Assembly (NCBI RefSeq): GCF_001870225.1
Contig: NZ_CP017675.1
Location: 1,517,953-1,581,952 of the forward strand
Length of the DNA: 64,000 nucleotides
From: Gloeomargarita lithophora Alchichica-D10
GTDB taxonomy: Bacteria; Cyanobacteriota; Cyanobacteriia; Gloeomargaritales; Gloeomargaritaceae
Direction: 5' to 3'
Shown: piece by piece, positions 1-64,000 of the stretch
How the letters are laid out: the number at the start of each line of letters is the position of its first letter
Numbering within the stretch: the first letter of the stretch is position 1
Position numbers and translations under genes: made by a program
The notes under the pieces: model-generated
What the model was told of the DNA's origin: nothing
Databases searched by the model: none
Seen by the model: the letters and a program-made list of their open reading frames with translations, nothing else

Positions 1-586
1 CGGGGCGGGGCGGTAAGGGCAACAATGGGCGGGGCGGTAACAACCGGGCGAGGGGTTGGGGTTTCGGTTCCGGTTGGGCAACCGGGCTGGGAACGGGTTG
101 CGGGGGTTGGGGTTTAGGTTCCGGTTGGGCAATGGGGCTGGGAACGGGTTCTGGGGGCGGCTCTGCCTGGGCAATGGGGCTGGGGACAGGTTCCGGTTGG
201 GGCTGGGGTTGGGGTTCCGCTTGCGCCACCGGGCTGGGGGCGGGTTCGGGTGGGGATTCTGGTTGGGGGGCGGGCTGGGTCGCCGCACTGGCCGTTTCCC
301 GTTGGGTGGTTTCTATATTCCGGGGGGCATCGGGGCGCACTGTCCCCTGGGCGACCGTATTCCGAGCCGCGCGATTGGGGGTTTCCGGGGGTGGGGTTTC
401 GTCAATTTGTACCTTGGGCGCATCCACAATTTCAATCGGGGGCGGCTCCTCGGCTTTGGGCATTTCCAAGGTTGGGTCAGCCCACTGCAACGCCAGAATG
501 ACCACCCCATGCAGTACCAGAGAAAGGCCACCGTAGAGCCATAGATTGGCCGGTTGTCGCCGCCGCCATCGCCACGTGGAAACCAT
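1..586 (-). CDS. TonB-like energy-transducing protein, C-terminus outside window
   Basis: An open frame runs from an ATG at 586 on the minus strand to the left edge (195 codons, no stop), so the gene is incomplete. The N-terminus has a basic stretch (TWRWRRRQ), then one membrane segment at about residues 17-36 (LWLYGGLSLVLHGVVILALQ). A long proline/glutamate/glutamine-rich stretch follows, built from repeats such as EPVPSPIAQPEPKPQP. An N-terminal anchor plus a Pro-rich periplasmic spacer is the layout of TonB-family proteins, which pass proton-motive force from ExbBD to outer-membrane transporters. The C-terminal TonB domain that would prove this is not in the window. Near the left edge (1-60) another frame also reads sensibly, so a sequence slip there cannot be excluded. 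Confidence 0.6.
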   Translation of the reverse strand, partial: MVSTWRWRRRQPANLWLYGGLSLVLHGVVILALQWADPTLEMPKAEEPPPIEIVDAPKVQIDETPPPETPNRAARNTVAQGTVRPDAPRNIETTQRETASAATQPAPQPESPPEPAPSPVAQAEPQPQPQPEPVPSPIAQAEPPPEPVPSPIAQPEPKPQPPQPVPSPVAQPEPKPQPLARLLPPRPLLPLPPRP

Positions 587-693
587 GACCCCACACCCTA
601 GTTTGGCTTACTGAGTTGATTCACCCTGTATCTTAACAAATTCGTATCAGAGCCGTTGCTTGGCCATTTGTTTCATACTAGAAAGGGTCAGTC

Positions 694-2508
694 ATGGGAT
701 TTTTTGTGGGGCAATACTCGGCAAAGTTGGGTCGTCCGGGGGGGGATTGGCAATTACTCAAACATCTGGGGCGGTATGCGGTTCACTACCGTAAATTGCT
801 GGTACTGGCTTTTGTTTTACTCCTGCCTTTGGCCTTCGCCAGTGCCATCCAGCCGGTGTTAATTGGGCAGACCATTTCCCTGATTCGTCAAGAGCCGGTA
901 GCGGCATTTTTGGCCCAACGTTCCCTGGCGCAAGGATTGCAATTTATCGCTCTGTTACTGTTAGTTACGGTGATACTACGTTTGAGCTTACAGGGTATTC
1001 AAAGTTATCTTATCCAAAAGGTTGGTCAAAATATTACGGCGGATATTCGCCAGGATTTGTTTAACCATGTGCTGGTATTGCCCATGACCTATTTCGACCG
1101 CACACCGGTGGGCAAATTGATCACCCGTTTGACCAGTGATGTGGAAGCCCTGGGGGATGTATTCGCCACCGGAGCCGTCGGTATTTTAATTGATATTTTT
1201 ACAATTATAGCCATTGCCGTCATTATGTTTATGGAGCAGTGGATATTGGCTTTAGTTTTATTAGTTTTATTGATACCTGTCACCGGATTGATTACTTATT
1301 TTCAAGCCCAGTTTCGTAAAGCAAATTATCAATCTCGTGAAGAGTTATCCCGCTTAAACACCCTAATTCAAGAGAACATTCAGGGGGTGAACATCGTGCA
1401 AATTTTTGGCCGGGAACGGTATAATTCCTATCTATTTCGCAAGATCAATCAACGCTATAACCGCGAGGTAGATAAAACGATTTTCCATGATTCGGCTATT
1501 TCTGCGACTTTGGAGTGGATTGCTCTGGTGGCTACCGCTGTTGTCTTGATTGTGGGGGGGTGGTTGGTGTTAGGAGATAATCTTACTTTTGGGGTGTTGG
1601 CGAGTTTTATTTTATTTGCCCAAAGATTATTTGACCCCCTGCGGGAATTGGCGGAGAAATTTACCCTAATTCAGTCGGGTTTAACGGCGGTCGAGCGCAT
1701 TCAAGAAATTCTCACCCAGCCGGTGAGTATCCGTGACCCGCTGGTACCGTTGATTTTACCGGCACAAGGGGGGGGCAAAATTCATTTTGAGGGGGTTTCT
1801 TTTGGGTATAAAAATGATGAATTGGCGATCAAAAATTTAGATTTTACGATTCAACCGGGGGAAAAAATCGCCTTGGTCGGGCCGACGGGAGCGGGGAAAA
1901 GTTCGGTGATTCGGCTAATGTGTCGTTTGTATGAACCCAACCAGGGTCGGATTTCCATTGATGGTATTGATATTCGGCAACTTGCCCAAGGGGATTTGCG
2001 GCGGTATGTGGGGGTGATTTTGCAAGACCCATTTTTATTTAGCGGCGATATTTTGAGCAATATCGTGTTAGGGGAATCCTATTCTTTAGAGGCGGTGGAG
2101 GCGATTACCCAGCAGTTAAATTTACATGAATTTATTGCTTCTTTACCCCAGGGATACCATACCCCGGTGCGCCAGCGGGGGAGTAATTTATCCACGGGAC
2201 AAAAGCAGTTGATTGCCTTTGCCCGGGTGGCGATTCGTCAGCCCCGAATTTTGGTTTTGGATGAGGCCACCGCCAGCCTGGACGTGGGGACAGAAGCCCT
2301 GATCCAAACCGCCTTGCAAACCCTACTGCAACAACGAACGGCGGTAATTATTGCCCATCGGTTGTCCACGATTCGCCGGGTGGATCGCATTTTTGTCTTG
2401 AAATCCGGCCAGTTGATCGAATCCGGTTCCCATCAGGAATTGCTCACCCAGCAGGGGCTTTATGCCCATTTACATCGGATGCAATTTCAAGGGGCGGGGG
2501 TTGGCTAA
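694..2508 (+). CDS. ABC exporter, fused permease and ATPase (MdlB/MsbA type)
   Basis: A 604-residue half-transporter that likely works as a homodimer in the inner membrane and exports lipids, drugs or other hydrophobic compounds; the substrate is unknown. Residues about 30-320 form the six-helix type-I exporter membrane domain and 350-590 the nucleotide-binding domain. Walker A is GPTGAGKSS near 394, the signature is the slightly unusual LSTGQKQ near 498, Walker B is ILVLDEA near 518, and the H-loop lies in IAHRLST. The ATG at 694 follows an AAAGGG ribosome-binding site. The next gene starts 25 bases after the stop, so co-transcription with the YlqD-family gene is possible. The family is clear, the substrate is not. 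Confidence 0.93.
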   Translation: MGFFVGQYSAKLGRPGGDWQLLKHLGRYAVHYRKLLVLAFVLLLPLAFASAIQPVLIGQTISLIRQEPVAAFLAQRSLAQGLQFIALLLLVTVILRLSLQGIQSYLIQKVGQNITADIRQDLFNHVLVLPMTYFDRTPVGKLITRLTSDVEALGDVFATGAVGILIDIFTIIAIAVIMFMEQWILALVLLVLLIPVTGLITYFQAQFRKANYQSREELSRLNTLIQENIQGVNIVQIFGRERYNSYLFRKINQRYNREVDKTIFHDSAISATLEWIALVATAVVLIVGGWLVLGDNLTFGVLASFILFAQRLFDPLRELAEKFTLIQSGLTAVERIQEILTQPVSIRDPLVPLILPAQGGGKIHFEGVSFGYKNDELAIKNLDFTIQPGEKIALVGPTGAGKSSVIRLMCRLYEPNQGRISIDGIDIRQLAQGDLRRYVGVILQDPFLFSGDILSNIVLGESYSLEAVEAITQQLNLHEFIASLPQGYHTPVRQRGSNLSTGQKQLIAFARVAIRQPRILVLDEATASLDVGTEALIQTALQTLLQQRTAVIIAHRLSTIRRVDRIFVLKSGQLIESGSHQELLTQQGLYAHLHRMQFQGAGVG

Positions 2509-2554
2509 TTGCCAATTCAGGGTATGATGACAAATGTTCATACCGGGTCAAAAC

Positions 2555-2992
2555 ATGGCAGACATAACAGAATTGATGCTCAAACGGGCGGTGAATATCA
2601 AGGTTATCGTTACCCCCCGTTGGAAGGATGAAACCCTACAAATTTTGCAATCCCAGATCAATCAAATTGATACCCGTACCCAACAGATTGATGGGCAGGT
2701 ACAACGGGCGATGACGGAACTAAAAAAGCAACCCCCCAGCCCCCAATTAACGGAGCAGATTAGCTCGATTCAATTTCAAGCCAACGAGGAAAAAAGCAAA
2801 CTTCTGGATCAAAAAAATCAAATTCTCACCCAACTTACCCAGGTGCAAACCCTGGAGATGGAACAGGAGGTGAACCAGGGACAGTTGGATGGTTATTTCA
2901 CCGTGCAAGTGGGGGAAAATCTGATCGAAAAAATGCAGGTTGACGTGGTGGTTCGTGATGGGGTAGTGCAGGAACTACGGGGGATTATTTAA
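2555..2992 (+). CDS. YlqD-family protein
   Basis: A soluble protein of about 145 residues from the YlqD family, widespread in cyanobacteria and Firmicutes and of unknown function. The N-terminus (LMLKRAVNIKVIVTPRWKD) and C-terminus (GYFTVQVGENLIEKMQVDVVV) look like beta-rich segments, separated by a Gln/Lys-rich coiled coil at about residues 25-105. I prefer the ATG at 2555 (MADITELML) because homologues begin near LLLKRAV. An upstream in-frame ATG at 2534 would add seven residues. It ends just before the convergent SLH lipoprotein gene, with an overlap of eight bases. Confidence 0.75.
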   Translation: MADITELMLKRAVNIKVIVTPRWKDETLQILQSQINQIDTRTQQIDGQVQRAMTELKKQPPSPQLTEQISSIQFQANEEKSKLLDQKNQILTQLTQVQTLEMEQEVNQGQLDGYFTVQVGENLIEKMQVDVVVRDGVVQELRGII

Positions 2993-3848
2993 GTGCATTC
3001 TGGGCGGTGACCAGGGTATCGCCACTGCCCAAGGACCAGAGGGCGGCCAGGGCTTGGGCTTGGCTGACGGGTTTCTCAGGCAAAAACAGGCGCGTCCGTC
3101 CCCACACCCGCCGCACCGTGCTGGGTTCATGGTTGGCATCGGCGACCAAGGCCGCCAAAGTCGGGGGGTTAAGTTTGGCCGCATCCTGAAAGCCCCAGAG
3201 TTTGCTCACCTCGGCCACACTGCCGGGGGGCAAAGCACCAGGCACATCCAGGCTCACCTTCCAGGCCACCAGGGTTGCGCGGTTCAGGGGCTGGTCGGGT
3301 TGGAAGCGGGTGGGCGCCGGACTCTGGGTGAACCGGCTGGGGATAATGCCCGCTTCGGCCAAGCCTTGAATGGCGGCAAAATCCGGGTCGGAGCGGGGAA
3401 CATCGGCAAACAAAGGCGTACTGCCACTGGTGGCGGGTCGGACTTGCCGTTCGATCTGGTCTGGGTAAAGCCGTTGTTGGACGGCCAGCAACCACCGGGC
3501 GAACTGGCGGCGGGTCACGGGTTGATCCAGTTGGACGGCGGCACTGGGAATCACATTTAAGTTCAACACCTGCTGTACCAGGGGTTGCAAGGCCGGGGGC
3601 ACGGCAGTTAAATCTATCGTTGCCCCAATCACCGGGGTCGGGCTGGGTTCTGGGATGATAACTTCCGGGGTTGGCGTTGGGGTGGGTGCATCCGTAATTT
3701 TGGGTGTGGGGCTGGTCACCGGCGTTGGGCTAGTGAGTTTTGGGTCAGGGGCGAGGGAACGCTCCAGCCCGCTCCCTTCACAACCGGCCAGGGCGATCAA
3801 TATACCGAGTCCCAGGGTGCGTATTAGGGCAATTCTGATTGCATTCAT
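2985..3848 (-). CDS. Lipoprotein with S-layer-homology-type domain
   Basis: A 287-residue exported lipoprotein. The signal peptide ends in a clear lipobox (L20-A21-G22-C23), so Cys23 would be lipidated. Residues 30-75 are a Pro/Thr-rich linker (PTPVTSPTPK, PTPTPTPEV). The rest holds SLH-like modules, for example VTRRQFARWLLAVQQRLYP and LNRATLVAWKVSLDV, which in other proteins bind cell-wall polymers. It probably sits in the cell envelope facing the periplasm. Its role is unknown; it shares the strand with the hicBA pair upstream but no functional link is evident. Confidence 0.8.
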   Translation of the reverse strand: MNAIRIALIRTLGLGILIALAGCEGSGLERSLAPDPKLTSPTPVTSPTPKITDAPTPTPTPEVIIPEPSPTPVIGATIDLTAVPPALQPLVQQVLNLNVIPSAAVQLDQPVTRRQFARWLLAVQQRLYPDQIERQVRPATSGSTPLFADVPRSDPDFAAIQGLAEAGIIPSRFTQSPAPTRFQPDQPLNRATLVAWKVSLDVPGALPPGSVAEVSKLWGFQDAAKLNPPTLAALVADANHEPSTVRRVWGRTRLFLPEKPVSQAQALAALWSLGSGDTLVTAQNALK

Positions 3849-3884
3849 GGCGGAACAATTACCAAGGATTAGAGGACAGGTTGA

Positions 3885-4103
3885 TCATTTAATTTCCTTC
3901 AAAAAGTCAGCAATCGGAATGCCAGCATCTTGGAGGGCACCTTTCAATGTGTACCGATCCACAGGATCATGGAAGGGGAACACAATGACTCGTCCATCGG
4001 GATGTTTCATTTTGACATGGCTACCTTTGCGATGAATTTCTATAAAACCTAACCGGGACAAAGTTGCCAAAACCTGCCGACCGGTAAGCAAAGGTAATTT
4101 CAT
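3885..4103 (-). CDS. hicA: HicA-family mRNA interferase toxin
   Basis: A 72-residue protein with the double-stranded-RNA-binding-like fold of HicA toxins (YcfA family). The hallmark is KGSHVKMKHPDG, with the presumed catalytic histidine at position 29 in G-S-H. In the known family HicA cleaves mRNA and is held inactive by HicB. Its ATG overlaps the stop of the upstream hicB by four bases, so translation is coupled and antitoxin is made first. The key histidine is present and there is no frameshift, so the toxin looks intact. Confidence 0.88.
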   Translation of the reverse strand: MKLPLLTGRQVLATLSRLGFIEIHRKGSHVKMKHPDGRVIVFPFHDPVDRYTLKGALQDAGIPIADFLKEIK

Positions 4104-4303
4104 ACCTGCAATTCGATCAACTCTTGATTGGCGACCAATTCCATGGCTTCTGGCTCTAAATATAAATCAATCGCTTCTCGGATATTGGCGAGCGCTTCTG
4201 CCTTGGTTTTGCCCTGAGACCAACAACTTTTGAGGGCAGGTACATGGGCAACAAAATAACCATCCTCACCGGGTTCCAGAATGATTTTGATATTCATGGT
4301 CAC
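4100..4303 (-). CDS. hicB: HicB-family antitoxin (short form)
   Basis: A 67-residue protein matching the partial RNase-H-like domain of HicB antitoxins: EDGYFVAHVPALKSCWSQGKT followed by EALANIREAIDLYLE. It would bind and neutralise the HicA encoded immediately downstream. It lacks the C-terminal helix-turn-helix or RHH domain of longer HicB proteins, so autoregulation may be weak or need another factor. The start could be the ATG at 4303 or the second Met at 4297. The gene order, antitoxin then toxin, is the hicBA arrangement. Confidence 0.85.
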   Translation of the reverse strand: MTMNIKIILEPGEDGYFVAHVPALKSCWSQGKTKAEALANIREAIDLYLEPEAMELVANQELIELQV

Positions 4304-4315
4304 TCCAGATAAAAA

Positions 4316-5263
4316 CTACTGGGACTTCACCACCTGGTTAATAAAATTCCGGGAACCTCGGTAATTGGTTAAATCCGCCAATTGCTCTAGGGTTTTGGTG
4401 CCGGGATAGAGTTTACCGTTGATTTCCCAGGTGGGATAGCGCTTGATCCCCGCTTGAATACAGAGTTGGGTTTGGCTATTCACGCCCTTGGGATCACACT
4501 CGATATAATTAATTTTTTTGCCCGCCTCTTTACCAAAAAGTTGCTTTTGCTGATGGCAATGGGGACACCAGTAGGCACCGTATTCCCGGGCGCCGACCTT
4601 GTTCAAATGCTCCGCCAAAGCCAGTTCTGCCGGCCCGGAACTCGTCGGCACCAGCGGGGGAGACTGCAACCCTTGCGCCTGTTGGCTGGCGATTGTCGGA
4701 CTACCCGCCTGCAACGAGGCATCCACCCCGTTGTAGGCGGCCAAAATCCCCAACAGTGCCACCAGAACCACAACGAGGGCGGTGGTGAATAATTGCCCCA
4801 CATCCCGCCACGCCCGCCCAAAGGTGGCCAAAAACCACAGGCACACACTCAAAATTGCCGAAGTAACACAATAAACGCACCAAACCCCAATTTTCACCGC
4901 CATTAGATATACAAAATAACCACTGGAAACCAGCATGGCCGTGGTCAGGGCAAACAACGCCCAAGCCCAGGGGAAATCCTGGTCTTTTTCCTGCCGGGGG
5001 GCGAAAAACACCGCCACCACCCCCACCGCCACATAAAACCCAAACCCCACGAACGAGAGGGGAATACCGAACAACTGGGCGTAATCACTCTTGAGTACCT
5101 GTTCACAGCCCGTGGTGGGGCAGACCACATTCCCGCCCAGCCAATGGGTGATGGTAATGTAGGCGGTTTCAATGGCACCAATCCCGGCGAGAATCCCCAT
5201 CATGGGGCGGGAATGCCGTTGCCACCAGGGGGCACTACGACGACGGTTGAGTAATTTGCTCAT
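4316..5263 (-). CDS. Vitamin K epoxide reductase-thioredoxin fusion (disulfide-forming)
   Basis: A 315-residue membrane protein that makes disulfide bonds in exported proteins by passing electrons to quinone. The N-terminal VKOR domain has four or five membrane helices and the full cysteine relay: C48 and C53 in the loop (CPTTGC) and the active-site pair C129/C132 (CVYC). A periplasmic thioredoxin-like domain follows with C233-P-H-C236. This is the cyanobacterial VKOR-Trx architecture. I chose the ATG at 5263 (MSKLLNRR); the longer frame to 5383 would add 40 unlikely residues inside btpA. It overlaps the 3' end of btpA by 29 bases and is probably co-transcribed with it. Confidence 0.93.
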   Translation of the reverse strand: MSKLLNRRRSAPWWQRHSRPMMGILAGIGAIETAYITITHWLGGNVVCPTTGCEQVLKSDYAQLFGIPLSFVGFGFYVAVGVVAVFFAPRQEKDQDFPWAWALFALTTAMLVSSGYFVYLMAVKIGVWCVYCVTSAILSVCLWFLATFGRAWRDVGQLFTTALVVVLVALLGILAAYNGVDASLQAGSPTIASQQAQGLQSPPLVPTSSGPAELALAEHLNKVGAREYGAYWCPHCHQQKQLFGKEAGKKINYIECDPKGVNSQTQLCIQAGIKRYPTWEINGKLYPGTKTLEQLADLTNYRGSRNFINQVVKSQ

Positions 5264-6119
5264 AGGGGTGGGCGGTTGATTCGTTTGAGTGTATATGACC
5301 GAGGGCGGGGACTTCCGGTTCCAGGGCGCAGCGCACCGCTTGGACAAAGTGGCTGACCCGCTGGGGGTCAATGGGCTGGTCAATCTGACCTTTACGTTTC
5401 AGAGAACTGGCGACAATCACCCCATCGGCGGCTGTTAATAAGTGTGCCACATTCTCCAGATTGGCTCCACTGCCCACCAACACCGGTACATGACCCGCCG
5501 CCGCCCGTGCCAGTTCCAAGTCCTCCCGCGTGGGGGGATGCCCGGTCGCCCAGCCGGATAAAATCACCCCGTCCGCCAAGCCCCGTTGGATCGTCTCTTG
5601 TACCGCCGTGGTTAAATTCGGCGTGCCCAGGGGACGGCCATGTTTAACCAGCACATCGGCAAAAATCTGCACCGGGCTGTCCAACTCCCGCCGGTAGCGC
5701 AATAGGCGATGGGCGCACCCTTCGATCACGCCCTGATCCGTTGCCATCACCCCGGTTAGCACATTCACCCGGATAAACTGCGCCCCCACATTCGTCGCAA
5801 TCGCCAAGGCACTCAGGGCATCATTACGCAGAACATTAATCCCCAGGGGCAAATCCACCAAAGCCTTCACCCGTTGGGCGACCAAACTCATGGCACTCAC
5901 CACCGCCGGGTCAACCTGATGCTGGGTAAAAGGCGCATCAAAAAAATTCTCAATCAGAATCCCGTTCGCCCCCCCGGTCGCCAAGGCACTGGCCTCCTGC
6001 TCCGCCCGCTCCATCACCGCCGCCAGACTTCCCCCCCAGCGGGGCGCAGTGGGTAGGGGCAAAAGGTGAATCACCCCAATCACCGGATGGGCGGTGCCAA
6101 AAACCCGCAGTAAATCCAT
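5235..6119 (-). CDS. btpA: BtpA, photosystem I biogenesis protein
   Basis: A 294-residue TIM-barrel-like protein of the BtpA/SgcQ family. In Synechocystis, BtpA is a thylakoid-associated protein needed to stabilise the PSI reaction centre. Family features visible are HPVIGVIHLLPLPTAPRW at the N-terminus, NGILIENFFDAPF, RVNVLTGVMATDQG, FADVLVKHG and VLVGSGANLENV. Length and ends agree with family members. It is the first gene of a pair with the VKOR-Trx gene, with overlapping coding sequences. The pairing is suggestive, since both act at membranes of the photosynthetic cell. Confidence 0.92.
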   Translation of the reverse strand: MDLLRVFGTAHPVIGVIHLLPLPTAPRWGGSLAAVMERAEQEASALATGGANGILIENFFDAPFTQHQVDPAVVSAMSLVAQRVKALVDLPLGINVLRNDALSALAIATNVGAQFIRVNVLTGVMATDQGVIEGCAHRLLRYRRELDSPVQIFADVLVKHGRPLGTPNLTTAVQETIQRGLADGVILSGWATGHPPTREDLELARAAAGHVPVLVGSGANLENVAHLLTAADGVIVASSLKRKGQIDQPIDPQRVSHFVQAVRCALEPEVPALGHIHSNESTAHPYEQITQPSS

Positions 6120-6258
6120 GCTTTTCGCCGCAGTTCCTCACCCCCAATTATACTCCTGGGGGCAGGGGAAATTCTTAATCTATTCTTTACCCACCCACCC
6201 CAGGGGAAAGGCTACATTTTGGAGTAGTAAAATTTAATTGCAATAAGGACGGTATCCC

Positions 6259-8925
6259 ATGTCGGCGGAATCCCAGCGATTAGCGGATCGGGCGCAACCT
6301 TGGAAGCAATGGGGACCCTACCTGGGGGAACGGCAGTGGGGCACGGTGCGGGAGGACTACAGCGATACGGGCAACGCCTGGGATTATTTCAGCCACGACC
6401 AAGCCCGTTCCCGTACCTACCGCTGGGGCGAAGATGGCCTGGGGGGGATTTCCGATGACCAACAATTACTCTGTTTTGCCTTAGCCCTGTGGAATGGCCA
6501 TGACCCGATTTTGAAGGAGCGGTTGTTTGGCCTCACCAACAGCGAGGGCAACCACGGGGAAGACGTGAAGGAGTATTACTTTTATCTGGACAGCACCCCG
6601 ACCCATTCCTACATGAAATATCTGTATAAGTATCCCCAAAAGTCTTTTCCCTACGATGATTTGGTTAAGACCAACGGCCACCGTTCTGCCCATGAACCGG
6701 AGTACGAACTGTTGGATACGGGGGCATTTGATGAAAACCGTTATTTTGACGTGTTTGTGGAATACGCCAAGGCCAACTCCCGGGAAATTTGGATCAAAGT
6801 GCGGGCGGAAAACCGGGGCAATGAAACCACCCCCATTCACCTGATGCCCACGTTGTGGTTTCGCAATACCTGGAGTTGGCCGGATGCAAACGATAAACGC
6901 AAACCGGTCATCAAAGCCCTGGACAATCAAACCGTATTGGCAGAACATCCCCTCTTGGAATCCTATTATCTCACGGCGCAAAGTGGCGGGTATTGGTTAT
7001 TCACAGAAAACGAAAGTAATCTGGAGCGGTTGTTCGATGCCCCCAACGTGCATCCGTTTGTGAAAGATGCGTTTCATCGTTATTTGATTGACGGGAAAAC
7101 CAATGGGGTGAATCCCGCTCAGACGGGCACGAAAGCCTGTGTGCATTATTTGCTCGATGTCCCGGCGGGCAGTTCGGTGGAAATTCTGTTGCGCCTGAGT
7201 GACCAAGCCACCCCTTTTCATGGGGCGCAGGGTCTATCCGTATTCCAGGAGCGTATCCAAGAGGCGGATGAATTTTACGCCCAGGTGATTCCGCCCGCCA
7301 CCCCGGATGACCAGAAAAATATCATGCGGCAGGCAATCGCCAGTCTGCTGTGGACGAAGCAGTTTTATTATTACCCGGTGGAGGAATGGCGCACCAGTGA
7401 TTCGGGGGTGCCGGGGTACATGGGGCGGCAGGTGGTGCGGAACAAAGATTGGTTTCATTTTGAGGCCAAGGATATTTTGCTGATGCCGGACAAGTGGGAA
7501 TATCCCTGGTTTGCGGCCTGGGATCATGTGTTCCATGTGGCGGTGGCGGGGATGGTGGATATTGAGTTTGCCAAGGAGCAATTGCTGACTTTAACCAAAG
7601 ACCGCTATCTCCATCCCAACGGTCAATTGCCCGCCTACGAATGGAATTTTCACGATGTGAACCCGCCGGTGCATCCCTGGGGGGTGTGGCGGATTTATCT
7701 CTTAGAAAAAGAGCGTACGGGAAAGGGCGACCGGGAGTTTTTGGAGCGGTCGTTTCACAAGTTATTGCTGTACTTTACCTGGTGGGTAAACCGCAAGGAT
7801 TCCATTGGCAATAATGTGTTTGAGGGGGGCTTTTTGGGGCTGGATAATATCGGCGTGTTTGACCGCAGTGCCCCTTTGCCGACGGGGGGGGTGTTGGAGC
7901 AGGCGGACGGCAGTGCCTGGATGGCGGGTTTTTCCCTGTATATGCTGAATATGGCTCTGGAACTGGCCTTGGAGAATCCGGCCTACCAGGAGGTGGCGAC
8001 CAAGTTTTACCAGCATTTTTATTACATCGCCGGGGCAATGGACCGGGTGGGCTTGCAGGCGGATGAACTCTGGGATGAGGCGGATGGGTTTTTCTACGAC
8101 CTGCTACGGCTTCCCGATGGCCATGCGGTGCGGTTGAAGGTGCGTTCCTTGGTGGGGTTGATTCCTTTGATTGCGACGACGGTGATTGAGGCATGGGTGC
8201 TGGAGCGGCTGCCCATATTCCGGCAACAGACCGAGGAATTTCGTTTACAACATCCCCATCTGTTTGCCAATGTCAACGACCCTAGCCGACCGGGGGTGAA
8301 TGGCCGCCGGTTGATTTCCCTGGTGAATGAAACCAAACTGCGGCGGATTTTGGGGCGGATGCTGGATGAATCCCGGTTTTTCAGCGACTATGGCATCCGT
8401 TCCCTGTCCCGCTATCACCTGGAGCATCCCTACACCTTTCAGGTGGGCTACCACCCCTACGAGGTGCGTTATGAACCCGCCGAGTCCACCACGGGGATGT
8501 TTGGGGGCAATTCCAACTGGCGTGGCCCGATTTGGATGCCCTTGAATGCGCTTTTGTTCCAAACCCTGGTGGTGTTTTACAGCTACTACGGGGATGAATT
8601 TCGGGTCGCCTGTCCCGCCCCCGAAGGCCCCCTGCTCACCCTTTGGGAAGTCAGCCAGGAACTTTCCCGGCGGTTGATTGCCATTTTTGAGCGGGATGCC
8701 CAAGGTCAACGACCGGTGTATGGCGGGTCAGAGAAATTTCAAAATGACCCCCACTGGCGGGATTTGATTTTGTTTTATGAATACTTTCATGGGGATAACG
8801 GCTCCGGGGTGGGCGCCAGCCACCAAACCGGTTGGACGGCAATCATCGCCCGGTTGATCCAGTTCCAACAGGCGGCGACCGCACAGATGATTTTAGCCCA
8901 GGGGCTGAAACCGGGCCTGGAGTAG
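6259..8925 (+). CDS. GH63/MGH1-like glycosidase (glucosylglycerate hydrolase type)
   Basis: An 888-residue cytoplasmic protein; no signal peptide is seen. The C-terminal half is an (alpha/alpha)6 barrel of the GH63 type with recognisable blocks: PWFAAWDHVFHVAVAGM (the Asp near residue 421 is a candidate general acid), QLPAYEWNFHDVNPPVHPW, and MFGGNSNWRGPIWMPLNALL. Relatives hydrolyse glucosylglycerate, mannosylglycerate or mannosyl oligosaccharides. In a cyanobacterium a role in compatible-solute or glycogen-linked sugar turnover is plausible but inferred. It appears to be monocistronic: the gene upstream is divergent and a small mobile element follows 17 bases after the stop. Confidence 0.85.
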   Translation: MSAESQRLADRAQPWKQWGPYLGERQWGTVREDYSDTGNAWDYFSHDQARSRTYRWGEDGLGGISDDQQLLCFALALWNGHDPILKERLFGLTNSEGNHGEDVKEYYFYLDSTPTHSYMKYLYKYPQKSFPYDDLVKTNGHRSAHEPEYELLDTGAFDENRYFDVFVEYAKANSREIWIKVRAENRGNETTPIHLMPTLWFRNTWSWPDANDKRKPVIKALDNQTVLAEHPLLESYYLTAQSGGYWLFTENESNLERLFDAPNVHPFVKDAFHRYLIDGKTNGVNPAQTGTKACVHYLLDVPAGSSVEILLRLSDQATPFHGAQGLSVFQERIQEADEFYAQVIPPATPDDQKNIMRQAIASLLWTKQFYYYPVEEWRTSDSGVPGYMGRQVVRNKDWFHFEAKDILLMPDKWEYPWFAAWDHVFHVAVAGMVDIEFAKEQLLTLTKDRYLHPNGQLPAYEWNFHDVNPPVHPWGVWRIYLLEKERTGKGDREFLERSFHKLLLYFTWWVNRKDSIGNNVFEGGFLGLDNIGVFDRSAPLPTGGVLEQADGSAWMAGFSLYMLNMALELALENPAYQEVATKFYQHFYYIAGAMDRVGLQADELWDEADGFFYDLLRLPDGHAVRLKVRSLVGLIPLIATTVIEAWVLERLPIFRQQTEEFRLQHPHLFANVNDPSRPGVNGRRLISLVNETKLRRILGRMLDESRFFSDYGIRSLSRYHLEHPYTFQVGYHPYEVRYEPAESTTGMFGGNSNWRGPIWMPLNALLFQTLVVFYSYYGDEFRVACPAPEGPLLTLWEVSQELSRRLIAIFERDAQGQRPVYGGSEKFQNDPHWRDLILFYEYFHGDNGSGVGASHQTGWTAIIARLIQFQQAATAQMILAQGLKPGLE

Positions 8926-8941
8926 GACAGGTGTAGGGTTT

Positions 8942-9053
8942 AGGATACTTCTAAAAATGGGTCGCAGGGGCACTGCCCCCGTCCCTGGTTCTCGGTAATA
9001 TCTGTATTCCACCCAGATAACTTTTTGCTGGTGCCAATAGATAGAGGTGTCTT
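8942..9053. mobile_element. Small non-coding element, GGACA class (MITE-like)
   Basis: A 112-bp element with imperfect terminal inverted repeats: AGGATACTTCTA at the left and the complement of TAGAGGTGTCTT at the right. The body contains the shared core GGTCGCAGGGGCACTGCCCC and the class-specific segment CTGGTTCTCGGTAATAT...CCAGATAACTTTTTGCTGG. The same body recurs at 35405, 41501 and 61090. No coding capacity is evident. It lies between the GH63-like gene and a DUF29 remnant. Confidence 0.75.
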
Positions 9054-9098
9054 TTTAACTATACAGAGCTAAGATGGGGGCGAATTTGGGAGCCAATC

Positions 9099-9263
9099 GT
9101 GCCACTTTATGAGCGGGATTTTTATGCCTGGACGCAAAAACAGGCGGATTTGTTGAGGTCGGGGCAGTTGGCGCAACTCGATATTGCCAATGTGACCTGG
9201 GCTACCAAGTCCCTTGGTTCTCCGGCGGGGGCTGGGTACAATCGGGGCAGGATGCGGGGGTAG
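9099..9263 (+). pseudogene. DUF29-family protein remnant
   Basis: A 54-codon frame starting at GTG 9099 begins PLYERDFYAWTQKQADLLRSG, which is the conserved N-terminus of DUF29 proteins (about 140-150 residues, common in cyanobacteria, function unknown). After LAQLDIAN the similarity stops and the frame ends at 9263, so roughly two thirds of the domain is missing. The stop overlaps the GTG codon just before the comEC ATG. It sits directly after a mobile element. It reads as a decayed gene, though a very short real peptide cannot be excluded. Confidence 0.55.
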
Positions 9264-9265
9264 TG

Positions 9266-11530
9266 ATGGGCAAGCGGTTTAATGCGGCAGTGGTAGTGGT
9301 GCTCAGTTCGGCCTGGGTGTTGGGTTTGCTGGCGGCACTGGTGCCCTATCGCCTGGGGGGAATTTCCCTGGGGGGGGTGGCTCTGGCGGGGTTGGCGGGG
9401 GTGTTGGCGGGGGTTGCTCTGCGTTTGCCCCGGTTGCGCCGCTGGGGTTTGGGGTGGTGGGTGTGGCTGATGGCGGGTTTGATTGTGGTGGCGGCGGGAT
9501 TTTATTTGCAATGGCGTACTCCCCAACCGGGTCCCCAGGATATTAGCCGCAAAGCCCCGGAATTTGATGTGGTGGTGACGGGCAAAGCGTTGAATTTGCC
9601 CCGCTTGAACTCTAGTGGTAAACGGCGGTTTTTCCTAGAAACCCAACAGATTGAACTGGGGGAGGCTCCCTATACCCGCACGGAGCGGGTGACGGGCAAT
9701 CTGTATGTGACGGTGGCTCCAGAGCAGGCGGAAGGGGTAACGCCGGGGCGCCAGGTATCGGTAAAAGGGGATATTTATCTGCCGGTGACGGCGGCGTTTC
9801 GGGGGGGGTTTGATTTCAAAAATTATTTAGCGCAAAATAACACCTTTGCGGGTCTGCGGGGGGAAGAAGTTTATTTCACTGACCCAACGGGGACGGGCAC
9901 CTGGGGCTTTTGGCAACTGCGGCAACGGATTGTGGCGGTGCATCGCCAAGCTCTGGGGGAACAACGGGGGCCGTTGGTGAGTGCGATGGTGGTGGGGGCA
10001 CGGGTGGTGGATTTGGATGCCAGCTTACGCACGGCTTTTACTCGGGCGGGGTTGGCGCATACGATTGCCGCTTCCGGGTTCCACGTGTCGTTGCTGTTGG
10101 GGACGGTGCTGGCCTTGACCAATCGCCTGGGACTGCGGACGCAAATGCTGGCGGGGTTGGGGGCACTGGGGTTGTTTGTGATGCTGGCGGGTTTTGAGGC
10201 GGGGGTGGCGCGGGCTTCTTTGATGGGATCGGTGGGGCTGTGGGGGTTGGTGCAAACCGGGGAGGGGGATGTGACGGGCAAACGCCAGCCCCTGCATTTA
10301 CTCCTGTTGGTGGCAGCGGTACTGTTGCTGTACAACCCCACTTGGATTGGCACGTTAGGGTTCCAGTTTAGTTTTTTGGCGACCTTGGGATTGATGCTCT
10401 TGGCCAACCCGATTGCCCAAAGTTTGACGTTTTTACCCCCGGCGTTGGCGGAATTGATTGCGGTGCCGACGGCGGCTTACCTGTGGACATTGCCCCTGCA
10501 ATTGTACAGCTTTGGCTTGATCAATACCTATGCCATTTTGCTGAATGCGGTGGCGGCTCCTTTGATCACGGTGCTGACCTTGGGGGGGATGGTGACGGCG
10601 GTGATCGGGCTGATTCAGTTCCAGGCGGGGGTGGGGGTGGCGGCGTTGTTGACCTATCCGTTGGATTTTTTGTTGGCCATTGTCGCCTGGACGAATCAAC
10701 TGCCGTTTAATTCCCTGGCGGCGGGGAAGATTACCGCCGGGCAGATGGTGTTGATCTATGTGCTGTTGGGGCTGGTCTGTTCCGGGTGGGACTGGTGGCG
10801 CCGCCGCTGGCTGTGGGTGAGTTTATTTGCGGTGACAACGGTGTTGATTCCCCTGGTGTATGGACAGGCGACGCGGCTCCAGCTCACCGTATTAGAGACG
10901 GGGAAAATTCCGGTGATGGTGTTGGAAAATCGGGGCAAAATTGGGGTCATCAATGCGGGGGATGAAAAAACGGTAAAATTCACGCTCCTGCCGTTTTTAC
11001 AACTGCAAGGGGTCAATCAAATTGATGTGGGGATTGCCCTGCCCGGGGTGCCCAACGAGGGCTGGACAAACTTGAATGCAGTAATGCCTCTGCGACAATT
11101 TTATGGGGAACTGCCCAAAACGCCGTTAGCCAAAATCACGCCCCAACCCCTTGATGCCCTCCAAAATGTGTCCCTGGGGGAAATGAATTTAACGATCAGC
11201 AATACCAAACCCACCCTATTGCGGGTGAGCGCCGGGAATGAAAGTTTGGTCTGGGTGCCGGAGAGCAGTTTTGCCGAGCAGGATGCCCTGGTCACACAGG
11301 GGTTACTCCCGGCCAATGTGCTGTGGTGGAGCGGTGGCACCCTGGGGAATCGTTTGCTCCAAACCCTGCAACCCTACGGGGCGATTGCCTCCAATTTTCG
11401 GGTAAAAAAAGGGGACATGGGGCGGCTGGAGCGACTGCAAATTTCTACTTTTGTTACCGGGCAGGCGGGGGCGGTGCAATGGCGACCGAGGCGGGGCTTT
11501 GCCGGGGGACGGCAGGAATCAGCCGGTTGA
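9266..11530 (+). CDS. comEC: ComEC/Rec2-like DNA-uptake channel protein
   Basis: A protein of about 754 residues related to ComEC, the inner-membrane channel that brings single-stranded DNA into naturally competent cells. There are N-terminal membrane helices (residues about 8-80), an OB-like soluble part (about 95-195), and the multi-helix competence domain (about 230-510) with the family hallmark GLAHTIAASGFHVSLL. The C-terminal part (about 530-750) sits where the metallo-beta-lactamase domain should be, but has no HxHxDH zinc motif, so it is degenerate. The start is the ATG at 9266; a GTG lies one codon upstream. The 3' end overlaps the convergent nuclease gene by 12 bases. Confidence 0.85.
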   Translation: MGKRFNAAVVVVLSSAWVLGLLAALVPYRLGGISLGGVALAGLAGVLAGVALRLPRLRRWGLGWWVWLMAGLIVVAAGFYLQWRTPQPGPQDISRKAPEFDVVVTGKALNLPRLNSSGKRRFFLETQQIELGEAPYTRTERVTGNLYVTVAPEQAEGVTPGRQVSVKGDIYLPVTAAFRGGFDFKNYLAQNNTFAGLRGEEVYFTDPTGTGTWGFWQLRQRIVAVHRQALGEQRGPLVSAMVVGARVVDLDASLRTAFTRAGLAHTIAASGFHVSLLLGTVLALTNRLGLRTQMLAGLGALGLFVMLAGFEAGVARASLMGSVGLWGLVQTGEGDVTGKRQPLHLLLLVAAVLLLYNPTWIGTLGFQFSFLATLGLMLLANPIAQSLTFLPPALAELIAVPTAAYLWTLPLQLYSFGLINTYAILLNAVAAPLITVLTLGGMVTAVIGLIQFQAGVGVAALLTYPLDFLLAIVAWTNQLPFNSLAAGKITAGQMVLIYVLLGLVCSGWDWWRRRWLWVSLFAVTTVLIPLVYGQATRLQLTVLETGKIPVMVLENRGKIGVINAGDEKTVKFTLLPFLQLQGVNQIDVGIALPGVPNEGWTNLNAVMPLRQFYGELPKTPLAKITPQPLDALQNVSLGEMNLTISNTKPTLLRVSAGNESLVWVPESSFAEQDALVTQGLLPANVLWWSGGTLGNRLLQTLQPYGAIASNFRVKKGDMGRLERLQISTFVTGQAGAVQWRPRRGFAGGRQESAG

Positions 11531-12949
11531 GCGGCTCACGGCGGGGGTGGCCTGCTGATGCCGCATAAAATCCACCAGCCAGCAGTACAGGTGATAGGTG
11601 GCATAACAATCGTCCTGGTTATAACGTTGTAATGCCTGGAGATAGCTGTGGTCTTGGGTTTGCAGCCATTGGTTATACCACTGGGTACATTGCGCCCCAT
11701 CGGCACGGGGATGTTGCCAGCCAAACCCCAACCAACGGGCAATCGCCTTGAGGGTATAGTTTTCCACCGGCAGTACCACCGAGCGCACCAAACGGGTATG
11801 CAAATCCACACACCGCTGGCGAATGGTCTGGATGCGGGCGGGTGTCGTGCCGTATTTCTGCCCCAACCGTTGGATCGTCTGGGGTTCAAAGGGGCAAAAA
11901 TGATAAATGGGAGCCTGGGGATGGCGTTCCAGCAAGGTTAATAATTCCTGCCAAATGCGCCCCTCCTGGCTCACCTGCTCCGCCACTAGGGAATAGAATT
12001 TTTGTTCCTGGGGGGTGACCAGTAACACCCCATGTAAATACACACAATCCAAATAGGGGTCGGCTTCAATATCAAAAAAGTAACCAACCTGCGCCTGGGG
12101 CAAGCGGGAAATCGGTGCCACCGCCAGGGCTTTTTGCTGGGCAATCGCCTGGGCTTGGCGGACAAGTTTATTGCTGGTATTCACCCCCAAACTGGTGCGG
12201 TTGTAGATGAGCAGGGGGTCGGCCTGCGCCAGGTCATCAATCCGGTTAAAGCCCAGGTTTTGCAATTCTTCATAACGCTTCAGGGTAACCCCAGGCACCA
12301 AACTCAGGTGATGCTTTTGTTTGGCAACAGTACTGCAATAATCCAGCCAGGGACAGAGTTGACAGCGACTGCGGCTGATAAATACCTCCGGGGCATCTTT
12401 TTGTTTGAGGGTGTCCAGACAGGCGGCCAGCATCTGGTGCATGGGGGGCAGGGCTTGTTCCAGATTGACCCGCAAAAACCGCGGCCCCGGCAGCGCCAAT
12501 TCCCCCCAGCGAGGCCAGACCTCCTGCATCTGCGCCAGCAACCAACTGTGAAACGCCGCCACCGCCTGGTATTCCGGTTTGGGTCGTTGTCCCAGGCGAA
12601 TTTCCAAGGGACGATAGTGCCAGTCCCCCCAGCGAGAAGTGCCGGGTTCACGAATCAGTAAATCCGGGCGACCCACCAGCACGGCGGCGGGGGTAATAAC
12701 TTGCAGTACGCCCTGGTGAATGGCCGGCACCCCCTGGCGCATCATTTCGCAGGTGGCCTGGAAGCCGGTGTCCCAGTCGGGGGGCTGATAATGGGGACAT
12801 TGCCCCGGCCAACGGCTGGTGACCTGCTCCCGATGGCGGGAACGTTCCGGTTGGGGGACAACCGCCTGGCGATGGTCGAGAAAACTGCGCCGGGAACAGC
12901 GATGATAATAAAATAGGTGTTCGGTGACCAGCACCGGCTTGGCACTCAT
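11519..12949 (-). CDS. TM0106-family RecB-like nuclease with RNase-H-fold domain
   Basis: A 476-residue protein of the TM0106 family. The N-terminal half resembles a PD-(D/E)XK nuclease: GRPDLLI (D96) and PLEIRLG (E116), with Arg118 where the motif usually has Lys. Cysteines at 18 (HRCSRRSFLD) and in CQLCPWLDYC could hold an iron-sulfur cluster as in Cas4/AddB-like nucleases. The C-terminal half starts YFFDIEADP and looks like a DnaQ/RNase-H-like exonuclease domain, ending with QRYNQDDCYATYHLYCWL. I chose the ATG at 12949 (MSAKPVLVTEHLFYYH). It is likely involved in DNA repair or processing; the exact substrate is unknown. Confidence 0.82.
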   Translation of the reverse strand: MSAKPVLVTEHLFYYHRCSRRSFLDHRQAVVPQPERSRHREQVTSRWPGQCPHYQPPDWDTGFQATCEMMRQGVPAIHQGVLQVITPAAVLVGRPDLLIREPGTSRWGDWHYRPLEIRLGQRPKPEYQAVAAFHSWLLAQMQEVWPRWGELALPGPRFLRVNLEQALPPMHQMLAACLDTLKQKDAPEVFISRSRCQLCPWLDYCSTVAKQKHHLSLVPGVTLKRYEELQNLGFNRIDDLAQADPLLIYNRTSLGVNTSNKLVRQAQAIAQQKALAVAPISRLPQAQVGYFFDIEADPYLDCVYLHGVLLVTPQEQKFYSLVAEQVSQEGRIWQELLTLLERHPQAPIYHFCPFEPQTIQRLGQKYGTTPARIQTIRQRCVDLHTRLVRSVVLPVENYTLKAIARWLGFGWQHPRADGAQCTQWYNQWLQTQDHSYLQALQRYNQDDCYATYHLYCWLVDFMRHQQATPAVSRSTG

Positions 12950-13129
12950 GCCCGTCCCCCTATGATAGAGAAGGGGAACGATTTTTGCTTCAATAGTAAA
13001 AGAGTTCTGGTAATCATGCCCCACCCACGGTTTATTTTTGGTTTATTTTGTTCACATTCTTTCTGTACGAACTGTAGCATAAGGTCTTGCCAATTCGTTT
13101 ACATTGTTTGACAGGAGTGTTGTTGATCC

Positions 13130-13861
13130 GTGGAAAAGTCCACCCCCGAAATCCTGGTTGCCCTGCGCCATTCTCCCCTATTTGAGGGTTGGTCAAGCAC
13201 GGCTCTGGAACGGATGAGTCAACGGTTATTCCTGGCGCACCATGAGCCGGACAAGTTGCTGATCATGGAAGAAGACGGGGGTGGTACGGTGTACTTCATC
13301 ATCGAGGGCTGGGTAAAAATCCGTACCCACAACCGGGAGGGTCGGGAGATTACCCTCAATATCCTGGGGCCGGGGGAAATTTTTGGGGAAATGGCGGCGT
13401 TGGCGGCTTCGGCTCGTTCCTGTGATGTATTGAGCGTCACCCATTTGGTTTTGGGCAGTTTATCCGCCCGGGAATTTATGAATGTGGTGCAGACGGAGCC
13501 GTTGATGGGGTTGCGGTTGTCCCAGTTGATGGCACGGCGACTGCGGCAGTTGAACCGCCGACTGCGGGTGCGGGAGTCGGACAGTGTGGCCAGGGTGGTG
13601 GATGTGCTGTTGTTTCTCGCCGAAGGGCAGGGGCGTACCAGTGCCCAGGGGATTGAAATTCCCAACTTGCCGCACCGGGAGTTGGGCAGTCTGAGCGGCC
13701 TGACCCGGGAAACCGTCACCCGGGTATTACGCAAGTTGGAGCAGGAGGGGATGATCGAGCGGCTGACCGGGAAAACCGCCCGCCGGGATGAGGAAGGCAG
13801 CAATACCCGCGGCTTGATCCGGGTGCCGAATTTAGCGCAGTTGGAATCATTGTTGGGTTAG
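13130..13861 (+). CDS. Crp/Fnr-family transcription regulator (SYCRP-like)
   Basis: A 243-residue regulator with an N-terminal cyclic-nucleotide-binding-type beta-barrel (about 15-135; VYFIIEGWVKIRTHNREG, LGPGEIFGEMAAL), a long dimerisation helix (about 140-165) and a C-terminal helix-turn-helix (ELGSLSGLTRETVTRVLRKLE, about 182-203). It resembles the cAMP-receptor-like SYCRP group more than NtcA in its N-terminus. Whether it binds cAMP cannot be decided by eye. The start is a GTG at 13130; no closer ATG fits. It is transcribed alone, with a hairpin 15 bases after the stop. Confidence 0.85.
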   Translation: MEKSTPEILVALRHSPLFEGWSSTALERMSQRLFLAHHEPDKLLIMEEDGGGTVYFIIEGWVKIRTHNREGREITLNILGPGEIFGEMAALAASARSCDVLSVTHLVLGSLSAREFMNVVQTEPLMGLRLSQLMARRLRQLNRRLRVRESDSVARVVDVLLFLAEGQGRTSAQGIEIPNLPHRELGSLSGLTRETVTRVLRKLEQEGMIERLTGKTARRDEEGSNTRGLIRVPNLAQLESLLG

Positions 13862-13872
13862 GGTTGCAGGGC

Positions 13873-13920
13873 AAAAAAAAGGCCGGTAATGGCTCTACCA
13901 CTCCGGCTTTGCGTCTGTCC
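13873..13920. terminator. Hairpin terminator between convergent genes
   Basis: An imperfect stem (AGCCGGAGTGG pairing with CCATTACCGGCC on the minus strand) is followed on that strand by eight T residues. It lies between the Crp-like gene and the convergent methyltransferase gene. The T-run suits termination of the minus-strand transcript, and the stem may serve both. Confidence 0.6.
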
Positions 13921-13996
13921 TCAATCCTCTATGGGGGTTTAGACTGGCGGGGGTAGGGTTAGGTTCAATGGGGGTTCATTGGGGTGGGTTCGGTTC

Positions 13997-14836
13997 CTAA
14001 GGCAATTGCCACAGTTGCATTTCATAGCAGAGATGACGGTCAAAAATCTCCCGACAGGCCAAACCCTCGGCGACCAATTCCTTGGCCCAAGTGTTATAAG
14101 CCCAAACCAACAGGCGATGGATGGGCGGTACGGCGATCCCCAGCACTTCCCCAATGTAACTAAAGGTACTTACGCCAAAGGTCTGGAGATTTTCTAAACA
14201 GAGGTCTAAAGTCGGAGCCACCGCGGCAGAAATATCCTCGGCCTGCACCAGCTTAAAGCCCGCCTCAGCCAAGGCCACCGCCAGTTGACCGGCATGGTGA
14301 CAGTTGGAAAAAATTCCCTTTTGGTAATCAGCATCCTGGCGCAACATATCCGCCAACAGCAAATATCCCCCCGGAGTCAAACAACGCATGGCTGACCTGG
14401 CCAAATCCGTCCTGTCCATATATTGACTGCTCTCACTCATCAACACCAAATCGTAGGTGCGACTGGGGCGAAAACTTTGAAATTCGCTCAGATAAAAGCC
14501 AGCCCGACCCGCCGTGGCCTCTAAAAATTTTTGTTTCTGGCCAGGGTCAGGGGCAAGACCATCGGTTTGATAGCCCAGTTCCAAAAGTTTAACCGCATTC
14601 CCACCAATGCCACAGCCCACATCCAAAATTTGCTGCACCGCCGCCGGAATCATCCCGATTAATTTTTGGGCATAGTCGGCCTGGGCTTGCCGAAACCGAG
14701 CCAGGGTTAAATCGTCCGCCGATTGGGGTAAGGGTTGCCAATAGCCATAATGCAAATAGCTGGATTTGGTTAAAGCCAAATAGTAGGCCAGAGCCGCATT
14801 TTGGTAACGGGTTGTCGGAGATAATTTAGTACGCAT
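13997..14836 (-). CDS. SAM-dependent methyltransferase (class I)
   Basis: A 279-residue class-I methyltransferase. Motif I is ILDVGCGIGGNAVKLLELG, followed by the acidic post-I strand region and the motif IV region YDLVLMSESSQYM. CLTPGGYLLLADML is the usual post-motif block. The N-terminus (NAALAYYLALTKSSYLHYGYW) resembles small-molecule methyltransferases of the tocopherol/ubiquinone type, and a C-terminal helical extension follows the Rossmann core. The substrate is unknown. The ATG at 14836 is the only reasonable start. It stands alone, with a MITE cluster just upstream (14911 on). Confidence 0.85.
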   Translation of the reverse strand: MRTKLSPTTRYQNAALAYYLALTKSSYLHYGYWQPLPQSADDLTLARFRQAQADYAQKLIGMIPAAVQQILDVGCGIGGNAVKLLELGYQTDGLAPDPGQKQKFLEATAGRAGFYLSEFQSFRPSRTYDLVLMSESSQYMDRTDLARSAMRCLTPGGYLLLADMLRQDADYQKGIFSNCHHAGQLAVALAEAGFKLVQAEDISAAVAPTLDLCLENLQTFGVSTFSYIGEVLGIAVPPIHRLLVWAYNTWAKELVAEGLACREIFDRHLCYEMQLWQLP

Positions 14837-14912
14837 ACGCCTATCTTAGGTGATGCCCCCCACCCGTAGTATTAAGTCTTTATAACAAAAATCAACAACA
14901 ATAAAAGATATA

Positions 14913-15032
14913 TAGCAATCCCACTCGATTAACGAACAAATATTCAGAAGAACCAAGTACGGGGGGTGCCCCCCTGCGACCGCTATTCTCATAGCGTTAG
15001 CGTGGCGTAGCCATACCCAATTAGGATTGCTA
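14913..15032. mobile_element. TATAGCAATCC-class MITE with TA target duplication
   Basis: A 120-bp element bounded by perfect inverted ends TAGCAATCC and GGATTGCTA, flanked by TA on both sides (14911-14912, 15033-15034). The body carries AACGAACAAATATTCAGAAG, AGAACCAAGTACGGGG and the shared core GTGCCCCCCTGCGACCGC. TA duplication is the pattern of IS630/Tc1-mariner elements. It has no coding capacity. It directly abuts a partial element of another class at its right end. Confidence 0.85.
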
Positions 15033-15110
15033 TAGCTAAGTAGGGTAAGGTTGTCGCCTCAAGATTCTGGGAAATGCGGGGCTACGCCCTGCGACCGCTA
15101 ATTGTCAATC
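15033..15110. mobile_element. Partial TATAGCTAAG-class element abutting aroA
   Basis: From TATAGCTAAG at 15031 the sequence follows the complete copy at 60673 (GTAAGGTTGTCGYCTCAAGATT, then GCGGGG...GCCCTGCGACC, then TGTCAA), but the right inverted repeat is absent. Similarity ends at the aroA stop codon at 15110-15112. It appears to have inserted at the terminal TA of the neighbouring TATAGCAATCC element and later lost its end. Confidence 0.65.
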
Positions 15111-16435
15111 TAGGGGCTGGGTTGACACAGTTGTTGGAGGGTTTGCCAAAACTGGGGATAGGAAATTTGCACACACCCCCCAGGCGAGAGGTAAGACGCA
15201 CCCTGGGCATTGAGGGCGGCAATCGCCAGCGCCATGGCAATCCGGTGGTCATCGTAGGTGTGCAATTCGGTGCCCACGAGGGGTTGTTGGCTGCCGTGAA
15301 TGGTCAAGCCATCCGGGTATTCTTCTACCCTAGCCCCCAAACGGGTGAGTTGGGTGGCCATCGCCGTTAAACGGTCGCTCTCTTTTACCCGCAATTCAGC
15401 AGCATCCCGGATCACGGTTTTCCCCTGGGCAAAGGCCGCCGCTACGGTGAGAATCGGAATTTCATCAATCAATCGGGGAATCAACGCCCCCCCCACCGCC
15501 ACCCCTTCTAGGGCACTGTGCTGTACCTGAATATCCGCCAGGGGTTCCCCCGCCACCAGCCGTTGGTTGTGGCAGGTGATCCGGGCACCCATCGCTTCGA
15601 GGACTTCTAAAATGCCAGTGCGACTGGGATTGACCCCCACATTAGTTAGCATAATATCCGCACCGGGAGTAATCGCCCCCGCCACCAACCAAAAGGCCGC
15701 CGAACTCATATCCCCCGGTACCACCACCGTTTGTCCCCGCAGTTGGGCGCCGCCCTGGAGTTGCACGGTGCCGTTTTTCCAGGTAATTTGCGCCCCAAAT
15801 GCCCGCAACATCCGTTCGGTATGATCCCGCGAGGGTGCCGGTTCCTGCACCTGGGTCATGCCCTCACAACCCAACCCCGCCAGCAAAATAGCTGATTTTA
15901 CCTGCGCCGAAGCGATGGGACTATCGTAGGCAATGGGTTGCAGTAATTGCCCTTGCACCGCCAGGGGTGCCCGGGTGCCGCCTTTGCGTCCCCAAATCTG
16001 CGCCCCCATCTGGCTCAAGGGGGTAATTACCCGTTGCATGGGTCGCCCCCGCAGGGAATCATCCCCGGTCAAGCTAAAAAATTGCCCCGCCCGCCCCGCC
16101 AGCAGACCCAACAGCAAGCGCATGGTAGTACCAGAGTTGCCGCAATCCAAGACCTGCTGGGGTTCTTGCCATTCCCCCGGCTGTACCCGCACTTCCCCAT
16201 CCGTGAGGGGCGTAATGTCATGCCCCAAATCCCGCAAACACTGCGCCGTACTTTGGGGGTCAGCACTGGGTAAAATTCCCGTAATGGTCGTGGTTCCCTG
16301 CGCCAAACAACCAAAAATCAACGCCCGATGGGAAATGGATTTATCCCCCGGCACGGCCACGATTCCCCGTAAGGTCAGGTTGGGGGGCGGGGTAATGTGA
16401 ACCCCCGCTGGGGTGAGCTGGATCGGCGGTGACAT
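15110..16435 (-). CDS. aroA: 3-phosphoshikimate 1-carboxyvinyltransferase (EPSP synthase)
   Basis: A 441-residue enzyme of the shikimate pathway that joins PEP to shikimate-3-phosphate on the way to chorismate and aromatic amino acids. Clear motifs are [18 protein letters not shown] near the N-terminus, [19 protein letters not shown] (PEP and glyphosate site), [32 protein letters not shown] and [12 protein letters not shown] place the start at ATG 16435 (MSPPIQL); the longer frame to 16525 would run into the upstream gene. It follows the small membrane-protein gene by 13 bases, and upp lies further upstream on the same strand. A mobile-element fragment touches its stop codon. Confidence 0.96.
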
Positions 16436-16448
16436 TAGCGCATGAGAC

Positions 16449-16718
16449 TTAAGAAGGTTCGGCAACCGGTTCGGGGGTGGGTTCCGCTTCCCCGGCCTGC
16501 GCCAGTTGATCCCGTACCTGGTCAATGGTTTCGTTGAGTTGGCTAATTTTTTCTTCCAGGTTTTGCCGTAGGTTGCCCCCCCCGGATTTAACCGCCTTGG
16601 GACGAGATTCCCCGGTCAGCCGATTGGCAATAATTACCCCCAACACCCCGCCAATCACCCCGCCCAGGAGGGTGCCCACCAGCAAACCTTTGCCAAATCC
16701 ATCCCCACGGGGTTCCAT
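16449..16718 (-). CDS. Small YtxH-like membrane protein
   Basis: An 89-residue protein with a glycine-rich membrane segment ([20 protein letters not shown], about residues 10-29), a basic stretch, a predicted coiled coil ([20 protein letters not shown]) and a Pro/Glu tail. A short glycine-zipper-like anchor plus coiled coil resembles YtxH-domain proteins of unknown role. I chose the ATG at 16718 ([11 protein letters not shown]) over the longer frame, which would overlap upp. It lies between upp and aroA in a likely three-gene operon. Confidence 0.65.
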
Positions 16719-16746
16719 GCCATCGCCTCCCAACGCTGGTACCAGT

Positions 16747-17460
16747 TTACATGGTTCCGAAACTCCGGTCACCCGCATCCCCCAACCCCGGCACAATAAA
16801 ACCGACTTCATTCAAAGTTTCGTCAATCCCGGCGGTATAAATCTGCACCTGGGGGTAATGGCGGGTAATTTTTTGCAAAGCGGGGGGAGCGGCAATCACC
16901 GCCACCACCCGAATATAGGCCGGTTGTGCCCCCCGTGATACCAGAGCCTCTAAAGCCGCCATCAGCGTACCCCCGGTGGCCAACATGGGGTCAAGCACCA
17001 GCACCCGGGTGTCGGGATCAAGTTGGGCGGGTAGTTTATTCAAATAAATCGTGGGTTCCAGGGTGGCTTCATCCCGCACCACGCCGAAGTGATAGACCCG
17101 CGCCAGGGGTAATAAATTCTGGCTCCCCTCCAATAGCGTCAATCCCGCCCGCAAAATCGGCACCAACACCACCGGCACCATCGGGTCAATAAAGGTGGCT
17201 GTCGCCGCCGCCAAGGGTGTTTCCACCGTGGTCGCCGTCAAGGGCAACCAATCCCGGCGCACCGCCTCGTAGGTCAACCAGCGCCCCAATTCCCCCAGGG
17301 CAGGGCGAAACAATGCCCCCGGCGTATGGCGATCCCGTACCACCCCCAACCAATGCTGAATCAGGGGATGGGGCGGCACATAAACCGTAGCTTGCAGGGT
17401 CACAATGTTAGGAGATACAGGGCTAAAATTATTATCCCCAAGTCCGGGACATCTGACCAT
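16747..17460 (-). CDS. upp: Uracil phosphoribosyltransferase
   Basis: A protein of about 237 residues that converts uracil and PRPP to UMP in pyrimidine salvage. The PRPP-binding loop is VLVLDPMLATGGTLMAALE, the uracil-binding C-terminus is YTAGIDETLNEVGFIVPGLGDAGDR, and VPILRAGLTLLEG is the conserved middle block. The start is uncertain: GTG 17463, ATG 17460, or a GTG at 17403 just before TLQATVYV, where many homologues begin. It heads a minus-strand run with the YtxH-like gene and aroA. Two tandem MITEs lie immediately upstream. Confidence 0.93.
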   Translation of the reverse strand: MVRCPGLGDNNFSPVSPNIVTLQATVYVPPHPLIQHWLGVVRDRHTPGALFRPALGELGRWLTYEAVRRDWLPLTATTVETPLAAATATFIDPMVPVVLVPILRAGLTLLEGSQNLLPLARVYHFGVVRDEATLEPTIYLNKLPAQLDPDTRVLVLDPMLATGGTLMAALEALVSRGAQPAYIRVVAVIAAPPALQKITRHYPQVQIYTAGIDETLNEVGFIVPGLGDAGDRSFGTM

Positions 17461-17492
17461 CACCGAGGTTTCCTAGAATTAAAAAAGCACTA

Positions 17493-17589
17493 TAGCAATA
17501 TGACACGATTTACGAACAGAAATTCCACAGAACCAAGGGCGGGGGCGGTGCCCCTGCGACCGCTATTCTAAACCCAATTAGGATTGCTA
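17493..17589. mobile_element. TATAGCAATCC-class MITE, tandem copy 1
   Basis: A 97-bp element starting TAGCAATATGACACGATT and ending GGATTGCTA, flanked by TA at 17491-17492 and 17590-17591. It is shorter than copy 2 because it lacks the segment CCTGCGTGGCGTAGCCATTTG. The core GGGGGCGGTGCCCCTGCGACC is intact. Confidence 0.85.
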
Positions 17590-17591
17590 TA

Positions 17592-17709
17592 TAGCAATCC
17601 CACCCGATAGCCTGCGTGGCGTAGCCATTTGGCGAACAAATATTCAGAAGAACCAAGTACGGGGGCGGTGCCCCTGCGACCGCTGTTCAAAATTGAATTA
17701 GGATTGCTA
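17592..17709. mobile_element. TATAGCAATCC-class MITE, tandem copy 2
   Basis: A 118-bp element with perfect inverted ends TAGCAATCC and GGATTGCTA, flanked by TA. Its left TA (17590-17591) is the same dinucleotide as the right TA of copy 1. It contains the GTGGCGTAGCCATT segment also seen at 15001 and 24301. It ends 26 bases upstream of the Uma2 gene and may carry or displace its promoter. Confidence 0.85.
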
Positions 17710-17735
17710 TAATCCCCAACGCTCAAGGTAAAACC

Positions 17736-18317
17736 ATGATTGCCAATTTTCATGAGTTTATTTCAGCCAATGATTATTTGAAATGGGAAGCACAACAGGA
17801 AATTCGTTATGAGTATTTGGATGGTCAAGTCTATGGCATGACGGGTGGAACGGTTCCCCACAATGACATTACCCTGAACCTCGCTACCGCCCTAAAAACC
17901 TTTCTCCGGGGCACGGATTGTAAGGTGCAAATGGCGGATGTAAAGGTGATTTTTGCGGAACAAGGCGCCTACTTTTACCCGGATATAGTCGTGACCTGTG
18001 ATGCCCAAGACCGCCAAGCACGGGACGGGATTCGTTCCCCCCGGTTAATTGTCGAGGTTCTATCCCCCGGTACCGCCGGTTTTGATTATGGGCAAAAGTT
18101 TCGCCGCTATCGCCGTTTGCTGAGTTTGCAGGAGTATGTGTTGATTGATTCGGAAACCATCGGGGTGGATTGCTACCGGCACCGGGAAGACGGGCAGTGG
18201 CAACTCACCAGCTATCCCGACCATGGCAATCGGGTTGAATTAGTGAGCATTGGTTACTCATGCCCCTTAGCGGTGATCTACGAAAATGTGGATTTTATCC
18301 CGCCCCCCAACCCATAA
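17736..18317 (+). CDS. Uma2-family (DUF820) putative endonuclease
   Basis: A 193-residue protein of the Uma2 family, greatly expanded in cyanobacteria and placed in the PD-(D/E)XK nuclease superfamily. Visible blocks are EIRYEYLDGQVYGMTGG, DVKVIFAEQGAYFYPDIVVTCD (core Asp) and SPRLIVEVLSPGTAGFDYGQKFRRYRRL (core Glu and Lys). Length is typical. The biological role of the family is unsettled; many copies sit near mobile elements, as here with two MITEs directly upstream. The ATG at 17736 is the natural start. Confidence 0.87.
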   Translation: MIANFHEFISANDYLKWEAQQEIRYEYLDGQVYGMTGGTVPHNDITLNLATALKTFLRGTDCKVQMADVKVIFAEQGAYFYPDIVVTCDAQDRQARDGIRSPRLIVEVLSPGTAGFDYGQKFRRYRRLLSLQEYVLIDSETIGVDCYRHREDGQWQLTSYPDHGNRVELVSIGYSCPLAVIYENVDFIPPPNP

Positions 18318-18367
18318 CCCTCCCCAGGTAATACAATCAAGCCGGTGGGTATGGGAGCGAAATCTAG

Positions 18368-19381
18368 GTGAATCCACGGCGACGCTTACCGGCGGAATGG
18401 GAACCCCATCAGGCCACTTGGTTTTCCTGGCCGCACAACCGGGAAACTTGGCCTGAGCAGTTAACCTCAGCCACAGCGGCTCTGGTGCCAGCCGTGCAAT
18501 CGCTGGGCGAGGGAGAAACGGTACATATCAACGTCCTGGATGCGGCACACCGGGAACAGGTGCGGGCACAGGTGGGAGATAGTGCTAACATTATACTGCA
18601 TATTTTACCCACCAATGATGCCTGGTGTCGGGATCATGGGGCAATTTTTATCCAGGAGCAAACGGCGCATGGCTGGGAACTGGTGGCGACCCACTGGCAG
18701 TACAACGCCTGGGGAGAGAAATACCCGCCCTGGGAGCGGGATCAACGGGTGGGGGCGCAGATGGCGGCGATTTTGGCTGTGCCCTGTAGGACGTTAGCAA
18801 TGGTGCTAGAGGGGGGAGCGATTGAATCGAATGGGGCGGGGATTTTATTGGCCTCCCAGGATTGTCTCCTGCATCCCCGGCGGAATCCGGGTTTGACGAC
18901 CGCTGATTGGGAGGGGGTGTTCCGGGATTATTTGGGGGCACAGCGGGTACTTTGGCTGAATGCCGAAATTCAGGGGGATGATACGGACGGCCATGTGGAT
19001 GTGACCACCCGGTTTGTCGGCTCGGATACCTTGGTGGTGGCGGTGGAAACCAACCCCGATGACGGCAATTACCCCTCACTGCAGGCAAATTGGGAGCGGT
19101 TGCAAGCCCTGGCTCCGGTGCTGGGTTTACGCCTGATTCCCCTGCCCATGCCCCAGCCGGTAATTCACGCAGGACAGCGGTTACCGGCCAGTTACGCCAA
19201 TTTTTACATCGGCAATCGGGTGGTGTTATTGCCCACATTCAACGACCCCCAGGATGGGGTGGCCTTGGGGATTTTACAAAAATTGTTCCCCGAACGGCGG
19301 GTGGTGGGCATTGACAGTCGCGCCATTATCGAGGGGCTGGGGGGCTTGCATTGCTTGACCCAACCGGTACCGGCGATTTAA
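18368..19381 (+). CDS. aguA: Agmatine deiminase (peptidyl-arginine deiminase family)
   Basis: A 337-residue enzyme that converts agmatine to N-carbamoylputrescine and ammonia, a step from arginine to polyamines. The fold family is recognised by PTNDAWCRDHGAIFI, LEGGAIESNGAGILLASQDC, QGDDTDGHVD (catalytic Asp and His region) and the C-terminal GGLHC with the nucleophile Cys329. The start is the GTG at 18368, since MNPRRRLPAEWEPHQATW matches the family N-terminus. It lies 50 bases after the Uma2 gene on the same strand; a functional link is not expected. Confidence 0.92.
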   Translation: MNPRRRLPAEWEPHQATWFSWPHNRETWPEQLTSATAALVPAVQSLGEGETVHINVLDAAHREQVRAQVGDSANIILHILPTNDAWCRDHGAIFIQEQTAHGWELVATHWQYNAWGEKYPPWERDQRVGAQMAAILAVPCRTLAMVLEGGAIESNGAGILLASQDCLLHPRRNPGLTTADWEGVFRDYLGAQRVLWLNAEIQGDDTDGHVDVTTRFVGSDTLVVAVETNPDDGNYPSLQANWERLQALAPVLGLRLIPLPMPQPVIHAGQRLPASYANFYIGNRVVLLPTFNDPQDGVALGILQKLFPERRVVGIDSRAIIEGLGGLHCLTQPVPAI

Positions 19382-19424
19382 CAACCAAGCTCACCGGACG
19401 CAAATACCTTTGCCACTCAATTAA

Positions 19425-20450
19425 TCAATTTGGCACGTTTCGGTGCAGCGACTGGTTAGACTCACGGCGCATTTCACTGGTATGAATAAATTGATTTATC
19501 TCTTCAACGAGTTCAGGCACAACTGGCAGCGTTGGGTCAGAATAGGAAGCATTTTGCTGTTCAGGGTCTAATGAAACAGCTTTTAAGACGTGATTCATCC
19601 CCTCAATAATTCTAAGCTCCGCATCCGGCTTAGCCATTTTCAGGGCTTGCGCCTCACTGACAGACACTTGGATATCAGTTGTTCCTTGAACAATTAGAAC
19701 AGGGACAGTGAGATGCCTAATCTCTTGGGCAGGGGTATAGCGAAACCAGGAAATGAGGTAGGGTTGGATACTCGATCTGTAGAGCGCGTTGAGTTCTGGT
19801 GGAACAGAGGTCACTATGTTGCCTTGCTCCAGAGCAGCAAGAATCTGCTCATTCTGTTGCCATAATGCATCTGGCAAGCTAGGTCGCAGTTGATCTCGTA
19901 AAACTTGTGATGCAGTTTGGGCAATTCCGGCGATTGATACAAAAGCATCTGCTCCGGTTTTTGGGGTTGCCAGCATTCCGATCAGAGAGCCTTCGCTGTG
20001 ACCAATTACGGTGATGCTTGAAAAACGAGAATCTGCCTGCAATTGCTGAATCCAAAGTCCAGCATCTTCAACATAGGTATCGAAACGCAAATCAGCCTCT
20101 TCAAGTCCTGCGGCTGCGCTTTCTCCAATCCCGCGCTTGTCATATCGGATTGAGGCAATGCCATGATCCGCTAATCCTTCAGCGAGGAGTTTGAGGCTAT
20201 TATTCTGCCCAGCTAGAGGATTGTTTCCATTGCGATCGGTCAGACCTGAACCCGCGATGATCAGCACCACTGGCTCTGGCACATTAGACCCTGGAATAAT
20301 CTGTGTGCCATAGAGAGTGCCTGTTGATGTTGTAATGTGAACCTCGGCAGGCGTTGAGGATTTTGTCATATAACCTACAAACAGCAGTGATAAAGGTAGA
20401 GTGATTAGACAGGCAACCAGACTGACAGAACGGCGAGAATTGGGAGACAT
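19425..20450 (-). CDS. Exported alpha/beta hydrolase
   Basis: A 341-residue alpha/beta hydrolase with an N-terminal membrane or signal segment (VACLITLPLSLLFVGYM). Motifs are VLIIAGSGLTDRNGNNP (oxyanion-hole region), SIRYDKRGIGES, the nucleophile elbow GHSEGS, a VQGTTDIQV block with the likely acid residue, and EGMNHVL with the catalytic His. It probably acts on small esters in the periplasm; the substrate is unknown. Its DNA has fewer G/C runs than its neighbours and includes different codon choices, hinting at acquisition from elsewhere. Both flanking genes are unrelated in function. Confidence 0.83.
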   Translation of the reverse strand: MSPNSRRSVSLVACLITLPLSLLFVGYMTKSSTPAEVHITTSTGTLYGTQIIPGSNVPEPVVLIIAGSGLTDRNGNNPLAGQNNSLKLLAEGLADHGIASIRYDKRGIGESAAAGLEEADLRFDTYVEDAGLWIQQLQADSRFSSITVIGHSEGSLIGMLATPKTGADAFVSIAGIAQTASQVLRDQLRPSLPDALWQQNEQILAALEQGNIVTSVPPELNALYRSSIQPYLISWFRYTPAQEIRHLTVPVLIVQGTTDIQVSVSEAQALKMAKPDAELRIIEGMNHVLKAVSLDPEQQNASYSDPTLPVVPELVEEINQFIHTSEMRRESNQSLHRNVPN

Positions 20451-20517
20451 GGCATGGGGTGATCTATGTTGAATCCGTCAGATGTTCTCATTTGATGAGA
20501 TAAGGGAGTCTAATCCA

Positions 20518-21513
20518 TTAATTCACCACCCGGCCATCGGGCATGGTGGCACCGCTGAGGTTGGCTCCCGTGAGATTGGCACCGCCGATGTCGGCCTTGA
20601 GCAGGTTGGCTTGGCTTAAATCCGTATCCCGCAGGTCGGCTTTGGTGAGGTAGGCTTCGTGGAAGACGGCTTTCAGCATCTGGGCTTGGCGCAGGGTAGC
20701 CAAACTCAGGTCGGCTCGGGTGAATTTCGCCTCGCTCATCTGGCAACGCAGGAACACGGCTTTGCTGGCCTTGGCTTCGGTGAGGTTGGCCAGACCCAGG
20801 CGGGCATCGGTAAAATCCGCTTCAATTAGCACGGCACGCACCATCTGCGCCTGGTGGAGTTGGGTGCGATTGAGAATGGCTTCGCTCAGGTCGGCATCGT
20901 TGAGGTTGGCCTCGTGCAAAATGGCGTTGCTCAGGTTGGCATTGGCCAGGTTGCTGTGGAGTAACTTGGCACCCTTGAGGTTGGCCCGGCGCAGGTCAGC
21001 CCAGCACAGGTCAGCGCCCTGTAAATCCGCTCCCTGCAAATCCGCACCCTGTAAATCCGCCCGCCGCAGGTTCACCCGCTCACCACCTTTGCGGGGGGAA
21101 CTCAGGTTGGCCTGCCGCAGACAAGCCCCCCGCAGGTTGGCACTGGAAAGATTGGCTCCCCGCAGGTCGGCTTCCACCAGGCTGGCATCGAGGAAATTGG
21201 CAAAAATGCCATTGGTGCGGGACAGGTTCGCCCGGTAGAGGACACTGCCGTGGAGTTGTGCCGTGTTTAGGTCACTGGCCGCCAGGTTGGCCTGGGCGAG
21301 ATAGGCACCGCTCAGATTGGCATTGTTGAGTTTGGCTCCCTGCAAATTTACCCGGCTCAGGTAGGCAAACACCAGTTCAGCCCCGTGCAGGTCGCACCGG
21401 GACAGGTTGATATTGATCAAATCCGCCTGATTGAGGCGAATCCCCCGCAGGTCTTCCCCAGAGAAATCATTTTTGCCTTCGCTATAGCTTTGCAGGAGTT
21501 CCGCCGCATCCAT
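20518..21513 (-). CDS. Pentapeptide-repeat protein
   Basis: A 331-residue protein made almost wholly of A(D/N)LXX repeats forming a right-handed quadrilateral beta-helix, for example LQGADLQGADLQGADLCWAD. The first 25 residues (MDAAELLQSYSEGKNDFSGEDL) are the cap. There is no signal peptide, so it is probably cytoplasmic. The start is two bases after the stop of the preceding 380-residue protein, indicating one operon. Such proteins are abundant in cyanobacteria and their roles are mostly unknown. Confidence 0.9.
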   Translation of the reverse strand: MDAAELLQSYSEGKNDFSGEDLRGIRLNQADLININLSRCDLHGAELVFAYLSRVNLQGAKLNNANLSGAYLAQANLAASDLNTAQLHGSVLYRANLSRTNGIFANFLDASLVEADLRGANLSSANLRGACLRQANLSSPRKGGERVNLRRADLQGADLQGADLQGADLCWADLRRANLKGAKLLHSNLANANLSNAILHEANLNDADLSEAILNRTQLHQAQMVRAVLIEADFTDARLGLANLTEAKASKAVFLRCQMSEAKFTRADLSLATLRQAQMLKAVFHEAYLTKADLRDTDLSQANLLKADIGGANLTGANLSGATMPDGRVVN

Positions 21514-21515
21514 GG

Positions 21516-22658
21516 TTATTGCCCCCGCTGTTCGAGACGGTGCAGGATTTGGGCAAATCGGTCAGCCATGTCCTGCACCTGGGTGACAAATTCCCGTAGG
21601 TAACGGTAGCGGGTGGTAGGGGGCAAATGGCGGGTGGCGGTTTCCAAGTCGGCTTCTAAAGTACGAAACACCTGCTCCATATCCCCAATCACCTGATGCA
21701 CCGCTGTAGAAACCAATCGCCGCAGTTCCGCTTCGGTGGAGAGTTCCTGCAATTCCTGTTGAAACAGGTCACTCACCCGTGCGGGTTCAACCCCAGGGAC
21801 GGGCATTACCACCGGCTCTAGGGGGGCTTCTGGGGTAACGGGTTCAATCTCTAAATCGGCAGGCACCGGGGTATTATCCACTAAGGCGGTTTCCGCAGGG
21901 AGCAATTCTGGCCCCACCACTATCGCCGGTTCATCCTCTGCGGGCGGCGACCAAGCGGGCACATCCGCATCCGAGATGGTCTGGAGTTTTTGCAACCGCT
22001 GGTACACCGGCTCCAGGACTTCTAACAACGTGCCGACCACCTGTTGATATTCTTCCGGTTCCTCCAACTGCATGGCGACGGTTTCCAATCGTTGGCAGAG
22101 TTCCCCATAATCGGGACAGGCCAGCAGTAAATCCGGGAGCAGGCGTTCTAGTTCCAGCCCCTTGACTGTCAACCAAGGCGCAGTCGGGGTCACTTCCCCT
22201 TGCCGAAGGGTTTTGGCGATGATAATTTTGATCCGCAGGGGGTTGGTGCGGTTCACCAATTCCAAACGCAAATCAAACCATTCCTGGGGCGGTAAAACCG
22301 CAGTCTGGGGGCGGGGTGCCTGGGTGCGAAACCACTCGGTGGGGTCTTCGTCCGGGTACAGGGCGGCAATCGAGCGCAAAATCGTTTCCGCCACCGGCAG
22401 GTATTCCACCGGTTTATTCAAACTGCGGACGAGATTTTCCAAGGTGGGGCGCAATTCCCGCATGGTGGGGCGCGCCTCCAGGGTCTGGGCAACCAAATCC
22501 CGTACATCAATGGCCGCCAACCGGTCAGGGTGGGTTTCCCAGGTGCCCGTGCAGGTAAAAATCAAGAGCTTTTTGATCCGCAAATAGTGCGGACTCTGCT
22601 CCAGTTGGGTACTGACGCTGGCAATCGTTGGAGCCTCGGCAAGGGTCATGGTTGGCAT
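21516..22658 (-). CDS. Conserved cyanobacterial protein of unknown function
   Basis: A 380-residue soluble protein that I do not recognise as a named family. The N-terminal two thirds look helical (YLRIKKLLIFTCTGTWETHP, ELRPTLENLVRSL, WFDLRLELVNRTNPLRIKI). A Pro/Glu/Val-rich linker spans about 245-300 (EDEPAIVVGPELLPAETA), and a C-terminal helical region (QEFRTLE-like, MEQVFRTLEADLETATRHLPP) may be a coiled coil. It lies between a coiled-coil protein gene and a pentapeptide gene in the coaD operon. Tight spacing with the pentapeptide gene suggests they act together. Confidence 0.7.
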   Translation of the reverse strand: MPTMTLAEAPTIASVSTQLEQSPHYLRIKKLLIFTCTGTWETHPDRLAAIDVRDLVAQTLEARPTMRELRPTLENLVRSLNKPVEYLPVAETILRSIAALYPDEDPTEWFRTQAPRPQTAVLPPQEWFDLRLELVNRTNPLRIKIIIAKTLRQGEVTPTAPWLTVKGLELERLLPDLLLACPDYGELCQRLETVAMQLEEPEEYQQVVGTLLEVLEPVYQRLQKLQTISDADVPAWSPPAEDEPAIVVGPELLPAETALVDNTPVPADLEIEPVTPEAPLEPVVMPVPGVEPARVSDLFQQELQELSTEAELRRLVSTAVHQVIGDMEQVFRTLEADLETATRHLPPTTRYRYLREFVTQVQDMADRFAQILHRLEQRGQ

Positions 22659-22718
22659 CTGCTGATCATCCCTAATCTACACCGGGGCTGGAACCATTGG
22701 CCGCTTTGGGGGTGGTTT

Positions 22719-23318
22719 TTATGGGGAATGGCGTTGGTGGAGTTGTTGCCGTCCCTGTTGCACCCGTTGCAGATTTTCCCCCAACACCTGCTCCAGTAAC
22801 GTTAAGACCTGGTTGGCGTAGGTTTCCGCCCCCTGGATCAGCCGTTGCCGCTCCGCCTCGGTTTGTTGCCGCTGTTGGGCGAGTTCCGCCTCGGTCTGCT
22901 GACGCAGATGGTGCAGTTCGGCGACCGTATTTTGCCGGAGGGCGGCGCATTCCTGCTGTACCTGTGCCCGCAAACGCTGGGCTTCCTGCTGGGCTTGTTG
23001 GCTGATGAGATGCTGATCCAGGATGCGAGCGGCCTGCTGTTCGGCTCCCAAGACGATCTGCTGCGCCTGGGTCTGGGCATGGCGCAAAATATCCTCCCGC
23101 CGTTGCAGCACCTGCTCCGCCTCCAACACCATCGCCGGTAAATGGTGGCGCAGTTGATCCAGTTGGGCAAAAATCATCTGCTCATTCACCAGCACCCGGC
23201 CACTCAGGGGCACCCGCGGGCTGTCCGCCACCAATATTTCCTCCAAACGGTCGAGTTCCTGGCGCAGATGCAGAATCGCCAGTTGGGTCACATCATTGAC
23301 AGTGGACGGGGAAAGCAT
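22719..23318 (-). CDS. Coiled-coil protein, DivIVA/ATP-synthase-b-like
   Basis: A 199-residue protein that is nearly all alpha-helical coiled coil from about residue 60 ([23 protein letters not shown]) to the end, rich in Gln, Glu and Ala. The N-terminus ([23 protein letters not shown]) is conserved-looking. The composition resembles DivIVA-like or F0 subunit b-like stalk proteins, but similarity by coiled coil alone is weak evidence. The chosen ATG at 23318 overlaps the end of coaD by 26 bases, so the two are co-translated. Function unknown. Confidence 0.7.
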
Positions 23319-23781
23319 GGCGTATCTCCGCAATGAGGGATGGGGGAACCAAATGGTCAACATTGCCGCCAAATCGGGCAATTTCCTTGACCAGACTGCT
23401 ACTCAAAAAACTGTACTCGGTGGTGGTGGTGAGGAATAGGGTTTCAATCTGGGGCGAAAGACTGCGGTTGGTGTGCGCCATTTGCAATTCATATTCAAAG
23501 TCCGACAACACCCGCAAACCCCGCAGGATAATCTGGGCTTGGCAGCGCTGGGCGTAGGCCACCGTCAACCCATCAAAGCTGTCAACTCGCACATTCGCCA
23601 GATGCGCCGTCGCCCCTTGAATCTGTTGCACCCGCTGGGCAACCGGAAACAAGGGCACTTTGCTGGGATTCGCCAACACGGCCACAATGACCTGGGCAAA
23701 TAACCGACTCCCCCGCTCAATGATGTCCAGGTGCCCCAGGGTGATCGGGTCAAAACTGCCCGGATAAACCGCTACTGCCAA
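23293..23781 (-). CDS. coaD: Phosphopantetheine adenylyltransferase
   Basis: A 162-residue enzyme of coenzyme A synthesis, joining ATP and 4'-phosphopantetheine to give dephospho-CoA. The nucleotidyltransferase signature [10 protein letters not shown] lies at residues 8-17, with [19 protein letters not shown] in the middle and the ISS-type motif [16 protein letters not shown] near the C-terminus. Length is standard. It leads a minus-strand run with the coiled-coil protein, the 380-residue protein and the pentapeptide protein. Confidence 0.96.
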
Positions 23782-24137
23782 ACTTATTCTACCAAAATAC
23801 TGCGTTTAGCATAACATCTTACCTCAGCAAATGCCAGTACAATTTTCTTAAAAAATCCTGCATTTAAGTCAGGGATATTTACGCTACTCACTTGATCCAG
23901 AGGCATTTTCAAGCTACCCCGCCATTGGTTTGCACTTTTCTTGATCTGACAACCTTAATCGGTTGCGCCCGCGCCTGCATGAGGTCAAGTTGTCGGGTAG
24001 CTCTATTTATCGGAACCAACTGGAAATCTCATCGCTGGAATGCAACGATTCAGGAAAACCAGTAGCGGGCACCGCCCCCGGACTTGGTTCTCGGTAATAT
24101 GGGCATTTCAGCCAGATAACTTTCTGCGGGTTTAATA
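23782..24137. other. Intergenic stretch with partial mobile-element sequence
   Basis: No convincing gene is visible between coaD and the element at 24138. Positions 23782-24060 are AT-richer and unassigned. Positions 24064-24135 match the right half of the GGACA-class element (CGGGCACCGCCCCCGGACTTGGTTCTCGGTAATATGG, here given only by its landmarks, then CCAGATAACTTTCTGCGGG), without its outer end. This fragment abuts the next element. Confidence 0.6.
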
Positions 24138-24352
24138 TAGCAATCTCATCTGATAGCTTGCGTGGCGATAGCGCAACGTGTCCGCAGGACATAGCCATTT
24201 TGTGAGCAAGGATTCTATACTTTTTATACTTATTTATACTTTTTATACTTAGAGAGTCAAGGGTCGCAGGGCGAAGCCCCGCTCTGGTTCTGATAGACTG
24301 GGTGGCGTAGCCATGCAGTTTTGTTATGCACATAAATCGTCTGAAATTGCTA
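24138..24352. mobile_element. Long TATAGCAATCC-class element (215 bp)
   Basis: It begins TAGCAATCTCATCTGATAG and ends AAATTGCTA, flanked by TA. It is longer than the other copies because it carries a segment with GCGATAGCGCAACGTGTCCGC and an AT-rich direct repeat (TTTATACTTTTTATACTTA twice, 24215-24250). A modified core (GGTCGCAGGGCGAAGCCCCG) is present. It lies upstream of coaD and just beyond the stop of rbgA, and may decay or merge several insertions. Confidence 0.7.
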
Positions 24353-24368
24353 TATAAATAAAGGTTTC

Positions 24369-25223
24369 CTAATGAAAATCTGGCAATTCTAAAGCGATTT
24401 GTCCCAAATTTCCCCTGCGAAAATCATTGAGTACCATCTGGGCACTGCGATTCAAATTACCGCCGCATTTCTTTTCTGCCAAGGCCGCCAAATACCCCTC
24501 CGGCGTATGGTCTTGGGGTGCAAGTTGATAACGTTTGTGTAGCCCATTCTGGGGGTTCACCGCTGGGGATGGGAGTACCCATAATCGTGCTAATAAAGCT
24601 AAGCCAATCAAATAGCCGTCATAGACCGCCTCGCTAATATCATCACAAATCGCTAAATAAATCGCCGCCTGCTGGTCTTCTAAGCGAGGGGGCAGGATGC
24701 CCGGAGTATCCAGCAATTCCAAATCCCCCCCCAGGCGCACCCACTGACATTGCCGGGTGACCCCCGCCTTGGGGGCACTACTCGCCACCCGGCGCCCCAG
24801 CAGACGATTGATCAAGGCGGATTTTCCCACATTGGGACAGCCCACCACCGCCACCCGCACCGCCCGGGGGAGCATTCCCCGCCGTTGGCGCCGTTGATTG
24901 AGTCCGTGACCCACCTGAGCGAGGGACTGCCGCAGTTGCGCTAACCCTTGCCCCTGGCGCGCTTCGGTTAAAATTATTGGACGCTCAGGCCGGGTTAAAT
25001 ACTCGGACCAACGCTGTCCAACAGGGAAAGGAACCTGATCCCGGCGGTTGAGAACAATCACCCCGGTGGGCGCCAGGGTCGCCAAGAGCGGATGGGTACT
25101 GCTATGGGGAATGCGGGCATCTCGGACTTCAATCACCACATCCACCCGTTGCAGATGTGCCGTCAGGTTTTTGACCGCCCGAGCCATGTGGCCAGGGTAC
25201 CATTGTAAAGGAGGCAACTGCAT
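24369..25223 (-). CDS. rbgA: Ribosome biogenesis GTPase YlqF/RbgA
   Basis: A 284-residue circularly permuted GTPase that helps mature the large ribosomal subunit. The motif order is G4 first (LNRRDQVP), then G1 (GCPNVGKSALINRLLG), then G3 (DTPGILPP), as expected for the YlqF/YawG class. The N-terminus MQLPPLQWYPGHMARAV is the family's standard start, so I set the ATG at 25223; the long in-frame extension upstream lies antisense to infB and is spurious. It is divergent from infB with about 90 bases between the two starts, so the two ribosome-related genes share a promoter region. Confidence 0.94.
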   Translation of the reverse strand: MQLPPLQWYPGHMARAVKNLTAHLQRVDVVIEVRDARIPHSSTHPLLATLAPTGVIVLNRRDQVPFPVGQRWSEYLTRPERPIILTEARQGQGLAQLRQSLAQVGHGLNQRRQRRGMLPRAVRVAVVGCPNVGKSALINRLLGRRVASSAPKAGVTRQCQWVRLGGDLELLDTPGILPPRLEDQQAAIYLAICDDISEAVYDGYLIGLALLARLWVLPSPAVNPQNGLHKRYQLAPQDHTPEGYLAALAEKKCGGNLNRSAQMVLNDFRRGNLGQIALELPDFH

Positions 25224-25313
25224 CGGGCGACAAGGATTTACAATAGACAATACCCTGGGGTTTAACCCCCATTCCATTATCTCAAAATCAATCTCCTGAG
25301 TAACCCGCCCAGC

Positions 25314-28037
25314 ATGAGCAACGACCGCGTCCGAATCTATGACCTCTCCCGTGACCTGAATTTGGATAACAAATCCGTTCTGGAACTGTGTGACCGTTTG
25401 AACGTAAGTTACAAAACCTGTAGCAGTACCATTACCGAGGACGAAGCCGACCGGATTCGTCAAGCCGCCCAAAATCGCCCCAGCACACCCCGCCCCATTC
25501 CCCGGGCGGAAGCCCGCCCCAGTACCCCAGCGCCCAAACCCAAGGAAGCCCCCGCCCCCAAAAACAAGGAACTCCAAATTCGTAGCTACACCTACCGCCA
25601 GAGCGAGGAAGAGGAAGCCCTCCCCAGCTTGGAAGCCCCGCTGCGTCGGGAAGCACCCCGCCCCAGCCAACCCGCCGCCCGACCCCTGCGCCCGGAACTG
25701 CGTCCCCAGCGTCCCACCCTGCGTCCTGCGGATGCGCCCGTTCAGCGGCCCGCCACCCCCACAAGTCCCACAACCATACCCCGTCGCCCTGCGGTCGCCC
25801 TGCCCTCAGAGCCAGCGGTGCCCGCCCTCAAAGCACCTCGCTCCCGTTCCGAACCCACCCCCGAACCCAGCACGGTGGAGGTGGTGTTGTTTCCGCCCAA
25901 GGCCAAGCCCGACAGCAAAGCCCCCGCCAAACGTAAAACCCGGGAGCAGGAACTGGCCGATGAAGAAAAAATGAACAAACTCAATGCCAACCTCAAGGGC
26001 AAACGGCGGCACCGGGGGCGGGAAGTCGAGGTCGAAGAGGAAGAGGACACAGAGGTAAACATAGACCTGCTGGAATCCGAGCCAACCAGTGAAGTTCCGG
26101 ACGAGGGCAATAGCACTGCCAGTATGTACCTGATGCGCCCGCCCAAGCCAAAAAGCACCACTACACCCACCACCGTCAAACCCAACCGCCCCCAAACCAG
26201 CCGTCCTCGCCGGGGCGAACCGGTCAGCCGCACCCTGGACACGGCGGCTCGCACCCCCAGCAAACCCGAATTGTTGGAATTGACCGGTAGTTTAACCGTG
26301 CAACAGTTGGCGGAACAGTTGGCCGTCCATGACACCGAGGTGATTAAAACCCTATTTCTCAAGGGCAAAATGGTCACCGTCACCCAGGCGTTGGATATGG
26401 CCACCATTGAACTGGTGTGCCAAGAATTGGGGGTGGAAGTGATTATCCACACCATCGAAGCCAGTAGCTCCGCCCGCAAAGAGACCGAAATGCTCGAAGC
26501 GACGGACTTGGACAACCTGCACCATCGTCCGCCGGTAGTCACGGTGATGGGGCACGTGGATCACGGCAAAACCACCCTCCTGGATGCCATCCGCAAAACC
26601 CGGGTTGCCCAGGGGGAAGCCGGGGGCATCACCCAGCACATCGGGGCGTACCATGTGGATGTCCCCCACGAGGACAGCACCAAACGCATCGTATTCTTGG
26701 ATACCCCCGGCCACGAAGCCTTTACCGCCATGCGCGCCCGGGGAGCCAAAGTTACCGATGTGGCGATTTTGGTGGTCGCCGCCGATGATGGGGTGCGCCC
26801 CCAAACCATTGAAGCGATTCGCCACGCCCAGGCCGCCCAGGTGCCGATCATTGTCGCCATCAACAAAATTGACAAAGACGGGGCGCAACCGGATCGGGTC
26901 AAAACCGAACTGATGACCTATGCCCTGGTGGCGGAAGAATACGGCGGCGATACGATCATGGTGCCCGTGAGTGCCCTCAAAGGCCACAACCTGGAGACCC
27001 TGCTGGAAATGATTGTGCTGGTTTCGGAAGTCACCGACCTGTATGCCAACCCGGATCGCCCCGCCAAGGGCACGGTGATTGAAGCCCACCTGGATCGTGC
27101 CCGCGGCCCGGTAGCCACCCTACTCGTGCAAAATGGCACCCTGCGGGTGGGCGACCCCCTGGTGGCCGGTGCCGTGTTTGCCAAGGTACGGGCGATGGTC
27201 AACGACCAGGGACAGCGGTTGGAGGCGGCGCCGCCCTCTTCGGCAGTGGAGGTGTGGGGGCTGACCGAAGTCCCCACCGCCGGGGATGAATTTGAAGTCT
27301 ATGGGGAGGAAAAACAGGCCCGTGCCCTCGCCCAGGAGCGGGCACAACTGGAGCGCACGCGCCAACTCACCAACCGGCAAATCAGTTTGGGCACCTTCTC
27401 CCAACAGGCACAGGAAGGGAAATTAAAAGAATTAAACCTCATTCTCAAAGCCGATGTGCAGGGTTCGGTGGAAGCAATTGTCAATTCCTTAAAACAACTG
27501 CCCCAACAGGAAGTCCAACTGGGGATTTTGCTATCCGCCCCCGGAGAAGTCACCGAAACCGATGTGGATTTGGCCGCCGCCAGTGGAGCGGTGATTATTG
27601 GCTTCAATACCACCCTGGCTTCCGGTGCCCGCAAAGCCGCCGACATCGCCGGGGTTGACATCCGGGAGTACAACATCATCTACAAACTCCTGGAGGACAT
27701 CCAGGGGGCAATGGAAGGGTTACTCGAACCGGAACTGGTGGAGGAACCCCTGGGGCAAGCGGAAGTACGGGCGGTGTTTACCCTTTCCAAGGGGGTAGTG
27801 GCGGGGTGTTATGTGCAATCGGGCAAACTGCAACGCAACTGCCATGTGCGCCTACACCGGGGCAATCAGGTGGTCTGGCAGGGCACCTTGGAGTCCCTGC
27901 GCCGGGTCAAGGACGATGTGCGGGAGGTGGCCGCCGGTTATGAGTGCGGGGTCTCCTGCAGCGATTTCCAAGCCTGGCAGGAAAACGACCAGATTGAAGC
28001 CTTCCTGCGGGTCACCCAACGGCGCAAACTCACCTAG
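25314..28037 (+). CDS. infB: Translation initiation factor IF-2
   Basis: A 907-residue IF-2 that brings initiator tRNA to the small ribosomal subunit. IF2_N domains are at about residues 1-52 ([21 protein letters not shown]) and 322-375. Between them is a long Pro/Ala/Glu-rich linker typical of cyanobacterial IF-2. The G domain has GHVDHGKTT near 412, DTPGHEAF near 462 and NKID near 516, and the C-terminal domains II-IV end with the fMet-tRNA-binding region ([22 protein letters not shown]). The gene is intact. Confidence 0.97.
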
Positions 28038-28116
28038 CTGGAAACATTATAACTGGGCAAATAACTGGACAAATTGCGGGCGGGTGATGGACAATAGCAG
28101 TAAAATTGCCGTATAA

Positions 28117-28776
28117 ATGATGCGTTTATCCTCACCCCAAGTCCCCACCCATGCCCGTCATCCCCAACATTTGGCGGAAGTGGTGGAAACCAGCACCAGC
28201 GAATTTTGCGCCCAGTGTTTGGAGCCCCCGGTGTTGGATTTTCCCGTCATGCCCCCCTTTGGCTGTTGGGTGCGGGCGGCGGATAACGAAACCCAAAATC
28301 AAATTTTTGGCATTGTTTACCACGTCAGTTCCAGCCCCATTGATGCGGTACATCGCACCCGGGCGTTGGGATTGTCCTTGACGGAATTGCGGGAACAACA
28401 ACCCCAGATTTTTGCCATGCTGAAAACCGAGTTTCGCGCCGTAATTGTCGGTTTTCAACCCCCCAAAACCCGCACTTATTATCACTATCTGCCCCCCCGT
28501 CCCCCCCAAATTCACCAGGCAGTTTATCAATGCACCAAAGATGAAATGATTGGGTTTACTGACCAGTTGGAATTTTTGCGTACCTTGACCCAACTCACTG
28601 CCGCACCCGTGGATAGTTTGGTGGGGGCGGTACTGCGTTACCTGTACGAAATTCGCCAAGCTGACTCCCAGTGGTTGATTCAAGCAGGGCGTAAATTGAA
28701 CTTAATTTTGAAAGATGATTATGACCGTCTGCGGGCGATTTTAGAGCAATGTAAATATCAAGAGAATTTTGATTAG
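28117..28776 (+). CDS. HAS-barrel domain protein
   Basis: A 219-residue cyanobacterial protein with an N-terminal HAS-barrel-like domain (FGCWVRAADNETQNQIFGIVYHVSS), a fold otherwise found at the N-terminus of HerA/FtsK-type ATPases and F1 ATPase subunits. The rest is mostly helical (KLNLILKDDYDRLRAILEQCKY). It has no ATPase motifs itself. The start may be ATG 28117 or the second codon. It follows infB by 79 bases and may be in the same transcript. Function unknown. Confidence 0.72.
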   Translation: MMRLSSPQVPTHARHPQHLAEVVETSTSEFCAQCLEPPVLDFPVMPPFGCWVRAADNETQNQIFGIVYHVSSSPIDAVHRTRALGLSLTELREQQPQIFAMLKTEFRAVIVGFQPPKTRTYYHYLPPRPPQIHQAVYQCTKDEMIGFTDQLEFLRTLTQLTAAPVDSLVGAVLRYLYEIRQADSQWLIQAGRKLNLILKDDYDRLRAILEQCKYQENFD

Positions 28777-28782
28777 TCCCCC

Positions 28783-28889
28783 AACAATCCCACCCGATAG
28801 ACTGCGTGACGATAGCGCAGTGTGTCCGCAGGACATAGACATAGAACCAAGTCCGGGGGCGGTGCCGACCTATTTTTAGAAATGTCCCT
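28783..28889. mobile_element. Hybrid element: TATAGCAATCC-class left half, GGACA-class right half
   Basis: The left part (CAATCCCACCCGATAGACTG, then GATAGCGCAGTGTGTCCGC) matches the long element at 24138 but has lost its TATAG end. The right part (AGAACCAAGTCCGGGGGCGG, then GACCTATTTTTAGAAATGTCC) is the complement of the left half of the GGACA class. The junction lies in the region shared by both classes. It separates the HAS-barrel gene from cupA. Confidence 0.65.
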
Positions 28890-28909
28890 GAGATTGGGCT
28901 AGCATTCCC

Positions 28910-30220
28910 CTAGCGATAATCCGGGGTTTGAATATAACTCAAACGCGCCGCTTCCCGCATTCCGTATTCCGGGCGACAGAAACGATTGATTTGAGCCTCA
29001 AAAAAGCGACGATTGGCCAGCAGATGCCGGGGATTCGGGTCATCCAAAGGATACAGTAATGCCGTGCGCAGAGCTTGAATTACCGCCGAAGTCACGCAAT
29101 ACATAGAGCGTTGAAAACTGATTGCCAATTGGATCAACATATCATCTTCACCCCGGCAGTGTTGCTGATAGTAATCCACCAAAAAATCCGGCAAAAAATG
29201 CAACATATCCTGCATCAAAAGGGTGGGGGGAATCCCGGCGGTACCGACCGGAAATTTATCGGCATACAATACCCCGTAGTGGAAATCCGCCTGTTTGTCC
29301 GGCACCATTTCTACTTGGGCATTATAGGATTTGGTGCCTCGGAATGGCGAAGTCCGATAAAAGACCGCTTCCACGTAGGGCAAAGCCGCTTCATAGAGCC
29401 AGGTAAACCCCTTACTTTTGGGGATAACTTCGTAACCTTCTCCCCGGATATACACATGATGATAAATCGGGCGGCCAGCGATGGCAAAAATGCCATTCAC
29501 CAGGAAATCTACCGCATCCTTGACCGTGACAATCGTTCCTTCTAAATAACGGTCATAAATTTCAAAAAATACCGGTGCCATCACCTCCCAAAATAAACCC
29601 AAATTCGCATAGTAAGAAGCCTGCCGACATTGCTCTAAAAAGAGGTCTGGAAATAGGCGATACAGTCCCAACATCATGGGATTGCCTTGGCAATAGGCCC
29701 GAATTGCTCGGTCAGCATTCTGCCGATACTCTTCGCTGTCTAAATAGGGGTCAAACTGCCCCCCCATACCCCGATGCCAAAGCATAGCTCGCATACAGAT
29801 TTCGGCAAATTCCATATTGATCCGGTCGTGCCAAAGGTGATGGAATAACCGAGGCATGGGGATGGTTTCCCCTTTTTTCATAAACGCAATCAGTTCAGGA
29901 TGTGCTGTTGCTTCCCCCCGCCAAATCCGTAAATCCGCATCCGCCCCGGCGTAATGGTTGTGCCGTTCTAAATACGCTTCAGAAATAAAGTATTTGAAAA
30001 ATGGCAAAGGGTTGAGAAATACCTGCTCCCCAATGTAGAGCAAATCCCGCCAGTAAAAATCCATCGGCACCGCATAGGCTTTCCAAATGCCCACAATTTG
30101 CATCAGGTTTTCTGGCGTATCGGGAACCATCGCCCCCCCCGCTTCCAAACGATGAATAATCTCCGCAAATTCATGCTGGGACGGGGGCAGTTGGGCACGG
30201 GTTTCTAAGCGAGTTTTCAT
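28910..30220 (-). CDS. cupA: CO2 hydration protein CupA (ChpY type)
   Basis: A 436-residue protein of the ChpX/ChpY (CupA/CupB) family. In the NDH-1MS complex CupA sits at the end of the membrane arm and converts CO2 to bicarbonate. Recognisable blocks are FYWRDLLYIGEQVFLNPLPFFKY, PRLFHHLWHDRINMEFAEICMRAM and FPVGTAGIPPTLLMQDMLHFLPDFLVDYYQQHC. Position as the last gene after ndhF3 and ndhD3 identifies it as CupA rather than CupB. It begins 11 bases after the ndhD3 stop. No cupS-like gene follows; a mobile element comes next. Confidence 0.94.
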   Translation of the reverse strand: MKTRLETRAQLPPSQHEFAEIIHRLEAGGAMVPDTPENLMQIVGIWKAYAVPMDFYWRDLLYIGEQVFLNPLPFFKYFISEAYLERHNHYAGADADLRIWRGEATAHPELIAFMKKGETIPMPRLFHHLWHDRINMEFAEICMRAMLWHRGMGGQFDPYLDSEEYRQNADRAIRAYCQGNPMMLGLYRLFPDLFLEQCRQASYYANLGLFWEVMAPVFFEIYDRYLEGTIVTVKDAVDFLVNGIFAIAGRPIYHHVYIRGEGYEVIPKSKGFTWLYEAALPYVEAVFYRTSPFRGTKSYNAQVEMVPDKQADFHYGVLYADKFPVGTAGIPPTLLMQDMLHFLPDFLVDYYQQHCRGEDDMLIQLAISFQRSMYCVTSAVIQALRTALLYPLDDPNPRHLLANRRFFEAQINRFCRPEYGMREAARLSYIQTPDYR

Positions 30221-30231
30221 GGGTAATACTC

Positions 30232-31755
30232 CTAAAATTCAGGGGATTGATTTAACGATTGCCAACCAATTACAGGATTTTCGGTCACAGGCATCTGAGC
30301 CAATTCCATTACCGCTAAACTTTGGGCAGTCATGGCATTCCAGCGGACTAACCAATCCGGTTGAACCCCCAAAAATAAAATCAAACCGGCCAGAATCAAA
30401 GCGGGCATTTTATCCGACCACACCACCGCCGGATAATAGGCCGTCCGATTGTCCAACTTACCAAAGCAGGTGCGATTGAGCAAAATCACAAAATATACCG
30501 CCGTTAAACCCGTACCCAAAACGCACAACAGGGTCAACAAAGGGAAAATTTGATAACTCCCTTGGAAGACCAAAAATTCCGCCACAAAACCCGCCATCCC
30601 CGGAATCCCCGCACTCGCCATCCCCCCAAAAACCAGCAGAGAACTCACCGCCGGTAAGCCCCGGAGCGGATTCATCAAGCCATTCAACACATCCAACTCC
30701 CGGGTGCCCACCTTGCGTTCAATCACCCCCACCAGATGAAACAAAATCGCCAGAATCAAGCCGTGGCTGACCATTTGCGCCATCGCCCCCACCAGAGCCA
30801 ACGGCGTACCCACCGCACACCCCAGCATCACATACCCCATGTGGCCAATCGAACTGTAGGCCACCATGCGTTTAATATCCTTCTGGGCAATCGCCGCCAA
30901 CGCCCCAAACAACACCCCCACCGTGCCCCACACCGCCAAGGCCGGGGACAACTGTGCCCACGCCTGCGGAAATAACTGCAAACCAAACCGCACCAACCCA
31001 TAGGTACCCAACTTCGCCAAAATCCCCCCCAACAAAATCGCCACCGGGGGAGCCGCCTCCACATACGCATCCGGCAACCAGGTATGCAAAGGCACCAAGG
31101 GCGTTTTAATGCCAAAACCCAACAGCAAAACCAGCAATAAGGTCATCTGCACCCCCACCCCCAACTGACCGACCGTTGCCTGCACCGCCGGATAATCAAA
31201 ATTGGGCTGTCCCCCCAGCCAACCCAACGCCAAACACCCCGCCAAAATCAACAATCCAGATACGGCCGTGTACAACAGGAACTTCAACGCCGCATACTCC
31301 CGCTTCTGCCCCCCCCAAATCCCAATCAAAAAATACACCGGCACCAGTTCCAATTCATAAAATAGGACAAATAAAAGCACATTTTGGGCGGTAAATGCTC
31401 CCGCCAAACCCCCGCTCACCAATAGAATCAAACTGTAATACAACCGGGGGCGAGCCATATCCACCGGCGTACTATAGATGACAATCCAGGTAATCAGCGC
31501 ATTCAACGCCAACAGTGATACCGTCAAACCATCACAACCCAGGCGATAATTCAACCCCAAATTCGGCAACCAGGGCAGAAATTCCGGCAGTTGCATCCCC
31601 GCTTGCGTCAAATCAAACCGACTGAGCACCAACCCCACCCAGCCCAACGTCAAGCCACTCAACACCAACGCCAACCCCTTCACCTGCCGGGGTTCCCGCC
31701 CCAATAACACCCCCAAAGCGGCCACCATTGGTCCCAAAATCAGCACACTCAACAT
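30232..31755 (-). CDS. ndhD3: NADH dehydrogenase subunit NdhD3
   Basis: A 507-residue antiporter-like membrane subunit (Nqo13/NuoM family) with about 14 helices, belonging to the low-CO2-inducible NDH-1MS complex. Conserved features are YELELVPVYFLIGIWGG, the LHTWLPDAYVEAAP motif and DIKRMVAYSSIGHMGYV. The cupA context identifies it as NdhD3. I place the start at ATG 31755 (MLSVLILGP), 16 bases after the ndhF3 stop; the longer frame to 31788 would overlap ndhF3. Confidence 0.94.
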   Translation of the reverse strand: MLSVLILGPMVAALGVLLGREPRQVKGLALVLSGLTLGWVGLVLSRFDLTQAGMQLPEFLPWLPNLGLNYRLGCDGLTVSLLALNALITWIVIYSTPVDMARPRLYYSLILLVSGGLAGAFTAQNVLLFVLFYELELVPVYFLIGIWGGQKREYAALKFLLYTAVSGLLILAGCLALGWLGGQPNFDYPAVQATVGQLGVGVQMTLLLVLLLGFGIKTPLVPLHTWLPDAYVEAAPPVAILLGGILAKLGTYGLVRFGLQLFPQAWAQLSPALAVWGTVGVLFGALAAIAQKDIKRMVAYSSIGHMGYVMLGCAVGTPLALVGAMAQMVSHGLILAILFHLVGVIERKVGTRELDVLNGLMNPLRGLPAVSSLLVFGGMASAGIPGMAGFVAEFLVFQGSYQIFPLLTLLCVLGTGLTAVYFVILLNRTCFGKLDNRTAYYPAVVWSDKMPALILAGLILFLGVQPDWLVRWNAMTAQSLAVMELAQMPVTENPVIGWQSLNQSPEF

Positions 31756-31771
31756 ACTTACACCCCCTGCG

Positions 31772-33616
31772 TTAGGACAATGTGACAACCATCAACCCCA
31801 CCACCAAACCCAGTCCCAGCAAAATCGTCAACAGATACCACTGGAACTTCCCAGAGGTGCTGTACTTCAAGGTTTCCCCGCTGAAAATAGCCGCCAACCC
31901 CACCAAATTCACCAATCCGTCCACCAAATACCGATCCAACACATCCGTCAACCGGGAGATGACATCCACCAAACCCACAACCGTCATTTTGTAGATACGA
32001 GGCGTGTACAAATCCTGCGCCAGCCAATCCTGTAAACCCACCCAGGGCAAGGTTATCGGCCTAGATACACCAGGACTGAGATAGATGACTGATGCCAGTG
32101 TAATTCCAGACAAGGTACTGAGGATCAGCAAAATCCCCCCATCCGCCTGCCAAGCGGGTAAAACCCCCGCCGCCGCCAGCATTTGCGGCACATGGAGCAC
32201 CACCCCCGCCAGCACCGTCATCGGTAGCACAAACGGCCAGTGCAATTCCGGTGACCGTTCGCTCATCGCCTGCGGGCGGTTGCCAAACAGCAAACAAAAC
32301 ACCCGGACAAAGTTAAACGTCAACAACCCATTCACCCCCAGCACCACCGCCACCAAAACCGGCGACCGCATCCCTAAATCCGTCAGCAGTTGTAATAACA
32401 CCCAAAATCCCCCCAGCGGCGGCAGTGCCACCAGCCCCGCCAGCCCCACCAAGAAACTCAAACCCGTAATCGGTCGCCGTGTCCAGAGTCCCCCCAACTG
32501 GGTCACATTCTGGGTAATGCTGTTCCAAATCACATTTCCCACCGCCATCACCGGCAGACCCGCCGCCAACCCATAAACCAACAAAAGCAGTAAACCCGTT
32601 TGCCCATGACCCGTACCCACCGCCACCAACACCAACCCCATATAACTGCTGACCGGGTAGGACAACGTCCGTTTCACATCCACCTGGGCAATGGCAATCA
32701 AGGCCGCCCCCACCGCCGTTACCGCCCCCATCAATACCATCAAATTCAGCAATCCCGGCGAGAGTGCCAACACCGGTTGCATTTTCACCAACACCCACGC
32801 CCCGGTGGCCGTCACCACCGTATTCCTTAAAATCGTGGCCGGGATCAGCCCCTCCATCGCCTCATCCAACCACAAATGAAACGGAAACTGGGCACATTTC
32901 CCCAAAGGCCCCGCCAGTAACGCCAGCCCCACCCCAAACAGCACCCCCGGATGCAACTGGGCATACTCCCCCGTCGTCGGTGCCTGCGCCCAAGCGGTTA
33001 ATTCAGTAAAATTCCAAGTTTTCGCCAAAGGCCACAGAGCCAAAACCCCCATCAGCAAAAACAAATCCCCCACCCGTTTGGTCAAAAACGCATCCCGTGC
33101 CCCCGTCACCGCCAGCGGTTGCGCCAACCAAAACCCCACCAGTAGATACGTCCCCAGGGTCAAAAGTTCCAAAATCATGTACCCAAAAAACAGGGAATCA
33201 CACAAAGCCAAAGCGCACATCCCCGCCTCAAAAAAAGCCATCAAAGCAAAAAATCTCGCCCAGCCCCAATCATTCTCCAAATAACCAAACGCATAAATTT
33301 GCGCCAGGAAATTCACCCCCAAAACCACCACCATTGCCGTCACCGACACCGGAGAAATGACCAAAGGTAGGGATAAATCCAGCCCCGCCACCTGCAACCA
33401 GGGCACAGTGTAATACAAAGGTTCCCGCCCCCACACCGCCAGCAAAGCGGCTCCCCCATGAACCAAAACCACGCCGGTCATCAGTGCATTTACATACCCC
33501 GCCGGTCGTGGCCCCGTGCGCCGGATGATCCCCGGAAACCATAACGCCGCTATCACCGTCCCCACAAATGGATAGAGGGGTACCAACCACACCGACTCTA
33601 GGAACCAGGACAACAT
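31772..33616 (-). CDS. ndhF3: NADH dehydrogenase subunit NdhF3
   Basis: A 614-residue membrane subunit of the NuoL/Nqo12 family and the first gene of the CO2-uptake operon. It has about 15 or 16 predicted helices. The motif FPFHLWLDEAMEGLIPATILRN and VDVKRTLSYPVSSYMGLVLVA are family hallmarks. With ndhD3 and cupA it forms the inducible high-affinity CO2-hydration module. The LysR regulator NdhR (CcmR), often adjacent in other species, is not in the flanking DNA; the upstream neighbour is a divergent pentapeptide gene. Confidence 0.94.
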   Translation of the reverse strand: MLSWFLESVWLVPLYPFVGTVIAALWFPGIIRRTGPRPAGYVNALMTGVVLVHGGAALLAVWGREPLYYTVPWLQVAGLDLSLPLVISPVSVTAMVVVLGVNFLAQIYAFGYLENDWGWARFFALMAFFEAGMCALALCDSLFFGYMILELLTLGTYLLVGFWLAQPLAVTGARDAFLTKRVGDLFLLMGVLALWPLAKTWNFTELTAWAQAPTTGEYAQLHPGVLFGVGLALLAGPLGKCAQFPFHLWLDEAMEGLIPATILRNTVVTATGAWVLVKMQPVLALSPGLLNLMVLMGAVTAVGAALIAIAQVDVKRTLSYPVSSYMGLVLVAVGTGHGQTGLLLLLVYGLAAGLPVMAVGNVIWNSITQNVTQLGGLWTRRPITGLSFLVGLAGLVALPPLGGFWVLLQLLTDLGMRSPVLVAVVLGVNGLLTFNFVRVFCLLFGNRPQAMSERSPELHWPFVLPMTVLAGVVLHVPQMLAAAGVLPAWQADGGILLILSTLSGITLASVIYLSPGVSRPITLPWVGLQDWLAQDLYTPRIYKMTVVGLVDVISRLTDVLDRYLVDGLVNLVGLAAIFSGETLKYSTSGKFQWYLLTILLGLGLVVGLMVVTLS

Positions 33617-33834
33617 GGAAACCTCAGATGAACACAGCAGGGATCACGAAAAAGCACAGATAAAACCAGAGTAGTACCAGCGGTTGCCGTAGCCACCCTA
33701 AAATTCACCATAGCGGCCAATCCCAGGAAAGGGAAGGGGAAAACCCCTCAAAATTGGTAATCAATGGCGTTAGTTTTTCTTATCAATCAACCAAAACCAG
33801 CCTAAAATTGAGGACAATCACCCCAAGTCACCCT

Positions 33835-34623
33835 ATGGAACCCGGTCATCATCGCATCCCCGAACATCTAGCTGAGGCCGTCTTCACCCGGGCGGCGCGC
33901 CTGCATTTACAATCCCAGGGAAGTTTGGACAGCTATTCCCTGGCAGAGCTAATGGAAGCGGGGCAGGCGGCCAACATTCCCTCCGAGTTTATCCACCAAG
34001 CCCTGCATGAATTACATCAGCCCCCACCGGGATTCCTGAGGCACAAAATTAATACCATTGCCGCTCTGATGCCCCATTCCCGCTGGCAACCCTTTGCCGT
34101 AGCGATTATAGTTGTGACCCTCAGCCTAGGCGGTTGGCACTTTCTATTCCGTCCCCCAACTTTAGAATCATCTCGGCAGAATTTAGAAACCCTTTTGCGT
34201 GACAAAAATTGCGAACAATGTCGCTTAAACGGGGCTGATTTACGGGGCAAAAACTTAAGTAATGCCAATTTAGAAGGAGCTAATTTACGGGGAGCAAATT
34301 TAACTGGAGTCAATCTGAGCAACGCCAATCTCCGGGGAGCCGATTTGAGTGGTGCCACCCTCGATCAAGCCAATTTAACAACAGCGGACTTATCCGGTGC
34401 CATACTCAGCGGCACCCAAATTCGACTAGCAAATTTAACGGGAGCAAAACTGGTCGCCACTCGCTTAAAGGCCAGCAATTTTGAGGGGGCAGATTTAAGT
34501 CAAGCCAATCTGCAAACCGCCGACCTTGAACAGGTTAATCTGAGTGGAGCCACCCTGAAAAACACCGATTTTACCCAGGCAAAAAATCTGGAAACCGTTG
34601 ACTTTACCGGAGCAAAACCATGA
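33835..34623 (+). CDS. Membrane-anchored pentapeptide-repeat protein
   Basis: A 262-residue protein in three parts: an N-terminal helical domain (about 1-60, AEAVFTRAARLHLQ and IPSEFIHQALHEL), one membrane helix (about 82-102, FAVAIIVVTLSLGGWHFLF), and a run of pentapeptide repeats (CRLNGADLRGKNLSNANLEG onward). I prefer the ATG at 33835 (MEPGHHRIPEHLAEAVF) over the frame start at 33754. Its last codons overlap the ATG of the following methyltransferase by four bases, so translation is coupled. Function unknown. Confidence 0.82.
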   Translation: MEPGHHRIPEHLAEAVFTRAARLHLQSQGSLDSYSLAELMEAGQAANIPSEFIHQALHELHQPPPGFLRHKINTIAALMPHSRWQPFAVAIIVVTLSLGGWHFLFRPPTLESSRQNLETLLRDKNCEQCRLNGADLRGKNLSNANLEGANLRGANLTGVNLSNANLRGADLSGATLDQANLTTADLSGAILSGTQIRLANLTGAKLVATRLKASNFEGADLSQANLQTADLEQVNLSGATLKNTDFTQAKNLETVDFTGAKP

Positions 34624-35417
34624 CGGAGTATAGCAAAAAATTCTTTGCTGACATTCGAGATGACTATGCCTTTTTTGAAGCCCATACCACCGAATTTGAC
34701 CGAGATTTATACCACTATCAACAAGCCATCTCGCAATTTTCTATACCTGAAACCCCCTTAAAATTCCTAGATTTTGGTTGTGGTACAGGCGTATTTACAT
34801 CACGATTTTTAGATGGACTGAATTTTCCTCCCCAATCCCTAGAAATTACCTTGATTGAACCCGATGAAGTCTATCGTCAAAATGCGGTTAGTGTCCTATC
34901 TAATTATACCCAATTTCCCATAGAAAATTTTTCTTGTTTACCAACGGAAATCCCTAGACCATTTCACCTGATTCTGAGTAATCATGTTCTCTATTATGTC
35001 CCTGATTTATCCAGCACTATAAACCAATTGCTCCAAGCTCTTCACCCCCAAGGGATATTACTGATGACTATGGCAGGAAAAGCGAATATCATTAGTCAAT
35101 TCTGGCAAAAATGTTTTGATTGGTTAGGAAAGAAAATCCCCTACTATCTAGCTGAAGATTTGATGGCTATCAGCCAGGATTTATCTCTCATTTATCAGCG
35201 ACAAACGGTGACTTATGAGCTGCGTTTTCCAGATACAATCGAAAACCGTTGGAAACTCCTGCGTTTCATGTTAGGCAATCATCTCGAACAACTGACTGAA
35301 TATAATCTACCCGCTTTGTTCGACCCCTATAGTTTCCAGAGTCAGATTGACATCACCACATCCCATTATCAATTCCTATTTCAATCTCCAGAATTGATGG
35401 CCTCAGAACACCTCTAA
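34620..35417 (+). CDS. Class-I SAM-dependent methyltransferase
   Basis: A 265-residue methyltransferase with motif I LDFGCGTGVFTSRFLDG and the block FHLILSNHVLYYVPDLSSTINQLLQAL followed by HPQGILLMTMAG. The substrate is unknown. It overlaps the upstream pentapeptide gene by four bases (ATGA). The DNA is AT-richer than most of the window. The stop codon TAA (35415-35417) and the last two or three codons lie inside the terminal repeat of a GGACA-class mobile element, so the original C-terminus may have been longer or different. Confidence 0.85.
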   Translation: MTEYSKKFFADIRDDYAFFEAHTTEFDRDLYHYQQAISQFSIPETPLKFLDFGCGTGVFTSRFLDGLNFPPQSLEITLIEPDEVYRQNAVSVLSNYTQFPIENFSCLPTEIPRPFHLILSNHVLYYVPDLSSTINQLLQALHPQGILLMTMAGKANIISQFWQKCFDWLGKKIPYYLAEDLMAISQDLSLIYQRQTVTYELRFPDTIENRWKLLRFMLGNHLEQLTEYNLPALFDPYSFQSQIDITTSHYQFLFQSPELMASEHL

Positions 35418-35532
35418 AAATAGGTCATAGGGGCACCCCCCGGCCCAGAAGCACCTGCGGTGTATGATTTTCGGCAATATTGGTATTCCAGTGAAATAAC
35501 TTGCATTTGATTCGCATAAATGGAAGTGTCCC
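35405..35532. mobile_element. GGACA-class MITE supplying a gene's stop codon
   Basis: A copy of about 128 bp: left end AGAACACCTCTAAAAATAGG, the core GGGGCACCCCCCGGCCCAG (diverged), then GATTTTCGGCAATATTGG and CAGTGAAATAACTTGC, right end GGAAGTGTCCC (inverted to the left end). The left repeat contains the TAA that ends the methyltransferase gene. The body is more diverged than the copies at 8942 and 41501, so it is probably an older insertion. Confidence 0.7.
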
Positions 35533-35618
35533 TTAGTCAGCGAGAATATGGTATCCCCAAATTGAGCAAGCATAGTGTATATTAGTTAAGGCTTTAGGCG
35601 TTTTTCCCATCAATTACC

Positions 35619-36260
35619 ATGAGTGATAGTGCCATTAGTACCGTTGGTTCCGCTCAAAGTGAACTCTGGCTCCAGGGTTTATTAACCGTAGCTTGGGCAG
35701 ATGGGGATTATACGGATGAGGAAAAAGCCCTAGTGAGTGATTTATTGGGCAATAATGAAGTTGATAATTTTCAACCCCTAAAACCCCAGCAATTGGTAGA
35801 TATTTTTACCCCTGATGACCCTAAAACCGATGATTTTTTGCGAACCGCAGTGATGGTAGCAATTGCTGACGGTACCTACTCCGAATCCGAAGATCAATTA
35901 CTCCAGGAATTTTGCCAAGCATTGGGGCGTACCAATGAAATTTTATCCGGTTTGAAGGCAACATTAGTCAAGCAGGAAGGGGAACAATGTGTACCCACTG
36001 GAGAAGAGCGGCATGACTTGCTTGACCCCATGCGCCAGTGGCTGGATCAAATGCAAATTCATGACCCGAAAATTGCCCACTTTCTGTGTCGCATGATCCC
36101 GGCACAATGCCCTTTTGAACAGGATGTGGTTCTGTTTGGCCGCAAAATTGTACATATTCCGCCCATGTGCAAACTGAATCCCCTTTATGAACAGTTGGTC
36201 GGTCTGAGATTCCGTGCCCTTTCCTATCTAGCGGATCAGAGCGAAGATGCACCCAATTAA
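35619..36260 (+). CDS. TerB-like/Mo-nitro_C two-domain protein
   Basis: A 213-residue soluble protein. Residues about 15-115 look like a TerB-type helical domain with acidic metal-binding-like motifs (WADGDYTDEEKAL and IADGTYSESEDQLLQ). Residues about 130-205 match the Mo-dependent-nitrogenase C-terminal family (DPMRQWLDQMQIHDPKIAHF, IPAQCPFEQDVVLFGR, HIPPMCKLNPLYEQLVGLRFRAL). Despite that name the domain occurs in many non-diazotrophic cyanobacteria and does not show nitrogen fixation. The role is unknown. The ATG at 35619 is the natural start; the gene appears monocistronic. Confidence 0.8.
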   Translation: MSDSAISTVGSAQSELWLQGLLTVAWADGDYTDEEKALVSDLLGNNEVDNFQPLKPQQLVDIFTPDDPKTDDFLRTAVMVAIADGTYSESEDQLLQEFCQALGRTNEILSGLKATLVKQEGEQCVPTGEERHDLLDPMRQWLDQMQIHDPKIAHFLCRMIPAQCPFEQDVVLFGRKIVHIPPMCKLNPLYEQLVGLRFRALSYLADQSEDAPN

Positions 36261-36378
36261 TGCCCATTCAGGAAACGAAAAGAGAAGATTGGTAACAGAT
36301 TTGGCCGCTATGAGGTGACTACTAACGGGAGAAGCCAGTTATACTAGAAGCTGGTTCGTTGCTTGTGATAGTTGCCCA

Positions 36379-37410
36379 GTGATTAGAACACTTAAATTTT
36401 GTGATCTATTTTGTGGTATCGGTGGGTTTCGATTGGCCGCACAAATCGCTGGTAAACTCTTTAATCTTGAACCCTTGTGTGTATTTTCCAGTGATATAGA
36501 CCCGGATGCACAAAAAATATATGAAGCTAATTTTGGTGAAAAACCTGCGGGCGATATAAAAAAAATAGAAGCTCATCAAATTCCTGACCATGATGTCTTA
36601 TTTGCTGGTTTTCCCTGTCAACCATTTAGTATTTGTGGAGATATGAACGGCTTTGATGATATGCGAGGGACACTATTCTTTGATATTGTCCGTATTTTGG
36701 AGAAAAAACGGCCTAGAGTTTTTATTTTAGAAAATGTGAAACAACTAAAAGGGCATGACCAAGGTAGAACACTCAGAAGAATACTTTCAGTGCTGTCAGA
36801 GATTGGTTATTATGCCGATTATAGTATTCTCAATGCTTTAGATTTTGGATTGCCCCAAAAGCGAGAGAGGATTTTTATTGTGGGTTTTCCAGAACCAACT
36901 CAATTTGCTTGGCCGAGGGGTGATTTAGTCCGCACATCACTTTCAGAAATTTTGGAAACTAATGTATCGGATTTTTATTCTGCTTCAGAAAAAATTAAAA
37001 GTAATCGTATGAGTAAAAGATTAGGCAAACAACAATATGATGAACCGACTATCTGGCATGAAAATAAGGGGGGTAATGTAAGTGCCTATCCTTTTTCCTG
37101 TGCTCTGCGAGCGGGAGCTTCGTATAATTATCTTTTAGTCAACGGTGAGCGCAGACTTACAGAACGAGAAATGTTGAGATTACAGGGATTTCCCGACTCC
37201 TATAAAATAGTTGGTAGCTATCAAGTAATGCGTAAACTTACGGGTAATTCTATTGCTATTCCCTGTGTAGTTGCTCTATTAAATTCTGTTTTAGAAGCAA
37301 TGGGTTATGGTTTATCTAATCCAATCAAGATTCAATCAAGTAATCAGTTGAATATAACCCCATATTCTCAACGGATGGCAAGGATTGATCAAGTAACGCA
37401 AAAACCATGA
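36379..37410 (+). CDS. DNA cytosine-5 methyltransferase (orphan)
   Basis: A 343-residue C5-cytosine methyltransferase with motif I FCDLFCGIGGFRLA, motif IV GFPCQPFS (nucleophile Cys80), motif VI ENVKQLKGHD, motif VIII PQKRERIFIV, motif IX ERRLTEREMLRLQGFPD and motif X GNSIAIP. All catalytic motifs are intact. The start is a GTG at 36379. No restriction endonuclease is adjacent, so it is a solitary methylase or a remnant of a restriction-modification unit. The gene is distinctly AT-rich for the window, which suggests horizontal acquisition. Its stop overlaps the next start by four bases. The target site cannot be read from the sequence. Confidence 0.93.
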   Translation: MIRTLKFCDLFCGIGGFRLAAQIAGKLFNLEPLCVFSSDIDPDAQKIYEANFGEKPAGDIKKIEAHQIPDHDVLFAGFPCQPFSICGDMNGFDDMRGTLFFDIVRILEKKRPRVFILENVKQLKGHDQGRTLRRILSVLSEIGYYADYSILNALDFGLPQKRERIFIVGFPEPTQFAWPRGDLVRTSLSEILETNVSDFYSASEKIKSNRMSKRLGKQQYDEPTIWHENKGGNVSAYPFSCALRAGASYNYLLVNGERRLTEREMLRLQGFPDSYKIVGSYQVMRKLTGNSIAIPCVVALLNSVLEAMGYGLSNPIKIQSSNQLNITPYSQRMARIDQVTQKP

Positions 37411-38657
37411 CTCACCCCCTCACTAACCATCCATTACTAAGCACAATTATTCCTGAATTAACCCAGGATTTTCAACGCATTGATGGGTTAGTCAAATCCA
37501 ATTTAGTCCGGGTGATTCAGGCGATGAGCGTTCATCGGGTAGGCGTGCATCATTTTCAAGCTACTACTGGTTATGGTCACGGCGACCAGGGACGAGAGGT
37601 TTTAGAGCAGGTGTTTGCTCAAGTAATGGGTGCAGAAATGGCTCTGGTGCGTCCCCAGTTTTTCTCTGGTACCCATGCTATTGCTTGTACATTGTATGGC
37701 GTACTACGACCAGGTGATGAACTATTGTCCGTGGCTGGCGCTCCCTACGATACCTTAGAGCCAGTGTTGGGGATGCGAGAATCCGGGGGCGGTTCGTTGC
37801 AGGACTTTGGCATTACCTACCGGCAATTAGATTTAACCCCCGATGGTGGGATTGACTGGGCAAAATTACCCCAGGTAATTAACAGTAAAACCCGGGTGGC
37901 TTTTATTCAGCGTTCCTGTGGTTATTCCTGGCGACCCAGTTTGACGATTGCTGAATTGGCAAAAGTTATTCATAGGGTTAAATGCGTTAATCCCCAGGTG
38001 ATTTGTGTCGTTGATAATTGCTATGGTGAATTTGCCGAAGTCCAGGAACCGACTATGGTTGGAGCCGATTTAATTGCCGGTTCTTTGATTAAAAATCCCG
38101 GTGGTACAATTGCTCCCTGCGGGGGTTATGTTGCGGGTAAAAAAGCATATGTTAAACTGGCCGCCAATCGGTTAAATGCCCCTGGTATTGGTGTCGAAGC
38201 GGGGGCATCCTTGGGGTTCAATCGGTTGTTTTTTCAGGGTTTATTTTTAGCCCCGCAAATGGTGGGGGAAGCTCTTAAATCGGGGTTATTATTGGCGGCT
38301 ACTTTTAGCAAACTGGACTATCCGGTACAACCCAATGTGAACGCCCCCCGCACGGATACGATTCAGGCGATTCAATTCGGTGATCCTGAGCGTTTGACCC
38401 GTTTTTGTCGAGCATTACAACGGCTGAGTCCGGTGGGAAGCTACCTTGACCCCGTGCCCGCCCCCATGCCCGGTTATGAAAGCCAGCTTGTTATGGCTGG
38501 AGGCACATTTATTGATGGCAGTACCAGCGAATTTTCCGCCGATGGACCATTACGTCCGCCGTACATTGTCTTTTGTCAGGGGGGAACCACCTGGTTGCAT
38601 TGGCTGTGGGCATTGGAGCAATTACTCCCAGAATTAGAGCCTAATCCACATACCTGA
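37407..38657 (+). CDS. PLP-dependent methionine gamma-lyase-family protein ('aluminum resistance')
   Basis: A 416-residue fold-type-I PLP enzyme of the Met_gamma_lyase/YnbB family, often labelled aluminum resistance protein. The PLP lysine is K229 in GSLIKNPGG, the ring-stacking Asp is D203 in VVDNCYGEF, and FFSGTHAIACTLYG holds the phosphate-binding region. It likely acts in sulfur amino acid or other amino acid breakdown; the substrate is not established. It starts inside the stop of the cytosine methyltransferase gene (ATGA), an odd partnership. It overlaps the convergent nitroreductase gene by 17 bases. Confidence 0.9.
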   Translation: MTHPLTNHPLLSTIIPELTQDFQRIDGLVKSNLVRVIQAMSVHRVGVHHFQATTGYGHGDQGREVLEQVFAQVMGAEMALVRPQFFSGTHAIACTLYGVLRPGDELLSVAGAPYDTLEPVLGMRESGGGSLQDFGITYRQLDLTPDGGIDWAKLPQVINSKTRVAFIQRSCGYSWRPSLTIAELAKVIHRVKCVNPQVICVVDNCYGEFAEVQEPTMVGADLIAGSLIKNPGGTIAPCGGYVAGKKAYVKLAANRLNAPGIGVEAGASLGFNRLFFQGLFLAPQMVGEALKSGLLLAATFSKLDYPVQPNVNAPRTDTIQAIQFGDPERLTRFCRALQRLSPVGSYLDPVPAPMPGYESQLVMAGGTFIDGSTSEFSADGPLRPPYIVFCQGGTTWLHWLWALEQLLPELEPNPHT

Positions 38658-39300
38658 AAACATCACTTTTTGCGTAGCGAACTTTTGGGCGTTGGGCATT
38701 TTTATCATCCTCGGAGCGATAACCTACAGGACAAACTACTACTGAACGGTAGGGCGTTTCATGTAAACCGAGAATCTCATCGTATTTAGCGGGAATAAAA
38801 CCTTCCATCGGACAGGTATCAATGCCCAAAAAAGCGGCCACGGTCATCAACTGCCCCAGGGCAATATACACCTGCCGCGCCGCCCATTCTTCTAAATTCA
38901 GAGGGTAAGGGGGCTGAGTCAAAAATCCCTTAATTACATTGCCAAAACCCTGCAAATTTTCAATGGGAGTACCTTGGACTGCCGCCGTGCGAGCTAGGTA
39001 ACGATCCACGTCTTGGGGGCTAATATGTTTTTGCAGAGCTAATACCAGTAAATGAGACGCATTTACAACTTGTTTTTGCCCCCAAGAATGTTCGACTAAT
39101 TGGTTACGAATGGCCGGGTTATTCACGACAATAAATTGCCAAGGTTGCAGACCAAAAGATGAGGGAGCTAAGCGTAAACTTTCTTCTAAAATTGCCCAAA
39201 TTTCTGGAGATATTTTCCGGGTCGGGTCAAATTTTTTGGTGGCATAACGCCAATTTAACTGTTGCTTAACCAAATCCGTAGAGACATAATCTAAAGCCAT
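38641..39300 (-). CDS. NAD(P)H-dependent nitroreductase-family oxidoreductase
   Basis: A 219-residue flavoprotein of the nitroreductase family (NfsB/YdgI-like) that likely uses FMN and NAD(P)H to reduce quinones or nitro compounds. Family blocks are QLNWRYATKKFDPTRKI (FMN phosphate contact), LAPSSFGLQPWQFIVVNNP, and ALGQLMTVAAFLGIDTCPMEGF. Length fits. The start is ATG 39300. It overlaps the 3' end of the convergent PLP enzyme gene. Confidence 0.9.
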   Translation of the reverse strand: MALDYVSTDLVKQQLNWRYATKKFDPTRKISPEIWAILEESLRLAPSSFGLQPWQFIVVNNPAIRNQLVEHSWGQKQVVNASHLLVLALQKHISPQDVDRYLARTAAVQGTPIENLQGFGNVIKGFLTQPPYPLNLEEWAARQVYIALGQLMTVAAFLGIDTCPMEGFIPAKYDEILGLHETPYRSVVVCPVGYRSEDDKNAQRPKVRYAKSDVFRYVD

Positions 39301-39377
39301 TGCCGCACACCTCGTTTATTTTTGCCAACTACACTATAGCGAAAGGATGCTTCAAGGCACTTATGCACAGAGATTGG

Positions 39378-39432
39378 GGACAATCAAGTAGGAGGGCTGC
39401 GCCCCTAGGACCTAATTTTTAGAGGTGTTCTG
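39378..39432. mobile_element. Partial GGACA-class element, reverse orientation
   Basis: Read on the minus strand it begins AGAACACCTCTAAAAATTAGG and continues into GGGGCGCAGCCC and ACTTGATTG, matching the left half of the class (terminal repeat plus core). The other half is missing. It lies in the 419-base gap upstream of the nitroreductase gene; the rest of the gap (39433-39543, 39611-39719) holds nothing I recognise. Confidence 0.55.
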
Positions 39433-39543
39433 TACCTTCAATAATTTAAGGCTAGACAACCGGAGATGCTTTGCGATTGCCACCCGTGTATGCAGAAAAC
39501 TTTGGGTTACCGAGATAGCTAAATAGTTAGCTAAACAATTAAA

Positions 39544-39598
39544 AACCAGAAAGGGAGCCGACGACTTGCCGTGTTTCGTCTCGGCTCCCTCACTGGTT
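39544..39598. terminator. Long hairpin, probable minus-strand terminator
   Basis: A 55-base inverted repeat: outer arms AACCAG/CTGGTT and inner arms GGGAGCCGACGAC/CGTCTCGGCTCCC, with a short loop. On the minus strand it is followed by TTTTTAATTG, so it can end the transcript of the HAD hydrolase gene located about 120 bases upstream on that strand. Immediately after it on the plus strand is GCTCCTCACAC (39600-39610), one base off the conserved core of the small RNA Yfr1; see findings. Confidence 0.55.
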
Positions 39599-39719
39599 CG
39601 CTCCTCACACAAATACAATGTACCAGGACTGTTAGGGATTTGTCATCCCCCTTATTCTACAATTGCTATACAATTTTCTTATGATAAACAGCAACTTGTA
39701 TGAATAATCGCAGTTTTTG

Positions 39720-40502
39720 CTAATCATTGCTCCGGCACCAAGGGTAGGTTGGGTCGCAAAATTCCGCCAAGGTAAGCGGCTGAATGCCCCACGGTGACGC
39801 TAACTGAGCCTGTTGGGGAGTGTTATAGCCCCAAGTAGCCAAGAACAAAGGAATATCCTGCAACTCTGCCACCTTGGGCACTGCCGTCAGGGCTTCCCAC
39901 CGGTCTTCCACAAACCCCATCACCCCATACTGCCGCTGTAATGCTCGTAAAATCTCGGTTTTGGGCTGAGCTAGGGTTTTTCCGTAGAGCCATGCCTCCG
40001 GCCAGGTGACCCCCACCCCAGACCAGAGGGCTTGCACAAACCGTTCCTGTTTGGTGGTGACAATGACGGGTTGAAAGGGGGCACCGGCCAACCATCCCTG
40101 CACCTGTGTCACCACGCCTGCATAAAATTCATGCAAGGAGAGCCACTCGGCCTCGTCTCGCTCAATCCAGGCATCCCGCCGCCCATCCACCTGTTGCCCT
40201 AGCTCCTGGGCAGTCCAACCCGTGGTAGCCAACAAACGGGCTCGCACCTGCGGCCAAGCCGTTTCCATTTCCTGAATATCCTCCCCCCCCAACAAACCAT
40301 GCAACAGCAGGGGCATTTCCCAGCCGTGGGTAATCACCGGGCGCAGGCGGTAAAACCAGTCCCGGAATGGCTCTAGGTTGCTTGTACAGCCAATGTTAGG
40401 GCATAATTCCCGATAAACCTGGGCACTGACGGTAAAATACTCGTTCAACCCGTCACAGAGAACCCCATCAAAATCCAGGGCGAGTACCGGTGGGTTGGGC
40501 AT
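39720..40502 (-). CDS. HAD-superfamily hydrolase
   Basis: A 260-residue phosphatase-type protein. Motif 1 is LALDFDGVLCDG (nucleophile D10, acid D12), the middle region has PVIVTTKQERFV (motif 2 Thr), KTEILRALQ supplies the Lys, and VMGFVEDRWEAL supplies the acidic motif. It probably dephosphorylates a small metabolite; the substrate is unknown. The start ATG at 40502 is 14 bases downstream of the tRNA-Gln gene on the same strand, so both may be on one primary transcript. Confidence 0.85.
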   Translation of the reverse strand: MPNPPVLALDFDGVLCDGLNEYFTVSAQVYRELCPNIGCTSNLEPFRDWFYRLRPVITHGWEMPLLLHGLLGGEDIQEMETAWPQVRARLLATTGWTAQELGQQVDGRRDAWIERDEAEWLSLHEFYAGVVTQVQGWLAGAPFQPVIVTTKQERFVQALWSGVGVTWPEAWLYGKTLAQPKTEILRALQRQYGVMGFVEDRWEALTAVPKVAELQDIPLFLATWGYNTPQQAQLASPWGIQPLTLAEFCDPTYPWCRSND

Positions 40503-40516
40503 AGCTGTTTAAGATA

Positions 40517-40588
40517 CTGGGGTGCAAGGATTCGAACCTCGGAATGGCTGGACCAAAACCAGCTGCCTTACCACTTGGCGACACCCCA
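40517..40588 (-). tRNA. trnQ: tRNA-Gln (anticodon TTG)
   Basis: A 72-base cloverleaf. The acceptor stem is TGGGGTG paired with CACCCCA, with discriminator G. The D arm contains GCCAAGTGGTAAGGC, the anticodon stem GCTGG/CCAGC encloses the loop TTTTGGT (anticodon TTG), and the T arm is CGAGG-TTCGAAT-CCTTG. CCA is not encoded. The UUG anticodon reads glutamine codons. Confidence 0.95.
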
Positions 40589-40669
40589 TTGTCAACCCAG
40601 GCGATTGGGAACGCATCCGTTATATTAACAATTTTGAACCAAATCTGACAATGGGTTTATCCTGAAACC

Positions 40670-41176
40670 ATGTGGCACGGAATCAATCGTCTTACCCTAG
40701 GGGCGGGTTGGCTGGCAATGGCACTGGTGCCCCTGTTGGTGCTGGTGGGGACGTGGAATGTGGTGGGTCGCTACCTGGGGCGCTGGCTGGGGATGAACCT
40801 CACCTCCAACGCCTTTTTGGAATTGCAGTGGTATTTATTCAGCGGTATCTTTCTGCTGGGAGCGGCCTACACCCTTTACCACAACGGCCATGTACGGGTA
40901 GATGTGCTGTACAATCGCTGGTCAGACCGCCGCCGAGCCTGGGTTGACCTACTGGCAACGCTCCTGTTTCTCCTGCCGTTTGTGGCCTTACTGCTGTGGG
41001 TGACGACCCCGACCGTGATTGCCGCTTGGCGCATCGGGGAACAATCCCCCGATCCCGGCGGTTTGCCGCGCTACTGGGTGAAATCCCTGCCTTTGGTTGG
41101 TTTTGGCCTCCTATTTCTCCAGGGCATCGCCCAGGCCGTCCGACTTGGGCAATTTCTGCGCCAAAATCAGCGTTGA
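40670..41176 (+). CDS. TRAP transporter small permease (DctQ family)
   Basis: A 168-residue protein with four membrane helices (about 12-31, 50-70, 90-112, 133-155) and the DctQ-family pattern LELQWYLFSGIFLLGAAYTLYHNGHVRVDVLY. In TRAP transporters it joins the large permease DctM and a periplasmic binding protein to import organic acids. Neither partner is within the window near it, so they must be elsewhere or the protein works differently. It ends ten bases into the convergent small-protein gene. Confidence 0.87.
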   Translation: MWHGINRLTLGAGWLAMALVPLLVLVGTWNVVGRYLGRWLGMNLTSNAFLELQWYLFSGIFLLGAAYTLYHNGHVRVDVLYNRWSDRRRAWVDLLATLLFLLPFVALLLWVTTPTVIAAWRIGEQSPDPGGLPRYWVKSLPLVGFGLLFLQGIAQAVRLGQFLRQNQR

Positions 41177-41331
41177 TAATAGGTCGGTTGGGTGGTGCCG
41201 GTCGCCGGGTAACTCACCTGTTCTTGAAACCCATGCCGCAGGCTTTGAATTCCCCAAACCACCCCGACGGTGGCGGCCAGCGCCAGGGATAAACGCACCG
41301 CCTGCCCAATCTGCTTGCGCAATTGTGACAT
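41167..41331 (-). CDS. Small single-pass membrane protein
   Basis: A 54-residue protein starting at ATG 41329-41331 (MSQLRKQIGQAVRLSL). It has one membrane helix (about 11-29, AVRLSLALAATVGVVWGIQ) and a short polar tail (YPATGTTQPTYYQR). The family is unknown to me. The longer frame upstream to 41397 lacks support. It is placed tail to tail with the DctQ gene with a ten-base overlap. Confidence 0.55.
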   Translation of the reverse strand: MSQLRKQIGQAVRLSLALAATVGVVWGIQSLRHGFQEQVSYPATGTTQPTYYQR

Positions 41332-41500
41332 GATATGAAGCTCCTGAAGGATGAATATCCTTACTTTAAGAAGAAAAATTCCGGGTGAACGTGACAAGCA
41401 TCACCGAGAACCCCTAAAATCGAGCCGATTTCCTGTCTTTTTTGCCATTGACGCTGAGGGTAAGTGATTGTTTTGTGCCACAACCGGCTGAGAAACTTAA

Positions 41501-41614
41501 GGACACGTCTAAAAATAGGTCGCCGGGGCACCGCCCCCGGACTTGGTTCTCGATAAATATGGACATTCCAGCGAAATAACTTTCTGCGGGTTCAAATAGA
41601 TAGAGGAGTCCGAA
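41501..41614. mobile_element. GGACA-class MITE upstream of cpcG, with 12-bp direct repeats
   Basis: The best-preserved copy of this class: left end GGACACGTCTAAAAATAGG, core GGGGCACCGCCCCCGGACTTGG, then CATTCCAGCGAAATAACTTTC, right end TAGAGGAGTCC (inverted to the left). The 12-base sequence TGAGAAACTTAA occurs directly before it (41489-41500) and directly after it (41615-41626), consistent with a target duplication or insertion between repeats. It ends 88 bases before the cpcG start, in the likely promoter region. The rest of the gap 41332-41488 shows no gene. Confidence 0.8.
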
Positions 41615-41702
41615 TGAGAAACTTAACATTGCGTTACTTTTGGCGCCTGGGGGGAACCCCTTGACCTACGCTAAAGGAAGCCCCTGATTGGAGTTGGTTA
41701 CC

Positions 41703-42467
41703 ATGACTTTGCCTTTGCTCGCCTACCGACCCACCACCCAAAACCATCGGGTACGGACTTTTGGCCGCGCCGAACTGAACGAAGACAGCCCCCGGATTTA
41801 TCGCTTGGAGAATGTGGGCACCCCCGATGAAATGAACGGGCTGATTTGGGCGGCCTACCGGCAAATTTTTAGCGAACACGTGATCCTCAAATCCTGTCGT
41901 CAAGTCACCCTGGAATCCCAGTTAAAAAATCGGGCAATTACCGTGCGGGACTTCATCCGGGGTTTGGCACAATCCAATCCCTTTTACCGGCTGGTGGTGG
42001 CGACGAATAATAACTATCGCTTGGTAGATGTGTGTTTACGGCGGATTTTAGGCCGTCAAGCCTATAATCAAGCTGAGGAAATCACCTGGTCAATCCGCAT
42101 TGCCACCCAGGGATTTAATGGTTTGGTGAATGAACTGGTGGACAGCGATGAATACACGGAAAATTTCGGTGACAATACCGTGCCCTACCAACGGCGCCGC
42201 ATGGAGGGTCGTCCCTTTAATTTGGTCACGCCCCGCTATGGCAGTGACTACCGGGCGAAAGTGGGCATTGGTCAAATTGACTGGAACCATGTGCTGATTC
42301 GTTACTACCAAAAACGGGCGCAGGAACGCATCCAAATGTTCCCCCAAGCCGGTGACCCGGAGCAGTACCGCACCCTGGCCCGTCGGGTGGAAACCCGCCC
42401 CCAATCCAACCCGGCGGTGACAGTAAAGGAATTGGACTTCCTGGCCAAGGTTCCCCGGCGGCGTTAG
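41703..42467 (+). CDS. cpcG: Phycobilisome rod-core linker CpcG
   Basis: A 254-residue linker that attaches phycocyanin rods to the allophycocyanin core of the phycobilisome. The N-terminal half is a Pfam00427-type linker domain ([95 protein letters not shown]). The C-terminal part (about 190-254) is basic and not obviously membrane-spanning, so it is CpcG1-like rather than the CpcL type. The ATG at 41703 is favoured over an upstream TTG. It overlaps the next gene by one base. A MITE lies in its promoter region. Confidence 0.95.
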
Positions 42468-44170
42468 TGACCCGTTGGCTGATCGCCGGGGGCATCCTGC
42501 TGGTGGGGGCGGAGTCGGCGGCGGCACTCCAGGTGGTTTATCCCCCCGTCAACCATCAAACCACCGCCCCCCAAATTTTTCTGATCGGCACCCACCGCCC
42601 CACCGAACCCGTGCGGGTGAATGGGCAAGTGGTTTTGCGCTCCCCCGCCGGTCATTTTGCCCCCAGCATCCCATTGGCTCTCGGAGACAATCCGGTACAG
42701 ATTCAAGCCGGTACCCAAAACCTCACCCTCAATATCCGCCGCACTTTGCCACCCGGACAAGCCACGCCATTGATCCCGGCGGTGGATGTGGCGTATTTAC
42801 CAGGGGAACCCCTGTGCTTCGAGGCGATGATTCCCCCAACCGATGGGGTGAAGATCAGCCTGGGAACCTGGCAATTTGAGCTATTCCCCAGCTTGGCAAC
42901 CCCTTTGTTGGGTAATGATGCTGTATTAATTAACTCTGGCAAAGATATAATTCCAGCTAATAATACAAAATACCGCGGCTGTCTGCGAGTTGGCGCCCCC
43001 GGCCTCCTGGGGCAACCGGAACTCCTCTGGGGTACGCAACGATGGCGCAGTCCCGGCACCGTGACGATTCTCGACCCCAACCGCCTCCCAGTGGCGACCC
43101 TGACCAGCGAGGGCATTGCCCGCACCGGACCGAGTACGGACTATTCCCGCCTCACCCCCTTACCAGCGGGCACCCAAGACCAGGTGATTGCCCAGGTGGG
43201 GGACTGGGTACAACTGCGGTACGGGGGCTGGGTACAACTCCGGCAGGTTACCCGCCAGGTCACCACCTATCCACCCCAAAGCATCCTGCGGGGCGTGCAA
43301 AGCCGGATTGGTCAGGACTGGACAGAAATCCATTTTCCCCTCACCACCGCCATTCCCATCGAAATCCACCAGGAACCGGGGGTGGTGCATCTGACGCTCT
43401 GGCATACGACCGCCCAAACCGATACCATCCGCCTGGATAATGGGGCGGCGGTTCGCACCTTTACCTGGCAACAGAGAACCCCCCAACAGGTGCGTTACAG
43501 CTTTTATTTGAAGGGTGATCAGGCGTGGGGCTACCGGGTGCATTATCAGGATAATGTACTGATTTTAGCCCTCCGGCACCCGCCCCAGGTGCCAGCCAAT
43601 TCCCTGCGGGGGATCAAAATCCTGCTCGACCCCGGACATGGGGGCAATGCGGATTTAGGAGCCTTGGGGCCGGATGGCACCCCCGAAAAGCAGGTGAATT
43701 TGCCGGTTTCCCTAGGGGTGGCCGAACGTTTGCGGCACCGGGGAGCCGAGGTGATTGTGACCCGGACGACCGATGTGGACGTGGGGTTGGCGGCACGGGT
43801 GGCACAGATACAAACCCAGCAACCCCATCTGGCTTTGAGTATTCATTACAACGCCCTGCCCGATGCGGGGAATGCGTGGGAAACCCAGGGGATTGGGACA
43901 TTTTGGTATCATCAACAAAGCCATAATTTGGCCGTATTTTTACAGCATTACTTAACCCAAAAAGCCCAGCGTCCCAGCTACGGAATTTTTTGGAATAATC
44001 TCGCCCTCACCCGCCCTACCGTCTGTCCAGCGGTTTTATTAGAACTCGGTTTTATGATCCATCCCCAGGAATTTGAATGGATTATTGACCCCCAAGCGCA
44101 AATTAAACTTGCCCAAACCTTAGCCGATGGCATTGAAAGCTGGTTGCGTCAAGCGGTGGGGACAAAGTAG
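42467..44170 (+). CDS. N-acetylmuramoyl-L-alanine amidase
   Basis: A 567-residue exported peptidoglycan hydrolase. A signal peptide is at about 1-21 (LIAGGILLVGAESAAA). A beta-rich N-terminal region is followed by an SH3b-like domain (about 209-255, GIARTGPSTDYSRLTPLPAG), an AMIN-like region, and the zinc amidase_3 domain (about 384-565). Zinc ligands visible are His in LLDPGHGG, the downstream Glu in PEKQVN, His in LSIHYNAL, and the catalytic Glu in LLELGFMIHPQE. It cleaves the stem peptide from glycan strands during cell division. It starts at GTG 42467, one base into the cpcG stop, an unusual pairing with a linker gene. Confidence 0.92.
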   Translation: MTRWLIAGGILLVGAESAAALQVVYPPVNHQTTAPQIFLIGTHRPTEPVRVNGQVVLRSPAGHFAPSIPLALGDNPVQIQAGTQNLTLNIRRTLPPGQATPLIPAVDVAYLPGEPLCFEAMIPPTDGVKISLGTWQFELFPSLATPLLGNDAVLINSGKDIIPANNTKYRGCLRVGAPGLLGQPELLWGTQRWRSPGTVTILDPNRLPVATLTSEGIARTGPSTDYSRLTPLPAGTQDQVIAQVGDWVQLRYGGWVQLRQVTRQVTTYPPQSILRGVQSRIGQDWTEIHFPLTTAIPIEIHQEPGVVHLTLWHTTAQTDTIRLDNGAAVRTFTWQQRTPQQVRYSFYLKGDQAWGYRVHYQDNVLILALRHPPQVPANSLRGIKILLDPGHGGNADLGALGPDGTPEKQVNLPVSLGVAERLRHRGAEVIVTRTTDVDVGLAARVAQIQTQQPHLALSIHYNALPDAGNAWETQGIGTFWYHQQSHNLAVFLQHYLTQKAQRPSYGIFWNNLALTRPTVCPAVLLELGFMIHPQEFEWIIDPQAQIKLAQTLADGIESWLRQAVGTK

Positions 44171-44176
44171 AAACAA

Positions 44177-45205
44177 TTACCCCCGTTGTTGCCAGGGGTC
44201 TAGTATATCTTTAACCAAAGCTTCTTCAATCCACACCCGACAGACCACCATCAAAGGCAACGCCAAAATCAACCCTGGTAATCCCAAAAAAGTGGTGAAA
44301 AAAATCTGCGCCATCAGGGTCAATGCAGGCGGTAATTCCAGTTGTTGGGACATGACATAGGGGGTGACAAAATAAGCATCCGTTTGTTGAATAAAGAAAT
44401 ATAAAATCACCACCGCAATTGCTTTCCAAGGAGCATCCAGAGACGCAATTACCGTCGGGGGAATTAAACTTAAAGTCGGGCCAATATTGGGAATTAAATT
44501 AAATAAACCGGAAATCAACGCATGGGCAAAATACAAACGCACCCCCAGCAAAGATAAACCAATAAAACTGAGGATGCCCACCACCGACATCGCCGTGAGT
44601 GTCCCCAACATCCACGCCCGCAAATTTACCTCACAGCGTTTGAGAATCGTATGCACGCGATTGCGATAAAAAGACGGAAATATACGAATAAAGCCCTGGC
44701 GATAGGCGGCGGGGTCAGCCAAAAACATAACCGCTAAAACCAGGATTAAAATCACTGATAAAACCCCACCCAAGGTATCAAAAAAGAAATTAATTCCCCG
44801 GCTGAGCAACGGGTTAGCAAAGGATTGTAATTGGCGGAACAGGTCGCCATTGGTCGCAAAATCGAACAGAGTTTCCCCCAGAATCCGCATTTGCAACTCT
44901 TCCAGCCACCGGGCTACCGCTTGAAAACCCTTGGGAAATAGTTTAACAAGCTCTTCAAATTCCTTGCTAAAAGGGGGAACAATGACAATAACCAGAGTAG
45001 TAATAATTGCCAAAAAAGCGAATAGGGTGAGGGCAATCGCCATCCCTTGGGAAATGCGCCAGCGACGCAGGAAATTAACCACCCCATCCAAGGCTACAGC
45101 CACCAATATGGCAGCAAAAACCAGCAGTAGCAAAAAACGAATTTCCCAAAGGATATAAAGGGAAATCCCTAGGATCAATAAACCGAACCATTCCCCAATT
45201 TTCAT
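44177..45205 (-). CDS. AI-2E/PerM-family membrane protein
   Basis: A 342-residue protein of the AI-2E transporter (UPF0118/PerM) family with about eight helices, for example [21 protein letters not shown] near the N-terminus and [22 protein letters not shown] near the C-terminus. Family members export autoinducer-like molecules or act as cation antiporters. The family pattern [14 protein letters not shown] is present. It overlaps the end of serS by four bases. Confidence 0.88.
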
Positions 45206-46473
45206 AGGATTTCCCGCCCCAGAATTGGTTGCAATACTTCAGGAATGTGAACCCGGCCATCCGCCTGCTGATATTGTTCCAAAATGGCCGCCATCGTCCG
45301 ACCTACGGCCAAGGCTGAACCATTTAACGTATGCACAAATTCCGTACCCTTTTTGCCCGGTTCCCGATAGCGAATCCCCGCTCTCCGGGCTTGAAAATCC
45401 CCAAAATTAGAACAACTGGAAATTTCTCGGTAGGTTTTTTGGGCGGGCAACCATACTTCTAGGTCAAAGCATTTTTGTGCCGCAAATCCCAAATCCCCGG
45501 TACATAATTCCATCACCCGATAGGGCAATTTTAAGGCTTCCAAAAGGCTGGTCGCATCCTGTACCAATTGTTCATGTTCTTGGGCAGAAGTTTCTGGGTG
45601 AATAATTTTTACTAATTCTACTTTGTTAAACTGGTGTAAACGAATCAAACCCCGCGTATCTCTACCATAACTACCCGCTTCTCGACGAAAACAGGGTGTC
45701 CAAGCACAGTGATAAATGGGCAATTGCTCTACACTTAAAATTTCATCCCGATACAGGTTAGTTACCGGCACTTCGGCGGTGGGGATCAACCATAAATCAT
45801 CCTCCCGACAGGCGAAACTCTCTTGGCTAAATTTGGGCAATTGACCCGTTCCTGTGAGGGATTGACTATTTACTAAAAAAGGCGGTAAAACTTCAATATA
45901 ACCCCGTTGCGTATGCCAATTGAGCATCCATTGAATCAACGCCCGTTCTAAAGCCGCCCCGGCTCCCCACAGGGTAATAAACCGACTTTGGGCAATTTTA
46001 GTTGAGCGTTCGGTTTCAAATAGATGTAATTTTTCTGCCACTTCCCAATGGGGTAAAATATCTATTTTTGACTTGTATTCATCGCCCCAGCGTGAACATT
46101 CGATATTGTCATTTTCATCCGCACCCACCGGCACATCCAGAGCGGGTAAATTGGGTAATTGTAATAGCCATTCCTGTAGTTTTTGCCGCAGTTCCCGCTC
46201 CTCCTGCTCCAGACTGGCGAGGGTTTGTTTAATTGCTTGCCCCCGGTGCCGTAGGTTTGTCAGCGGGGTTGCTTCTGCCCCGGCGCGCATCAGTTGCCCA
46301 ACCTGTTTGCCAATGTCATTACTTTCCGCTTGCAGTTGGGAGCGTTGCTTTTCCCGCAGACGTACCTGCTCATCCAGGGTCAGCAGGGGTTGTAAATCAA
46401 TTGGCTGTTGGCGGGTTGCCAATTGCTCCCGTACCTGGGCGGGTTGTTCACGGAGCAACTTCAGGTCTAACAC
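45202..46473 (-). CDS. serS: Seryl-tRNA synthetase
   Basis: A 423-residue class-II aminoacyl-tRNA synthetase. The N-terminal helical arm (about 30-110) is the tRNA-binding coiled coil. Motif 2 is [22 protein letters not shown] with FNKVEL following, and motif 3 is [18 protein letters not shown] at about 385-402. Length and ends are standard. It overlaps its neighbours on both sides: the DUF6464 gene by seven bases and the PerM gene by four. Confidence 0.97.
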
Positions 46474-46862
46474 GATGGGTTGGCCGATACACCATCCCTG
46501 ATTGTACCGGAAGCAGGCTCAAAACTCGGACAGTTCTGACATGATCCGAGGGGGTTCACCGCACATCGTACTAATTCTGATTGAGCATTATACTTACATT
46601 GACCATTGCCAATAATCCAATGGCCTTGCCAGCGATTCCGGTCGGGATGTGCGGTCTGTACCAGCAGAGCCATCTTGTGCAGTTGATAACGACCACCCCG
46701 ATATTGATAACAATGCCGCCGTTCCAGGACGGTATAAAGTTGGCCGTTCACCTCCACCGGACTGCCCGGTTGGGGACGGTCGGTCAGCAAAAACTCCCCT
46801 AACATTTGGGCGGACGGGTTGAGCACAATTTGCGTCGGTATGGACTCGGATAACATAATCAA
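46467..46862 (-). CDS. DUF6464-type cyanobacterial protein
   Basis: A 131-residue soluble protein with a beta-rich middle ([29 protein letters not shown]) and a cysteine-containing C-terminus ([30 protein letters not shown]). Two or three cysteine pairs could bind metal. It resembles short conserved cyanobacterial proteins now grouped as DUF6464; the role is unknown. It may start at M1 or M3. It is probably co-transcribed with serS, with which it overlaps. Confidence 0.7.
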
Positions 46863-46883
46863 AAAATTACCAATATTTTTAAT

Positions 46884-47969
46884 TTACCTAAGCGGTTTGA
46901 GGGTGTAAGTGCCCCGAATAAATTGATAAATATCCTGGTAAAATTCTCGCTCTTGAGGGTCAGGATGGACGACCATTCGCTCCAGGGATTTTTGACCCAG
47001 AAAATAGGCACACGCCGCTGAAACCATATAACCCTGGGTGACTCCCCCGTTCAAATATTCCCGAAACCGTCGCTGGCGTTCCCCTTGCACTGCAATCGGT
47101 TCATCCAGTTCTAAATAATATTCAATTTCGATACCGGCCTCACGTTTTTGTGCCGCTTGTGCCGCTTGAATTAAATCTACTCCCCGTTGGTAAAACATAT
47201 AATTGGGTTGCAAAAAAGCCAAGTCAAAATAATAATTTTGATAAGCATCCAAAAGATGGATATTATAGGTACTATAAAAAGGAATCCAGAAAAATTTATA
47301 TCCCAGGCGATGAATGAATGGACGTAATTCTTTGAGTAACCAATGGTCATCCACCTCCCAACTGCGAAAGACACTTTCAAACATCCAATAGACTCCCAAA
47401 ATATGCACATATTCAAATTGGGGCAAACGCTGTTTCAATTCAGTGATAAACCATTCGCAAGCGGCCAATCGTTGCCGGGTGGCCTGGTCTAAATTTTGCC
47501 CCTGGGTAGAAAAATTCCACCCTGACCGACCAAAATCCCCTTGGGTAATATGGGGATACGGAACCATCAAAACCACATTCCGGGGGTGGGTTAAAGGTGT
47601 GCTAATCTGGGGGACAAGCTGCTTAATGGTTTGGTTTAAGGTTTGTACAGAATCCACATAAAAATCCAGGAGTTCTTCCCATTCATGTACTCCTGCTGGT
47701 TGCGGAGAGCAGGCGGCAAAAAAATCCCCTTCCCCACTCATGCTGGTGCCTAAATTAATATCTGCCCGATAATCTCGGCCATTTTTACTACAAATATTCA
47801 AAAACAAAAAAGAATCAAATAACCAATCGTGCCAAGCCCCTGGGGCGGATTGATGGGCAACATAAAAACTGAGATCATCCACCGTCCAGGGGGTTTGGGC
47901 ATTGCCATACATCAGAGCCAGATGGTGTAAATAATTAAATTCCGGTTGTTTCGGGGGGAAATAGGGCAT
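46884..47969 (-). CDS. DUF4855-family protein
   Basis: A 361-residue protein of the DUF4855 family, thought to have a TIM-barrel glycosidase-like fold. Blocks seen are FLFLNICSKNGRDYRADINLG, NVVLMVPYPHITQGDFG, VHILGVYWMFESVFRSWEVDDHWLL, FFWIPFYSTYNIHLLDAYQNYYFDLAFLQPNYMFY and IEIEYYLELDEPI. Acidic residues in these strands could be catalytic. There is no signal peptide. Function unproven. It is divergent from the LpxB-like gene. Confidence 0.75.
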   Translation of the reverse strand: MPYFPPKQPEFNYLHHLALMYGNAQTPWTVDDLSFYVAHQSAPGAWHDWLFDSFLFLNICSKNGRDYRADINLGTSMSGEGDFFAACSPQPAGVHEWEELLDFYVDSVQTLNQTIKQLVPQISTPLTHPRNVVLMVPYPHITQGDFGRSGWNFSTQGQNLDQATRQRLAACEWFITELKQRLPQFEYVHILGVYWMFESVFRSWEVDDHWLLKELRPFIHRLGYKFFWIPFYSTYNIHLLDAYQNYYFDLAFLQPNYMFYQRGVDLIQAAQAAQKREAGIEIEYYLELDEPIAVQGERQRRFREYLNGGVTQGYMVSAACAYFLGQKSLERMVVHPDPQEREFYQDIYQFIRGTYTLKPLR

Positions 47970-48033
47970 AGATCAGCTCTTAAATTTGGTAAGGATGGGT
48001 TTTAGTATAGAAGACGGAGATTATTTGGCACCG

Positions 48034-49206
48034 ATGAAAACCATTTTATTGCTCAGCAATGGGCATGGGGAGGACTTAAACGCCAGTTTGATTGCCCAAG
48101 CCTGCCAAAATTTGGGCGCACGGGTGCTGGCTTTGCCGCTGGTGGGAGCGGGACAGGCCTACCAGCGTTGGGGCATCCCTATTATTGCGCCCACCCGTAC
48201 CCTGCCGTCCGGGGGAATTTTTTATATGAATACCTGGTTGCTGGTGCGGGATGTGCTGGGGGGATTATTGCGCCTCACGTGGCAACAATGGCGGGCACTT
48301 CAGCGGGTGGCGGCGACCTGTGACCTGCTGGTGGCGGTGGGGGATGGGGTGCCCCTCAGCTTTGCCCGCCTCTCGGGACGACCCTATGCCGCTTTTATCG
48401 TGTCCACTTCCAGTTATTACGAGGGGGAGTTGAAGTTACCTGGGTTGACCTGGTGGGGGTTGACGGCTTCTCGCTGTCGGCGGGTGTTTACCCGGGACGA
48501 ATACACGGCGCAACAGTTGCAAAAATTGGGAATGCAGCACGCTACCTTTGCCGGTTATCCAATTATGGATGGCTTGGAACCGACGGGGGTACCGTTGGAT
48601 GGGAGTAACCATTACCCAATCATTGCCCTGTTACCAGGAAGTCGTCTGCCGGAGGCGGTGGAAAATCTCCAACTTTTGTTAGGTTTTTGTAAATACTTAT
48701 TTGCCCTGCGTCCCCAGGTGCAGGTGTGGACAGCGTTGGTGTCAAGTTTTACGGATGAACTATTAGTTCAATTGGCAACTAAACAGGGCTGGCAGTACCA
48801 GGGAATGCAATTACTTTGTCCTGCGGGAATTGTCCATTGCTCCTATGACCGGTTTGTAGATATTCTCCAGGCCAGCCGGGTGGTGGTGGGCATGGCGGGT
48901 ACGGCGATTGAACAGGCGGTGGGGTTGGGTAAACCCGTGGTGCAGATTCCCGGTCGGGGACCCCAATTTACCTATCGTTTTGCGGAAGCACAAATGCGAT
49001 TGTTGGGTGGCTCGGTACAAACCGTGGGCAAAGCACCAGCGGGAACGAGCGAGTTGCGCTTGGCCGCCGAGTGGGTCAACCGGGTGATAGATGACCGGGA
49101 TTATCTAGTACAATGTTTTGACAATGGACGGGAACGGGTGGGGCGGGGTGGGGGAGCCATCGGCATTGCCCAGGAACTCCACCGTTTAACTCTAGGTTTA
49201 ATGTAA
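48034..49206 (+). CDS. Lipid-A-disaccharide synthase-related glycosyltransferase
   Basis: A 390-residue GT-B-type protein of the cyanobacterial LpxB-related family. The N-terminus ILLLSNGHGEDLNASLIAQA is the hallmark, followed by VAVGDGVPLSFARLSGRP, a LLPGSRLPEAVENL block and the nucleotide-sugar region VVVGMAGTAIEQAVGLGKPVVQIPGRGPQFT. It may act in glycolipid or envelope synthesis, but it is not the classical LpxB and its substrate is unknown. I chose the ATG at 48034; the frame upstream to 47986 lacks conservation. Confidence 0.85.
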   Translation: MKTILLLSNGHGEDLNASLIAQACQNLGARVLALPLVGAGQAYQRWGIPIIAPTRTLPSGGIFYMNTWLLVRDVLGGLLRLTWQQWRALQRVAATCDLLVAVGDGVPLSFARLSGRPYAAFIVSTSSYYEGELKLPGLTWWGLTASRCRRVFTRDEYTAQQLQKLGMQHATFAGYPIMDGLEPTGVPLDGSNHYPIIALLPGSRLPEAVENLQLLLGFCKYLFALRPQVQVWTALVSSFTDELLVQLATKQGWQYQGMQLLCPAGIVHCSYDRFVDILQASRVVVGMAGTAIEQAVGLGKPVVQIPGRGPQFTYRFAEAQMRLLGGSVQTVGKAPAGTSELRLAAEWVNRVIDDRDYLVQCFDNGRERVGRGGGAIGIAQELHRLTLGLM

Positions 49207-49213
49207 TCCCAGG

Positions 49214-49903
49214 TTAATCCTGCCGTCGTCCCCCGGTTAAAAGAATGACATAGTACAGCAAATTCATCACCGCTTGTACGGCGGCGGCCACGTAGGTGAG
49301 GGCGGCGGCATTTAATACCGCATTTACCCCGGTCATCTCTTGGGTGTCTAAAATCCCTTCCGCCACCAACAGCTTTTTCGCCCGGTGACTCGCATCAAAT
49401 TCCACCGGCAAGGTGACCAGGGAAAACAGGGCGACTAGGCCAAAAACCGCTACCCCAATCCAGGCCAAACCCCGCAGAGAATTGAAGATAAAGCCCACGA
49501 AAAATAGCATTGGCCCCAGCCAACTGCCCACCACCACGCCAGGCACAATCGCTGACCGGAACTGGAGGGGGAGATACCCCTGGGCGTGTTGCAGGGCGTG
49601 ACCGGCCTCGTGCGCCGCCACCCCCACGGAAGCCACCGTCGCCCCGTCATAGACCGTGGGACTCAGGCGCAACTCCCGGGTAAGGGGATTGTAGTGGTCG
49701 CTCAAAAAACCATCCACCCGCTCCACCCGCACATTGGACAATCCATAGCGATCCAGAAGTGTCCGGGCGGCACGGGCACCGGTCAGACGGGTTCCCACTT
49801 GGGCGTACTGCTCAAATGCTGATTTTACCCGCGACTGTGCCCACAAGCCCAACAGCAGTGCGGGTATGGTCAGAATTAGGTACAACGGGTCGAAATAAAA
49901 CAT
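49214..49903 (-). CDS. Membrane zinc metallopeptidase (YugP family)
   Basis: A 229-residue protein of the YugP/DUF2268-like neutral zinc metallopeptidase family. The zinc motif HEAGH is at 98-102 in VGVAAHEAGHALQHAQ, flanked by membrane segments (about 5-21, 115-140, 150-172, 200-222). It probably cleaves membrane or envelope proteins from the cytoplasmic membrane. The target is unknown. The start ATG 49903 fits the family N-terminus (FYFDPLYLILTIPALLL). Confidence 0.88.
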   Translation of the reverse strand: MFYFDPLYLILTIPALLLGLWAQSRVKSAFEQYAQVGTRLTGARAARTLLDRYGLSNVRVERVDGFLSDHYNPLTRELRLSPTVYDGATVASVGVAAHEAGHALQHAQGYLPLQFRSAIVPGVVVGSWLGPMLFFVGFIFNSLRGLAWIGVAVFGLVALFSLVTLPVEFDASHRAKKLLVAEGILDTQEMTGVNAVLNAAALTYVAAAVQAVMNLLYYVILLTGGRRQD

Positions 49904-49976
49904 GGTAACCAGTTGAGAACATCGTTATTTCTATAATAATTGAGCCATCCTGGGGATGGGGTGGGGATAGCCGCCC

Positions 49977-50852
49977 CTAGGTATTGGTAAAAGCCCGAAA
50001 TTGGTCAAGGGTCAACTGCGCTGTCCGATCTGGCATTTCCTGATTTTTGGGGAGTTCATAAAGCGGGACTCGCCCGTAAAAAGATGCCCATAAACTGTAG
50101 GTACTGGGTGCCCCCAGTAGATAATCACATTGCGCCAAACTGTATAAATCTTCAATCAGGTGGCCGGTGCCAAAATATACGGAAAAACCGGCAAAAAAAT
50201 CCGTTTGAGAACGATAATTTTCATCAGAACAAATCAAAAATGCCACGTTTTGGTCAGGGAGTAAATTCACCATTTTTGCCATGAGTAAACGCCAATTTTC
50301 CAAAGAATAAATATAAACCCCATTGAGCAATAAACGGTAATCGCCCGCCCGGATATGCAGACCCACCAAAATATCATATTTTTCTCGCAAGGGTTGCATT
50401 AAATTGTCTATATTCGCTTGATATGTGGGCAAAGGTGTAAAGTATTCCCGCACGATAGGTTCATGCTTTTTCATGCTTTGGCTGGCCCGCACATACCAGC
50501 CTTGAATTAAAATAACCTTGGTTTCAGGAAATACCGTATCTTCTAACATTACACAGGCATTATCAATGGGTTCATGCCCCGCAATAATCTGCCATCCGGG
50601 GGGGGGAGCCTGCCAGCGATTTAACCATTTGCGCCCGTATTTCCAGGGGAGGGGCAGGTAACTCAACAGGTCTTTTTTGGCCGGAAACCGCACCAGATAA
50701 GGGTTAATCATCGTGCCAGTAAAATGTTGGGCATATTGCCCAAACGCTAAATCCACCACCGGTCGTCCGGTTTCCTGCCCGTAGGCAACCAGGTGACTGA
50801 GTAGGGCTAGGCGGTTGCACAGTTGACCAAAACGACTGGTGGAAATCAGCAT
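49977..50852 (-). CDS. Fucosyltransferase-like glycosyltransferase
   Basis: A 291-residue protein resembling alpha-1,2/alpha-1,6 fucosyltransferase-type enzymes (GT11/GT-O-FucT fold). The N-terminus TSRFGQLCNRLALLSHLVAYG and the central VGLHIRAGDYRLLLNGVYIY are the recognisable motifs, with AFLICSDEN and YLLGAPSTYSLWASFYG as the C-terminal nucleotide-sugar region. It likely modifies envelope or extracellular polysaccharide; donor and acceptor are unknown. It follows pgi on the same strand by 14 bases between coding sequences. Confidence 0.72.
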   Translation of the reverse strand: MLISTSRFGQLCNRLALLSHLVAYGQETGRPVVDLAFGQYAQHFTGTMINPYLVRFPAKKDLLSYLPLPWKYGRKWLNRWQAPPPGWQIIAGHEPIDNACVMLEDTVFPETKVILIQGWYVRASQSMKKHEPIVREYFTPLPTYQANIDNLMQPLREKYDILVGLHIRAGDYRLLLNGVYIYSLENWRLLMAKMVNLLPDQNVAFLICSDENYRSQTDFFAGFSVYFGTGHLIEDLYSLAQCDYLLGAPSTYSLWASFYGRVPLYELPKNQEMPDRTAQLTLDQFRAFTNT

Positions 50853-50866
50853 TTAACCTTGGGGAT

Positions 50867-52456
50867 TTAATTTTGAGGCCGCACCATTAACCCGGCCAGT
50901 TTATGTTTTTCGCCGATAAATTCCACGCCCCGCTGGTTGGCTTCCAAGTGGCGCAAAATTTTGTAAATGGTTTCAATTTCCGCCGGTGCTTGCACTTTTT
51001 GTGCGAGTTCATCTAGGGTCAATCCGTGGGGATGCTCCCGTAATGTGTTGAGTAGTTTGCGTTGCAGTTGCAGTATTTCACCGGCGACTTTTTTGCCCGC
51101 TTCTACCCCCGGTTGATGGTAGGCATTGATATGAATCAAAGAGGCATAAAATCCCACCGCCCGTTCATACAAAGCAATCAAAGCGGCTACGGTTTTGGGG
51201 GTGACTTCCCGGATGGTGATGGTAATGGATTCCCGCCCATTTTCGTACAAAGCCTGCCGGGTTCCCTGCAAAAAAACCGATAGATAATCCCCGGTGGTGA
51301 TCCCTGGTTCGATTTCCCAATCCCCGCTTTTGCGGTCTTTCAGCACTTCGATAAAGGTGGCAAAAAAGTTATTCAATCCTTCCCGCAGTTGTTGCACATA
51401 GGCGTGCTGATCCGTGGAACCTTTATTGCCATAAACCGCAATGCCTTGGTTGACCACATGACCGTCTAAATCCTTTTCTTTCCCCAAGGATTCCATCACC
51501 AATTGTTGCAAATAACGACTGAGCAAACTGAGGCTATCTTTGTAGGGCAAAATTACCATGTCTTTGCGCCCCTGCCCCTGCCCCGTGGCATACCAGGCGA
51601 GGGCTAAAAGTGCCGCCGGATTTTGCTTCACATCGGCAATGCGGGTCACCTGATCCATTTCCCGTGCCCCCCGCAAAAGTTCCCGGATGGGAATCCCCTG
51701 CAAGGCCGCCGGAACCAAGCCCACGGTTGCCAGTTCAGACGTGCGCCCCCCCACCCAGTCAAACATGGGAAAGCGCGCCAGCCAGCGTTCCGCCTGGGCG
51801 GTTTGATCCAGATGACTGCCCGCCATGGTCACGGCCACCGCCTGGGGGGCAAATAGCCACTCCCGTTGGCGAAATACCCGTTGCAGTTCCCACATCCCGT
51901 TGCGGGGTTCGGGGGTACCACCGGATTTGGAGGTGACTACAATCAAACTGGTGTGCAACCGGTCGCCCAAATCCCCCACCAGCCGGTCAATGCCCGCCGG
52001 GTCGGTATTGTCAATGAAATGAATCGCCAAGGGCGGCTGTGCCGGTGCCACCGCCTGATTGACAAACTGGGGGCCGAGGGCCGAACCGCCAATGCCAATG
52101 GCAACAATATCGGTGAATTTTTCCCCATGACTGGTTTTAATTTCCCCCCGGTGAACCTGCTGGGCAAACTGCTCCACCCGGTCAATGGATTCGCGAATGT
52201 CCCGCTGGATGTCCGGGGTGGGTGCCAAATCCGCATCCCGCAACCAATAATGCCCCACCATCCGCTGTTCGTCCGGGTTGGCAATACTGCCACTTTCTAG
52301 GGCGGCCATATCTTGAAACGCTCGGATAAAGCGGGGTTGGAGTTCTTGGAGCAATTCCTGGGTCAGACCCGACACCCGGCTCAAATCCAGGTATAGTTCC
52401 AGGCCATTGTGGTAGTACAACCAATCCTGATACCGCTGCCAGAGCGTTTGTGTCAT
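50867..52456 (-). CDS. pgi: Glucose-6-phosphate isomerase
   Basis: A 529-residue enzyme interconverting glucose-6-phosphate and fructose-6-phosphate in glycolysis and carbon partitioning. Phosphate-binding and catalytic blocks are [64 protein letters not shown] and [15 protein letters not shown]. Length matches the cyanobacterial form. It is preceded by larB and a methyltransferase on the same strand and followed by the fucosyltransferase-like gene, forming a likely minus-strand transcription unit. Confidence 0.97.
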
Positions 52457-52492
52457 GGCACTTTTCCCCCAAATGACCCAGGCGATTTTATC

Positions 52493-53176
52493 CTAACACC
52501 CCCCGGCAAACCGAGCCGCCACCCGCAGGATTTGCCCCGCCAGCACCGCCGCCCCAAAGCCATTGTCAATGTTCACCACCGCCACCCCCGGCGCACAGCT
52601 ATTGAGCATGGTTAACAGCGGTGCCAACCCCTGCCACTGCGCCCCATAGCCAACACTGGTGGGCACACCAATCACCGGCACCTGGCTCAACCCGGCCACC
52701 ACCGAGGGCAGTGCCCCCTCCATCCCCGCCACCACGATCAGCACATCACAGGGCTGAATTTCCGGCCACCGCGCCAACAACCGATGAATCCCCGCCACCC
52801 CCACGTCGGTAAATGCCTGCCCCCGCCATCCCAAATATTGCAGGGTAACCAGAACTTCCTGGGCGACTTTTTGATCCGCCGTCCCCGCCGTAATCACCCC
52901 CACCACCCCCGGATGGTTCACCTGGGGCGTGCCCACCAGCAGAATCTCCGCCAGGGCATCGTAGGTACAATGGGCTAATTTACTTTGAATTTCCTGGGCT
53001 ATATCGGGAGCAATCCGGGTCGCCATTGCCAAGCCAGATTGATCATATATTTGTTGTAATATACTTGCAATTTGTGCCGGGGTTTTGCCCAACCCCCACA
53101 CCACCTCCGGGACACCGGTGCGCCCCGGTCGGTCGAAGTCTAAATGGGCGAAATTGGTGGGATTATTCGGGAACAT
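52493..53176 (-). CDS. larB: LarB-type pincer-cofactor biosynthesis carboxylase
   Basis: A protein of about 227 residues of the LarB family, related to PurE. In lactobacilli LarB carboxylates nicotinic acid adenine dinucleotide in the first step of nickel-pincer cofactor synthesis. Blocks visible are LDFDRPGRTGVPEVVWGLGKT, VGVITAGTADQKVAQEV, FTDVGVAGIHRLLA, VVAGMEGALPSVVAGL and NIDNGFGAAVLAG. I place the start at ATG 53176, which leaves a 14-base overlap with the upstream methyltransferase. Lactate racemase and LarC/LarE are not in the window. Confidence 0.88.
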   Translation of the reverse strand: MFPNNPTNFAHLDFDRPGRTGVPEVVWGLGKTPAQIASILQQIYDQSGLAMATRIAPDIAQEIQSKLAHCTYDALAEILLVGTPQVNHPGVVGVITAGTADQKVAQEVLVTLQYLGWRGQAFTDVGVAGIHRLLARWPEIQPCDVLIVVAGMEGALPSVVAGLSQVPVIGVPTSVGYGAQWQGLAPLLTMLNSCAPGVAVVNIDNGFGAAVLAGQILRVAARFAGGC

Positions 53177-53876
53177 AACCGCCAAAAATTGCCCAGCCAA
53201 AGTATTGCCAGACCGCATCCACCCCCGCAAAACCGGCGGCTTTTAACCAATCCAGGTGTTCTGCCAAGGTCGCCAACTGGTCTTGACTGGAATAACCGCA
53301 GGATTGCACCGTGCCCCGCTCCGGTATCGGTTCGGTGGGGGTTAGTTCCTGGCGTACCCGTTGGTACAGGGCGGTACTCTGGGGATGCACCGCCAGCACC
53401 GGATCGGCATTCCAAAAACAGCCGCCGGGGCGCAGATGGGCGAAAATCTGCCTGAATAGTTGCTGTTTCATATCATGGGTCAGGTGGTGAATCGCCAGGG
53501 ACGACACGCAGGCATCCACCGGGGCAAGGGTCGGGAATAGTTCCGGGTGCAGCGCCCACACCCCAAAATCGGTGGTAATGAAGGTGGTCTGCGCCGGGGG
53601 TAATTTCGCCTGGGCATGGCATAGCATCTGCGGGGAATAGTCCATCGCCGTGATCTGCGCCTGGGGCAAACGTTGTAAAATCCGGGCACTCAGATTTCCC
53701 GTGCCACAGCCCAAATCCAACACCCGTTGCGTCTCGGTGGGCACGCACAGACTCAGAGCCGTCAAAAGCTGGTCATAATGGGACAGCAGGGTGCGTATCC
53801 CGCGGTCAAAATCCCCCCGCTGGGCAAAGACTTCCCCTGGTCGAATGGTTTCTGGCACAGACCTGATTTCCCCCAT
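53163..53876 (-). CDS. Class-I SAM-dependent methyltransferase
   Basis: A methyltransferase of up to 237 residues with motif I VLDLGCGTGNLSARILQRLP, ITAMDYSPQML after it, and VDACVSSLAIHHLTHDMKQQL with AHLRPGGCFWNADPV. The substrate is unknown. The ATG at 53874-53876 shares two bases with the ATG of the divergent rhomboid gene, so translation may instead begin at the GTG at 53858 (VPETIRPGEVF). The 3' end overlaps larB. It forms the first gene of the larB-pgi strand run. Confidence 0.82.
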   Translation of the reverse strand: MGEIRSVPETIRPGEVFAQRGDFDRGIRTLLSHYDQLLTALSLCVPTETQRVLDLGCGTGNLSARILQRLPQAQITAMDYSPQMLCHAQAKLPPAQTTFITTDFGVWALHPELFPTLAPVDACVSSLAIHHLTHDMKQQLFRQIFAHLRPGGCFWNADPVLAVHPQSTALYQRVRQELTPTEPIPERGTVQSCGYSSQDQLATLAEHLDWLKAAGFAGVDAVWQYFGWAIFGGYVPE

Positions 53877-54522
53877 GTTTCCCCTCTACGACGATAACCC
53901 AACCCGGCATACCCCGGTGATGACTTATACGTTAATCGCCGTTTGTGTGGTGGTCTTTTTTGCCCAGGTCAGTTTGGATGCACCGCAATTAAAACTATTT
54001 ATCCAAACCTGGGCGGTGGTTCCCCAGGAATTATTTAACAATTTTGCTGATGAAATGATTACCCTAGTGAGTTCCCAATTTTTGCATGGCAGTCTCCTGC
54101 ATCTGGCGGGAAATATGTGGTTTTTGTGGTTGTTTGGCAACAATTTGGAAGATATTTTGGGGCGGGGGCCGTTTTTATTTTTTTACCTGCTGTGCGGGGT
54201 GGTGGCGGCGTTTGTCCAAGCGGTGGTGACTCCGGGTTCGGCGATTCCTTTAATTGGGGCGAGTGGAGCCATCGCCGGGATCATGGGGGGTTATATCCTG
54301 CGGTTTCCCCAGGCGCGGATTCATACTTTGTTAATTTTGGTGATTTTTGTAACGGTGATTCGGATTCCGGCGGTGGTGTATCTGGGGTTTTGGATCGCCT
54401 TGGAAACCCTGCGGGCGGCGGCGGTGAATCCGGGTCTGCCGGGGATTGCCTATCTGGCTCATGTGGCGGGTTTTGTGGCCGGGGTGATTGTCCTGCCGGT
54501 ATTACCGGAGCGGCGGGACTAA
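53875..54522 (+). CDS. Rhomboid-family intramembrane serine protease
   Basis: A 215-residue protein with six membrane helices. The catalytic Ser lies in IGASGAIAGIMGGYIL (GASG motif), the catalytic His in YLAHVAGFVAGVIVL, and the loop-1 and helix-2 signatures in LLHLAGNMWFLWLFGNNLED (conserved His/Asn). It cleaves membrane proteins within the bilayer. MFPLYDDNPTRHTPV is the usual family start, so the ATG at 53875 is secure even though it overlaps the divergent start codon. Substrate unknown. Confidence 0.92.
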   Translation: MFPLYDDNPTRHTPVMTYTLIAVCVVVFFAQVSLDAPQLKLFIQTWAVVPQELFNNFADEMITLVSSQFLHGSLLHLAGNMWFLWLFGNNLEDILGRGPFLFFYLLCGVVAAFVQAVVTPGSAIPLIGASGAIAGIMGGYILRFPQARIHTLLILVIFVTVIRIPAVVYLGFWIALETLRAAAVNPGLPGIAYLAHVAGFVAGVIVLPVLPERRD

Positions 54523-54577
54523 GACGGGGTTAAGATCACAGTAAGATAAAAAAGCATTCCCTTCCCCGCTGTCCCCT

Positions 54578-55330
54578 ATGCAGTCCGTGGAACTCGCTGA
54601 TGCGCCATCACCGGCGGAATTGGATGGAGCCAACCGGATTTTGGTGGTCGAGGATGAGGACTTGATTCGGGAAATGCTCCACCTTTCCTTGACGGAGGAG
54701 GGGTACTGTGTGACAACGGTGGCGGATGGACGGGCGGCCTTGGGTCTGTTGGTTCCCACGGAACATCCCCACCAAGTCCCGGCCTTTGACTTGGTGGTCT
54801 TAGATTTAATGTTGCCCCAGGTGAATGGCTTGGATTTGTGCCGTCTTCTGCGGCGCCAGGGCAATCCCACCCCGATTTTGATCCTGAGTGCCCGGGGGAG
54901 CGAAACCGACCGGGTGTTGGGTTTGGAGGTGGGGGCGGATGATTATTTGATCAAACCGTTTAGCACCCGGGAATTGATCGCCCGTTGTCGGGCACTGCTC
55001 CGGCGCCAGCGGCAGAATTATCTCCCCCAGCCCACGGTTTTGCATTACAAAGACATTTATCTCTATCCCCAACAATGCCGGGTGACGGTACGCAATGAAG
55101 TAGTGAATCTTTCCCCCAAGGAATTTCGCCTGCTGGAACTGTTTATGAACTACCCCCGCCGGGTCTGGTCGCGGGAAAATTTGCTGGATCGGGTGTGGGG
55201 GCCGGATTTTGTCGGGGACAGCAAAACCGTGGATGTGCATATCCGTTGGTTGCGGCAAAAATTGGAGCTTGACCCCGGCCATCCCGAATATATCCTCACC
55301 GTGCGGGGCTTTGGCTACCGCTTCGGTTGA
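54578..55330 (+). CDS. sphR: SphR-type phosphate-response regulator (OmpR family)
   Basis: A 250-residue response regulator closely resembling cyanobacterial SphR, which activates phosphate-starvation genes. The receiver domain (about 20-140) has the acidic pocket VVEDED (26-28) and the phosphorylated Asp76 in VVLDLMLPQVNG. The OmpR winged-helix domain (about 155-250) has NLSPKEFRLLELFMNYPRRVWSRENLLDRVWG and VDVHIRWLRQKLE. It is cotranscribed with the kinase gene, with the stop and start overlapping as TGATG. Pho-box sites in its promoter were not identified. Confidence 0.88.
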   Translation: MQSVELADAPSPAELDGANRILVVEDEDLIREMLHLSLTEEGYCVTTVADGRAALGLLVPTEHPHQVPAFDLVVLDLMLPQVNGLDLCRLLRRQGNPTPILILSARGSETDRVLGLEVGADDYLIKPFSTRELIARCRALLRRQRQNYLPQPTVLHYKDIYLYPQQCRVTVRNEVVNLSPKEFRLLELFMNYPRRVWSRENLLDRVWGPDFVGDSKTVDVHIRWLRQKLELDPGHPEYILTVRGFGYRFG

Positions 55331-56490
55331 TGGAATTTGGCCTGCTGGTACTTGGTTTGGGACTGGGCGGCGGGGCGGGCTGGTGGTTAGGCCGTTGGCG
55401 GTCACCCCCGCCTCCCCCGGAAGTCCTCCCCTGGGCGGAGATGATCCAGACCCTGCCCTACGGTTGTTTGGTGGTGGATGAAGAAAATCAACTGCTCCTG
55501 TGTAACCCGGCAGCCCAAGACTTGCTGTGTTTACAGCGGTGGCAACCCGGCCAACCCCGATTGTTGCTGGAATTGGTACGTTCCTACGAACTTGATCAAC
55601 TGATCGAACGCTCCCGCAGTCAACCCACCCCCTGCGTGGCGGAATGGGCGTTTTATCCCCCCCCTGGGGAATCCGCTCCCCTGCCCATCACCCTGCGGGC
55701 GACCAGCCAATTGCTCGCCACTGGCTGTGTGGTGGTATTTCTGGAAAATCGTCAGCCCCTGGTGGAACTCACCCAAGCCCGGGAACGCTGGGTCACGGAT
55801 TTAACCCACGAACTCAAAACCCCCCTCACCGCCATGCAGTTGGTGGCGGAAGCCCTCCATCAACGGTTGGAGCCGCCCCTCCAAACCTGGGTCACCCGCC
55901 TGCTGGGGGAACTGAAACGGTTGATTCATCTGGTGCACAATTGGCTAGAAGTGGCACAGGGGCGGAGTTCTGTCCGCAACCCGACCCCGGTGGATTTAGC
56001 CGCCCTTGTCCAGAGCGTGTGGCAAACCCTGGAACCCCTCGCCCAACGGAAAGACCTCACCCTGGACTACGGTGGTCCGGCCAGTTTTTGGCTGGCGGGG
56101 GACGAATTGCGCCTGTACCGGATGTTATGCAATGTGCTGGACAACAGCATTAAATATAGTCCAGCGGGATGTCCCATTCGCCTGACCATTACCCCCCAGG
56201 AAATGCCGCAACGGGTGGCGATTGATGTCATAGACCAGGGGCCGGGATTTCCCCCCGCTGACCTGCCTTATTTATTTGAGCGGTTTTACCAAGGCCAAAT
56301 CCATCCCCAGTGGCACGAAAGCGGGGCTGGCTTGGGGTTGGCGATTGTGCGGCAAATTGTCACCGCCCACGGGGGGGAAGTGCGCGCCGCCAACCATCCC
56401 GAAGGGGGTGGAGCCTGGTTGCACATTCAACTCCCCTGGACGGCGGCACCCTTGTTGGCCGGGGGGGCACTCCCCACCCAGGAGCGGTAG
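55330..56490 (+). CDS. sphS: SphS-type sensor histidine kinase
   Basis: A 386-residue membrane-linked kinase: one N-terminal membrane or hydrophobic segment (about 2-22), a PAS-like sensor region (about 35-140) and the kinase core. The phosphorylated histidine is H160 in DLTHELKTPLTAM, the N-box is NVLDNSIKYS, G1 is DQGPGFP and G2 is GAGLGLAIV. Sequence around ENRQPLVELTQARERWVTDL fits SphS, the phosphate-limitation sensor. Its last 64 bases overlap the 3' end of the convergent FTR1 gene. Confidence 0.88.
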   Translation: MEFGLLVLGLGLGGGAGWWLGRWRSPPPPPEVLPWAEMIQTLPYGCLVVDEENQLLLCNPAAQDLLCLQRWQPGQPRLLLELVRSYELDQLIERSRSQPTPCVAEWAFYPPPGESAPLPITLRATSQLLATGCVVVFLENRQPLVELTQARERWVTDLTHELKTPLTAMQLVAEALHQRLEPPLQTWVTRLLGELKRLIHLVHNWLEVAQGRSSVRNPTPVDLAALVQSVWQTLEPLAQRKDLTLDYGGPASFWLAGDELRLYRMLCNVLDNSIKYSPAGCPIRLTITPQEMPQRVAIDVIDQGPGFPPADLPYLFERFYQGQIHPQWHESGAGLGLAIVRQIVTAHGGEVRAANHPEGGGAWLHIQLPWTAAPLLAGGALPTQER

Positions 56491-57287
56491 TACAAAGCTC
56501 CCACTAGCCCCACAAACAAGCCATAAACCAGCAATTGCACCAGGTATAGATGATCCCGGTAGCCCACCAATACCTTAAGCAATACCCCCGGCCATTGGTC
56601 ATCGGGCAACCAACGGGAAGTATCCCAGACCAGCATTCCCAGCCCCGCCCCCGCCTGCGCCGCCGCTTTACTGAGATGGAGCAGGGCACTGACCAACAAA
56701 CCGCCCACGATCAGCAGTAAACCACCGCCCATGACCAGGAAAAAAGCCCGCAAATTCAGCCGCATCCCCCAGCCAAACAGCAGGTAACCCACCAACACCG
56801 CCCCCATTACCCCCGCCAGTGCCCCCACCAGCGGCAACCACCCCTGGCTGAACTGGGCACCGATAAAAATCACCGTTTCCATCCCCTCCCGCGCCACGGC
56901 GGCCAACACCAGCAGGCCAATTCCCCAGCCCTGTTCCTGTTGGTAAACCTGTTGGCGCACCGTCCCCGCCATCTCCCGCCCCTGCCGAGTCATCCACAAC
57001 AACATCCAGGTCAATAATCCAGCGGCCAATAGTTCAAACCCCGCCTCCAAAGCGTACTGCAACCGAGGTCGCGCATGGCTAAGATACTGCAACAGCACCA
57101 CCAACAGCCCGCCCCCGGCCACGCTCAACCCCATCCCCCCCAGCACCCCCGCCCCCACCCAGGCGTAGAGGTCTTGGCGGCGGGTTTGTCCCAATACAGT
57201 TAAAACAATTCCCACCACCAAGGCCGCTTCCACCCCCTCTCTGAGGGTGACCACAAAACTGGGAATCGCTAAAGCCCAATCACTCAT
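56427..57287 (-). CDS. FTR1-family iron permease
   Basis: A 286-residue membrane protein with seven helices and two REGXE motifs: REGVE at 16-20 and REGMET at 133-138, both needed for ferric iron transport in the Ftr1/EfeU family. In bacteria it works in the inner membrane and often pairs with a periplasmic EfeO-type protein; none is adjacent here. No Fur box was recognised upstream. The convergent overlap with sphS is 64 bases. Family assignment is clear. Confidence 0.9.
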   Translation of the reverse strand: MSDWALAIPSFVVTLREGVEAALVVGIVLTVLGQTRRQDLYAWVGAGVLGGMGLSVAGGGLLVVLLQYLSHARPRLQYALEAGFELLAAGLLTWMLLWMTRQGREMAGTVRQQVYQQEQGWGIGLLVLAAVAREGMETVIFIGAQFSQGWLPLVGALAGVMGAVLVGYLLFGWGMRLNLRAFFLVMGGGLLLIVGGLLVSALLHLSKAAAQAGAGLGMLVWDTSRWLPDDQWPGVLLKVLVGYRDHLYLVQLLVYGLFVGLVGALYYRSWVGSAPPANKGAAVQGS

Positions 57288-57610
57288 CCGGGTAGCGTGG
57301 CGATAAATTCCCTTTCACCTTAGCGAAACCTGACCCCAATTCGGGTTTGAGTTCCTATCGTTAGACCTCTGGCAAGCGTAATTTATCAAGTGTAATTTAT
57401 ACTTAGGGCGTTGCTGAATTTTGGTATGGTCATTAAAAAGCATCATCAAAAAGCATCATGGGGACAACCCCACCCACTCAAGAGATTGAATCAATTGCAA
57501 ACTTGAATTTCGTACCGCCCATAAGCAATGCCCGTCTCGATAAATTACTGGCAAGGTTCGCAAAAGTTCACATTGCGTTACCATGGGGACAATGTAACGT
57601 CACTCTGTCC
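57288..57610. other. Intergenic gap between FTR1 and EamA genes
   Basis: The gap of 323 bases holds no recognised gene. It contains GGGCGTTGCTGAATTTTGG near 57407, which resembles the ends of some IS5-type insertion sequences, and a short inverted repeat CGTTAC/GTAACG (57576-57581 and 57594-57599). An in-frame extension of the EamA gene from 57458 exists but lacks conserved sequence. These observations are weak. Confidence 0.4.
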
Positions 57611-58543
57611 ATGCATCCCTTTTGGTTGATCAGTCCGTTTTTCTTTTGGGGTACGGCCATGATCGTGATGAAAGCGGTCTTGCCCCAGACGGCACCCTTG
57701 TTTTTGGGAGCGTTTCGCCTGATCCCGGCGGGGTTGTTGGTGTTGGCGGTGGCAATGGCGATGGGTCGCTCGCAACCCCGGTCTTGGCGAGCGTGGGGGG
57801 GAATTTTGCTGTTTGCCTTGGTGGATGGGACGTTGTTCCAGGGTTTTTTGGTGACCGGATTAGCCCGGACTCAGGCGGGTTTGGGTTCGGTGATGATTGA
57901 TTCCCAGCCCTTGGTGGTGGCGTTGTTGGCCTGGTGGCTGTACGGGGAAACCATTGGCCTCTGGGGTTGGCTGGGGCTGGGGTTGGGTTTGGGGGGGATT
58001 GCCATGATTGCCCTATCACCCCAGGAGTGGGTCAATCTGAGTGATTGGGCGCAGGTTTGGGGGCACGGGGAATGGTGGATGTTGTTGGCGGCCTTGGCGA
58101 TGGCGGTGGGGACGGTGATGATCCGCTGGCTCAGCCGTTGGGTTGACCCGGTGGTGGCAACGGGGTGGCATTTGGTGCTGGGGGGATTGCCCCTGTTGGT
58201 TTTGTCCGGCTTGGGTGAGGGGGCGGCCTGGAGCCATTTGGATGGGGCGGGTTGGCTGGGCATGGCCTACAGCACGGTGCTGGGCAGTGCCGCTTCCTAC
58301 GGATTGTTTTTCTATTTGGCCGCCCAGGGGAATCTCACCAGTTTGAGTGCGTTGACTTTTTTAACGCCGGTGTTTGCCCTCACCTTTGGGGCATTATTTT
58401 TGGGGGAAACCCTTACCCCTTGGCAGTTGAGCGGCGTGATTTTGACCCTAATTAGCATTACTTTGATTAACCAACGCCATCGCCTGCACGCTTCCGGTGC
58501 GCAACCGGTGCCGGTACCGGTGTCCGTTGAACCCAGCCCTTGA
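57611..58543 (+). CDS. EamA/DMT-superfamily transporter
   Basis: A 310-residue membrane protein with ten helices in two EamA repeats. Family blocks are ISPFFFWGTAMIVMKAVLPQTAPLFLGAFRLIPAG and LSALTFLTPVFALTFGALFLGETLTPWQLSG. It likely exports metabolites or amino acids; the substrate is unknown. The start at ATG 57611 (MHPFWLISPFFFW) matches the family; the 51-residue upstream extension looks spurious. It ends 37 bases before dnaX. Confidence 0.88.
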   Translation: MHPFWLISPFFFWGTAMIVMKAVLPQTAPLFLGAFRLIPAGLLVLAVAMAMGRSQPRSWRAWGGILLFALVDGTLFQGFLVTGLARTQAGLGSVMIDSQPLVVALLAWWLYGETIGLWGWLGLGLGLGGIAMIALSPQEWVNLSDWAQVWGHGEWWMLLAALAMAVGTVMIRWLSRWVDPVVATGWHLVLGGLPLLVLSGLGEGAAWSHLDGAGWLGMAYSTVLGSAASYGLFFYLAAQGNLTSLSALTFLTPVFALTFGALFLGETLTPWQLSGVILTLISITLINQRHRLHASGAQPVPVPVSVEPSP

Positions 58544-58580
58544 GATAATAGGGTTAATTAAGGGTTAATTCCTAGGGCTG

Positions 58581-60440
58581 ATGGCTGTATATATCCCGCT
58601 CCACCATAAATATCGCCCCCAAACCTTCGCCCAACTGGTAGGCCAGGAGGTCATCCGCACCACCCTGGGTAATGGGGTACGCACGGGACGGATTGCCCCC
58701 GCCTATATGTTCACCGGGCCGCGGGGTACGGGTAAAACCTCCTCCGCCCGCATTCTTGCCAAAGCCCTGAATTGCCTAAGTGGGGATGCTCCTACCCCGG
58801 AACCCTGCGGGGTATGTTCCTTGTGCCAAGCGATTACCCAAGGGAATGCCCTGGATATTATCGAGATTGATGCCGCCAGCCATACGGGGGTGGACAATGT
58901 GCGGGAAATGATTGAGCGGGCGCAATTTGCTCCAGTCCAAGCTCGGTACAAAGTATTTATTATTGATGAATGTCATATGCTTTCGGGAGCGGCGTTTAAT
59001 GCCCTCTTAAAAACCTTGGAGGAACCGCCGGAGCGGGTAGTATTTGTCCTGGCAACGACTGACCCCCAACGGGTACCCGCCACGATTATTTCCCGGTGTC
59101 AACGGTTTGATTTTCGCCGCATTGCCCAGGCGGACATGGAAGCCCATTTGCGCCAGATTGCCGAGCGGGAAGGGATTGCGATTACCCCGGCGGCCTTGAC
59201 CTTGGTGACCCAGTTGGCGCAGGGGGGTCTGCGGGATGCGGAAAGTCTGCTGGATCAACTGAGTCTGCTCACCCCGCCGATTCAGCCGGAACAGGTGTGG
59301 CAGTTGGCGGGACGGGTGCCGGAGCGGGATTTGCTGGACTTGGTGCGGGGGATTTATTCGGAGTCTTTGATCACGGTCTTGGAACGGGGACGGGCTTTGC
59401 TAGAAAGGGGTTGGGAACCCCTGCAACTGTATCAACAACTGGTGGGCTTTATCCGGGATGGGTTGATTGCATTCACCGCCCCGGAGCAACGGCATTTAAC
59501 CGCCCTGATGGCCGATACCTGGCAAGAATTGCGGGCGTTGGGGCAAACAGTCACCCCAGAGAATTTACTCCAAGCCCAGGACTATCTACGCCAGAGTGAA
59601 TCCCAGATTCGCCATACCACCCAACCCCACCTGTGGTTAGAGGTGGCTTTGTTGGGCTGGTGGCATCTGTGCCAAGGGAAATCAGGGACGGCCATCCCCG
59701 CCGCTGTGGTTCAACCTCCGGCTTCCCGCCTGTCTAGGAGTCAGGGTGGGGGGACTGTTACGCCTTCGTCTGTTCCAGCGATTAATAAATCTGCACCGAC
59801 AACGCCTTCGTCTGTTCCAGCGATTACTTCACCTGCACCGGCAATATCTTCATCTAGCCCAGCGATTACTTCACCTGCACCGGCAATATCTTCATCTAGC
59901 CCAGCGATTACTTCACCTGCTTCAGCAACGCCTTCATCTGCCCCGGATCAGATAGAGTCAGACCCCATCAAACTTTGGGCAGAGGTGGTGGCGCAAATCA
60001 AAAAACCAGCCACCCGTTCTTTGTTTCAAGATGCAACCCTGGTTGCCTGTGCCAATCAGCAGGCGGAGATTGCCCTCAAGTCTCCGGCGTTATTGCAAAA
60101 TGCCCAGGGAAAAATCAAGGATGTGCAGGCGGCCTTTAAGCAGGTTCTTAAACAAACCATCACCATTACGCTCACTGCGCCCAAGGGTGAACCCCCCAAT
60201 GGGACACCGGTGACCGTTATCCATCCATCGGTTGTTAATACGCCGGTCAGTACCCCAAACCATACACCTGCGCCCATTCATCCCCCCCCTGACCCGGTGG
60301 TGGCTCCGTCCCTACCCCCGCAACGCCCGTCTTTACCTGAAATTCCCAGCGAGGATGGGGTGATGGTGGCCGCCCAGCGCTTGGCCGACTTTTTCCAGGG
60401 GGAGGTGATTGTGCCTGCGGAGGAGAACGAGGATTTCTAA
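58581..60440 (+). CDS. dnaX: DNA polymerase III subunits gamma/tau
   Basis: A 619-residue clamp-loader ATPase. Walker A is GPRGTGKTSSARILAKALNC near 44, a zinc-binding set of cysteines follows (C63 region to CGVCSLC near 80), the Walker B/DExx is DECHML near 128, and sensor 1 is LATTDPQRVPATI. The tau-specific C-terminal half is Pro/Ser/Thr-rich and contains a 42-base (14-residue, PAITSPAPAISSSS) tandem repeat of about 2.8 copies. No intein interrupts the ATPase, unlike some cyanobacterial dnaX genes. No programmed-frameshift slippery site was assessed. Confidence 0.96.
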   Translation: MAVYIPLHHKYRPQTFAQLVGQEVIRTTLGNGVRTGRIAPAYMFTGPRGTGKTSSARILAKALNCLSGDAPTPEPCGVCSLCQAITQGNALDIIEIDAASHTGVDNVREMIERAQFAPVQARYKVFIIDECHMLSGAAFNALLKTLEEPPERVVFVLATTDPQRVPATIISRCQRFDFRRIAQADMEAHLRQIAEREGIAITPAALTLVTQLAQGGLRDAESLLDQLSLLTPPIQPEQVWQLAGRVPERDLLDLVRGIYSESLITVLERGRALLERGWEPLQLYQQLVGFIRDGLIAFTAPEQRHLTALMADTWQELRALGQTVTPENLLQAQDYLRQSESQIRHTTQPHLWLEVALLGWWHLCQGKSGTAIPAAVVQPPASRLSRSQGGGTVTPSSVPAINKSAPTTPSSVPAITSPAPAISSSSPAITSPAPAISSSSPAITSPASATPSSAPDQIESDPIKLWAEVVAQIKKPATRSLFQDATLVACANQQAEIALKSPALLQNAQGKIKDVQAAFKQVLKQTITITLTAPKGEPPNGTPVTVIHPSVVNTPVSTPNHTPAPIHPPPDPVVAPSLPPQRPSLPEIPSEDGVMVAAQRLADFFQGEVIVPAEENEDF

Positions 60441-60510
60441 CCAAGGAAACCAGCCCCCAGGGATTTTTTGTCCCATCACCGCAATGTGACTAGGGCTGGC
60501 AATATAACGG

Positions 60511-60842
60511 CTAAGGTGAGCGGTGGCTAGTATCCTCGGCATCCCCGCCAGGGTCTCTTGCCCGTTGGCCCCAACGGGTTGTTAGAGCGGTTTTTGGTGG
60601 CAAACTGACAACTTCTCTTCCACCTTCTGACTGTCTTTTTTGCCAGTCTGCAAACATGGCATCTAAGTCATATAGCTAAGTAGAGTAAGGTTGTCGTCTC
60701 AAGATTTCGGAAAACCAATGCGGGGCGGTGCCCTGCGACCCATGTTATTATGTCAACCTTTACGTGTTTAGCTATAGTTAAAAGACTTGGCGTGTTCTTC
60801 ACGAATCCTCTGAATTTCATCTAAAATCTCGTTTTGCCCCAT
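60511..60842 (-). pseudogene. Small antitoxin gene split by a MITE
   Basis: The 5' part (ATG at 60840-60842) reads MGQNEILDEIQRIREEHAKSFNY and then hits a stop inside a mobile element (60673-60774). Directly beyond the element the frame continues YDLDAMFADWQKRQSEGGR then EVVSLPPK. Removing the element plus one TA copy rejoins the halves without any frame change. The restored protein matches the small cyanobacterial partner of PIN-domain toxins. After LPPK the frame runs into an unrelated tail to the stop at 60511. A hairpin CCCGTTGG/CCAACGGG (60561-60578) lies in that tail and might act as a weak dnaX terminator. Confidence 0.75.
60673..60774. mobile_element. TATAGCTAAG-class MITE inside antitoxin gene
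   Basis: A complete 102-bp copy with ends TAGCTAAGTAG and TTTAGCTA, flanked by TA at 60671-60672 and 60775-60776. The body contains GTAAGGTTGTCGTCTCAAG and GCGGGGCGGTGCCCTGCGAC, the core shared with the other classes. The TA duplication and clean rejoining of the host gene prove its boundaries. A partial second copy is at 15033. Confidence 0.9.
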
Positions 60843-60845
60843 TGC

Positions 60846-61064
60846 TCAGTCTCCTAGTAGTTCGTAGGGAGTGCAAATTACAGGTAACTGGTATCCAAAA
60901 TCCAAGCTGATCTCTTCTAGTTTCCTTTGAATCTGTGCGTTTGCAATATGCTTACAATTCCAGGTTAGCAGGTAATCCAAGCCGTGGACGGTGGCCGCAG
61001 CAATGTGAACCGTATCGTCAGAAGCCTTGGGCGGCAGATTGCTACGGGAAAGAAATTGAACGGC
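60846..61064 (-). pseudogene. PIN-domain (VapC-like) toxin, N-terminus lost
   Basis: The minus strand encodes AVQFLSRSNLPPKASDDTVH then IAAATVHGLDYLLTWNCKHIANA and ends ELLGD at the stop 60846-60848. This is the C-terminal half of a PIN-domain ribonuclease toxin, with the conserved Asp in SDDTVHIAAA and the YLLTWNCKH motif. About 90 N-terminal residues with the first catalytic Asp are missing. The coding sequence stops at a mobile element at 61067, and no N-terminal part is found beyond it. The gene ends three bases before the antitoxin ATG, so they were one operon. Confidence 0.78.
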
Positions 61065-61066
61065 TA

Positions 61067-61182
61067 TAGCAATCCTAATTGAGTTTAGAACAGTGGTCGC
61101 AGGGGCACCGTCCCTGGTTCTCGGTAATACTTACATTCCAGCGAAATGACTTTCTGCTGGGGCAAATAAATTAGAGATGTCC
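61067..61182. mobile_element. Hybrid element at the broken end of the PIN toxin gene
   Basis: The left end TATAGCAATCCTAATTGAG then GTTTAGAACAGTGGTCGCAGG is the complement of the right half of the TATAGCAATCC class. The right part (CCTGGTTCTCGGTAATAC, CATTCCAGCGAAATGAC, TTAGAGATGTCC) is the right half of the GGACA class. They join within the shared core. No clean target duplication is seen, consistent with a deletion or recombination that removed the 5' part of the toxin gene. Confidence 0.7.
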
Positions 61183-61195
61183 AAGAATTATTAAC

Positions 61196-61229
61196 AAAAA
61201 CGGGCTGGCTCAGGGGAACCAACCCGTAA
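61196..61229 (-). terminator. Rho-independent terminator of ycf35
   Basis: On the minus strand ACGGGTTGG pairs with CCAGCCCGT around a ten-base loop and is followed by five T residues. It lies 23 bases after the ycf35 stop. Confidence 0.85.
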
Positions 61230-61251
61230 CTATTGGGAACGTAAAGGGTGT

Positions 61252-61605
61252 TTACTTTTGCACCACCAGTTTCACGTTGGCGTTTTGCAGACCAGGCCGC
61301 TTGACTTCCGCCAGGGTTTTGTTGATGGCGTACTTCTGGTTGATGGAATTGATCAACTCAGTTTGGTTGTACTTTTTCGCCACACCCCACAGGTCGGCGA
61401 TCAGGTCGAAGCTCCCGTCGGCGTTGCGCGACCAACCCAGGTCATACTCGCCTTCCAGGACGGCCACGATGTCGGCGCGCAGGCGTTGCCCGTTGTAGCC
61501 CCGCACATCGGCGTTGGTTTTGATTTGCAAGCCCAGGTCCCGCAGGGAGTTTTTGAGAACTTCGGCTTCGGTGACTTTGGTCCGCAGGGTGCTGAAGTGA
61601 GACAT
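61252..61605 (-). CDS. ycf35: Ycf35 (DUF1257) protein
   Basis: A 117-residue protein of the Ycf35 family, also found in plastid genomes of algae. Conserved stretches are LRTKVTEAEVLKNSLRDLG, YDLGWSRNADGSFDLIADLWG and INQKYAINKTLAEVKRPG. The function is unknown. A strong ribosome-binding site (AGGAGG, eight bases before the ATG) suggests good expression. It is the third gene on the minus strand after an RHH protein and Ycf46, and is followed by a clear terminator. Confidence 0.93.
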   Translation of the reverse strand: MSHFSTLRTKVTEAEVLKNSLRDLGLQIKTNADVRGYNGQRLRADIVAVLEGEYDLGWSRNADGSFDLIADLWGVAKKYNQTELINSINQKYAINKTLAEVKRPGLQNANVKLVVQK

Positions 61606-61704
61606 GAGATTATCCTCCTGAGAGTGTCTTGGTTTGAGATGAACCGCTCGTTACTCCCTTGGGGGTGCAGACGAGCCTTCTGACCCGGTGGGGTCAAAAG
61701 CCTG

Positions 61705-63219
61705 TTAAAACTCCAGCCGCTGGTACTCAGCCACCGAAGCCGCCGCCGGACGCGCCCGTTGTTTCGCCCAATCCCGCAGAGCCGTCACCTGCTCCGTCAT
61801 CGTCCGGGACAAGGGGAGGGTCGCTTTCACCGCGGCAATAATATCCAACTGGGTAAATTCCCGGTCTTGGGCAAAGGCATCGTACATGGCGGCAATCACC
61901 GCCTGCTCAATCTCCGCCCCGGAAAACCCATCCGAAACTTTTGCCAATTGCTCTAGGTCAAACCGGTCAATTTCGGGACGGCGTTGGGCGAGATGGATGC
62001 GGAAAATCTCCCGCCGTTCCTCCTGGTTGGGCAAATCCACAAAGAAAATTTCATCAAAACGGCCTTTCCGCAAAAATTCCCCCGGCAATTTATCCACCCG
62101 GTTGGCCGTCGCCATCACAAACACCGGCGAGGACTTGTCCTGCATCCAGGTCAGGAAACTGCCAAAAATCCGCGAAGATGTCCCCCCATCGCTGTCCGCC
62201 GAACCCGCCGACCCGGCAAACGCCTTATCCAGTTCATCAATAAACAAAATCACCGGGGCAATGGATTCCGCCGTCTTCAGGGCACTGCGGAGATTCGCCT
62301 CCGAACGCCCCACGGTAGAACCGTCATAAATCCGCCCCATATCCAACCGCAGTAAGGGCAATTCCCACAACCGGGAAGTGGTTTTGGCAATCAAGGACTT
62401 GCCGCAACCGGGCACCCCCAGGATCAACATCCCCTTCGGCTGGGGCAAACCGTACAGGCGTGCCCGCTCCGTAAACGCCTGGGAACGTTGCCGCAACCAG
62501 CGTTTCAATTCATCCAAGCCCCCCACCTGCTCCAGGGTGGCCTCCTCCTCGATGTACTCCAAAATCCCGTTGCGCCGGATCAGTTGCTTTTTCTCCGCCA
62601 CCACCACCGCCACTTCCGCCTCCGTCAACCGCCCGGAACGCACCTGGGCTTTGCGAAACACCTTCTCCGCCTCATCCTGGGTCAACCCCTGGGCGGCGGC
62701 GATGAGTTTTTCCTTCGTCCCCCGGTCCAGGCGGGTTTGTTTCACCAATGCCAACTGTTGCGCCAGAACATCCCCCAACTGCACCACCGAGGGTAGGGCA
62801 AAATCCAGCACCACCACCTCTTTTTCCAACTCCACCGGCACCTGCAACACCGGCGACAGCAAAATAACCGTCTTGCGGGTGCCCCGAAAACTCGCCACCG
62901 CATCCCGTAACCAACGGTTCACCGCCGGGGAATCCGTAAACGGGTGTAGGTCTTTGAAAATAAATACCCCGGCTTCCTTGTGGCGGATCACCCAGTCCAA
63001 GGCCGTCTCCGGCGAAACCGTGTTGTGATGCTGACTATTCGTGCGGGGATGACCGTATTCCAAAAGCCCGTGGGTCACTGTCCACGTAAATACCCGGGGC
63101 GCAACTCGGGATTCCTGGGCGGCTTGCACAACCCACTGCTCCGCCCGCTCCTCCTCAGGAGTCACCACATAAATCAGCGGGTACTGTGCTTTAAGTAACG
63201 TGACCAACTCATCGGACAT
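61705..63219 (-). CDS. ycf46: Ycf46-like AAA ATPase
   Basis: A 504-residue AAA protein of the Ycf46 family, conserved in cyanobacteria and some plastids. The N-terminal 180 residues form a family-specific domain (VTLLKAQYPLIYVVTPEEERAE). The AAA domain has Walker A GVPGCGKSL near 268, Walker B FIDELDKAF near 322 and NRVDKLPGEFLRKGRFDEIFFVDLP with the arginine fingers. Reported Synechocystis relatives are stress-responsive and linked to inorganic carbon use; that comes from the family, not from this sequence. The start is ATG 63219. The gene lies between the RHH gene and ycf35. Confidence 0.93.
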   Translation of the reverse strand: MSDELVTLLKAQYPLIYVVTPEEERAEQWVVQAAQESRVAPRVFTWTVTHGLLEYGHPRTNSQHHNTVSPETALDWVIRHKEAGVFIFKDLHPFTDSPAVNRWLRDAVASFRGTRKTVILLSPVLQVPVELEKEVVVLDFALPSVVQLGDVLAQQLALVKQTRLDRGTKEKLIAAAQGLTQDEAEKVFRKAQVRSGRLTEAEVAVVVAEKKQLIRRNGILEYIEEEATLEQVGGLDELKRWLRQRSQAFTERARLYGLPQPKGMLILGVPGCGKSLIAKTTSRLWELPLLRLDMGRIYDGSTVGRSEANLRSALKTAESIAPVILFIDELDKAFAGSAGSADSDGGTSSRIFGSFLTWMQDKSSPVFVMATANRVDKLPGEFLRKGRFDEIFFVDLPNQEERREIFRIHLAQRRPEIDRFDLEQLAKVSDGFSGAEIEQAVIAAMYDAFAQDREFTQLDIIAAVKATLPLSRTMTEQVTALRDWAKQRARPAAASVAEYQRLEF

Positions 63220-63243
63220 GACACCCACCTCGCACGAGCGAAC

Positions 63244-63552
63244 TTAACAGGAAACCAACACTTCCCGGGGCGCAAAATTGGGCACCGGATCGGGCAGAAC
63301 CACTTCCGTAACCCCCCGTAACGCCACCAACGCCCCCTCCCGTACCACCACCGCCGTTTCACATTCAGGGCAATGATGCACCACATGGGTGTGACCGCAT
63401 TGCCCCGCCACCACCTGGGGATGGGAAAGATAAAACGCCACCGCCTGCTCGACCATCGCCGACATGGGTTCCGATTCCACCGCCGAGCGAATTTTTAACT
63501 GGCGATGCAACTCTGGGGATAGATAAACCGTAACCTTGTGTTTGTCTGACAT
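63244..63552 (-). CDS. Ribbon-helix-helix-type small protein with zinc-finger-like motif
   Basis: A protein of about 102 residues starting at ATG 63552 (MSDKHKVTVYLSPELH). The first 45 residues match a ribbon-helix-helix DNA-binding fold (KVTVYLSPELHRQLKIRSAVESEPMSAMVEQAVAFYLS). After it comes CGHTHVVHHCPECETAVVV, whose Cys/His spacing could bind zinc. It may regulate its own operon with ycf46 and ycf35, which follow 24 bases later; this is inferred from position. The longer frame to 63606 lacks support. Confidence 0.72.
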   Translation of the reverse strand: MSDKHKVTVYLSPELHRQLKIRSAVESEPMSAMVEQAVAFYLSHPQVVAGQCGHTHVVHHCPECETAVVVREGALVALRGVTEVVLPDPVPNFAPREVLVSC

Positions 63553-63669
63553 AGTGAACTCATACCCGGGTGTACTTACTCTAACCACCCCCCCCCGCAC
63601 CGTCAAGCTGGTATGCTGGCTTAACGTTATTTTTGTAATAAAACTTTATTTTGAGCTAGGGGGTTTTAG

Positions 63670-64000
63670 CTAAAGGGTTAAAGGCGGGGGCGGACTTGAG
63701 GCGAGTTTGTGGGCAAAGCGGGTGGTTTCTGGCAGGCGATAGCGGCGGGTACAGTGCAGTACATAGGCCAGGCTAGTTTCCAGGCTAATCCGATGGCCGG
63801 GGGAAATGTAAAGCAAATTGGTACCGGGGCGGGTACGCAGGGCGGCGCCAAGGGTTTCACTTTTATCCTCACTTTTATCCATCAAAGGTTGCCAGTCCCC
63901 CCGGTTTTCCCCCACCGGGGCATGGTGTCCCACCAGGCGGGATTTCGCCACGCCAATCGCCGGGATTTGGGTTAATAGTCCCAGATGGCAGGCAATCCCA
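63670..64000 (-). CDS. nfi: Endonuclease V, C-terminal part
   Basis: The minus-strand frame runs off the right edge. It encodes [21 protein letters not shown], then [18 protein letters not shown] and [22 protein letters not shown] and [18 protein letters not shown], which is the C-terminal half of endonuclease V, an enzyme that nicks DNA near deaminated adenine (inosine). A 12-base tandem duplication (DKSE twice) sits in a loop. The catalytic N-terminal half is outside the window. Confidence 0.92.

What the first reader, a model, noticed from the sequence alone, without database searches (positions are those of the whole stretch)
41489..41626. GGACA-class element with 12-bp direct repeats in the cpcG promoter region
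TGAGAAACTTAA flanks the element on both sides (41489-41500 and 41615-41626). If this is a target duplication it is unusually long and shows that this class uses a different transposase from the TA-targeting classes. The element sits 88 bases before the start of the phycobilisome linker gene, so it could alter its expression.
Basis: partly seen in the sequence, partly recalled or inferred. Interest (0 to 1): 0.52.

Follow-up and report, generated by a model that had tools for sequence, protein, structure and literature searches.

The report
Small transposon copy beside cpcG
A 111-base parasitic DNA element of a very common kind in this cyanobacterium sits just upstream of a light-harvesting gene; its family normally duplicates 4 bases when it lands, so the 12-base repeat around this copy is a local oddity, not the family's signature.

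Summary
The 12-mer TGAGAAACTTAA is present twice, as described. The element itself is 41501-41611 (111 bp; ends GGACACGTCTA / TAGAGGAGTCC), one copy of a MITE family with at least about 150 copies in this Gloeomargarita-type genome. The family's target duplication is 4 bp and AT-rich, not 12 bp: 32 of 115 own copies and 31 of 72 relatives' copies carry an exact 4-bp repeat, against 2.8 and 3.8 in shuffles. An occupied/empty pair inside an IS remnant shows it directly (TTAT). The window copy has no 4-bp repeat (TTAA/GAAT); its 12-mer is the exact part of a 15-bp repeat (13/15) abutting both ends. In two related genomes the site holds one homologous copy, so the repeat is a duplication tied to this insertion or its later history. 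One other copy (L014) shows the same with 27 bp (23/27). The element stops at the edge of a conserved HLR1-like (RpaB) box of cpcG and leaves it intact. Ordinary MITE, mildly unusual footprint; transposase not found.

The parts
41501..41611 (+). GGACA-class MITE copy, 111 bp, orientation of the family consensus
   Evidence: 47 blastn matches of the 41489-41626 query in own genome; family alignment and ends; 87% identical to the family consensus
41501..41511 (+). left terminal inverted repeat GGACACGTCTA (consensus GGACACCTCTA)
   Evidence: 407 sites with at most 1 mismatch in own genome versus 43 for the pattern read backwards
41601..41611 (+). right terminal inverted repeat TAGAGGAGTCC (consensus TAGAGGTGTCC)
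   Evidence: TAGARRTGYCC: 313 sites versus 6 for the backward control
41486..41500 (+). left copy of the 15-bp imperfect flanking repeat (12-mer 41489-41500)
41612..41626 (+). right copy of the 15-bp imperfect flanking repeat (12-mer 41615-41626); continuous with the conserved sequence upstream of cpcG
   Evidence: single homologous copy in G001 and G005
41523..41540 (+). GC-rich hairpin of the element core, terminator-like by pattern only
   Evidence: 1 found, 0.4 expected in shuffles; whole-element fold is not better than shuffles (z -0.96)
41623..41640 (+). HLR1-like box TTAACATT-GC-GTTACTTT (candidate RpaB site of cpcG); its first four bases TTAA are the end of the right repeat copy
   Evidence: 2 mismatches to the HLR1 consensus quoted in PMC11633204; both half-sites identical in 7 of 7 genus genomes while the 2-base spacer varies
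41703..42467 (+). cpcG, phycobilisome rod-core linker
   Evidence: PF00427, E 1.5e-45; CpcG4 chain 7eyd_A2 E 1.3e-92
8943..9052 (+). another full-length copy of the family in the window, 110 bp, no 4-bp repeat
35406..35531 (+). another copy with altered core, 126 bp

Best explanation
The feature is one copy of a non-autonomous miniature inverted-repeat element (MITE) of about 110 bp with 11-bp inverted ends (GGACACCTCTA). Inferred: a DDE transposase acting in trans recognised those ends and inserted the element into AT-rich targets. Shown: the family's insertions duplicate 4 bp. At cpcG a copy lies at the upstream edge of a conserved HLR1-like box, within TTAA. This copy lacks the 4-bp repeat and instead has a 15-bp duplicated flank (13/15, including the exact 12-mer), which arose with the insertion or by a later local rearrangement. 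It is not a different duplication rule for the class. The HLR1-like box and everything downstream remain intact, so a strong effect on cpcG is not expected (inferred).
For: Copy number and ends. 4-bp rule: 32 of 115 own copies (2.84 expected, maximum 8 in 300 shuffles) and 31 of 72 relatives' copies (3.80 expected, maximum 10) have an exact repeat of 4 bp and no longer; 3 and 1 have 5 bp; no copy has exact 6-8 bp. Direct empty site: the IS5-like remnant L137 reads GATCTTATGTAAAA, its near-identical partner L133 reads GATCTTAT-MITE-TTATGTAAAA. Single homologous copy of the repeat at the cpcG site in G001 and G005, each window copy differing at one base from their CGACTGAG. TA class contrast: 39 of 52 flanked by TA on both sides, 1 of 52 with a 4-bp match.
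Against: 61 of 115 own copies have neither an exact 4- or 5-bp repeat nor 3 of 4 matching, so many copies are old or rearranged and the rule rests on about half of them. Similar long flank repeats exist at a few other copies (L014, L050, L129), so this case is not unique. No autonomous partner with these ends was found in three transposase families (ends compared for L130-L159 only). In G001 and G005 the single copy has three extra A, so the exact 12-mer is not there.
Confidence: 0.86

Rival explanations
1. Origin A of the 15-bp repeat (compatible with the main reading): the usual transposase occasionally cuts the two target strands much further apart, 15 bp here and 27 bp at L014, giving rare long target duplications in one step.
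For: In both cases the repeat abuts both element ends (overlap score at least 10 in 2 of 115 own copies, 0.15 expected). The empty sites are single in relatives: 2 of 2 informative at cpcG and 5 of 5 aligned at L014. The last four bases of the left copies (TTAA, TTAT) are ordinary 4-bp targets of the family (one search list). The two copies differ by 13-15%, in keeping with old elements.
Against: Only 2 clear cases in 187, with different lengths; at L050 and L129 the left copy ends 14 and 4 bases before the element, which a single staggered cut does not give; DDE transposases usually make fixed-length duplications (recalled).
Confidence: 0.42
2. Origin B (also compatible): element and flank were duplicated in tandem (X-E-X-E or E-X-E-X) and one element copy was then lost between its short repeats, leaving X-E-X.
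For: Two-element tandem forms with identical spacers exist: L193 (E, 9 bp, E, 9 bp) and L223 in G001 (E, 54 bp, E, 54 bp); L013 has a larger tandem duplication.
Against: Needs two events, one of them a precise loss; no intermediate was seen.
Confidence: 0.33
3. One reading: the GGACA class as such makes 12-bp duplications.
For: The exact 12-mer at this copy.
Against: 4-bp duplications are the rule; none of 187 copies has an exact abutting repeat of 6-8 bp, and exact lengths of 9-16 bp were found in none of 74 own and 49 relatives' copies in the stricter set.
Confidence: 0.02
4. The direct repeat pre-dates the element (for instance a doubled regulatory motif) or is chance.
For: Left-flank homology with relatives beyond the repeat is weak, so the left copy's native context is not proven.
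Against: One copy in G001 and G005; the repeat ends exactly at the element; 5 observed versus 0.20 expected flank matches.
Confidence: 0.12

Closest known systems
Bacterial MITEs in general (review PMC10969869, passages read; Nezha of cyanobacteria appears there only as a reference, its details not read)
   Same: Short, non-coding, inverted ends, short target duplication, high copy number, often upstream of genes.
   Different: No autonomous parent found here; the GGACA ends were seen only in Gloeomargaritales in the one collection scanned (own genome may be left out of that scan).
TATAGCAATCC class of the same genome (TA duplication; resemblance to IS630/Tc1-type MITEs recalled)
   Same: Shares the GC-rich core GGTCGC...TTGGTTCT in 30 of 52 copies.
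   Different: Different ends and different duplication: TA on both sides in 39 of 52, 4-bp match in 1 of 52.
IS1202 family (PMC10132070, passages read)
   Same: A family in which short (3-5 bp) and long (16-28 bp) duplications both occur.
   Different: There the length separates subgroups of transposases and the ends begin 5'-TGT; here the ends begin GGACA and the lengths occur within one element family.
IS5 family, IS5 subgroup (recalled from ISfinder)
   Same: Ends starting GG and a 4-bp duplication are typical (recalled).
   Different: No transposase with GGACACCTC ends seen; the IS5-like remnants in the genome end in GGTCGTGTTGATC.

Membership tests
MITE | short interspersed multi-copy element | tested here: met
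   mostly 110-120 bp; 47 blastn matches with only 40 of 313 candidates scored; 313 end sites
MITE | terminal inverted repeats | tested here: met
   GGACACCTCTA / TAGAGGTGTCC; 11 of 96 listed pairs are perfect at both ends
MITE | short target-site duplication | tested here: met
   4 bp for the family; not met by this individual copy (TTAA/GAAT)
MITE | no transposase gene inside | tested here: met
   111 bp cannot encode one; ORFs over it are mechanical
MITE | autonomous relative with the same ends | tested here: inconclusive
   PF01609, PF13546 and PF13359 searched in 8 genomes; ends checked for the 30 PF01609 loci returned only; some own stretches are masked
IS630/Tc1-type TA-targeting MITE | TA duplication and TATAGC ends | tested here: not met
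   GGACA ends, 4-bp duplication
IS1202 family derivative | ends beginning 5'-TGT | tested here: not met
   ends begin GGACA; criterion from PMC10132070
IS5 family derivative | related transposase with these ends | tested here: inconclusive
   IS5-like remnants have other ends

The most novel reading that the evidence does not exclude
The transposition machinery of this MITE family has a rare second mode that duplicates 15-27 bp instead of 4, and the long-duplication insertions that survive are those in control sequences (the HLR1 edge of cpcG here, the ribosome-binding site and start of an ABC-transporter-like gene at L014), because the extra duplicated bases rebuild the signal downstream of the element.
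Probability: 0.18. Interest if true: 0.5.

Novelty: new member of a known kind. Interest (0 to 1): 0.3.

Why it matters
It replaces a tempting wrong rule (12-bp duplication) with the measured one (4 bp) for an abundant repeat family in Gloeomargarita, a lineage close to the plastid ancestor (recalled), and separates two MITE classes that share one core but use different ends and duplications. If rare long duplications are a real second mode, they would show how insertions into promoters and ribosome-binding sites can be survived.

Tried and rejected
RNA family: the only Rfam match in the window is a tRNA at 40517-40588. Structured RNA: the fold of the element with its repeats is no better than shuffles (z -0.96). 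Autonomous parent: long pairs of GGACA ends were sought in L001-L070 and the window; the pairs with readable ORFs enclosed what look like ordinary genes (by eye). PF01609 loci have ends CAGTAGTGTTGA, CAGAAGTGTTGA or GGTCGTGTTGATC. PF13546 gave none in 8 genomes. The PF13359 loci were not inspected for ends. Empty sites for L193 and L050: most relatives match only from about 89 and 72 bases or more into the queries, so the junctions could not be read. Literature: searches listed nothing whose title or abstract start names this family; only passages of PMC10132070, PMC11633204 and PMC10969869 were read.

Dropped rows: candidates with N near the element were left out, and 219 candidates fell to 187 after a similarity cut to the consensus, 21 of 187 with MITE-like flanks were left out. 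The 115 own copies are a sample (places listed), not all copies; the listed places lean to the first 1.8 Mb of the contig. Shuffle controls re-pair flanks of related copies, so their highest scores come at least partly from duplicated neighbourhoods.

Full report
What is there. TGAGAAACTTAA stands at 41489-41500 and 41615-41626. The sequence between is a member of an interspersed family: a blastn search of the window's own genome (3,049,282 bases, one contig) with 41489-41626 gave 47 matches although only 40 of 313 candidates were scored. Aligned with the other copies, the element runs from GGACACGTCTA (41501) to TAGAGGAGTCC (41611). The family consensus ends are GGACACCTCTA and TAGAGGTGTCC. 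Sites with at most one mismatch to the left end number 407 on both strands against 43 for the pattern read backwards, and TAGARRTGYCC gives 313 against 6, so at least about 150 elements are present (each intact element has two ends). The second 12-mer is therefore three bases (GAA) away from the element end; the repeat that abuts both ends is 15 bp with two mismatches.

The organism. The exact pattern GGRCACYTCTAAAAATRGGTCGC was found in 22 stretches of one collection of 84,980 species genomes, all in Gloeomargaritales cyanobacterium VI4D9 (the window's own record may be left out there). Of the 8 genomes of the family, 4 carry the element family (G000, G001, G005, G006) and 4 do not at E 1e-10.

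The duplication rule. Among 187 family-like copies (115 own, 72 from relatives), exact abutting repeats of 4 bp and no longer occur in 32 own copies (2.84 expected from re-paired flanks) and in 31 of the relatives' (3.80 expected); 5 bp in 3 and 1; exact 6, 7 or 8 bp in none. A further 19 and 13 copies match at three of four bases. In an earlier, stricter set of 74 own and 49 relatives' copies no exact repeat of 9-16 bp was found either. The 4-mers are AT-rich: ATAA 9, TTTA 7, TTAA 5, ATTA 4 and so on. A direct demonstration lies in the own genome: two near-identical IS5-like remnants, L137 uninterrupted (GATCTTATGTAAAA) and L133 with a family member inserted and TTAT on both sides. So 4 bp is the rule and 12 bp is not.

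The window copy. It has TTAA on the left and GAAT on the right, no 4-bp repeat. In G001 and G005 (CpcG 91% identical) the orthologous site has one copy, CGACTGAGAAAAAACTTAACATTACG, with three more A than the window's 12-mer. The left window copy (GGCTGAG) and the right one (GAATGAG) each differ from GACTGAG at one base, which fits a duplication of an ancestral 15-mer followed by one substitution in each copy. G006 has a different element beside the same box, and G002-G004 lack the TGAGAA part, so those four do not inform on the copy number. The homology of the left flank beyond the repeat is weak.

Is it alone? An overlap test anchored at both element ends finds score 10 or more in 2 of 115 own copies (0.15 expected): this one and L014, where 27 bp (23 of 27 identical) flank the element. 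At L014 five relatives have one copy of the region, and the right-hand copy carries GGGAGGTAATGGTTATG, the ribosome-binding site and start of the next gene (site assignment and the ABC-transporter-like reading of that gene are by inspection). A looser test without anchoring finds 5 of 166 copies at score 12 or more against 0.20 expected: L223, L014, L129, L050 and the window copy. L223, and L193 which was left out of that test, are tandem element-spacer pairs; at L050 and L129 the left copy does not abut the element. Long flank repeats are thus rare but real, of different lengths, and their origin is open between an occasional long staggered cut and tandem duplication with loss of one element.

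Relation to the TA class. Elements with TAGCAATCC ends in the loci examined (52) have TA on both sides in 39, a 4-bp match in 1, and share the GGTCGC...TTGGTTCT core in 30. No transposase with GGACACCTC ends was found, so the parent family remains unnamed.

Effect on cpcG. The gene at 41703-42467 is a phycobilisome rod-core linker (PF00427; among solved structures full-length CpcG chains match best over the whole protein). Directly after the start of the HLR1-like box lies intact sequence: TTAACATT-GC-GTTACTTT (41623-41640) matches the HLR1 consensus (G/T)TTACA(T/A)(T/A)NN(G/T)TTACA(T/A)(T/A), quoted in passages of PMC11633204, with two mismatches. In the window alone that is weak (4 matches at up to two mismatches, 1.06 expected). 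But both half-sites are identical in 7 of 7 genus genomes while the two spacer bases vary (GC, AC, GT), as expected of an RpaB site. It was not seen in the aligned upstream of G007. That paper's passages say RpaB bound upstream of start sites activates phycocyanin-associated genes in low light. The insertion ends at the edge of this box and the box is whole, so the likeliest effect is small (inference). The element carries a terminator-like hairpin by pattern only.

Verdict.

Noticed in passing
window 41623-41640: Conserved HLR1-like (RpaB) box upstream of cpcG, both half-sites invariant in 7 of 7 genus genomes with a variable 2-base spacer.
   Followed up: partly
window 17483-17710 and 61065-61182: TATAGCAATCC-class elements share the GC-rich core of the GGACA class; 61065-61182 looks like a hybrid with a TATAGC left end and a GGACA-class right end.
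   Followed up: partly
L073 and L074, upstream of cpcG: G005 has a TATAGC-class element and G006 a reversed GGACA-type element in the same short gap before the HLR1-like box: the spot seems to have been hit three times independently.
   Followed up: partly
L014 1478-1641: Family member with a 27-bp flank duplication (23/27) that carries the ribosome-binding site and start of the downstream gene; single copy in five relatives.
   Followed up: yes
L133 967-1160 versus L137: A family member inserted in an IS5-like remnant with TTAT on both sides; the other remnant is the empty site.
   Followed up: yes
L193 1-349 and L223 201-528: Tandem element-spacer pairs with identical spacers of 9 and 54 bp.
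   Followed up: partly
window 15031-15074 and 60671-60714: A further repeat family beginning TATAGCTAAGTAG, also seen in L133 and L137.
   Followed up: no
window 20583-21345: Short-period repeated sequence (15-bp steps), probably a pentapeptide-repeat protein gene (label recalled).
   Followed up: no
window 59764-59931: 42-bp direct repeats, probably inside a coding region.
   Followed up: no
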